Shown one piece after another: positions 1 to 28,154 of a DNA stretch of 28,154 bases. Every line of letters starts with the position of its first letter. The first letter of the stretch is position 1. Under the pieces are notes generated by a model that was given only the letters and a program-made list of their open reading frames with translations, made no database searches and was not told where the DNA came from. The DNA lies in IMG/VR virus record IMGVR_UViG_3300028608_000064, positions 1 through 28,154 of that record. The stretch is one strand, 5' to 3'. Made by a program: the position numbers and the translations under genes. This stretch comes from a virus.

Positions 1-132
1 AGACCAAGAGCGGCTACTTCGTCTGGGCCAACGCCGCCGGCGGGGCCGGGGGTGCCTCCTCGCCCAGGTAGGGCAGACCGGCGATGTTGTCGCCGGCGGC
101 GTTGGCCCAGACGAAGTAGCCGCTCTTGGTCT
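1..132. repeat. Perfect 42-bp inverted repeat at the left window end, probably a fold-back artefact
   Basis: Bases 1-42 are the exact reverse complement of bases 91-132, with a 48-base spacer (43-90). Pairing stops at 43/90. The copy at 91-132 is coding sequence of the lysin on the minus strand (residues around YFVWANAAG). The copy at 1-42 carries the same codons on the wrong strand, and it supplies the only stop codon (14-16) of the lysin frame. A coding segment inverted exactly at a contig end is typical of a fold-back chimera or an assembly end effect. A real terminal hairpin cannot be excluded from sequence alone. Confidence 0.9.
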
Positions 133-805
133 TGTACCAGGCGTCGTTGCCGGGGGTCACGGGCTCGCCCTTGACGTAGCCGACGACGGCCAGCTTGGCG
201 CCGAGCGCCAGGCCGTCCTCGTAGCCGGCAGCCTTGGGGGCGTTGGACCACGGGGCGACCCGGACGTTGGCGCCCTCGGTGGTCACCTCGCGCAGCATGT
301 CCGCCGCGGTGTTGCCGGCCGGGCTGAGCACGACCCGGTCCTCCCAGTAGAACCAGTCCAGGACCCGGGGGTTGGACCGGCCGTAGGTGCTGGACCGGAG
401 CCAGTAGCCGTCGAGCAGGACCTCAAGGTGGACGTGCGGGCCGGTGGTCCACTTCCCGGTGTTGCCGGACCAGGCGACGATGTCGCCCTGCTTGACCCGG
501 TCACCCTTGTTCAGATCGGTGCGGGACAGGTGGGCCATGAAGACCAGCGGCAGGCCGGGACCGAAGTCGATCCCCAGCACGATGCCGCCACCCTCGGTGA
601 GCAGCCACGGGTTGTCCGTGCCGTAGGGGGTGCGGCACCAGTCGGCCCAGACGACCGTGCCGTCGGCCGGTGCGCGCAGCGCAGTGCCGACCGGGAGCGG
701 GACGTCGATGCCGGTGTGCCCGCCTGCGGGGTTGACCCCGCCGGGGCGGGTGCCGAACTCCTGCGAAGTAACTGACCCCTTGGGCCAGGGCCATGCGTAT
801 GCCAT
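14..805 (-). CDS. Endolysin N-terminal part: M23 metallopeptidase plus SH3b
   Basis: A zinc peptidase of the M23 (LytM/lysostaphin) family that should cut peptide cross-bridges in host peptidoglycan. Residues 1-150 form the catalytic domain: HxxxD at H30 and D34, H92 in MAHLS, and HxH at H124/H126. All expected zinc and catalytic positions are present. Residues about 173-238 resemble a bacterial SH3 domain (ANVRVAPW near its start, then DAWYKTKSGYFVWA), which would bind the wall. There is no signal peptide, so export would need a holin. The ATG at 805 has a strong AAAGGAG five bases upstream. The tail after residue 251 (GEEA) enters a Pro/Ala run and then the inverted copy at 1-42, which creates the stop at 14-16. 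The true C-terminus is therefore probably not in this ORF, and it may continue into the NlpC/P60 fragment at the right window end. Confidence 0.88.
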   Translation of the reverse strand: MAYAWPWPKGSVTSQEFGTRPGGVNPAGGHTGIDVPLPVGTALRAPADGTVVWADWCRTPYGTDNPWLLTEGGGIVLGIDFGPGLPLVFMAHLSRTDLNKGDRVKQGDIVAWSGNTGKWTTGPHVHLEVLLDGYWLRSSTYGRSNPRVLDWFYWEDRVVLSPAGNTAADMLREVTTEGANVRVAPWSNAPKAAGYEDGLALGAKLAVVGYVKGEPVTPGNDAWYKTKSGYFVWANAAGDNIAGLPYLGEEAPPAPPAALAQTK

Positions 806-827
806 GCGGACTCCTTTGGATACGACA

Positions 828-849
828 AAGGCCCCTGTTACGGGGCCTT
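828..849 (-). terminator. Terminator-like hairpin before the lysin gene
   Basis: On the minus strand an 8-bp perfect stem AAGGCCCC/GGGGCCTT has a 6-base loop and is followed by TTTGTCG. The loop contains the TAA stop (838-840) of the upstream membrane/coiled-coil gene. The T-tract is short, so it may be a weak terminator or an RNA-processing or stabilising hairpin rather than a full stop. Confidence 0.6.
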
Positions 850-1209
850 GCTGTCGGGGTTGCGGGGGAGCCGCCTGATGGGCGGCGGTGGGGGCAGCTG
901 CTGCCAGATGTGGTTTTCCAGATCGGCGATGTGCTGCAGGTCGGCGTCGCGGCGTTCCTCCAGGAGGATCAGCCGGACCTCCAGTTCCTTGTTGTCGTCA
1001 CGGAGGGCCTTGATCTCCGACTGCCAGTACGCCATCAGGCCGGACCAGTCGGCGGTGGCCGCCTGGCGGTTGGCCGCCTGGGCGGCGGCCTCTGCCGCCT
1101 CCTTGGTTGCCTTGGCCGTGGACTTGGCTGCCAGGAGGGTCCAGATACCGCCGCCGGCGAGGATCGTTGACAGGAGCGGGACGATCCACATCATCCACTC
1201 GACCCACAT
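838..1209 (-). CDS. Single-span membrane protein with coiled coil, holin candidate
   Basis: A 123-residue protein with a hydrophobic segment at residues 5-27 (MMWIVPLLSTILAGGGIW), an Ala/Lys-rich helix at 30-55, a charged helical region at 58-103 with heptad character, and a Pro-rich, basic tail (QQLPPPPPIRRLPR). The ATG at 1209 overlaps the preceding TGA as TGATG, which implies translational coupling. An upstream in-frame start at 1236 would lie inside the fibre gene and is less likely. Its place directly before the lysin and its single N-terminal membrane span suggest a holin or other lysis accessory protein, but it has only one clear span and no recognised family motif. A membrane-anchored regulator is an alternative. 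The stop codon lies in the loop of the hairpin that follows. Confidence 0.75.
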   Translation of the reverse strand: MWVEWMMWIVPLLSTILAGGGIWTLLAAKSTAKATKEAAEAAAQAANRQAATADWSGLMAYWQSEIKALRDDNKELEVRLILLEERRDADLQHIADLENHIWQQLPPPPPIRRLPRNPDSKAP

Positions 1210-3176
1210 CACGTCAGGTCCCCTTCGACGATCCACTCGTTGGTGCCGCGCATGTAGAGGCGCACCGTCGAGTACCGGGCCCGGGTGGTCAGCGTCCGCG
1301 CGGTGCGGATCGTCACGCCCGAGGCGCCGACGAGGGTGATCTGCCCGGTGCCGTACTGGGTGAAGGCCAGGGCCGTGCCCTTGTGCCAGCCCGCCGTGGC
1401 GACCGTGGGGATGGTCACCGTCACGGCCGTGGTGGCCGTGGTCTCGACGACGCGGTCGGCGTCTTCGATGGTCGGCGTGTAGGCGGTTGCCGAGGTGGAC
1501 CGCAGCGGGACCGAGTCCGGCACCCCGGTGTTGCCCCGGATGGTCTGGGTCAGCGAGGCGAAGGAGTTGTTGATCACCGCACTCGTGCCCCAGTGGGACG
1601 GGGGCCCGAAGGAGTTGGCGAGGATCGCGGTGTTCTGCACCGCGCTGGTGTCCATGTTGATGGCCGAGCGCGGCTTGATGGTCGTGCCGCCCTTGACGTT
1701 GAAGTTGTTGCCAACGAACGTGGTGCGGCCGATGCCGTTCGCGGTGGGGCCGGTAATGAAGACGTAGTCGTAGGTGTTGTCCGCCGCCACGGAGTTCAGC
1801 GAGGAGAACCCGCAGCCGGTGAACTGGATGTCGGAGTAGCCGCCGTTGGTCGAGTCGATCATGACCATGTGGTTTGCGGCGCCTTCGATCTTGCAGTTAG
1901 CGAACTTGGCGCGGGAACCGCCGCCGTCGAACCAGATGTCATACCGGCCGGCGGTGTAGAAGTGGCAGCCCGTCACCTGCGCGCTGGCGCCCCTGACGAC
2001 GAAATTGTCCTGGTTGGACAGGAAAATGCAGTGCGTCCAGTGGCTGTCCGCGGACTTGGCGTCCAGCACCGCACCCGCGGCGGTGCAGTTGCCGATGATG
2101 AGGTTGGAGAACGTGGAGTCGTAGGTCTCCCACGAGGGGGAGGTGTAGCCCAGCACGCGGAGGCCCGCGCCCGAGGCGCGCCAGATATGGACCTTGTCCA
2201 TGTGGCCCATGTTCGACCGGAAGATGACACCGTCCACGTTGGTGCCGACAAGGCTGCCGTCAATGGTGAGATCCCGGATGGTGACGCCGTGGAGCGGGCG
2301 GTCGTTCTCCGCACGCTGGACCAGCAGGACGGAGCCGGTGACTCCGGTAGCTGCTTCGATGCGCGAGCCGCGGGAATCCTGGGTGGCCCCTGCGCGCATT
2401 CCGGAGGCGTCGCCGTAGAGCGTGGTGCCGTCCTTGGTGAGCCTCAGGGTCGAGGTCACCTTGTACCGGCCGGCGGGCAGGTAGACCGCCCGGCCGCCTG
2501 CGGGGACTGCATCGAATGCGGCCTGGATGGCCGCCGTGTCGTCAGCCACGCCATCGCCCACGGCGCCGAACCGGGGGTCCTTCACGTTCAGCGGGAGGTA
2601 GCTGGACAGGGCGGACGCGCCGCCGCTCCAGTTGGCGGCATCATAGGTGGCCCCGGAGGTGTGGGACAGCTTGGCCCTGACGATGCCACCGTCCGGGTCG
2701 ATGACGAACTGGTCGAGCAGGTAGGCAGTGTTCGGCTTCCACGAGCCGACGGCGCCGGCCGCGGCAAGCCGCTGGTCGATGACCGTGTCGGTGGGAGCCA
2801 CTGCAGCCGCTTCGGCTGCGGCCTCTGCGGCCTCGGCCGCGTTCTTGGCGTTGGCCGCCTCTGCGGCGGCGTTGACCACCGCGTTCCGGGCGGCAGTGAC
2901 TTCGTCCAGCAGGCCCCGGTAGGAGCTGAGGAAGCCGAAGTATCCACCGCCGGCCCACATCACCTGGGGGATCGACGCCTGGAAGGCGGGGAGGAATCCC
3001 TGCTTGGTGACCTGGACAGGGTTGGCGAGCGGGAGGCCCGCGCTGTCCACGAGGGCGAGGGGGCTGGTCATGCCGGTATCGGACGGATCGTAGATCGTAA
3101 CCTGCGCATCCGTGAGGATGACGCTGGTCGCGTCAGCGTTGACGACCAGCTGGGTTTCAAAGGGGTAGAGAGGCAT
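1209..3176 (-). CDS. Tail fibre/tailspike with pectate-lyase-like beta-helix
   Basis: A 655-residue receptor-binding or depolymerase-type tail protein. Residues 1-90 form an attachment region. Residues about 95-127 are an Ala/Glu-rich heptad helix, probably a trimerising stalk. At about 197-250 lies the hallmark start of the Pectate_lyase_3 right-handed beta-helix: the segment FGAVGDGVADDTAAIQAAFD, followed by VYLPAGRYKV. The solenoid runs to roughly residue 545. The last ~85 residues (from TIEDADRVVE to EWIVEGDLT) resemble a fibre-tip domain common in tail fibres. Many such proteins cleave surface polysaccharide, but I cannot assign catalytic residues, so enzymatic activity is unproven. The start at 3176 follows GGAAAG and lies 15 bases after the previous gene. 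Confidence 0.88.
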   Translation of the reverse strand: MPLYPFETQLVVNADATSVILTDAQVTIYDPSDTGMTSPLALVDSAGLPLANPVQVTKQGFLPAFQASIPQVMWAGGGYFGFLSSYRGLLDEVTAARNAVVNAAAEAANAKNAAEAAEAAAEAAAVAPTDTVIDQRLAAAGAVGSWKPNTAYLLDQFVIDPDGGIVRAKLSHTSGATYDAANWSGGASALSSYLPLNVKDPRFGAVGDGVADDTAAIQAAFDAVPAGGRAVYLPAGRYKVTSTLRLTKDGTTLYGDASGMRAGATQDSRGSRIEAATGVTGSVLLVQRAENDRPLHGVTIRDLTIDGSLVGTNVDGVIFRSNMGHMDKVHIWRASGAGLRVLGYTSPSWETYDSTFSNLIIGNCTAAGAVLDAKSADSHWTHCIFLSNQDNFVVRGASAQVTGCHFYTAGRYDIWFDGGGSRAKFANCKIEGAANHMVMIDSTNGGYSDIQFTGCGFSSLNSVAADNTYDYVFITGPTANGIGRTTFVGNNFNVKGGTTIKPRSAINMDTSAVQNTAILANSFGPPSHWGTSAVINNSFASLTQTIRGNTGVPDSVPLRSTSATAYTPTIEDADRVVETTATTAVTVTIPTVATAGWHKGTALAFTQYGTGQITLVGASGVTIRTARTLTTRARYSTVRLYMRGTNEWIVEGDLT

Positions 3177-3191
3177 GTCGTTGTCTTTCCG

Positions 3192-4202
3192 CTACCAGCC
3201 GATAGCTATCCAGTTGATGCGGTGGATCTTGTTCAGCCCGCCACCACGGCTGTAGACCAAGCTGCCGGTGCCGTATGCTGACGCCGGCTGGGCGCGCAGG
3301 GCATAGACCCACTCGGTCGTGCTGCCGTAACCTGCCTGGCCGAACACGCCCCCGCCGCCGCCGGCATTGCCGGCCGAGGCGTAGGTGAGGGAACCGCCGC
3401 CAGCCCAGTCGTCGCCGTCCATGGCGATGACGGTGAGCAGGCCGTTGGGAAAGGGCTTCTGGAAGGTAAGCCGGGCGTAGCCCGAATTGTCGGACCAGTT
3501 GACGTTGGAGCCGGCCTGGATGAGGAACTGCTGGCCGCCGTTGATCAGGTTCTGCGGGTTGGAGCCCGCGGCGCCTGCGAGGGCGCCGGTCGATCCGCCG
3601 AACAGCGGGATGCGGCCCATGACGAACGTGGACCAGGAGGGGTTGCCGTTGGCGTCCAGCTCACAGTTCCACTGCGTGCCGTTGATCATGATGCTGGCGC
3701 CCGGTTCCTTGAGGTAGGTCAGGGCCAGGTCGTCCTTGGCCACCAGACCTCCGTTGCGTGACCAGCAGCGCAGATCCACGATTGCCGTGGGCGCACTCTG
3801 GCCGGCGGTGAACTGGACCAGCGCGATGGGCTGGTCGTCGAGGGTGCCAGGGGTCGTGTTGCGGGAGGGGAGCACCTTGGATGCCGTCCCCTGCACGATC
3901 ATGACCGTGGTCGATCCGCCGGTGCCGGACCAGTTGCGCCGGATGACCACAAGGTCCCAGCGCGTGCCGGAGCCGACCGTGTTCCCCTGCAGCGAGATGG
4001 TTGCGTCGGAGGTGTCGTAGACGCCGTAGCCCCAGGCGGAGCCGGTGGCGATGTTGACGCCGCGGTCCATAGTGGCGTGCGGGGTGACCTTGAAGTCACC
4101 GGCCCCGGCCACGCCGTAGTTGGACGATCCCACAAGCGGGATCATCTTCGCCCACTGCGCCTCGTTGATCGAGCCGTCGTAGCCGATGCTCGTGATTGCC
4201 AT
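3192..4202 (-). CDS. Minor tail / baseplate-associated protein
   Basis: A 336-residue protein in the tail-tip cluster. The N-terminal ~165 residues (starting MAITSIGYDG, with WDLVVIRRNW and IALVQFTAGQ) resemble the N-terminal module of actinophage minor tail proteins. The middle is a short linker (KDDLALTYLKEP). The C-terminal ~120 residues are Gly/Ala-rich beta structure with a glycine run (AGGGGGVFG) and end in NKIHRINWIAIGW, which resembles tail-fibre tip domains. The ATG overlaps the stop of the upstream gene as TAATG, so the two are probably co-translated. It could be a short fibre or an adaptor for the beta-helix fibre downstream. No enzymatic motif is visible. Confidence 0.8.
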   Translation of the reverse strand: MAITSIGYDGSINEAQWAKMIPLVGSSNYGVAGAGDFKVTPHATMDRGVNIATGSAWGYGVYDTSDATISLQGNTVGSGTRWDLVVIRRNWSGTGGSTTVMIVQGTASKVLPSRNTTPGTLDDQPIALVQFTAGQSAPTAIVDLRCWSRNGGLVAKDDLALTYLKEPGASIMINGTQWNCELDANGNPSWSTFVMGRIPLFGGSTGALAGAAGSNPQNLINGGQQFLIQAGSNVNWSDNSGYARLTFQKPFPNGLLTVIAMDGDDWAGGGSLTYASAGNAGGGGGVFGQAGYGSTTEWVYALRAQPASAYGTGSLVYSRGGGLNKIHRINWIAIGW

Positions 4203-5332
4203 TACTTGCTCACCTTCAGATCAGTGATGCCCTTCTTCATTCGGGCAAGGAAGTTTGCGATGGTGCGGTCTGGGCTGTCCTGGATGTCGCCCACAACGGG
4301 CGTCGTGACGAGCCCCTCGTCGCGGGTGTAGCTGAGGGTGACCTCGCGGAGAATGTCCGTGCGGGAGACCAGGCCGATGTTGATGGTGACCTGGGCCCCC
4401 ACCACCAGGCCGTCCTTGCCGTACTGGAAGTGCTCCGTCTCGGACAGGTGGACGGCGAAGCCGGAACGCGGGCCTTCCTCGGCCAGCATTTCCTGGGCTC
4501 GAGTGACCACGATGGCGTCGGTGTCCGCGTCGCGGGCGTCCCTGAACAGCTCCCAGACGTCCCGGTGGTCCGCCTCAAGGGCGGAGTCCCGGGCCTCCCG
4601 GAAAACGCGCGCAGTGCCCTCTCCCTGGCCGCCGGCGACCACATGGGTCGCCTTCGGATCCTCATCGGACCAGGACCAGCTCGTGATGACTCCGGAGCTT
4701 TCATCCAGCGGCCGGGCGAAGACCGGCGGCACGAAGGCGTCGCACAGGATGTGCGAGCTGCCGACCTGCTTGAAGGTGATCCCGATGCCGGCCTGCTCGA
4801 TGGCGGGGAACAGCTGCTCGTAGAGCGGATGGAACCGAAACTTCAGGCCGCCGTTGATCGTGGCGCCGCGGTTCTGGTTGGTGGCCACGACGACGTCCAT
4901 GCCGAGCCGGGACACGATGTTGGCACTGATGACGGCCTTGGCGATGGCCTCGGCCGTGCCGGTGTAGGTGGCGTACTCGGACGCGCCCTGCGCGGTGATG
5001 GCCGCGCCGGGGACGGGGTAGCCGATGATCTGGTGCAGCAGCCGGAAGTCGTCCTTGAGGTAGACCGTCAGGGTGCCGTCGATGGTCGGGCCCTCGGCCC
5101 GCCGGCGGTGGATCTTGCCGCTCATCAGGAACTGACCGCGCAGCTCGATCACCATGCGCGCGCCGTCGGCCAGGAGGTGAGGAACGGCCTTGTGGTCGAT
5201 CTCCACCTCCAGGGCCGCCGTGCCCGTCTGGTTGAAGCGCGGGGTGACCACCAGCGACACGGGGTCGCCGATGAATGCCTTGAAGTTCAGGTCCTTGTCG
5301 TAGACCTTGATGGTGAAAGGAAGCTCGGACAT
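4202..5332 (-). CDS. Tail-tip protein, siphovirus ReqiPepy6 gp37-like
   Basis: A 376-residue protein resembling the ReqiPepy6 gp37-like family of actinophage tail proteins, equivalent to the N-terminal part of tail-associated lysin (Tal) or baseplate hub proteins. The N-terminus is rich in beta structure (LPFTIKVYDKDLNF, then SLVVTPRFNQTGTAALEVEI), which is the usual opening of this family. The C-terminal part (residues ~230-340) has alternating helix and strand, with VVGAQVTINIGL and ILREVTLSYTRDEG. It sits directly after the Dit-like gene with one intervening base and is followed by an overlapping minor tail gene, the normal order for a distal tail complex. No peptidase or lyase domain is fused, so it looks purely structural. 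Confidence 0.85.
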   Translation of the reverse strand: MSELPFTIKVYDKDLNFKAFIGDPVSLVVTPRFNQTGTAALEVEIDHKAVPHLLADGARMVIELRGQFLMSGKIHRRRAEGPTIDGTLTVYLKDDFRLLHQIIGYPVPGAAITAQGASEYATYTGTAEAIAKAVISANIVSRLGMDVVVATNQNRGATINGGLKFRFHPLYEQLFPAIEQAGIGITFKQVGSSHILCDAFVPPVFARPLDESSGVITSWSWSDEDPKATHVVAGGQGEGTARVFREARDSALEADHRDVWELFRDARDADTDAIVVTRAQEMLAEEGPRSGFAVHLSETEHFQYGKDGLVVGAQVTINIGLVSRTDILREVTLSYTRDEGLVTTPVVGDIQDSPDRTIANFLARMKKGITDLKVSK

Positions 5333-5333
5333 A

Positions 5334-6263
5334 TCACCACGCCCTGTAGTAGAGCGGGGTGAAGGTGGCCGTCACCAGGCCGGTGCCGGTCATGGCCAGG
5401 GACATCTCCGACTCCACATCCGCCGGGAGCGGGGCGAAGTCGATGGCGCCCAGGCTCGGGGTCTTGTCCACCGTCAGGGGCCCCGCAGCGGGGCCCTGCA
5501 TGGCGACCTGGCCGGTGGGCCGGGTGTCGATCTCCAGGACCTCTCCAGCGGGGATGCTGAACGGGACGACGATGTTCCTGCCGTTGATGCCCACCGTGGC
5601 CGAGGAGATCGGCCCGTAGATCCGCCACACGACGTAGGAATCCACGTCGCCGGGGTTGGTGATCTTCGCAGACTCCAGGGTGTTGCCGGGGGAGATGGTA
5701 AAAGCCGGCCCGCCGCTGGTCCCGAAGAACGGAACCTGGGAGCCGGCCTGCCACAGGCCGGTGATGTCCTCGCCCTCCCAATAGGGCTGCTCCGCGGCGA
5801 ACGTGATGCCGTAGTTGGTCCAGCCCTCGTTGGAGGCGTCGTGCTCAAAGGTCTGGTCGCCGTCATCGACGAAGCGGAGCTTCAGGGAGCGCCGCTTGCC
5901 GTCGGGCTGGATAACCACCCAGGTCCCGACCTTGGTCGGGTTCATCGTCTTCCAGAACGCCCGGTCCTTGTCGATCCAGTCCTGGCTTCCCAAGTTGGAG
6001 TAGATCTGGATGGGCCAGAAGGCCTCCCGGACGTCCACAGAGTTGCCCCGCCACCGGGCGCCCGGCACGGATGCGTGGGCGGCCCGGTGATGGATGATGG
6101 GGGGCATGTTCAGACCGCGGACCCCGGGGAGCATGACGCTCCCGTGGGTCTCGTCCGAGAGAATCCATTCGGAGTCGTCCCAGCCGATCCAGCGCATCTC
6201 AAGGCCGGACCATGACACGGGGGGTGCGGGCGGGTTGAGGATGCCGCCGAAAATAACGCCCAT
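5334..6263 (-). CDS. Distal tail (Dit-like) protein
   Basis: A 309-residue protein in the first position after the tape measure, where siphoviruses encode the distal tail protein that forms the hub between tail tube and baseplate. The N-terminal ~140 residues form a beta-rich domain (including WSGLEMRWIGWDDSEWIL and VPGARWRGNSVDVREAFWP) typical of Dit-type ring domains. The C-terminal ~120 residues are a second beta domain (SYVVWRIYGPISSATVGI, then GEVLEIDTRPTGQ) like the galectin-like C-domain of phage Dit proteins. The ATG at 6263 has a strong AAGGAGG seven bases upstream, which overlaps the end of the tape-measure gene. Assignment rests on position, size and two-domain pattern. Confidence 0.85.
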   Translation of the reverse strand: MGVIFGGILNPPAPPVSWSGLEMRWIGWDDSEWILSDETHGSVMLPGVRGLNMPPIIHHRAAHASVPGARWRGNSVDVREAFWPIQIYSNLGSQDWIDKDRAFWKTMNPTKVGTWVVIQPDGKRRSLKLRFVDDGDQTFEHDASNEGWTNYGITFAAEQPYWEGEDITGLWQAGSQVPFFGTSGGPAFTISPGNTLESAKITNPGDVDSYVVWRIYGPISSATVGINGRNIVVPFSIPAGEVLEIDTRPTGQVAMQGPAAGPLTVDKTPSLGAIDFAPLPADVESEMSLAMTGTGLVTATFTPLYYRAW

Positions 6264-6275
6264 GTAGGGTCCTCC

Positions 6276-9200
6276 TTATGCGTCGATGCCGGCCACGGCC
6301 AGTGCGTCGCGCTGCATTGCCTGCAGCTTCTTCACGGCCCGTTCCGGGTCTACGGTGTTGATGGTTCCGACGGTCACGTTGGTATTGCTCGTCCGGGTCG
6401 GTACGGTGTGGCCGCCGGCATCGCCGTTGGCGTAGTTCTTCGAGCGGGTCAGCTCGTAGCCGAACTTCTTGGCCACCTCGCTGAGGATCGACACCGACCG
6501 GGGCCGCTTGGACACGGCCAGCGGGATGTAGGCCTCGCCGCCGGTCTCCGGCTCGGCGAAGAACCGAAGGACGGAGGACGGACGGAAGATCGAGGCCCTG
6601 TGGTCCTCGATGCCGCCGTTGGCGAAGTACTTGTACTGCGGGTTGAACCCGTTCATGCCCCGCGCGAAGCGGTCCAGGATGGAACCCTTCGCCTGGTGGG
6701 GGGCCCGGCTTGCCATGGCCGCATCGCGGCCGGCGTCGGCGTAGGTCACGTTGACGATGGCCGAACGGGGCCGGGTCAGCTGGATCAGCTGCCACTCGAC
6801 CGCGGCGTAGGAGCCCTGGTTGAGCAGGGCCGTGAGCTGGGCCTGCCAGATCGGGTTGGTCAGCCGCATGATCGTGCCGATGGCCGACTGCACAGCAGGG
6901 GACGTGGCGTTGAAGCCTTCGAGCACCGCCGTGTAGTCGCCCCGGGCAAAGGCATCAGCCCTGCCCACGACGTCGGCGATGTTCGCCTGCGCGGACGCCG
7001 GGAGGGCGTCCAGCTTGGCCTTGAAGGTCGTCGCCGCGTATTCCTGCATGTGGGCCTTGACCTGCTCGGTCGTGACGTTGGCCGGGTCGGGGTTGGCCAG
7101 CAGCCAGGCGGTGAACTCGGACTCGTTGAACTCCACACCGAGGCGCTTGGCCTCGGCCTGTGCAGCCAGGAAGTTGTCCGTGTTCGCGCTGAAGGTTGCC
7201 TTGAGATCCCACTCGGAGCCGAAGAACTTGCCCCACTGGGCGCGCAGCTCTGCGACGGTGAGCCCGGCGGCGTCTGCGATCCTCTGCAGGTCCGCATCGC
7301 CCGAGCGCACGACATCGACGGCCTTCTGCGCGGCCACAGCCGCGGTGTCGCCGTTCTTGATCGCCGCGTCGTAGGTGGCCTGCGCCTGGATCTTCACATT
7401 GTCGGCCGACTCCTTCATGATCTTGAAGAGGTCGCGGCCGGCCTTGGACTGCTCGGAGATCAGGCCGTTGGCGTCGAAGATGGACGCACGCGAGGCCTTG
7501 ATGGACTCAGCGATTGCCTTGGCGTTCTCGACGGCCGCCTCGATGCCCTCAACGCGAGCGATCTTGGCCTCCTGGTCGGAGACGCCGTTCTTGTTCAGGA
7601 TCTCCAGGGACTTGTTGATCGCGTCGATCTTGCCGGCGGCATCCGCGGAAACGTCACCGATGATCTGGACGATGGAGGCGACTTCCTTGCTGCGCTCCAC
7701 GGTGGTTCCCAGGGTCTGGGCGTAGATCGCCTGGCCGCGCTGGGCCAGCTCGAAGGCGAGCCGCTGCTCGTCCATCTTGTTGGTGAGGTTCTGGATGCTC
7801 TGGGTGTTGATCGCGTTCGGGCCCTCGAACAGCGAGGGGTTCAGGCCCAGGGCCTTGACGGCCTTGGCCTGTTCCTCCAGCTGCTTGAGCTTTGCGATGT
7901 TCGTGGCGAACTCGTCACCCGGCGCCATGGGGCGCTTGGAGACGTCGCCGGAGATCCCGCCGGTCTTCATGAACTCGACGAGTTCCTTGAGGTTGCCAGC
8001 GTTGCCGATGGTCTTCAGGCTGCCCACGAAGGAGTCGTACTCGGCCCGGCTGCCGGCGATGATCCGGGAGACCTCGCCGATGCTGATGCCGAGCTGCTCG
8101 AGCGTTTCGTTGCCGGCCTTGGAGTTGTTCACGACGCCGCGCCAGAAGTTGGCCCAGGCGTCGCCTGCCTTGTCGATCTCGGAGACCTTGGAGGAGATGG
8201 CCGTCAGGGTTTCCGACGTCGCAGCCCCGCTGGCCTTGTCCAGCGTCTCGCGCAGCCGGTCGATGTTGGCCGCCGCGTCTGCGGCGTTGCCGCCGATCAC
8301 GGACATGGCCACGCCGATGCCGCCCAGGATGAGTCCGGGCACACCGCCGATCAGGGCCAGCGAGCTGTTGATCTTGCCGACGAAGCCGGCCACGCCAGTG
8401 GCCGCAGCCGACATCCTGCCGACGATGGTGTTGGCATCGAAGGAGTTGATGTGGGCCCGGGCACTGGCCATGCCGGTCTGCATGATCTGGCCGAAGCGGG
8501 ACATCTGCCGAACGGAGCCGTCGGCCATGATGACCAGGTTCCGGTTCACTCCATCGACTGCCGTGGCCACTCCGGCCGTGGCTGCCTTCTGGGCAGCGAC
8601 TCCGGCCACCGTGGAGGTGGTCAGGCTGGTCCACATGCGGCTCAGGCCGCTGGCAAAGGCGCCGAACTGGTTGCGGAGCAGCAGGAAGGTCAGGAAGGCC
8701 ACCGTGCCGTCGCGCAGCGGTCCCGGGAGGGCGTTCAGCACCGTCAGGAAAGCGTTGAGCATGTCCGTGAGCAGTGAGATCGGGCCCCGGGCGACGTTGA
8801 GCAGGTTGTTGGTCAGCGTCAGCAGGGATGGGGAGATCTTGGCCAGGTTGTCGGTGATCTTGCCGACCGAGTCATCCAGGATCCCGAGCACCGTGTTGAA
8901 CACGGGGCCGAGGCCGCGGAAGACGCTGGCAGAGATCTTGCCGACGTTGCCGAGCAGGCTGCCCAGCCGGTCAAAGGCCGGGTTCATGGTGTTGACCATG
9001 TCCGACATGCCGCGGAGGGCTTCGAGCATCCCGGTCTGGAAGGTCAGGTTGCTGAAGGTCCGGGCCACGCCGGAGAGGACGTCGCCGCCGAAGCGGCCCA
9101 GCAGGGTGAGCAGCTGGGAGGTCCAGGCCGAGGCATCCATGAAGGTGCCGGCCAGGTCCTTGACGCCCTTGTTCAGTTCGGTGGCGCCCCTGCGGGCGCC

Positions 9201-11153
9201 GAAGAAGATGGAAGCCATCTGGGACTGGAAGGGCTCCGCCAGCATCAGCTTGGCGATGAACTCCATGTTCCGGCGGAAGTCGTCCAGGCCGTTGTTGCCG
9301 AGGGCGCCGCTGGCGCGGGCCAGTGCCTTGAACTGGTCGATGATCGCACCGCCGGCGAGCCACATGTCCTTGAGCGAGTTGACGCCGTCTTCGATCCATG
9401 AGGTGATGTCGCCGAGCTTGCTGGCTTCCGCGATCCAGTCGCGGAACCGCGTCGAGACGTCGAGGATCCACTGGCCGAAGCGGGGGAAGAACTCCGACCC
9501 GCGGAGGCCCAGGATGTTGAAGGCTTCGATCAGCGGGGCTGCCGCCTCGCTGCCGCGCAGGAAGAGGACGTCGAGGTTCTCGAACATCTTCTTCAGGTCG
9601 CCCGAAATGGCGATGGTATTGAAGGCCTTGACGATATTGTCGAAGCCCTTGCCGGCGCTCCCAGCGGCCTTCTCCAGGCCTTCCGTGAACTGCGGGATAA
9701 CTTTGTCCACGAACTCCTGGAGCGAGGCTCCAGCGGTCTCCCAGAACGCCTGCTGGACGGGCTTCTGCATGGTCTTCCAGGTGTCATCCAGGACGCGGAC
9801 GGCTTCGCGCGCGGCCGGGGCCAGGGCGGCCAGGGCCTTCTTGTCGCCGTTGAACGCCTTCTTCATGTTGTCGAAGGCCATCGTGTTGATGACCGCTGCT
9901 GCGGCGACTGCCGAGATCAGGGCCGGGGCCATGGCCAGGAGGCCGACGACCTCGAACATGCCGTCGCCCACGGAGAGGGCCGCGGTGGTCATGTAGGCGA
10001 GGGTGTCGGCGATGCCGCCGATGGCGGCGCCCCAGCCGGCTCCCTTGAGCGCGATGGTGTCGAACTTGGTGATGATGGACTCGAGCCCGCGGCCGGCGGC
10101 CTGCAGGGTGTTGACGCCCGCCAGGGAGCGGAGCAGACCCTCGGCGATGATCATCGACTTCTGATCGACCACGACATGGAACGGCACGCGCCGGGCGCGT
10201 GAGGCGAACTGCAGCTGCCGTGCCACCATCTCCAGGCCGGAGGTGTGGACGGGCAGCTCGACGTCGCGGTCCTTGTCCTCGACCTCGTCCTTGATCATCT
10301 CGTCGATGCGGCGCAGCTCGGTGCGCAGCGCCTCCTCGTTGAAGGCGACCGACAGGGTCTTGGAGTTCAGCTCCGAGAGCATCTCGCGCAGCTTGTCGCG
10401 CGTGGACTTCAGGGACTCCTGGTCGTCGTAGTTGACCTTGAGTTCCACCGGCTCCTTGGCCAGGGCGTCCTGCAGCATCCTGCGGGCGGTCTTGAGCGAC
10501 TTCTGGTCGAGCGTGACGTCGAACTCGACCTGCCGGATCTTGTCCAGCTCATTGTTGACCTGATCCAGCGCCGCCTGGATGGAGGCCCGGTTGTTGGTGT
10601 AGGAGACGGTGACGGCGGCCTTGCTGAAGCCCCCGTTGAGCCGCTTGGTGAACTTGCGCTCCATGCGGTCCAGCGAGGCGTCGTCAGTGTCGAAGGAGAC
10701 TTCCTTCTCCAGCTTCTGCCGGCGGATCTCAGCGATCTTGTCGAGGACAGCCTGGTAGCCCTTTTTGTCCTGGACGTAGGTCATCTCGACCTTGGCGCCC
10801 TTCTTGATCTCGTCCAGCTCGGCCTGGGCCCTGGCGATTCCAGCGTCGTCGAGGGTGACCTCGATCTCGGTGGCCGACATGTTCTTGATGGCCTTGTCCA
10901 GCTGCTGCTGGGCCCGGCGCACCGAGTCGTAGTCGAGGCCGACCTTCAGGGTCATACCCTTGTCTTCGGCTGCCTTCTTGGCCTTCTGGACGTCGGTGAC
11001 CAGCTCGGTCGTGTCGCCCTTGACCTTGACCTTGACCGCGGTTTCGTAGCCCCGCAGCTCGTCCGAGACCTGGTCCTGGGTTTCGCGCCGGAAGCCTTTT
11101 GCATTGGGCCGTACCTTGATGGCTACGGCGCCGACAAGCTTGATGTCAGCCAA
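6276..11153 (-). CDS. Tape measure protein
   Basis: At 1625 residues this is the longest gene and lies directly after the tail assembly chaperones. It sets tail length and probably leaves the tail during DNA entry. At about 1.5 angstroms per residue it predicts a tail of roughly 240 nm. Residues ~38-346 form about 11 repeats of a short beta-strand plus amphipathic helix (see the repeat entry). Residues ~368-425 are strongly hydrophobic (AIGGIADTLAYM, then VVGLLAMAPALISAVAAAAV), and a second apolar patch is PGLILGGIGVAMSVIGG. The C-terminal third is alternating helix. I see no M23, NlpC/P60 or transglycosylase motif inside it. The start is TTG at 11153 in the overlap CTTGGCTGA with the upstream gene. 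No other early start exists in frame, so translation is probably coupled. Confidence 0.96.
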   Translation of the reverse strand: MADIKLVGAVAIKVRPNAKGFRRETQDQVSDELRGYETAVKVKVKGDTTELVTDVQKAKKAAEDKGMTLKVGLDYDSVRRAQQQLDKAIKNMSATEIEVTLDDAGIARAQAELDEIKKGAKVEMTYVQDKKGYQAVLDKIAEIRRQKLEKEVSFDTDDASLDRMERKFTKRLNGGFSKAAVTVSYTNNRASIQAALDQVNNELDKIRQVEFDVTLDQKSLKTARRMLQDALAKEPVELKVNYDDQESLKSTRDKLREMLSELNSKTLSVAFNEEALRTELRRIDEMIKDEVEDKDRDVELPVHTSGLEMVARQLQFASRARRVPFHVVVDQKSMIIAEGLLRSLAGVNTLQAAGRGLESIITKFDTIALKGAGWGAAIGGIADTLAYMTTAALSVGDGMFEVVGLLAMAPALISAVAAAAVINTMAFDNMKKAFNGDKKALAALAPAAREAVRVLDDTWKTMQKPVQQAFWETAGASLQEFVDKVIPQFTEGLEKAAGSAGKGFDNIVKAFNTIAISGDLKKMFENLDVLFLRGSEAAAPLIEAFNILGLRGSEFFPRFGQWILDVSTRFRDWIAEASKLGDITSWIEDGVNSLKDMWLAGGAIIDQFKALARASGALGNNGLDDFRRNMEFIAKLMLAEPFQSQMASIFFGARRGATELNKGVKDLAGTFMDASAWTSQLLTLLGRFGGDVLSGVARTFSNLTFQTGMLEALRGMSDMVNTMNPAFDRLGSLLGNVGKISASVFRGLGPVFNTVLGILDDSVGKITDNLAKISPSLLTLTNNLLNVARGPISLLTDMLNAFLTVLNALPGPLRDGTVAFLTFLLLRNQFGAFASGLSRMWTSLTTSTVAGVAAQKAATAGVATAVDGVNRNLVIMADGSVRQMSRFGQIMQTGMASARAHINSFDANTIVGRMSAAATGVAGFVGKINSSLALIGGVPGLILGGIGVAMSVIGGNAADAAANIDRLRETLDKASGAATSETLTAISSKVSEIDKAGDAWANFWRGVVNNSKAGNETLEQLGISIGEVSRIIAGSRAEYDSFVGSLKTIGNAGNLKELVEFMKTGGISGDVSKRPMAPGDEFATNIAKLKQLEEQAKAVKALGLNPSLFEGPNAINTQSIQNLTNKMDEQRLAFELAQRGQAIYAQTLGTTVERSKEVASIVQIIGDVSADAAGKIDAINKSLEILNKNGVSDQEAKIARVEGIEAAVENAKAIAESIKASRASIFDANGLISEQSKAGRDLFKIMKESADNVKIQAQATYDAAIKNGDTAAVAAQKAVDVVRSGDADLQRIADAAGLTVAELRAQWGKFFGSEWDLKATFSANTDNFLAAQAEAKRLGVEFNESEFTAWLLANPDPANVTTEQVKAHMQEYAATTFKAKLDALPASAQANIADVVGRADAFARGDYTAVLEGFNATSPAVQSAIGTIMRLTNPIWQAQLTALLNQGSYAAVEWQLIQLTRPRSAIVNVTYADAGRDAAMASRAPHQAKGSILDRFARGMNGFNPQYKYFANGGIEDHRASIFRPSSVLRFFAEPETGGEAYIPLAVSKRPRSVSILSEVAKKFGYELTRSKNYANGDAGGHTVPTRTSNTNVTVGTINTVDPERAVKKLQAMQRDALAVAGIDA
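10116..11042 (-). repeat. Beta-alpha tandem repeats in the tape measure N-terminus
   Basis: About 11 degenerate protein units of ~28 residues follow the pattern of alternating hydrophobics (for example VEFDVTLDQKSL, VELKVNYDDQESL, TEIEVTLDDAGI) and then an amphipathic helix ending in LDxxxx. The repeat is visible in protein, not as DNA identity, so it is old. Unit boundaries are by eye. Confidence 0.6.
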
Positions 11154-11963
11154 GGGGGAATCCCATCTTTCTGAAGAAGTCGAAGTTGTCCGTGAACTCC
11201 TGCTCGGACTTCTTCTTTGCCTTCGGGTCGTTGCGCCACGAGGCGGGGCCGATGGTCTCGAAGTCCGGCGGTTTGTCCCAGTGACCGGAGACAGCGGTGT
11301 TGAGGTTGAGCGCGTTGATGGCCATCGCCTGGAGGCGGCGATCCAAGGTCCAAACGCGGTGGTCCATGATGGCTTCCTGGCGCGGGTCGGCTTTTGCGGA
11401 CTCCGACTCGTCGCTCGGGTGATCTACGGCCATGGCGGCGTAGTAGCGGGAGCCCTCGGGGAGGTTGCGCAGCATGGCGAGAATGACGGGGATAGAAGAA
11501 AAGACCTCGCCAGCAATGAAGCTGACGAGGTCCAGTCCCCAGAACTCCTTGAGATCCAGGTAGATCTCCTCGCCGTAGGCGTCGATTAGCTCTCCGAGGG
11601 CGAGGCTCCCCCCGGGTCGGTCACTTCGGAGTACTGCTCGAAGAGGAACAGCCACATGCCGAGGTCATCCATGCCGGCCCACTTGGCGAGCTTGGCGAAG
11701 TCACCGCGGGTGCGTTCGGCCGCATGCAGGGCGTCGGAGAGGACGCTGATCATCAGTTCGGCCTGATCGACCTCGTGGTCTTCAGGAAGTGCCTCCAGGC
11801 GCTTCTTCAGGTCGAGCGCGTCGGCCACGGCCTTGCGCTTCTCCTTGGGCAGCCGGAGGACGGGCTTGAAGCCGAGGATCCTTCCGTCCTCGAGTTCAAT
11901 TTCAAAGTCGGGGTACTTGGCGTCTGCGCCCTTGCGCAGATCGTCGAGTGAAAGTGCGGACAT
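11146..11963 (-). CDS. Tail assembly chaperone, frameshift fusion (G-T type)
   Basis: The long form of the tail assembly chaperone, made when ribosomes slip -1 near the end of the short form. The downstream frame (open up to 11655, stop 11146) has no convincing start of its own. It becomes readable by slipping at GGGGGGA (11607-11613). The predicted fusion is about 272 residues: 119 from the first frame, then continuing SLALGELIDAY and EEIYLDLKEFWGLDLVSF. Gene pairs of this kind between major tail protein and tape measure are near-universal in siphoviruses, and the two products hold the tape measure in a soluble state while the tube assembles. The C-terminal region is charged and ends 8 bases inside the tape-measure start. 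Confidence 0.9.
11586..11963 (-). CDS. Tail assembly chaperone, short form (G type)
   Basis: A 125-residue acidic, mostly helical protein between the major tail protein and the tape measure. It contains a short beta region (YPDFEIELEDGRILGFKPVL) followed by helices (KEKRKAVADALDLKKRLEAL and later segments) and ends TDPGGASPSES. It is the unshifted product, with the frameshift site six codons before its stop. ATG at 11963 has AAAAGGAG seven bases upstream, and this leader (AAAGGAGTCCGC) is nearly identical to the lysin leader at 806-817. It is expected to bind the tape measure during tail assembly. Confidence 0.9.
   Translation of the reverse strand: MSALSLDDLRKGADAKYPDFEIELEDGRILGFKPVLRLPKEKRKAVADALDLKKRLEALPEDHEVDQAELMISVLSDALHAAERTRGDFAKLAKWAGMDDLGMWLFLFEQYSEVTDPGGASPSES
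11607..11613 (-). promoter_or_regulatory. Programmed -1 frameshift site
   Basis: On the minus strand the codons CCG GGG GGA form the heptamer G GGG GGA, matching the X XXY YYZ slippery pattern. Slipping back one base re-pairs both tRNAs at G-rich codons and moves translation into the downstream frame, whose next codon is AGC. The direction matches the one needed to join the two open frames. Confidence 0.88.
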
Positions 11964-12004
11964 TGCGGACTCCTTTTAGGGAATGGCGGACTTATTGGAG
12001 AGGG

Positions 12005-12046
12005 CCTGTGGGGCCGGGGTCCGCACCCAGCCCCACAGGGGTTTTT
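12005..12046 (+). terminator. GC-rich hairpin after the major tail gene, T-run on the plus strand
   Basis: A 9-bp perfect stem CCTGTGGGG (12005-12013) pairs with CCCCACAGG (12031-12039) around a 17-base loop. It lies just past the major tail protein stop. The run of five T's (12042-12046) follows the stem on the plus strand, so as an intrinsic terminator it would face antisense transcription. Read on the minus strand it lacks a T-run and may instead protect the 3' end of the major tail mRNA. Confidence 0.5.
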
Positions 12047-12048
12047 CA

Positions 12049-12822
12049 CTACGGAGCTGCGATGGTCACCGAGGGATCGGTGGTGTAGCCCGTGCCGCCG
12101 TTGGTGACGTTCACTGCCGTCACGACGCCGTCCTGGACCACTGCGGTCGCAGCGGCACCCGTGCCGCCACCACCCGAGAAGGTCACAGCCGGAGCGGTGC
12201 TGTAGCCGGCGCCGCCGGAGACGACGGTCACCGCGGACACCGTGTTGCCGGTGCGGGAGGCCGTGGCCGTAGCGGTCGAGAGGATGACCGCCGGCGGGAT
12301 CCACTCAAACGGCCAGTCGTTCGAGCCGTGGTTGAGCGGGGTGACCTTCAGCGAGAGCTGGGCCAGGTTCTCCGTATCGGCGACAGCGAGGTCGTCGGAG
12401 CGGATGATCGAGACCTTGGGGGCGTAGATGCCCGCGGTGCTCTGGCCGTCATAGAAGACGACGAGCCAGGCAACCTCGGTCGGGACCGGGTTGGAGGGGA
12501 CGCGCACGCGGCCGTTGACAACGGCGGCGTTCGAGCCGTAGTAGAGCTTCAGGCCCGGAGCATCGAACTGGAGCAGGTTCATGATGAACGCCTCAGTGCG
12601 AGCGGCCACGGTCTGCCGCAGAGTCTTGTTCTGCAGCGAGCGAAGCGTGGTGGTTTCGCCACCTTCCGAGCTTGCGGACAGGATGTCCTGCACGGAGGTG
12701 TGGCCGACCTCGGTCCACGGCCCGGCCGGGTTGCGGAGGTCAGTGGGGATTGCAGTGCCGACAGGCGCCGTGTAGAAGTGGCCGGTTCCGACCTTCAGCA
12801 CGGCAGTGTTGTCGAGTGCCAT
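12049..12822 (-). CDS. Major tail protein
   Basis: A 257-residue tail-tube subunit, placed between the neck genes and the tail assembly chaperones. The first ~180 residues are the tube domain (MALDNTAVLKVGTGHFYTAP, then VGHTSVQDILSASSEGGETTTL). Residues ~186-257 are a separate Gly/Thr-rich beta domain (TVSAVTVVSGGAGYSTAPAV, SGGGGTGAAATAVV, GGTGYTTDPSVTIAAP) that probably projects from the tube surface. The same domain ends the major capsid protein, at about 61% identity by hand alignment. ATG at 12822 follows TAGGAG at good spacing. Two hairpins lie between it and the upstream gene. Confidence 0.92.
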   Translation of the reverse strand: MALDNTAVLKVGTGHFYTAPVGTAIPTDLRNPAGPWTEVGHTSVQDILSASSEGGETTTLRSLQNKTLRQTVAARTEAFIMNLLQFDAPGLKLYYGSNAAVVNGRVRVPSNPVPTEVAWLVVFYDGQSTAGIYAPKVSIIRSDDLAVADTENLAQLSLKVTPLNHGSNDWPFEWIPPAVILSTATATASRTGNTVSAVTVVSGGAGYSTAPAVTFSGGGGTGAAATAVVQDGVVTAVNVTNGGTGYTTDPSVTIAAP

Positions 12823-12838
12823 GGATTTTCTCCTAGAA

Positions 12839-12884
12839 GGGGCTCAGCCCCATAAGAAAAGCCCCGGCGTTATGCGCGGGGCTT
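12839..12884 (-). terminator. Intrinsic terminator before the major tail gene, plus a second small hairpin
   Basis: On the minus strand the arms AAGCCCCG (12877-12884) and CGGGGCTT (12859-12866) form an 8-bp stem, followed by TTTTCTTAT, a good rho-independent terminator. Its loop holds the TAA stop (12870-12872) of the upstream gene. A second hairpin follows at 12839-12851 (GGGGC, TGA loop, GCCCC), followed by TTCT. Together they separate the neck genes from the major tail gene. Processing and mRNA stabilisation are alternatives to true termination. Confidence 0.75.
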
Positions 12885-13406
12885 GAAGCGGTTTGTGATC
12901 GTGCTCGGGGCCGGAGGGCGGATGAGCAGGCGGAAGATGGCCTCGTAGCGAACCGCGCCCTTGGGGAGCGATGCGTACTGCACCACCGAGGTGGAGGTCT
13001 GCCAGTCGGAGACCTTGGCGGGATGGGTGGACGCCTCCATGACTGCGATGTGGCCGCAGTTGGGAAAGTAGAGCTGCTTCTGCTGTGCCTGGCGCAGTGC
13101 GTAGCGGCACATCTCCTGCAGTTCCTCGCCCTCCTCGTCAGCGTCCACACCGGAGGTGACGGTGCTGACCATGAGGATCACGGGCTGCATGAAGCGGTCA
13201 TCCTGGGAGTGCAGCGCGAGCGTGCCGGAGCGGCGGTCGCGGCGGGCCACGATGGCCGGCGTCTGCATGTTCTCCGAGTAGCCGGAGTAGACATGCACGT
13301 CCTGGCCGGCGAAGAAGTTCTCGAAGATCTTCCGCACCAGCTCGTCTGCCGAGCCGAAGTAGGGCGTGTCGGGCGTTACGGTTGCGTCGCCGTAGACCAA
13401 AGCCAT
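12870..13406 (-). CDS. Tail terminator protein (predicted)
   Basis: A 178-residue protein in the position before the major tail gene where siphoviruses encode the tail terminator that caps the tube. It opens MALVYGDATVTPDTPYFGSA, then has DELVRKIFENFF and a long helix EEGEELQEMCRYALRQAQQK, followed by beta structure and a basic C-terminus ending FKPRA. The ATG at 13406 overlaps the upstream stop as TGATG, so translation is coupled. A longer in-frame version from 13496 would lie inside the upstream gene and has a composition typical of out-of-frame sequence, so I reject it. The stop is in the terminator loop. The function comes from gene order and the alpha/beta pattern, not a motif. Confidence 0.75.
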   Translation of the reverse strand: MALVYGDATVTPDTPYFGSADELVRKIFENFFAGQDVHVYSGYSENMQTPAIVARRDRRSGTLALHSQDDRFMQPVILMVSTVTSGVDADEEGEELQEMCRYALRQAQQKQLYFPNCGHIAVMEASTHPAKVSDWQTSTSVVQYASLPKGAVRYEAIFRLLIRPPAPSTITNRFKPRA

Positions 13407-13795
13407 CACCGTCCCCTGTATCGTGAAGCGGCACGCTGCATGGCGTTGCCGAGGATGTGCAGGCCGGGAACTTCCTTGCCCTTCTTGGTGGTCCACCCGA
13501 ACTCGATGGACATCGCAGAGCGGTCGGCCTTGTTACGGCCGCCCCTGCCCTCACCGCCGGGATCGGAGTCCCGGAGGTAGACATAGGCGTCGAGCTTGCG
13601 CGGGGGCGCTCCCTCGACTTCGATGTAGGCGTTGCCCTTGCGGTAGTGCATGCTGAGGTTCGCCGAGGCGTCTCGCGCAATGCCCATGGCGGCGCCCATT
13701 ACTGCTACTCGGGTGCCGGGCATGTGGGAGACGATGCTCTCCACCGAATGGATGCCGTTGTCCGGCGTCAGCCACTCGATGATGTGGTCGTCCAT
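13406..13795 (-). CDS. Neck / tail-completion protein, HK97 gp10-like position
   Basis: A 129-residue small basic protein in the neck cluster, opening MDDHIIEWLTPDNGIHSVES and then GTRVAVMGAAMGIARDASAN. The C-terminal half contains a Gly/Arg/Asp stretch (SDPGGEGRGGRNKADRSAMS) and ends in basic helices (AMQRAASRYRGR). The third position after the coat gene, followed by the presumed tail terminator, fits an HK97 gp10-like head-tail joining or tail-completion protein. The ATG at 13795 overlaps the previous stop as TAATG, and this choice removes an implausible 33-residue N-terminal extension that would lie over the upstream gene. Confidence 0.7.
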   Translation of the reverse strand: MDDHIIEWLTPDNGIHSVESIVSHMPGTRVAVMGAAMGIARDASANLSMHYRKGNAYIEVEGAPPRKLDAYVYLRDSDPGGEGRGGRNKADRSAMSIEFGWTTKKGKEVPGLHILGNAMQRAASRYRGR

Positions 13796-14145
13796 TAGTC
13801 CTCCAGTCGGTTGCGGGACCGGATGACGAACTCGACGTGCCTGGTGGCCCTGGAGATTCCCGGGGTGAAGCGAGGCGGGGCCGCAAGGTCCCATTCCTCG
13901 CCGCGGAAGACGATCCGCGCCCAGGAACCGACGGGGGCATCACGGGTGATGCAGCGCATCGCCTTGATGGAGACCTGGCCGGGGAGTTCGGCGTCGCCCT
14001 GCCGCTGCGAGGAGGTGGTGACCCGGATCTCTACCGGCACGTCGGCCGGAACCCGGACTTCGTCACCGCGGGCATTGTGGGTCACGACCTCGGGGTAGAT
14101 CAGCATGACCTCCCTGCCTGCGTCGAGCAGGCGCGAGCGGCCCAT
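13795..14145 (-). CDS. Head-tail stopper (head closure) protein (predicted)
   Basis: A 116-residue beta-rich protein. It contains LIYPEVVTHNARGDEVRVPA and VPVEIRVTTSSQRQGDAELP, typical of the SPP1 gp16 / HK97 gp7-type stopper fold: a small barrel that follows the adaptor in gene order and plugs the connector after packaging. The C-terminus (ATRHVEFVIRSRNRLED) is basic. Start ATG at 14145 overlaps the upstream TAA as TAATG. Position and size support the call. I see no diagnostic motif. Confidence 0.72.
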   Translation of the reverse strand: MGRSRLLDAGREVMLIYPEVVTHNARGDEVRVPADVPVEIRVTTSSQRQGDAELPGQVSIKAMRCITRDAPVGSWARIVFRGEEWDLAAPPRFTPGISRATRHVEFVIRSRNRLED

Positions 14146-14606
14146 TACCAGTACCCCAGGGGGAACGGCTTGTTGCCGCCCCAGTCCACAGGTGCATACC
14201 CGCGGTCGCAGTCAAAAGGGCGCGACCTCGGAACAGGCCGGTCGGAGCTGGCCAGCCCGACGGAACGCACGTTGCCCGTGCGCCCCAGGGCCTTGACGAT
14301 GGTGATCTCGGTCTTGGTCAGTTCCGCGCCCGAGACATACGCCTCGGCTCGGTTGAACGTGACCATGTCGCCGCGTTCCATATCGAAGCCACTCGGGTTC
14401 AGGAAGCCCCGGTGGGCCGCCTCCACGCAAATGGAGACGGCCATGGCCGGGGCGTTCTGAGCAGTCCATCCGGGCTGATCCGCGTAGAACCGGATGAGGT
14501 TCGACGCATGGTCGAGCACAGCCTCCGCCAGCTTCACGTCGTCCACGGTCTCGATGGGCTCGCCGATGCGAGCCGCGACCATTGCTACTGAAGCAAGTGC
14601 TGGCAT
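14145..14606 (-). CDS. Head-tail adaptor protein (predicted)
   Basis: A 153-residue helical protein immediately after the coat gene, where phages of this type encode the adaptor that docks under the portal (SPP1 gp15 / HK97 gp6 type). Helices include VAMVAARIGEPIETVDDVKL and EAVLDHASNLIRFYADQP, then PAMAVSICVEAAHRGFLNP. The pattern of a helix bundle with a DVKLAEAVLDHAS motif and a less ordered C-terminal tail matches the family. The C-terminus is Pro/Gly-rich and aromatic (ends FPLGYW). Start ATG at 14606 has TAGGAG seven bases upstream. The stop overlaps the next start. Confidence 0.78.
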   Translation of the reverse strand: MPALASVAMVAARIGEPIETVDDVKLAEAVLDHASNLIRFYADQPGWTAQNAPAMAVSICVEAAHRGFLNPSGFDMERGDMVTFNRAEAYVSGAELTKTEITIVKALGRTGNVRSVGLASSDRPVPRSRPFDCDRGYAPVDWGGNKPFPLGYW

Positions 14607-14618
14607 TGGCTTCTCCTA

Positions 14619-15968
14619 CTACGGGGCCGCGACGGTAACGGTCGGGTTCGAGGTGTAGCCGGTGCCCGCAGCCGTGACGGAGATCGCGGTGACCTGGCCG
14701 TTGGCGATGGTCGCAACAGCCGTTGCGCCAGTGCCGCCGCCGCCGGAGATGGTGACCGTCGGGGTGGAGGTGTAGCCGAAGCCCTGAGCGGTGACAGTGA
14801 TCGCGGAGACCGTGCTGCCGGAGCGGGTAGCCGTAGCCGTAGCAGCAGCCTTGGCGCCCGGGTAGTTGCCGCCGAGCGGGAAGGGCTCGCCCTGAGCAAC
14901 CGGGCCGGTGATCGGCTGCAGGTTGTAGGCCTTGGCCAGGAAGGAGCTGGCGGAACCGCCGGGGGTCGTGGTGGAGCCGTCGCCGGGCTTCTTTTCCACA
15001 GCAGAGCTGGTGTTGAGGACCAGCTTCACGCCACGGACGAAGTACTCGTCGGTGGAGACGATTTCGCGGCTGGAGCCGTCGAAGACCGCGAGGCGGTCCT
15101 TGACGTAGCTGTAGCCGGCGTAGCAGTCGAAGACGCTGCGGTCGGTCAGGTACGCGGTGTCGTAGTCCATGAGCCAGCGCAGAGCCCAGCCGCCGGCGGA
15201 AGCCGTCGAGCCGAAGGGCACGGACTGGGGGATGGAGGGAACGCCGGTGAAGACCAGGAAGCCCGAGGAGGCGTACATGTAGGCCTCGTCAGCGGGGATC
15301 TGGGTGCTGGACACGAACTGCACGCCGGCGATCACGCCGAGCTTGGCCGAGGTCAGCGCGTCGTCGCCGCGGGTCTGATCCTTCAGGAAGCGGTTGGACT
15401 TGAGGATCTGTTCCTCGAAGTCCACGCCGCACACGCAGTAGAGCGTGTCGTTCGGGGTGCGCATCAGGCGGAGGGCCTTCTTGGCGTCCACGACGGCGTT
15501 GTAGAACCGATCCTGGTTGGCAGGGTCGGTGGCCGCGACCTTGATGACGCGCTCGTAAGGCGCCTTCAGGATCTGGTTGAGCACGCCGTGCTCCAGGTAG
15601 GAGGCAATCGAGGAGGTCTGAGCCTCGATGATGTCGCCCCAGCCGTCCTGGAAGTCCCAGTCGCGCTGTTCGTCCGTCATCTTGATGGCGGAGTACGGAC
15701 GGTCAGCCGAGATGGTCACGGTCACGACCGTTTCCTGGTACTGGTCCGTGATGATGGGCTGGCTGCGGTCGTTGCGCGCGGTGTAGGTACGCACGGGGAC
15801 GGTGCCCTTGACGCGCTGGCTGATGGTATCGCCCGAGGACTTGAAGAAGGTCTTCATGTCGCTGCGCTTGGTTACCGTGTTGGAGATCGACAGCTGGTCG
15901 CTCAGCGCAGAAACTGCAGACTGGACGAGCACCGCCGGCTTCACCTTCAGGTGAGGGGTGTAAGACAT
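14619..15968 (-). CDS. Major capsid protein, P22 coat-like, with an extra C-terminal domain
   Basis: A 449-residue coat subunit. Residues 1 to ~340 look like the P22-type coat family (opening MSYTPHLKVKPAVLVQSAVS, then RVKGTVPVRTYTARNDRSQP and SAIKMTDEQRDWDFQDGW). It follows a scaffold gene directly, as in P22-type assembly, and no protease is evident. Residues ~345-377 are a Gly/Ser/Pro linker region, and residues 378-449 are a beta domain (TVTAQGFGYTSTPTVTISGG, then TAAGTGYTSNPTVTVAAP) shared with the major tail protein. That domain probably decorates the capsid surface. ATG at 15968 follows GAAAGGGAT. A strong terminator lies just upstream. Confidence 0.93.
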   Translation of the reverse strand: MSYTPHLKVKPAVLVQSAVSALSDQLSISNTVTKRSDMKTFFKSSGDTISQRVKGTVPVRTYTARNDRSQPIITDQYQETVVTVTISADRPYSAIKMTDEQRDWDFQDGWGDIIEAQTSSIASYLEHGVLNQILKAPYERVIKVAATDPANQDRFYNAVVDAKKALRLMRTPNDTLYCVCGVDFEEQILKSNRFLKDQTRGDDALTSAKLGVIAGVQFVSSTQIPADEAYMYASSGFLVFTGVPSIPQSVPFGSTASAGGWALRWLMDYDTAYLTDRSVFDCYAGYSYVKDRLAVFDGSSREIVSTDEYFVRGVKLVLNTSSAVEKKPGDGSTTTPGGSASSFLAKAYNLQPITGPVAQGEPFPLGGNYPGAKAAATATATRSGSTVSAITVTAQGFGYTSTPTVTISGGGGTGATAVATIANGQVTAISVTAAGTGYTSNPTVTVAAP

Positions 15969-15989
15969 TGCTATCCCTTTCAGGGCATG

Positions 15990-16010
15990 AAAAAAGCGCC
16001 CTTAGGCGCT
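15990..16010 (-). terminator. Intrinsic terminator between scaffold and coat genes
   Basis: On the minus strand AGCGCC and GGCGCT form a 6-bp stem with a 4-base loop, followed by six T's. This is the most classical rho-independent terminator in the window. It lies after the scaffold stop and 22 bases before the coat start, so coat expression needs read-through, RNA processing or a promoter I cannot see in this short gap. Confidence 0.85.
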
Positions 16011-16023
16011 GGGGGGTTTGGGG

Positions 16024-16536
16024 CTAGTGACGGTTCTTCTTGTACCGTTCCCACTCGGCGTAGCCGTCGAGTTCATTGGGCTCGGTGCTCGGGTCCTTGC
16101 CCCCGCGGGGGTCAAGCTGCGTCACAACTACGGGGTCGTTCTCTTCGTCGGCCTTCTTGCGGCCGGCCAGCTTGGCCGCCTGCTTCAGGAGGTCCTCTTC
16201 CGTCTTTGCGGTGAGGAACTCCACGAGGTCGTCGTCGAGGCCGGTCTTGCGGGCCACGCGCTCGCGGGCGAGCTGGGCCTCAAGGTCCGCGGTCTTGGTG
16301 TCGTTTGCAGCCATGATCTGCTGCACCTCTTCAGGAGTCTTGGCGTTCGCCAGCTTGTCCTGGAGTTCCTTGGCCAGGACGCGCTTCTCGGCGGCCTCCC
16401 GGCGGGTGTCCTCCAGCTCCTTGCGGACCCAGTTGAACTCCGCGGGGAACTTTTCCCACGGGTCCGGTGCCTGGCTCTGCTGCTGCTGTTCGGTGCTTGC
16501 GTTGGGCTCCTGGCCCTGGGTCTGCTGCTCAGACAT
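16024..16536 (-). CDS. Scaffolding protein
   Basis: A 170-residue, highly charged, mostly helical protein between the MuF-like gene and the coat gene, the standard place for a scaffold that guides coat assembly and leaves before DNA packaging. The N-terminus is low-complexity (EQQTQGQEPNASTEQQQQSQ). The centre is a predicted coiled coil (FNWVRKELEDTRREAAEKRV onward to ~105). The C-terminus is basic and helical (LDGYAEWERYKKNRH), as in scaffolds that contact the coat electrostatically. The start at 16536 has AGGAGG six bases upstream. A second ATG five bases upstream is out of frame. Confidence 0.9.
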   Translation of the reverse strand: MSEQQTQGQEPNASTEQQQQSQAPDPWEKFPAEFNWVRKELEDTRREAAEKRVLAKELQDKLANAKTPEEVQQIMAANDTKTADLEAQLARERVARKTGLDDDLVEFLTAKTEEDLLKQAAKLAGRKKADEENDPVVVTQLDPRGGKDPSTEPNELDGYAEWERYKKNRH

Positions 16537-16552
16537 TCATGTCCTCCTGGGA

Positions 16553-17662
16553 CTATTTGGTCTTGCGCGCCCCGTGGGGCGCTGAGGGATTTGCCTTGCG
16601 CTGGGCGTAGATCCAGCGGCGCCAGGCTTTGCGTGCTTCGAGGCCGTAATAGCCCGCGGTGACCTCCGGCCACTTCTCCTGGAAGTAGCGGTTCATCTCG
16701 GGCAGCTCCGACTGCCGCGTGAAGCGGACAATCGGGAAGCAGTGGCAGTTGATGTGGACCTTCTCGACGTCGTCGCCCACGAAGGCGGTCTTCTCGCTCT
16801 TGTAGACGAATCCACGCGAGGCGAGCATGGCGCAGAATGCGCACGGGTCGGAACTGGTGCCACGGGCGACGGCCTTGACGAGCTTGTCGTCCTGGATCGC
16901 CCGGTTGATGACCTCCCGGCCGCCTTCCATCCCGACGGCGTCCACGGTTCCGGATCCGATGGAGCCGGCTGCTGCGTGAGCAACTTCGATCTGGGTGATG
17001 GCCAGATCCGGGGTCAGATCTTCGTCTGCCCGGATGGTCTTGACGGCGTCGGTCGAGTGGTCCACTGCCTGCTTCCTGAGCAGCCTGCGGTACGCTTCCT
17101 CGACCTCCTCGTAGCTCATGGCCTCTGGCCACTCGTACTCGTCAATCTGAATCGGCCGGATGTCATCCTGGCCTTCCACATCCATGAGGTTCTGGATGAG
17201 GGGGTCCACCGGCACGTCTGCGATCCGGACTGACCGGGCGTTCTCGATTCCCTGGGCGTCCTGCGCCCTTAGGGTCTCCTCGAACCACCGGATGTCGGGG
17301 TCGTCGCTTCGCGTGCGGGTGGAGGGGAGGGATGCGACGTCAAGGGCGGCATCGCGGAAGTTCTTCCGGAGTTCGCCCAGCGTTACGTCGCCGGTGGAGC
17401 CTTCCGGCACACCCAATGTGCGCCCGGTCTCCAGGGCCCGTGCGAGCTGGTAGTAGCTAATGGCCAGCTGCCGGGACATCTTGCGGATCGCCGTGATGGC
17501 ACGGAGCGACTTCAGCAGCCACTCCGCGGCCGTGCCCGCGGCGTTCAGGGAGGAAACGGTTTCCCACTCAGCGAGTGCGAGGAACGCCGCCGCCAGGCCC
17601 AGGCGGGCCTGTGCGGCCTGGTGCAGTTCCTCTAGCGCCAGGACCTCACTTGCGGTTGCCAT
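16553..17662 (-). CDS. MuF-like minor capsid protein
   Basis: A 369-residue protein after the portal and before the scaffold, the usual place of MuF-like (Mu gpF, SPP1 gp7) head proteins, which sit inside the capsid near the portal. The C-terminal part has the family's Cys/His pattern: DPCAFCAML (C274, C277) and KVHINCHCFPIV (H303, C306, H307, C308), which may bind metal. Residues 1-80 are helical and may contact the portal. No toxin or ADP-ribosyltransferase domain is appended at the C-terminus, which ends in a basic tail (RKANPSAPHGARKTK). The ATG at 17662 lies 17 bases inside the portal gene, so translation is coupled. Confidence 0.88.
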   Translation of the reverse strand: MATASEVLALEELHQAAQARLGLAAAFLALAEWETVSSLNAAGTAAEWLLKSLRAITAIRKMSRQLAISYYQLARALETGRTLGVPEGSTGDVTLGELRKNFRDAALDVASLPSTRTRSDDPDIRWFEETLRAQDAQGIENARSVRIADVPVDPLIQNLMDVEGQDDIRPIQIDEYEWPEAMSYEEVEEAYRRLLRKQAVDHSTDAVKTIRADEDLTPDLAITQIEVAHAAAGSIGSGTVDAVGMEGGREVINRAIQDDKLVKAVARGTSSDPCAFCAMLASRGFVYKSEKTAFVGDDVEKVHINCHCFPIVRFTRQSELPEMNRYFQEKWPEVTAGYYGLEARKAWRRWIYAQRKANPSAPHGARKTK

Positions 17663-19190
17663 CTACGGGCTTCTTCTGTGCGGCGTTGGCGTTGGACTTG
17701 ATCTGGGCGCCGGCGGCCGTGGCCTGCATCATGCGCGGATCGCGTTCCATGTCGTCCTGGACCTGCTCCTCGTGGAGCGTCTCCCAGTCGTCGAGCATGC
17801 CGTTGGTCACGCCCGGGATCATGGGCCAGAGGCCCTTGCGGGGAACGTCGAGCATCTGGGCGGCCTTGCCGAGCGCGTCCATCATGACCGCGACGGTCTT
17901 GGTGGTCATATCGCGCCACCGGACCTCGCCGCCGTAGGACTGTGCGCCGTCTGCGTCGCCGGCGGCCAGGGCCGCGGTGCGGAACAGCTCCTCGTGGGAC
18001 TCGCCCAGCGAGATATGCAGGGCGTCGATCCAACGGATGAACTGCGCTTCCGCGGCGGCCCATGCCTCAGCGGACAGGTTGGCCAGGTTGGAGATGGAAG
18101 CCAGGGGAGGGAACTGGGAGATCGTGGTGAAGTTACGGGCGGCCTGCTCCTCCTGGCGGAGGTAGCCGTCCAGCGGGGTCTCGTCCAGCTGGCCGAACTT
18201 GGTCTGCGGGTCGTCCGAGACCAGCATCTGGGCCTGGGAGACCTCGATGGGGACCGGGATCGGGTCGCCGGCCTCGTCGAGGACCACGTTGCCTTCCTCA
18301 TCCCGCTTGAAGTTCGGGATCAGGCCGGCCGCGTAGCGGACCTTGAAGGCGCCGAAATCGGCGGTCACATTGGTCGAGAACGTGGCCTGGTTGATGCGGT
18401 CCTGCAGCGGGATGGCCGGCTTGACGACGCCGCGGGTGCGGCCCTCGTCGTCGATGAAGCAGGTGTACCGGATCACCGGGCACTGGCCGAGGCCGTGCTT
18501 GAACGGCTTGCCCTTGACGACGAAGCGGCCCTCGAAGGTGTAGCTCATCTCCCAGCGGTAGACGTCGTCGTAGAAGACGGCGAGACCGGGGATCTGCTCA
18601 CTGCGCGGGTAGCTCATGATCGTCAGGACGTGGCTGGGCCGGATGTCGTTGACCGGATCCCTGAAGTACGCCACGGTGTTCCTGGTGGACAGGATGTCGA
18701 AGCGGATCTTCTTCGGGTCGAGGTTGTTCACGACGACGAAGGCGTGGCCGTAGGTCAGGACCGAGCGGTAGATCACGGCCTGGCGGCCGTCCATCCGGTT
18801 CTGCTGCCACAGGGTCCACTCGGTGGTCTGCGTCTCGGAGGTCTCCTGGGCCTTGTCCTTCTTGCCCTTTTTCTCCAGCTTGCCGTGGGACCGCCGGCGG
18901 TAGTCGTCCACAAAGGACATCTGCGCCGGCAGGTTCACGAGCAGCGGTATCCAGTTGGCAATGGAGCGGTGCTGCAGGTCCCTGATCTGCGGAGTGGCGT
19001 TCCTCGGGGCGTAGGGCAGGAGCTGCTTGCCTTCGAGGTAGTCGTTGCAGAGATCGTAATCGGTACGATCATGCCGAAGCGTGAGCATCATGCTCTCGAC
19101 GAGCTTCAGATCGAACTTTCCGGCAGCGACCTGCCGGTTTGCCAGGACGTGGTCTTCCTGCCCAGTGGCAAACTCGTGCATGGTAGCCAA
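17646..19190 (-). CDS. Portal protein, SPP1 gp6-type
   Basis: A 514-residue portal subunit, which would form the dodecameric ring at the capsid vertex for DNA entry and exit. Features typical of the SPP1 gp6-type family are the N-terminal LRHDRTDYDLCNDYLEGKQL, the segment PLLVNLPAQMSFVDDYRRRS, the central WEMSYTFEGRFVVKG and IPLQDRINQATFSTNVTADF, and a helical C-terminal crown ending in a Gln/Lys-rich tail. The TTG at 19190 has AGGAG six bases upstream. An ATG three codons later (19181) is 15 bases from that site, so TTG is the better start, though the difference is only three residues. It lies between TerL and the MuF-like gene as expected. Confidence 0.93.
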   Translation of the reverse strand: MATMHEFATGQEDHVLANRQVAAGKFDLKLVESMMLTLRHDRTDYDLCNDYLEGKQLLPYAPRNATPQIRDLQHRSIANWIPLLVNLPAQMSFVDDYRRRSHGKLEKKGKKDKAQETSETQTTEWTLWQQNRMDGRQAVIYRSVLTYGHAFVVVNNLDPKKIRFDILSTRNTVAYFRDPVNDIRPSHVLTIMSYPRSEQIPGLAVFYDDVYRWEMSYTFEGRFVVKGKPFKHGLGQCPVIRYTCFIDDEGRTRGVVKPAIPLQDRINQATFSTNVTADFGAFKVRYAAGLIPNFKRDEEGNVVLDEAGDPIPVPIEVSQAQMLVSDDPQTKFGQLDETPLDGYLRQEEQAARNFTTISQFPPLASISNLANLSAEAWAAAEAQFIRWIDALHISLGESHEELFRTAALAAGDADGAQSYGGEVRWRDMTTKTVAVMMDALGKAAQMLDVPRKGLWPMIPGVTNGMLDDWETLHEEQVQDDMERDPRMMQATAAGAQIKSNANAAQKKPVDGNRK

Positions 19191-19203
19191 AGGCTTCTCC
19201 TAA

Positions 19204-20589
19204 TCAGAACTGGTAGAGCTTCCGGGTGTATTCCTTGGGAAGCGTCTTGCCGGACTCGATGAACTTCGTCAGTGCCATGTAGGCCAGGAAGCCGGCAGCG
19301 AAAGCGTCGATCTTGCGGAATGAGGTCTCCGACTCCTTGCCGAAGTACAGGCCGAAGGAGTTGGTGCGCCGCTTGGTGTTGAGGACGTGGACGCGCATGA
19401 GCTTGTCGCCGTTCTGCTGCAGCCGGCCGTCCACGATGGAGCCCACAAAGGCCTCCGTCGTCTGGGCGATGATCTGCTTGTTGGCGCGCATGTCGAAGCC
19501 GACCGTGGAGCGCGCGCTGGCGCGCACCAGCAGCTGCTCGCGGTACTGTTCGGCCCAGGCATCCACGTAGGAGTCCCAGTAGGCGACGTCGGCGAAGAAC
19601 GCCAGCACCTTGTAGGTCTGGAACGCCAGGTGGACCTCTGAATCGACCTGCGCCTCGGGCACATGCCACTCGAGCGCGGGGTCGGGGTTCTGCCAGATGG
19701 CCAGCGGGACGATGAGCTTGTCCTCGATCCGGATCGCCACCAGGGCGGTGGCGTCGTCGGTCTTGGAGCCGTCGAAGCCCAGGACGATATGGTCGCCGGG
19801 CCTGAGGTCGCGCTTGTCTCCCCAGCAGCCGGGCTTGAGGATGCCATCCCACTGACCCACGGTGATGAGGGAGTCTCCAGCCGAGACGATCTGGTTGAAC
19901 CACATCCGCCTCTTGGAGGCGACGGTCTTGGAACCATCCTGGATTTCCTGGACGATGTCCTCGACGTCGAGCCAGACCGCGTCGCCGCGGATCGTCTCCA
20001 CGATGTACGGCGCCCAGTCTTTGGTCAGCGGGGCATCCGGATGGGCCTCCAGGCTGTCGTAAAGCCAGCCGGAGTCCTCGGCCAGGCCGGCCCAGACCCT
20101 TTCCTGCTCCTCGCGGATTCGCTGGGCCACGCTATCTTCACCAGGCTCGTAGGCGTTGGTGATGCAGAGCAGCCGGCCCTTGACCTTGGTGAGGTTGTTG
20201 GTGATGACGTTCATGAACTGCGGGCCGCGCTGGCCCGGGGTCCAGTGGTGCGTCTCGTTGGCGATGCAGAAGGTGACGCGGCCACCTTCCGCGGAGCGGA
20301 AGTTCGCACTCATGGTGCGGAGCTTCTGCTTGCCGCCGTTCGCGTAGATGATCTCCTTCTGGACATCCATGTTGAAGGCGATGCGGGTCCGCGTGGGAAT
20401 GAGGCCGGGGAACACGTCGCGGGTGTTCTCGGTCTGGGATTCCGATACCGCTGTGACCTGCACGTAAGCGTCGGGGTGCGGCTTGCCGACGGGCTCGCCA
20501 TCCTCTCCCCAGTGGGAGAACTGGCTGGGCCCGATCAGTTCGACAATGCTCAGCACGGCGGCCAGGGGGTCCTTACCCCTGGCTACCAC
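19204..20589 (-). CDS. Terminase large subunit, main part (ATPase remainder plus nuclease)
   Basis: A 461-residue segment with most of the packaging motor. Just after the start is GKDPLAAVLSIVEL, the second half of a Walker A motif. A Walker B-like FCIANETHHW follows (N111-E112, Asn at the usual Asp position), then the coupling segment CITNAYEPGEDS, then an RNase H-like nuclease domain from VLGFDGSKTDDATALVA (D273, D278/D279) to KIDAFAAGFLAYMAL (D428). The first ~105 residues of the enzyme are in a different frame at 20583-20900. The GTG at 20589 overlaps the upstream TAG as GTGGTAG, so reinitiation is possible. See the finding on the 8-base insertion. Alone this segment lacks the start of the P-loop. 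Confidence 0.9.
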   Translation of the reverse strand: MVARGKDPLAAVLSIVELIGPSQFSHWGEDGEPVGKPHPDAYVQVTAVSESQTENTRDVFPGLIPTRTRIAFNMDVQKEIIYANGGKQKLRTMSANFRSAEGGRVTFCIANETHHWTPGQRGPQFMNVITNNLTKVKGRLLCITNAYEPGEDSVAQRIREEQERVWAGLAEDSGWLYDSLEAHPDAPLTKDWAPYIVETIRGDAVWLDVEDIVQEIQDGSKTVASKRRMWFNQIVSAGDSLITVGQWDGILKPGCWGDKRDLRPGDHIVLGFDGSKTDDATALVAIRIEDKLIVPLAIWQNPDPALEWHVPEAQVDSEVHLAFQTYKVLAFFADVAYWDSYVDAWAEQYREQLLVRASARSTVGFDMRANKQIIAQTTEAFVGSIVDGRLQQNGDKLMRVHVLNTKRRTNSFGLYFGKESETSFRKIDAFAAGFLAYMALTKFIESGKTLPKEYTRKLYQF

Positions 20590-20900
20590 CCCTTCATGCG
20601 CTGGAGGACGGCCTTGCGGTATCGGAACTTGCCTCGGTGGTCGATGGCGTAGAACCAGAGAATGAACCGCGCCTGTTCAGGCGTTGCCATCCACGGCCGG
20701 CCGTCGGAGAAGGTCAGCCATTCGGCGACCCAGCCAAGGATTTCCCAGCCGAGCGTGTGCTCGGGGAGAAGCCAATGGCCGTTCTCGTCCTTCTGCCACG
20801 TCGGGCCGATAAAGCTCGGGGGAAACAGCTCTCGCGCTGCTTCAGCTGACGGGGTAATGAGCGCCAGCTCTTCCTGCGTAATTGAAGGGATTGTGATCAC
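20583..20900 (-). CDS. Terminase large subunit, N-terminal fragment in another frame
   Basis: A 105-residue ORF that matches the N-terminal domain of actinophage-type large terminases: the WEILGWVAEWLTF helix, WMATPEQARFILWFYAID, and then FRYRKAVLQRMKGW followed by TAG. In these enzymes KGW is normally followed at once by GK[S/D]P to complete Walker A, and GKDP occurs here eight bases downstream in the -1 frame. The start is GTG at 20900, the only plausible start in frame, because a TGA lies six codons upstream. That GTG is at the edge of CCCCC-AA-GGGGG, which could form a small hairpin over the start region. The gene follows the small subunit after 62 non-coding bases in which I see no promoter. 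Confidence 0.85.
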   Translation of the reverse strand: MITIPSITQEELALITPSAEAARELFPPSFIGPTWQKDENGHWLLPEHTLGWEILGWVAEWLTFSDGRPWMATPEQARFILWFYAIDHRGKFRYRKAVLQRMKGW

Positions 20901-20962
20901 CCCCTTGGGGGCATTTCATTGAAGCGTTGGGCACCTGGCCCCACCCTTTCGACCGGGCAGGG

Positions 20963-21394
20963 TTAGGTCTCCTGGACCCCCAGCTGCTTCCGGTAGTTGC
21001 TAATGGCCGTCACGGATGCGGGAGTCTCAAGCTCCTTGGGATCTTCGAGTTCGATCCGCATTCGCCGGCGCTCGCCTTCGGTCACTCCGAGGGCGGTCAT
21101 GCCCTGCAGGATGGTGGCGAGCATCATCGCTGAGGGGCGTTTGTAGTATTCGGTGAGGGCGTCGCAGAGGATGCGCGCCGTCTCATAGTCCGAGAGTTCG
21201 TAGTAGTCACGCATCCCGGAGCGGGAGAGCGACTTGTACCACTGCTTGGCCCGCGGGGCCCAGTTGGGATCTGCCGGCGGGACTCGGAAGGAGACGCGCT
21301 CGCCCTTGCTGAGCGGGACGCCGCCCTCGTTCTCGGGCTTGTTGCGCCGCGTGCGCTCCTCGGAACGCTTCGGCATGGGGCCGTGCTGTCCCAT
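20963..21394 (-). CDS. Terminase small subunit (predicted)
   Basis: A 143-residue basic helical protein directly before the large terminase. It has a basic N-terminus (MPKRSEERTRRNKPEN) and a central region PNWAPRAKQWYKSLSRSG, then YYELSDYETARILCDALTEY, the pattern seen in small terminase subunits of actinophages: a Trp/Tyr helix followed by a helix listing the D-x-E-x-A-R core. It would recognise the packaging site and recruit the large subunit. Start ATG at 21394 has AAAGGA eight bases upstream. The internal ATG at residue 7 lacks a ribosome site. The HNH gene ends two bases upstream. Confidence 0.82.
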   Translation of the reverse strand: MGQHGPMPKRSEERTRRNKPENEGGVPLSKGERVSFRVPPADPNWAPRAKQWYKSLSRSGMRDYYELSDYETARILCDALTEYYKRPSAMMLATILQGMTALGVTEGERRRMRIELEDPKELETPASVTAISNYRKQLGVQET

Positions 21395-21396
21395 GG

Positions 21397-21744
21397 TCAG
21401 AATCCTTTGTATTTGGTCGGTCGGGGCGGGCCCTTGATGATGCCGGGCTGCGGCTCCTCGGGGAGCCGGCCCAGGGCCTTCAGGGCCTTGCGGGCCTCAT
21501 GGGCCTGCTTGCTGGTGCGCCTCAGGTGATGGTCGGAGCACAGCGAGCGGAGATTCCGGAGGCTATGGTCTTCCCGGTCGTTGATGTGGTCGCAGTCGGT
21601 GGCCGGCTCGGGGCATCGCTGCCCGTTTTCGATCCAGGTGCAGCGGTGGCCGTCCCGCTTGAAACAGGCCTGCCGGAGCCGCTCCCAATCCACGGGGAGC
21701 GACGCCTTGCGGGTGGAGCCGGCCCAGGGGTTAGGCCGCGGCAT
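21397..21744 (-). CDS. HNH endonuclease
   Basis: A 115-residue nuclease of the HNH fold. It has zinc-ligand cysteines C35 (HRCTW), C44 (QRCPE) and C69 (SLCSDHH), the core DCDHIND (H53), N64 in LRNLRSLC, and H72/H73. Phage HNH genes next to the terminase often support packaging cleavage together with the large subunit (known for HK97-type phages). A homing function is possible but less likely given its fixed position. The ATG at 21744 overlaps the redoxin gene by 14 bases. A weak AAGG abuts the start, so coupled translation is likely. The C-terminal 35 residues are basic and Pro-rich. Confidence 0.9.
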   Translation of the reverse strand: MPRPNPWAGSTRKASLPVDWERLRQACFKRDGHRCTWIENGQRCPEPATDCDHINDREDHSLRNLRSLCSDHHLRRTSKQAHEARKALKALGRLPEEPQPGIIKGPPRPTKYKGF

Positions 21745-21970
21745 CCTTGGGCTTCAGTTCCTTGATCAGGTCGGGCCGGAAGCCGGCCCACCGGCGGCCG
21801 TAATTGCCGATGACAACGATGGGTGCCTGCATGAGGCCCTCGGCCTTGAACTTCTCCACCAGCTCGTCCGTCAGGCTTACCGCCTCATAGACAATCCCCT
21901 CGCGGTCCATGAGCTTCATTGTCATGTCGCACTGCGAGCAGGGCTTCTTTGTGTAGACGGTTACCTTCAA
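21731..21970 (-). CDS. NrdH-type glutaredoxin-like protein
   Basis: A 79-residue thioredoxin-fold protein with the redox motif C11-S-Q-C14 (KKPCSQCDMT), a cis-Pro element (LMQAPIVVI, residues ~47-55) and the GRRWAGFRPDLI segment near the C-terminus, all features of NrdH redoxins, which deliver electrons to class Ib ribonucleotide reductase. No reductase genes are in the window, so it would serve the host enzyme. It is the only nucleotide-metabolism gene here. The start is TTG at 21970 with AGGAG four bases upstream. It is flanked closely by the Ig-like gene and overlaps the HNH gene, so it lies in one operon with the terminase. Confidence 0.92.
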   Translation of the reverse strand: MKVTVYTKKPCSQCDMTMKLMDREGIVYEAVSLTDELVEKFKAEGLMQAPIVVIGNYGRRWAGFRPDLIKELKPKDAAA

Positions 21971-21977
21971 GACTCTC

Positions 21978-22241
21978 CTAAGTGACGTAGAAATAGCCGC
22001 AGTCGATCACCGGGATCTCCTGGGCTGTGGTGACGCGCGCGAAGATCCGGTACGTCCCGCGGGCCAGGCCTGAGACCATGACTCCGGTGTTGCCTGCGAC
22101 GGTGGCGGCCGGCGTGAAAGTGACCGGCCGCTCTCCGTCCGGGACGACGGCGAACTCGAGCCCTGTGGTGACTACGAGCCCGTCGCGTGTGACTTTGACG
22201 GGCTGGAACTCGACGCTTTCGCGTGGGTAGGCGTTAGCCAA
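21978..22241 (-). CDS. Small Ig-like structural protein
   Basis: An 87-residue beta-rich protein (FQPVKVTRDGLVVTTGLEFA, then VPDGERPVTFTPA, then YRIFARVTTAQEIPVIDCGY) with the strand pattern of a single Ig-like or head-fibre-type domain. A longer ORF opening from 22376 lies over the upstream gene and has a Pro/Arg composition typical of a wrong frame. The TTG at 22241 has GGGAGGG five bases upstream and overlaps the upstream stop by 8 bases (CTTGGCTAA), the same arrangement as at the tape measure start. Placement after the repeat protein suggests a virion accessory protein. I do not recognise a specific family. Confidence 0.75.
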   Translation of the reverse strand: MANAYPRESVEFQPVKVTRDGLVVTTGLEFAVVPDGERPVTFTPAATVAGNTGVMVSGLARGTYRIFARVTTAQEIPVIDCGYFYVT

Positions 22242-24030
22242 GGGTTCCCTCCCAGCGGTTTGGTTTGATTGCGGTGTTTTCCGGGACGCCGAGGCGGCCG
22301 GAGTAGCGGCGGGACAGCATGGCCCCCGCCATCTCGTAGGGGGTGGCCGCGGAGCCGCCGGTTGCCCTGGGGGCACCGAATGCTTCCAGGCTGACGATGC
22401 CGGCGGGGCCGACGTGCAGCGCGACCTTGATCAGCACCGGCTGGCCGACGGCCTCTTGCGTTGCTATGCCGAGCGGGCCCGCGGTAAGTGAGGTATTGAT
22501 CGCCGGCGAGCCGAAGGTGGTCCCTCTGGAGGGCAGGTTGGCCGGCAAGGCCACCAGGACGTTCGTCTGCCTGGGCGTGCCGAAGGACTCGAGCGATGCG
22601 ATCCCCGAGGGACCGACCACGCGGTTGCCGATGACGTTCGGGGCGCCAAAGGCGCCGGCCGACGGGATTCCGGCGGGACTCAGCGTCTTGTTCAGATCCA
22701 CGACCGTCACCGACGGCGAGCCGAAGGCTGCGGCGCCGGCAATGCCCGGGGGAGCTACCGCCAGGGTGGCGGCCAGAGTCGGGGCTCCAAAGGACTCGGC
22801 CGATGGAATGCCGTCCGGACTGTAGGTCTTGGACGATGCGGCCCGCGGGACGCCGAACGCTTCCGCCGTCGGGATGCCCGCGGGGGAGGCTGTGACCGGC
22901 ATGGCTACAGACGGGGTGCCCATGGCCTGCGCGGATGCGATGCCCGAAGCGGACACGAACTGCGTGCTGGCGATGCTCGGCGCGCCGAAGGCCTGCGCCG
23001 ATGCCACGCCTGCGGGGGTGGCGGTGAGGTTGCCGGTCCTGGTCGGGGTGCCAAAGGCCTGAGCGCTGGCAATCCCCGACGGCGATGCCGTCAGGGTCGT
23101 GGTCGTCACCGGGGCGCCGAAGGCCTCGTCGGAGGCAACGCTTGCCGGGCTGGCGGGGAGTGCCGTGCCGATGGTCGGGGCGCCCATCGCCTGGCCGGAT
23201 GTGATTCCGGCCGGCTGGGCCGTCACCGTGGTCGAAACGCCAGGGGAGCCAAGCGTCTCAGCGGTGGGAACACCCCCGGGGAGGGTGACAAGAATGTTAG
23301 AGGCTACCGGGGTACCGAATGTCTCGCCGGTCCCGAAGCCCGCGGGGCTCACGGTCTGCGCCCCGCCGCCAGCGGCGGCTTCCTTCAGCGAGAACGAAAC
23401 GCCCATGGCGCCGGTAGTTGCGACGGCCGGGTTGGCCTGCCGGGTGCCGGTGGCGGAGCTGGGCGTAACCGCCTCGAAGGCGACCAGGTGGCCCGCGTTG
23501 GTCTGCGCCGTGGCCTTGCCGGAGGCCTCGGCGATTGCGGTCATCGTGCCCGAGAGCCCGGTGAACGGGGTCAGAAAGACGCCGTTGGTCTGGTTGCGGC
23601 CGTTGAACACGCAGACCAGCCAGCCGCTGGTCGGGGTGATCGTCGGCGCGGTCAGCGTGGTCGCGCCGGCGGCTGCCTGAGTGACGGTGGCAGCCACGTC
23701 CACGAACGTAGTCGCGTCCGCGCCCTGCACCCGGATGGGTGTGGCTGCAAAGCGACCGTTGCTGGTCGTGATGGCCGGGTTGGTATCTCCCGATACCCAC
23801 TTCCGGTAGAAGATTGCGAGCGCGTCGGAGGTGGATCCGTTGACGCTGTTTGTGGACGCGAGAATGTTCGTCCAGCCGGCGGGTGTCGTGATGACACCCG
23901 AGGACGCATTCAGGGAGGCAACGATGATCGTGTAGTCCCCGGCCGCGAGGCCGGCGGGCAGTGTGACGGTCGTGCTCGTGACGCTGCCGGTTGACTCAAC
24001 AGAAGTGCCGGCCGTGAATGTTATTGCCAC
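22234..24030 (-). CDS. Large virion-type protein with beta head and 15 tandem repeats
   Basis: A 598-residue protein. Residues 1-218 are a beta-sandwich-like domain (opening MAITFTAGTSVESTGSVTST, including LAAGDYTIIVASLNASSG and GWLVCVFNGRNQTNGVF) of a type found in phage minor tail or fibre proteins. Residues ~229-559 are 15 copies of a 22-residue unit, consensus PxGIxSxEAFGxPxV. Residues 560-598 form a basic tail (MLSRRYSGRLGVPENTAI). The regular Gly/Pro repeat suggests a long, stiff beta solenoid or spacer, such as a fibre shaft. The start is GTG at 24030 with CAGGAG nine bases upstream. It follows the secreted hydrolase gene and precedes the Ig-like gene. No enzymatic motif is visible. 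Confidence 0.8.
   Translation of the reverse strand: MAITFTAGTSVESTGSVTSTTVTLPAGLAAGDYTIIVASLNASSGVITTPAGWTNILASTNSVNGSTSDALAIFYRKWVSGDTNPAITTSNGRFAATPIRVQGADATTFVDVAATVTQAAAGATTLTAPTITPTSGWLVCVFNGRNQTNGVFLTPFTGLSGTMTAIAEASGKATAQTNAGHLVAFEAVTPSSATGTRQANPAVATTGAMGVSFSLKEAAAGGGAQTVSPAGFGTGETFGTPVASNILVTLPGGVPTAETLGSPGVSTTVTAQPAGITSGQAMGAPTIGTALPASPASVASDEAFGAPVTTTTLTASPSGIASAQAFGTPTRTGNLTATPAGVASAQAFGAPSIASTQFVSASGIASAQAMGTPSVAMPVTASPAGIPTAEAFGVPRAASSKTYSPDGIPSAESFGAPTLAATLAVAPPGIAGAAAFGSPSVTVVDLNKTLSPAGIPSAGAFGAPNVIGNRVVGPSGIASLESFGTPRQTNVLVALPANLPSRGTTFGSPAINTSLTAGPLGIATQEAVGQPVLIKVALHVGPAGIVSLEAFGAPRATGGSAATPYEMAGAMLSRRYSGRLGVPENTAIKPNRWEGTLG
22354..23346 (-). repeat. 15 tandem 22-residue (about 66-bp) repeats
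   Basis: The unit core reads GIxSxxAFGxP. Copies include GVASAQAFGAP, GIASAQAMGTP, GIPTAEAFGVP, GIPSAESFGAP and GIVSLEAFGAP. Spacing is 22 residues with occasional one- to three-residue insertions. DNA copies are diverged, so they are not a recent slippage product. Confidence 0.9.
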
Positions 24031-24063
24031 GGCCGGCCTCTCCTGTCTATGTCGTTTTTGGTG

Positions 24064-26283
24064 CTACTGGCGAGATCCGCTGTCGGTGTTCGCCATGTTG
24101 CCCGAGGTCGGAACGAAGTTCCACGAGTACGAGCCGTTGTCGTTCAGGCTCATGCGCAGGTGGCCCCACGAATCCGAGAACCGCTTCTCGATGTATGAAG
24201 GGTTGTCGAGGAATCCGCGCAGCGAGATGCCGCCAGTGGAAACCTGGAACTGCTGCATGCCATCGGCGACGCACTGGTCCGCGTTGTTCACGGGGCAGCT
24301 GCGCTCGTAGTTGTGCTGGCTGCCCGAGAGCAGGACCTTGACCCGGTTCTTCCAGAACACGTCGATCCACGGCTTGATTTCCGTCGAGCGCGTGTGCGAG
24401 CTGGTCTGCGAAGTGAAGTACGGATCATGCACGACCACGGCCAGGTGCTTGCCGGCAGCCTTGGCGGCTGCGAGGTTCGCATCCATCTCGGCGGTCATCG
24501 CATTGGCCCGGGCCACGTCGTAGCGCCATGCGTTGGACTGGGCGAACAGGATGTGCCAGTTGCCCTTGTCGATGGAGTACCATTCCTGGTTGGTCTGGAA
24601 CGTGCCAGCGGGATTCGGGCCCTGACGGGTCGGATCGGTGCTGGTTGCACTCTTTACGGTGTTGACACACCCGCCGTCCATGTAGTCATCCAGGTCCGTG
24701 TTCCGGCCCGGCTGGTAGTCATGGTTGGCCGCGGCAACCCAGTACGTCTTGTCCTTGAACGGTCCACCGTTCACGTCCCACTTGCTGTAGTGGTCGTTGG
24801 CAGGGTTCGACGTGCCTGACAGGCCGCAGTGGCCGATGCTGTACTGGAAGTCACCGAGACCGATGAAGTTGTCCAGTTCGCCCGAGTTGAGTGCCGCCTT
24901 GATGCTTGCAGCGTTCTTGCCCCAGGTGCCGTTCGGATCGGTGTGTCCGCTCGGGTTCATGTCGCCAACCGCGGCGAAGTCGAACGAGCCGCCAGTGGGA
25001 GGCGGCGGGGGCGGGGTGCCCGTACCTGCGGGGTACACGCGGACCCAGTCCACCCGCATTTCGGCGGCGCCGTCAGCAGTGGCATCGGGGAACCAGTCGA
25101 GCTGCAGGGTCTGGTGCATCGAGCCCGGGGGCTGGTGCGTCGGGTCGTTGTCCTCGAACCACTTCACGCCGTCGATGTAGCCGGTCATGCCGGCGGGGGA
25201 CCAGTCAACCGCGTAGTTGTGGAACTGGGTCACATCGACCGCCTTGCTGGCCGAGGTCCGGAGGTCGGAGCAGGAGTAGTGGTTGAAGAAATGCACGCTG
25301 GTGAAGCTGCCCGTGGTTTCGGCGTAGTCGATCTCGCCATCACAGGGCCAGCTCTCGGAGTCAGGCCACAGGATCGACACCATGTGGTACTCGTCGTCAC
25401 CGGAGGCCGCGATGCGGGCCTCCCAACGGCCGTACTTCTGGTTGGCGAACTTGGCGCTCATCCCGGCGGTGGTGCCGTCGGCCGTGCCGTTCATGACCAT
25501 CTTGGAGCCGTCCACGGAGACCTGCTGCGGGCTGCGCACGCCGTTGCCGGCGTGTCCCGCGCTGTTGTAGACGTTCCACTTGGCCGCGTCCGGAGCGCCG
25601 GTGTAGTTGAACTCATCGCCGGCTACGGGAGTTCCCCAGCCGAGCGTTGCAGCGGCCGTGGTGCCGTCGTTTGCCGGCGGGGGCGGAGGCGGGGTGCCCG
25701 CGTCCGGTTCGGTGACCACAACGAGCTGCGGAGCGGTGGACGCGCCACCTTCCTTGGACTTGAAGCCAACCCACTTCAGGGCGTTGGTCCCAAGCTTGAA
25801 GTTGGTGTAACCGCCGTCCGAGCCGACCCAGTCGGTCACGTCCCATTCGACCCAGGCGCCGGTGGCGAAATTGCCCTGCTTGGCAAGCCAGGTGCCCGCC
25901 GCGGGGGCGTTGTTCCAGGTGGCGCCGGCCTCGGTCCAGGTGCCTACGGTGCCGTAGACGTCAACGAACTCGGTGGCCGTGGTGGACGCTTCCGAATACG
26001 CACGGAGCTTTGCTGAGACAATGTGCTCGCCCGCAGGAATCGTCGCGTTGAACCGGAGCAGGCCGTTGCGCCAGATATTGGCGCGGCCCTCGGTAGACCA
26101 TCGAACGCTGGTGCCGAAGTTCTCCGTCGGCCTGTCGGCCTGGACGTAGGTGTCGGCCGTGGGTGCAAACGTCAGCGTCTGTGCTGCGCTCGCGGGAGTA
26201 ATGCTAAAAGGAGCGGCCGTGAAGGTCGCAGTTGCCAAGACGACGGCCCCCAGTACCGCCGTCACCTTAGCAGGTAGTCTCAT
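24064..26283 (-). CDS. Secreted three-domain protein: DNRLRE-like, GH16, metallophosphoesterase
   Basis: A 739-residue protein with a Sec signal peptide (residues 1-33; basic start, AVLGAVVLATATFTAA core, cleavage near ASA-AQ). Residues ~38-192 resemble DNRLRE/CBM-like domains (TADTYVQADRPTENFGTS, then LLRFNATIPAGEHIVSAKLR). After a Pro6 linker, residues ~215-418 form a GH16 beta-jelly-roll with the catalytic motif E317-I-D319-Y-A-E322 intact. After a second Pro6 linker, residues ~434-725 form a calcineurin-like phosphoesterase with D441, GD at 477-478, NHD at 520-522, H619 and SGSQHNYER. Its usual GHxH reads GSQH, so one metal ligand (S655) may be lost. GH16 enzymes cut beta-1,3/1,4-glucans or galactans. 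ATG at 26283 follows GAAAGG. A host-like secreted enzyme in a structural operon could be a virion depolymerase or an acquired cargo gene. Confidence 0.88.
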   Translation of the reverse strand: MRLPAKVTAVLGAVVLATATFTAAPFSITPASAAQTLTFAPTADTYVQADRPTENFGTSVRWSTEGRANIWRNGLLRFNATIPAGEHIVSAKLRAYSEASTTATEFVDVYGTVGTWTEAGATWNNAPAAGTWLAKQGNFATGAWVEWDVTDWVGSDGGYTNFKLGTNALKWVGFKSKEGGASTAPQLVVVTEPDAGTPPPPPPANDGTTAAATLGWGTPVAGDEFNYTGAPDAAKWNVYNSAGHAGNGVRSPQQVSVDGSKMVMNGTADGTTAGMSAKFANQKYGRWEARIAASGDDEYHMVSILWPDSESWPCDGEIDYAETTGSFTSVHFFNHYSCSDLRTSASKAVDVTQFHNYAVDWSPAGMTGYIDGVKWFEDNDPTHQPPGSMHQTLQLDWFPDATADGAAEMRVDWVRVYPAGTGTPPPPPPTGGSFDFAAVGDMNPSGHTDPNGTWGKNAASIKAALNSGELDNFIGLGDFQYSIGHCGLSGTSNPANDHYSKWDVNGGPFKDKTYWVAAANHDYQPGRNTDLDDYMDGGCVNTVKSATSTDPTRQGPNPAGTFQTNQEWYSIDKGNWHILFAQSNAWRYDVARANAMTAEMDANLAAAKAAGKHLAVVVHDPYFTSQTSSHTRSTEIKPWIDVFWKNRVKVLLSGSQHNYERSCPVNNADQCVADGMQQFQVSTGGISLRGFLDNPSYIEKRFSDSWGHLRMSLNDNGSYSWNFVPTSGNMANTDSGSRQ

Positions 26284-26297
26284 TGATGCCTTTCAGG

Positions 26298-26735
26298 CTA
26301 GAGCTTGAAGATGCGGTTTCCGCCGTTGTCCCAGGACACCGTCACGTCGCCGCCATTGGGTACGACCGGGAGATTGGTTCCCGTGTCGATGTAGGCGATG
26401 AGACGCTGCGCCGTAGCTGCAACGTCGGCACCGCCTGTCACTGCTGAGGCCTGGAAGACCAGCAGGTAGTGGTTCGCGGCGTTGGAGGCCACAGCAGAGA
26501 AGGTGATGTCGCCGGCGTCTGCCACACCGTTGGTGGACGTCTTCGACGCCAGGGCCGAGGAGGTCGCAGCCAGGGTGCCGGTCGCTGTGACGTCGGAGAC
26601 AAACTTGTGGGCGGCGTTGAAGGTGTAGCCCCGGACGAGGGCGACCTTGATAACGGCTCCGCCGGAGCCGGTGCCCCAGGCGATGGTGCCGTCGAGGAAG
26701 CCTTCGCGGCCTGGATCAAAGAGTGCAGATGCCAA
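26298..26735 (-). CDS. Small putative virion protein of unknown function
   Basis: A 145-residue beta-rich protein opening MASALFDPGREGFLDGTIAW, followed by VIKVALVRGYTFNAAHKFVS and ending GGDVTVSWDNGGNRIFKL. I know this general type as a conserved protein of actinophage structural regions but cannot name a function. The TTG at 26735 has AGGAG six bases upstream and no ATG lies nearby, so TTG is the real start. It has no signal peptide or membrane span, unlike the gene that follows. A head or tail accessory protein is the most likely role. Spacing to the next gene is 14 bases. Confidence 0.7.
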   Translation of the reverse strand: MASALFDPGREGFLDGTIAWGTGSGGAVIKVALVRGYTFNAAHKFVSDVTATGTLAATSSALASKTSTNGVADAGDITFSAVASNAANHYLLVFQASAVTGGADVAATAQRLIAYIDTGTNLPVVPNGGDVTVSWDNGGNRIFKL

Positions 26736-26744
26736 CGTTGGCTC

Positions 26745-27254
26745 CTAAATTGTGAGGGTGATCTTGTCGGGCTCGAACCAGCCCATTTGGTTGAAATAGA
26801 GGAGGAAGTCACCGGGGGAGACCATGCCCCACTGGGAGCGGAACAGGTCGATCCCGGCCTTCCTGAGGCAGAAATCAGCCATCTGGCTGCAGAACATCCG
26901 GTCCTGGTACGAAAAGGCCCGGGCGACAAAGTCGGGAACCCGGGTCTTGGTGATCAGCTCGAAGCCGATGAGCGCGAAGCCCAGGTAGTTGTACTCCTGG
27001 CGGTTCATGGAGGCTGCCAGGACCGCCATGTGCTGGCGCTGCTCGTCCGTGTAGTCGAACTGGGACCAGACAATCCAGGGGTAGTCCGTCATGGGGCGGA
27101 TGACCGCCCCTCCGGGCTCTGCGCTGACGACGTGAGTCTCGTTGATGGCGATGACGACGTGGTGCGCCCTGGACTGGGTAACCGTCTCGATTGCCCGGGA
27201 GATGAACTTCTGGCCGTCCAGCCGGAGGCCGATCTGGCCGGTGAGGCTAGTCAT
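26745..27254 (-). CDS. Permuted papain-like (YiiX/NlpC-P60 superfamily) protein
   Basis: A 169-residue protein with the pattern of circularly permuted NlpC/P60 enzymes: an N-terminal His (RAHHVVIAI, H31/H32), an acidic residue after it (VVSAEPGG, E46), a YNYLG segment at ~88-92, and the Cys in the second half (RMFCSQMADFCLRKAG, C122), followed by the SPGDFLLYF strand usual in this fold. Such enzymes act on amide or ester bonds in peptides or lipids. In phages their role is not settled, and wall peptide cleavage or an accessory lysis step are possible. No signal peptide or wall-binding domain is visible. The ATG at 27254 overlaps the upstream stop by 8 bases, so it is coupled to the small basic gene. 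Confidence 0.75.
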   Translation of the reverse strand: MTSLTGQIGLRLDGQKFISRAIETVTQSRAHHVVIAINETHVVSAEPGGAVIRPMTDYPWIVWSQFDYTDEQRQHMAVLAASMNRQEYNYLGFALIGFELITKTRVPDFVARAFSYQDRMFCSQMADFCLRKAGIDLFRSQWGMVSPGDFLLYFNQMGWFEPDKITLTI

Positions 27255-27432
27255 CGCCGCGCCGGATCTCTCGCTTGGCCTCGCGGCGTTCCCGCCGGTG
27301 GGTCTTGGTCTTGATGTACTTCACGGCGCCGGCCCTGGACAGGTAGCAGTAAAACTGCCGCCAGGACGTGTAAGCGTCCTCTTCGTCCCATCCGACGATG
27401 GCCCGGCGGCCCATGCTTGGCTTAGTTGCCAC
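27247..27432 (-). CDS. Small basic protein of unknown function
   Basis: A 61-residue protein, very basic at the C-terminus (KTKTHRRERREAKREIRRGD), with a Trp/Tyr-rich centre (VGWDEEDAYTSWRQFYCYLS). It resembles a small conserved protein seen in other actinophage genomes, whose function I do not know. The start is GTG at 27432. The ribosome site is weak (AAGG eleven bases upstream), and the ATG at residue 7 is an alternative. The basic tail could bind nucleic acid. It shares 8 bases with the permuted papain-like gene. Confidence 0.7.
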   Translation of the reverse strand: MATKPSMGRRAIVGWDEEDAYTSWRQFYCYLSRAGAVKYIKTKTHRRERREAKREIRRGDD

Positions 27433-27470
27433 GCCGATGCCTTGGGCACCAGCGGCCGAAGTAGCAGTAG

Positions 27471-27695
27471 CTACGAGTCCACGCTGTCATTTTGCGCCGC
27501 CTTCCGCTTTGCCTGTTGGGCCTCGTCGGCGCCGATGCTCGTGTAGACGTTGGCGTAGAGGCTAAGGAGGAGAACCCAGAGGATCGAGTCTTGCCACCAC
27601 AGGACGGTCGGGAGGACGAGCAGCAGCATCACGAACGTCGCTGTTCGGTGAGGCCGATCTGCCAGTGCGTGCCATGCACGTTTGAGGAAGTCCAT
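27471..27695 (-). CDS. Small two-helix membrane protein, holin candidate
   Basis: A 74-residue protein with two hydrophobic segments, residues ~19-34 (ATFVMLLLVLPTVLWW) and ~37-54 (SILWVLLLSLYANVYTSI), a basic N-terminus and a charged C-terminal tail (EAQQAKRKAAQNDSVDS). This is the common layout of small phage holins and of the membrane protein found beside lysins in actinophages. It lies directly after the NlpC/P60 lysin part (gap 24 bases), so a lysis role is likely. The membrane/coiled-coil protein before the lysin (838-1209) is a competing candidate. ATG at 27695 has GAAGG upstream. Confidence 0.78.
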   Translation of the reverse strand: MDFLKRAWHALADRPHRTATFVMLLLVLPTVLWWQDSILWVLLLSLYANVYTSIGADEAQQAKRKAAQNDSVDS

Positions 27696-27719
27696 GGCCG
27701 CCTTCTGTGTTGAGTTTTG

Positions 27720-28154
27720 CTATGCGACCCGGATGAAGACCGGGCCAGAGCCGATGTTTGCTGAGAATGTGACCGTCTGGTTGCTGTTCCAGCCACCGTG
27801 GACGGCCACGCCGTTGCCGAGGTAGACCGCGATGTGGGCCAGGCCCATGCCGCCGTTGGCGTAGTAGATCAGGTCGCCTGGCAGCGCATCCGCGGCCGAG
27901 ACCTGGGAGCCCAGGGCGAAGTAGCTGATCGGCCAGCCGTGGTGGCTGATGCCCGCCGCCTTGAGGGCGTTGGTCACCAACATGGTGCAGTCCTGAGTGC
28001 GGCCCAGCTGCGACAGCGCCGAGTAGGCGATGATCGAGCCCTTGCTGGATGCGGCCGGGGCCGGAGCGGGTGTGGCCACCGCGGGGGCCGGCGCAGCTGG
28101 AGCTGCGTGCCGGGGCGCTGCCTGCTTGACCACGGGGGCCGGGCGCGCCGGGGG
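27720..28154 (-). CDS. Lysin C-terminal part: Pro/Ala linker plus NlpC/P60 peptidase, 5' truncated
   Basis: The reading frame is open to the window edge, so the true start is outside. The first ~35 visible residues are a Pro/Ala linker (PPARPAPVVKQAAPRHAAP onward), which is unlikely to begin a protein. The rest, ~105 residues, is an NlpC/P60 cysteine peptidase: catalytic Cys in TQDC (C49 counted from a GTG at 28133), His in GLAHIAVYLGN (H100), third polar His in AVHGGW (H112), and the PGDLIYY strand. Such domains cut D-Glu to diaminopimelate or related peptide bonds in peptidoglycan. The GTG at 28133 is a possible start but lacks a ribosome site. It may be the missing C-terminal half of the M23-SH3b lysin at the left end. 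Confidence 0.85.
   Translation of the reverse strand, partial: PPARPAPVVKQAAPRHAAPAAPAPAVATPAPAPAASSKGSIIAYSALSQLGRTQDCTMLVTNALKAAGISHHGWPISYFALGSQVSAADALPGDLIYYANGGMGLAHIAVYLGNGVAVHGGWNSNQTVTFSANIGSGPVFIRVA

What the first reader, a model, noticed from the sequence alone, without database searches (positions are those of the whole stretch)
20575..20594. Terminase large subunit interrupted inside Walker A by an 8-base insertion
The N-terminal fragment ends ...RMKGW-stop, and the next frame resumes at GKDPLAA, where related enzymes read KGWGK[S/D]P without a break. Removing TAGCCAGG (20578-20585, minus strand) restores one frame and a normal P-loop. Ways the phage could still make an intact motor: (a) -1 slip on GGG giving KGVVARGKD, which has the GxxxxGK spacing of a classical P-loop; (b) reinitiation at the overlapping GTG; (c) ribosomal bypassing of the 8 bases; (d) the genome or assembly is simply defective here. 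Recalled family consensus is from memory.
Basis: partly seen in the sequence, partly recalled or inferred. Interest (0 to 1): 0.8.

Follow-up and report, generated by a model that had tools for sequence, protein, structure and literature searches.

The report
Ribosome-skipped insert in phage packaging motor
The gene for this bacterial virus's DNA-packaging motor is cut in two by eight extra bases with a stop signal at its ATP-binding loop, and because many related viruses keep similar inserts in the same spot without their gene decaying, ribosomes probably skip over the insert; this has not been shown in the laboratory.

Summary
In detail: TAGCCAGG (20578-20585, minus strand) splits TerL between KGW and GKDP. 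It is not an assembly error or a decayed gene. The 8-nt insert (TAGYYAGG) occurs in 11 distinct TerL genes (window included) whose downstream half evolves like intact genes (dN/dS about 0.14 at dS about 1). Pattern scans and fetched relatives gave 44 distinct TerL genes with inserts of 4-15 nt at exactly this point, 26 different sequences. Four cultured Streptomyces phages carry one. In 21 of 26 the codon after the last motif codon is a stop or UUA; the others are AGA, AGG, CCA twice, GAU. Twenty-five of 26 fit ribosome bypassing with a matching or near-matching landing codon; frameshifting fits 18, readthrough 6, reinitiation 6. The window type adds a predicted hairpin holding UGG-UAG. Bypassing at this site was already proposed for phage Hau3 and prophage Strep C.1, tied to UUA. 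The window is a UAG variant in another clade, so UUA is not essential. Five loci are interrupted just before Walker B as well or instead. Bypassing is inferred, not shown; in the window the landing codon (AGG) matches take-off (UGG) at only two of three bases.

The parts
20583..20900 (-). N-terminal ORF of TerL (105 aa from GTG, start codon not certain), ends RMKGW-UAG
   Evidence: phrog_9, E 2e-16
19204..20589 (-). C-terminal ORF of TerL (461 aa if counted from the overlapping GTG); under bypass the reading resumes at 20577
   Evidence: phrog_9, E 7.8e-48
20578..20585 (-). 8-base insert TAGCCAGG absent from uninterrupted relatives
20586..20588 (-). presumed take-off codon UGG (Trp of KGW)
   Evidence: role inferred
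20583..20585 (-). UAG stop directly after the take-off codon
20578..20580 (-). presumed landing codon AGG (two of three bases as in UGG)
   Evidence: role inferred
20575..20577 (-). GGU, first codon decoded after the gap (Gly of GKDP)
20555..20589 (-). predicted hairpin with UGG-UAG in its 5' arm and a 7-base loop at 20569-20575
   Evidence: no covariation support
20963..21394 (-). terminase small subunit (context)
   Evidence: PF25673, E 8.2e-42
17646..19190 (-). portal protein (context)

Best explanation
TerL is made from two disjoint ORFs by short-range ribosome bypassing. The ribosome translates to UGG (KGW), meets UAG in the A site and pauses, perhaps helped by a hairpin that holds UGG-UAG. 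A share of peptidyl-tRNA-Trp lets go, the mRNA moves eight bases, the tRNA re-pairs on AGG and decoding resumes at GGU-AAG-GAC, giving the family's normal KGWGKDP loop. The remaining ribosomes terminate and leave a 105-aa fragment. Shown: the anatomy, its conservation, purifying selection on both halves, recurrence of the site. Inferred: the bypass itself, the landing codon, the role of the hairpin.
For: The insert is kept at dS about 1 and the C part is under the same purifying selection as in intact genes. 44 distinct TerL genes carry 26 different inserts at this codon boundary, of lengths 0, 1 and 2 mod 3. Bypass fits 25 of 26; L011 and L136 allow none of the other three mechanisms. A stop or UUA stands in register right after the last motif codon in 21 of 26. 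Cultured phages that make particles carry such inserts and show no phrog_9 match besides the fragments. All 11 window-type rows have a predicted hairpin around UGG-UAG; T4 gene 60 also has stop codon and take-off codon in a take-off stem-loop (passages of PMC11194080).
Against: No protein or ribosome data. AGG is not a cognate landing codon for tRNA-Trp; none of the seven UGG-type inserts has a fully matched landing codon, and L067 has no match. The hairpin shows no covariation and a 141-nt fold is not unusual (z -0.32). The overlapping RUG start is present in all 11 window-type rows, as reinitiation would want. Window-type inserts are known only from uncultured contigs.
Confidence: 0.7

Rival explanations
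1. Termination at UAG and reinitiation at the overlapping RUG makes two polypeptides that assemble into a split TerL.
For: GUG or AUG overlaps the stop in the C frame in all 11 window-type rows, and GGR precedes UGG in all 15 UGG-type rows against 23 of 120 intact rows.
Against: Possible for 6 of 26 inserts only; L011 and L049 of the same clade have no start codon in the C frame within 45 bases. It would cut the P-loop between two chains.
Confidence: 0.1
2. A -1 frameshift at the GGG/GGA codon gives one protein with a P-loop three residues longer (GVVARGKD in the window).
For: Possible in the window type; the tRNA-Gly that reads GGR could re-pair with GGG one base back (sequence; inference).
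Against: No X XXY YYZ slippery heptamer at AAG GGG UGG (by inspection). A single frameshift fits 18 of 26 inserts, in both directions, and not L011 or L136. The product would lengthen a loop whose length is fixed in uninterrupted relatives.
Confidence: 0.1
3. The insert is a scar of DNA break repair or of an excised element in a phage whose terminase is dead or supplied from elsewhere.
For: Inserts often repeat 2-3 flanking bases and vary in length; labels switch often on the tree.
Against: dN/dS of the C part equals that of intact genes; insert more conserved than synonymous sites; stops, UUA or rare codons stand in register with the N frame; cultured phages carry them.
Confidence: 0.05
4. 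The bases are skipped at the RNA level (polymerase slippage or processing), not by the ribosome.
For: Would tolerate any insert length, as seen.
Against: Does not explain why a stop, UUA or a rare codon stands in register right after the last motif codon.
Confidence: 0.05

Closest known systems
Proposed bypass in TerL of Streptomyces phage Hau3 and prophage Strep C.1 (Atkins et al. 2016, PMC5009743, passages read; the source, probably Smith et al. 2013, is not held)
   Same: Same gene, same point after KGW(G), disjoint frames, slow codon in the A site.
   Different: Hau3 type has UUA and a Gly take-off/Gly landing pair; the window has UAG, UGG take-off, imperfect AGG landing and a predicted hairpin, in an uncultured clade.
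T4 gene 60 bypassing (PMC11194080 and PMC5009743, passages read)
   Same: Take-off codon followed by UAG, both in a take-off stem-loop.
   Different: 50-nt gap and matched GGA codons there; 8 nt and UGG/AGG here. Nascent-peptide signal not tested.
Bypassing elements of Magnusiomyces capitatus mitochondria (PMC5009743, passages read)
   Same: Many short inserts tolerated by bypassing; matched codons not always perfect.
   Different: 81 sites over most genes of one organelle; here two points of one gene in many phages.
Stop-hops in synthetic constructs (Weiss et al. 1987, as described in PMC5009743 passages)
   Same: Hop over a stop between nearby matched codons, as in L150 GGU UGA GGU.
   Different: Artificial constructs; here natural and conserved.

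Membership tests
TerL of phrog_9 | Profile match of both halves | tested here: met
T4 gene 60-type bypassing | Take-off codon followed directly by a stop | tested here: met
   UGG UAG
T4 gene 60-type bypassing | Landing codon identical to take-off codon | tested here: not met
   UGG against AGG, two of three bases; so it is said to work like, not filed as, this type
T4 gene 60-type bypassing | Take-off stem-loop that holds take-off and stop codon | tested here: inconclusive
   Predicted in 11 of 11 window-type rows; no covariation
T4 gene 60-type bypassing | Stimulating nascent peptide | not testable with these tools
   Upstream residues are shared with uninterrupted TerL, so conservation says nothing
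Programmed bypassing in general | Fused product across the gap | not testable with these tools
   Needs protein or ribosome data
Programmed bypassing in general | Both ORFs under selection, insert conserved | tested here: met
Hau3/Strep C.1 UUA type | UUA codon in the A site | tested here: not met
   UAG in the window; no UUA in 6083 codons of 11 window genes
Hau3/Strep C.1 UUA type | Position directly after KGWG or KGW of TerL | tested here: met
-1 programmed frameshifting | X XXY YYZ heptamer | tested here: not met
   G AAG GGG U, inspection
Termination-reinitiation | Start codon in the C frame overlapping the stop, kept across the group | tested here: inconclusive
   Kept in 11 window-type rows; absent in L011 and L049 of the same clade; 6 of 26 inserts overall

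The most novel reading that the evidence does not exclude
Actinophage terminases carry a recurrently gained and lost class of ribosome-hop cassettes at two fixed points beside the ATPase motifs (after KGW of Walker A and just before Walker B). The A-site codon is one that the host decodes slowly (a stop, UUA or a rare sense codon), so synthesis of the packaging motor depends on the host's release-factor or rare-tRNA state, and UUA is only one instance.
Probability: 0.4. Interest if true: 0.85.

Novelty: new variant of a known kind. Interest (0 to 1): 0.7.

Why it matters
Few natural cases of bypassing are known, and the review read here calls the Streptomyces phage case among the best candidates for a regulatory one, because of UUA. 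Twenty-six different natural inserts at one codon boundary, with stops and other codons in place of UUA, turn that single suggestion into a comparative set: take-off codon, A-site codon, gap length, landing codon and hairpin can each be tested on sequences that evolution has already varied. It also explains why annotators split this essential gene or call its first part hypothetical.

Tried and rejected
Rfam scan of the window: nothing. tRNA scan: none in the window; among 45 loci given, tRNA-Trp beside TerL only in Hau3 and L134, so not a general helper. Covariation test of the hairpin: negative. Search of 396 Actinomycetota genomes with the N{0,14} pattern: 0 hits; one genome-contig scan gave a single, intact relative. 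No cultured stop-codon-type carrier was found (their listings show only best or spread rows, so this is not exhaustive). Pablito and Caelum looked split by name but have one CDS. Two papers that cite the actinophage study hold no passage on bypass (passages searched by word). Paper searches found no account of the stop-codon type, in an open-licence library only.

Limits of counts: the patterns fix codons (TGAAGGGNTGG ... Rows dropped: of 47 stretches, L115, L128, L130 and L132 are not TerL; of 8, seven are not TerL; of 47 distinct carriers, three (L128, L130, L132) are not TerL. The tree left out rows with a C part under 300 aa (phiHau3, L147 and GreenWeasel among the carriers) and thinned intact rows from 151 to 107. 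The binomial figures treat rows or inserts as independent, which they are not; I rely on the counts.

Full report
What is there. On the minus strand the large terminase gene reads ATG AAG GGG TGG TAG CC AGG GGT AAG GAC. The N-ORF (20583-20900) ends RMKGW-stop; the C-ORF (19204-20589) resumes at GKDPLAA in another frame. Both match phrog_9. The ORFs tested around it (small subunit, portal, protease, capsid, tape measure, tail) give ordinary matches. The window is a 28,154-base IMG/VR record.

It is conserved. Scans with the two halves apart and reading of the junctions showed TAGCCAGG, TAGCTAGG or TAGTCAGG at this point in 11 distinct genes, window included. L011 and L049, in the same clade, have other inserts of 10 bases; L005, L010 and L012 have none. 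Over 13 clade carriers (78 pairs) the C part has median dN/dS 0.136 at median dS 1.00, the N part 0.156; two usable pairs of intact relatives give 0.138 (C) and 0.104 (N). Six of 8 insert columns are invariant against 5 of 46 fourfold sites (sites, not events). A dead or misassembled gene would not look like this.

It is one of many. The pattern scan for inserts of 4-14 bases found 47 stretches in IMG/VR, 43 of them TerL; 15-45 bases gave 8, one TerL; the scan for 0-3 bases stopped at 120 rows, all uninterrupted. With the earlier loci and cultured phages there are 44 distinct interrupted TerL genes with 26 different inserts. On a tree of 148 rows (41 carriers) the label needs 24 changes, at least 17 forced by starred branches: repeated gain, loss or transfer. 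Pairs such as Triumph and L191 have near-identical C-part proteins but differ in the insert.

Cultured phages have it too. BroPlease, GreenWeasel and Triumph carry GGCTTACCCC at the point, annotated as a hypothetical protein followed by further fragments called terminase; phiHau3 carries GGCTTACTCC and its terminase is only a misc_feature. BroPlease, GreenWeasel and Triumph have no phrog_9 match besides the fragments; Attoomi, searched with them, has one intact gene.

Codon logic. In 19 of 26 inserts the last codon before the gap is a Gly codon GGN; in 7, including the three window forms, it is UGG. The next codon in frame is UUA in 6, UAG in 9, UGA in 5, UAA in 1, and AGA, CCA, CCA, AGG, GAU in the other five. 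Random sequence of the window's composition gives a stop or UUA about 3% of the time. In 11 window genes UUA is absent in 6083 codons, AGA occurs once, CCA three times, AGG 24 and GAU 70 times; codon use of the other hosts was not measured. Testing each mechanism on the 26 inserts: bypass with two adjacent bases matched fits 25 (L067 fails); a single frameshift 18, in both directions; in-frame readthrough 6, of which L286 would need two stops read; reinitiation 6. L011 and L136 allow only bypass. One mechanism thus covers nearly all; the others need several. For GGN inserts the landing Gly is a conserved residue, so the match there means only that the insert brings an extra Gly codon.

Window type. 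UGG lands on AGG, two of three bases. A hairpin with UGG and UAG in its 5' arm is predicted in all or part in the 11 window-type rows (z -1.27 to -3.87; L007 folds differently), while most other types have z near 0. Ten distinct 53-nt rows show 94% of pair cells formed against 29-64% when slid, but no two-sided change, and shuffles do as well; a 141-nt fold has z -0.32. The hairpin is a suggestion. All 15 UGG-type rows have GGR before UGG (read); intact rows have GGR in 23 of 120. Pairing of R with U in the hairpin, or the overlapping start codon, could explain this in the 11 window-type rows.

Second site. phiHau3 and GreenWeasel have CGG TCT [TTAACGG] TCC ACG, L147 has CGT TCT [TTAG] TCC ACG, L020 and L022 (L021 as L020) have CGA [TTATC] TGA GTC, all just before Walker B and all with UUA after the presumed take-off codon. 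In L020 and L022 the presumed landing codon UGA matches CGA at two bases. BroPlease and Yosif are uninterrupted there.

What is known. The review PMC5009743 (passages only) says bypassing is likely in the terminase of Hau3 and Strep C.1, stresses UUA, and notes KGWG before it. Its source is probably Smith et al. 2013 (recalled; not held; the title occurs in the review's text). For T4 gene 60 I read passages of PMC11194080. The names Walker A and Walker B are recalled, not from a call. The window is therefore a new variant: UAG in place of UUA, UGG take-off, a possible hairpin, in an uncultured clade whose nearest cultured TerL is under 60% identical. I found no paper on the stop-codon type in the searches named under Tried and rejected.

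Verdict. Observation confirmed. Bypassing 0.7, inferred from comparison alone; it works like known bypassing, but is not filed under the T4 type (landing codon not identical) or the UUA type (no UUA).

Noticed in passing
L020/L021 2541-2630, L022 162-251, L147, L159, L290: Second interruption of TerL just before Walker B, with UUA after the presumed take-off codon.
   Followed up: partly
L129, codon 328 of the TerL C part: A further in-frame TGA (VVGAF*DPAHWQ) in an already interrupted TerL: error, decay or a third site.
   Followed up: no
L114, TerL C part of 907 codons: TerL with an intein-like enlargement as well as an 11-base insert at the Walker A point.
   Followed up: no
L290 1200-1270 and L134 2930-3000: tRNA-Trp(cca) gene in phiHau3, upstream of TerL, and in L134; both carry UUA-type inserts.
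   Followed up: no
window 11146-11963, minus: Two overlapping tail assembly chaperone ORFs, the usual frameshift pair.
   Followed up: no
window 14619-15968 and 12049-12822, minus: Major capsid and major tail protein both have a C-terminal extension that matches virion decoration or Ig-like families of other phages.
   Followed up: no
window 24064-26283, minus: 739-aa ORF with CBM96 and glycosyl hydrolase 16 domains beside the packaging genes.
   Followed up: no

Follow-up and report, generated by a model that had tools for sequence, protein, structure and literature searches.

In a metagenomic phage sequence, the gene at 24064..26283 on the minus strand encodes a secreted-type enzyme of three domains, and it stands beside the gene for a tail-like protein whose N-terminal domain, termed P0001, accompanies it in otherwise unrelated phages. 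The preferred interpretation, which is given roughly even odds (probability about 0.5), is that a secreted actinobacterial enzyme was captured, is shared among phages together with P0001, and would be made late in infection, exported by the Sec system and active outside the cell as a non-virion protein. The gene itself, its domains, its bacterial relatives, the cassette, an empty site in a close relative, purifying selection and the operon position argue for this interpretation; an atypical metal site, a lineage lacking the GH16 domain, the enzyme-less close relative and a GH16 tree without a single phage group argue against it. The window, meaning the whole stretch of DNA analyzed, is an entire 28,154-bp IMG/VR record without end repeats, and all window features given below lie on its minus strand.

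Domain Architecture of the Enzyme

The open reading frame begins with ATG and encodes 739 amino acids, arranged from the N to the C terminus as a Sec-type signal peptide, a CBM96/DNRLRE domain, a Pro6 linker, a GH16 domain, a second Pro6 linker and a phosphoesterase domain. The signal peptide (residues 1–33; 26185..26283), identified by inspection, opens with the basic segment MRLPAK, continues into a hydrophobic stretch (best 12-residue hydropathy of 2.3) and ends in ASA followed by alanine, with cleavage likely after A31-S32-A33; the basic start, hydrophobic core and AxA cleavage site of a Sec signal are thus all present by sequence and hydropathy. The CBM96/DNRLRE domain (residues 36–190; 25714..26178) matches Pfam PF24517 (E 7e-27, 94.7 bits, cut-off 26) and NCBIfam NF033679 (E 3e-25, 89.3 bits, cut-off 34). 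In the available part of its description, the founding member of CBM96 binds alginate (PMC9971899). The Pro6 linkers, at residues 198–203 (25675..25692) and 424–429 (24997..25014), enclose the GH16 domain (residues 216–420; 25024..25638), which matches Pfam PF00722 (E 6e-10, 39.4 bits, cut-off 22) and, among several solved structures, laminarinase 3iln (E 2e-7). In the alignment with 3iln, the motif E317-I-D319-Y-A-E322 (25318..25335) falls over EIDIAE, leaving the catalytic E-x-D-x-x-E intact, and the domain is predicted to cut β-glucan. An AlphaFold model of the whole enzyme, built from an alignment of 13 sequences, has a pLDDT of 45. Chance is excluded as the origin of the architecture because independent proteins match the enzyme over its full length at 64–76% identity. 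The profiles, the 3iln alignment and the sequence bear out the signal peptide, DNRLRE-like domain, EIDYAE-bearing GH16 domain and Pro6 linkers proposed in the first-pass annotation of this DNA.

The Phosphoesterase Domain and Its Metal Site

The C-terminal domain (residues 430–739; 24064..24996) of the window protein has no match in Pfam, the Metallophos family included. A profile built from 11 homologues gives weak but significant matches to the plant diphosphonucleotide phosphatase 3zk4 (E 1e-4) and the purple acid phosphatase 1kbp (E 3e-4), and the motifs GDMN, GDFQY, NHD and HDP follow the family pattern of GD, GDxxY, NHD and H(D/E)P, with GSQHNYER at the place of GHxH. The putative metal ligands are D441, D478, Y481, N520, H521, H619 and H657. 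The place of the first histidine of the canonical GHxH is taken by S655, the motif reading GSQH, which leaves six of the seven canonical metal ligands in place; lacking the full set, the domain is called purple-acid-phosphatase-like. GSQH replaces GHxH in every homologue that bears the domain, whether from bacteria, phages or the more distant Micrococcaceae paralogues, so the serine is a property of the subfamily and not damage inflicted by the phage. A phosphatase function is predicted, with the atypical metal site as a caveat. The metallophosphoesterase assignment made earlier thus holds for the family relation to 3zk4 and 1kbp and falls short at one canonical metal-ligand histidine.

Operon Context and Probable Host

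Nearly all genes of the window are on the minus strand and structural, encoding terminase, portal, MuF, scaffold, capsid, connectors, tail tube, chaperones, tape measure, Dit, minor tail and spike proteins, and are accompanied by HNH, NlpC/P60 and M23 genes. Genuine viral genes flank the enzyme on both sides, as seen from annotation and from co-linearity with the close relative G781, and the structural annotation of its neighbors agrees with the earlier placement of the gene inside a phage structural operon. The enzyme gene starts 14 nt past the previous stop codon and ends 33 nt ahead of the next start codon, and no promoter- or terminator-like site was recognized near it on its own strand. 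Directly upstream is a 145-residue PHROG 644 protein (26298..26735; E 1e-24); in the Mycobacterium phages McProf and Cosmo, PHROG 644 genes adjoin repeat minor tail genes with no enzyme between them. Downstream is a repeat-bearing tail-like protein of 598 residues (22234..24030), which matches the minor tail protein family PHROG 13352 (E 9e-33). Because of its position in the structural operon, the enzyme is predicted to be produced late, together with the late genes. Its codon-use distance to the phage structural genes is 0.095, as compared with 0.135–0.162 for bacterial homologues, which suggests long residence in the phage.

The terminase, portal and capsid proteins are nearest to those of Streptomyces, Mycobacterium and Arthrobacter phages, all at less than 60% identity. 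Among isolated phages, the NlpC/P60 protein of G781 is matched only in four jumbo-sized Arthrobacter phages (81% in Atuin), and it has 45–68% matches in many Micrococcaceae genomes. On the basis of the phage matches, an Arthrobacter-like host is likely for the window phage. The NlpC/P60 protein upstream in the same operon (27720-28154; L045 2056-2970) contains a proline/alanine-rich linker; in G781, where it is present at full length, its N terminus includes a hydrophobic segment. From these sequence features, the protein is possibly another surface enzyme of host-like type. A 169-residue protein at 26745-27254 is weakly similar to PHROG 1128 and, below the NCBIfam cut-off, to YaeF-type permuted papain-like enzymes. 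The major capsid protein (14619-15968) and the major tail protein (12049-12822) each carry a glycine-rich C-terminal domain of the GGAGYSTAPAVTFSGGGGTGA type, about 75 residues long; this kind of domain has matches in many unrelated virion families as well.

A Cassette Common to Unrelated Phages and Its Empty Site

The pairing of the enzyme with P0001 was absent from the first-pass annotation and was revealed by comparison with the contigs G001 and G780. G001, an IMG/VR contig of 26,412 bp, encodes an enzyme 76% identical to that of the window and otherwise has no similarity to the window except for one M23-peptidase domain. Nucleotide similarity between the two (75%) runs from window position 26163, inside the enzyme gene, to 23375 and then stops, having covered roughly 220 codons at the start of the downstream gene; the common cassette is 2.8 kb. 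Further phages were found by searching with the P0001 domain. G780 and G783 represent one phage recovered from two metagenomes, in which a signal peptide, CBM96 and the phosphoesterase, without GH16, are followed by P0001. A scan with the phosphoesterase domain alone returned only G001, and G780 and G783 were added by an alignment search, so relatives are under-counted by single-sequence scans. In all three phage lineages, the enzyme lies directly upstream of P0001 and contains the signal peptide, CBM96 and the phosphoesterase.

One lineage has no GH16, so β-glucan cleavage cannot be essential, and binding plus the phosphoesterase may be the core of the enzyme. That all three lineages keep CBM96 and the phosphoesterase, and not GH16, also fits a reading that we consider rather unlikely, in which the gene is an auxiliary metabolic gene whose exported product scavenges phosphate, and perhaps sugar, for phage replication, with the phosphoesterase selected and CBM96 and GH16 used only for targeting. 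The measured activity of the phage alkaline phosphatase PhoD22 (PMC10987575) makes such a role more plausible. The metal site is atypical for it, however, no phosphate regulon or uptake genes are among the annotated window genes, and the position in the structural operon points to late expression, when imported phosphate would help little.

Among the parts of the enzyme, the signal peptide diverges most, yet it stays a signal peptide across the three lineages; those of the two phage relatives are divergent and equally good (hydropathies of 3.1 and 3.1). Virion proteins assemble in the cytoplasm, so retention of a cleavable Sec signal in three lineages suggests that the product probably leaves the cell, and export through Sec is predicted.

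An empty site is seen in G781, a phage closely related to that of the window and ∼75% identical to it over some 23 kb. In G781, only 19 nt separate the PHROG 644 gene from P0001, as against a segment of 2,267 nt (24031..26297) in the window; the junction sequences and blastn show G781 to be co-linear with window positions 26747-26299 and 24033-23363. The enzyme is thus an optional gene, and gain by the window phage and loss by G781 both fit. The earlier suggestion of acquired cargo is consistent with this optional status and with the empty site in so close a co-linear relative. The same comparisons lead us to reject an assembly chimera, in which bacterial reads would have been fused to phage sequence. 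A chimera would account for the bacterial character of the gene and for its absence from isolated phages, but the junction between enzyme and P0001 is repeated in three further contigs from two metagenomes, both flanks in the window are co-linear with G781, and the phage copies have common features that bacterial copies lack.

The dN/dS values between the window and G001 are 0.15 for both GH16 and the phosphoesterase and 0.23 for CBM96; in the comparison of the window with G780, the phosphoesterase gives 0.17 and CBM96 gives 0.15. All are approximate, as synonymous sites are near saturation (dS of about 0.8-1.2). At the sequence level, the catalytic domains are under purifying selection between phages. 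This selection excludes a purely neutral passenger and thereby weighs against the view that the gene is lysogenic-conversion or hitchhiking cargo, which helps the bacterial host or is merely carried and does nothing for phage infection. That the bacterial homologues serve their own cells, that the gene is optional in the phage, and that in the virus contig L046 a P0001 domain without the enzyme lies upstream of an integrase gene all speak for cargo. In the window, however, no integrase was found, and the tight fit of the gene in a structural operon with no recognizable promoter of its own is unlike classic morons; we regard cargo of this kind as improbable.

The P0001 Partner Domain

P0001 comprises the N-terminal 223 residues of the downstream gene (23362..24030) and is 72% identical in the copies adjoining the enzyme in G001 and G780. 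It is modeled as a β-sandwich with a pLDDT of 86. Comparison with solved structures gives no strong match (best Foldseek E of 0.009), and the best Z score, 5.8 to a lactococcal phage receptor-binding head, is at a level that is common. Among predicted viral structures, many phage proteins match, several of them named minor tail protein, and the best neighbors include many actinophage minor tail proteins with TM scores of about 0.5-0.77. Distant relatives of P0001 are C-terminal modules of large actinobacterial proteins. From these comparisons, P0001 is probably a surface-binding tail module. The parts C-terminal to it differ wholly among phages (window 22234-23361; L002; L042), the variants including GIPSAEAFG-type repeats, VRAQGSS repeats and a laminin/concanavalin-like stretch, differences that would be expected of swapped binding tips. 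A Micrococcaceae genome encodes a secreted protein (L041 292-2160) in which a canonical metallophosphoesterase precedes a P0001-like domain (37%), and this fusion is thus an independent physical link between phosphoesterase-type and P0001-type modules. It is possible, although we hold it only tentatively, that actinophages share a two-gene module in which a late exported enzyme and a tail adhesin domain directed at the same surface would act jointly on neighboring cells.

The location of the gene among structural genes, beside a tail-like protein, could also indicate a virion-associated depolymerase, attached to the tail alongside the P0001 protein, where it would open the host surface at adsorption. 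The viral contig L003 (7179-9995) contains a CBM96/DNRLRE-like region within a Gp37-like tail protein, so this type of binding domain serves virion proteins too. A virion location is nevertheless unlikely: all three lineages have the Sec signal peptide, no tail-attachment domain was found in the enzyme with Pfam or PHROG, and G781 has the same tail genes without the enzyme.

Bacterial Relatives and Origin

Full-length relatives at 64–67% identity are encoded on the chromosomes of Arthrobacter, Pseudarthrobacter and Actinotalea. Full-length or partial versions occur in Arthrobacter, Pseudarthrobacter, Sinomonas and one Actinotalea, the partial ones comprising CBM plus GH16, GH16 plus phosphoesterase, or single domains. 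The bacterial loci are ordinary chromosomal, non-phage genes: no prophage location was found, the enzyme being the only window gene matched in those loci, and no plasmid with the full architecture was found. The Arthrobacter, Pseudarthrobacter and Actinotalea proteins (L010-L013, L016, L068) have the same domain order and catalytic motifs as the window enzyme, with a signal peptide (of lipobox type in some) and proline- or threonine-rich linkers. Unlike the window enzyme, these chromosomally encoded proteins are not followed by a P0001 domain. The gene is therefore of bacterial type, its nearest non-viral relatives being bacterial genes outside prophages, as anticipated when it was first described as a host-type secreted enzyme, and transfer would have run from bacterium to phage.

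A search of 50,697 phage records found no copy of the protein, the one match being to the CBM part, in a Listeria phage, and the only PHROG match of the enzyme is 11333 (unknown function), through the CBM region. The proposals that the protein differs from typical virion proteins such as ordinary minor tail proteins, and that no described phage system is known to combine its three modules, hold against these collections, in which no homology to known virion proteins was found; a check for close homologues proven to be minor tail proteins in many phages likewise found none.

The phosphoesterase subfamily is patchy, occurring in 8 of 245 Micrococcaceae genomes and in 2 of 200 genomes from the family to which the Actinotalea genome belongs, with one of these two matches weak. 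When the phosphoesterase domains are placed in a tree, those of the three phage lineages cluster together (91/88), close to Actinotalea. A tree of the GH16 domains does not resolve the phage copies as a single group, so a common origin of the entire protein is possible but not proven.

Proposed Role and Relation to Known Systems

In the preferred interpretation, actinophages would have captured the gene of a secreted actinobacterial enzyme, and otherwise unrelated phages would share it in one cassette with P0001. The gene would be transcribed along with the late structural genes, and the host Sec system would export the product, the signal being cleaved to leave a soluble, non-virion enzyme that works outside the cell. 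There, CBM96 would anchor the enzyme to polysaccharide, GH16 would cut a β-glucan-type chain, and the phosphoesterase would take phosphate groups off nearby polymers or nutrients, or release phosphate. The likely benefit would be a thinning of matrix or wall decorations around infected and neighboring cells, such that progeny could escape and adsorb. Activity, substrate and benefit to the phage are all predictions here, and teichoic acid, which the first-pass annotation named as an example, would be one candidate target.

Viral GH16 genes and viral phosphatases are already known separately, and their combination here is a variant on a known theme. GH16 β-glucanase genes have been reported on soil virus genomes from mangrove soil (PMC6460857) and tundra soil (PMC10127799), which, like the window, place GH16 on a soil phage genome; these are annotations, and the available text of the two reports describes no signal peptide, CBM96-GH16-phosphoesterase fusion or phage-to-phage cassette. 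The soil viral chitosanase V-Csn (GH75), for which activity and a crystal structure have been shown, is likewise of polysaccharide-degrading type, whereas the activity of the window enzyme is predicted; V-Csn belongs to another family and has no phosphoesterase, and its report says nothing of a signal peptide or of secretion (PMC9485262). The phosphate-releasing PhoD and pyrophosphatases of terrestrial phages have been shown to be active and differ in being stand-alone enzymes of other phosphatase families, read as phosphorus-acquisition genes (PMC10987575). Kayvirus Tgl, as far as the available text describes it, is a phage enzyme exported by a bacterial secretion system that acts on the envelope; it is a peptidoglycan transglycosylase with a lytic role, whereas the window enzyme is predicted to be of polysaccharide/phosphoester type (PMC7150955). 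Tail-associated lysins, enzymes encoded by phage tail modules that act on teichoic acid or polysaccharide antigen, are tail-module proteins in the accessible part of their description (PMC10194240), whereas the window enzyme is optional and has a Sec signal peptide. In the literature searched, no phage with a CBM96-GH16-phosphoesterase fusion was found, nor was the pairing of this fusion with a tail-like module, its spread across phages or its empty site found described.

Phage enzymes that act on surface polymers are usually viewed as virion parts or lysins. If the preferred interpretation is true, phages would, in addition, modify the surroundings of the cell through free enzymes, by way of a captured secreted bacterial enzyme, and near relatives with and without the gene at this site would provide a natural comparison for the effect of the enzyme.
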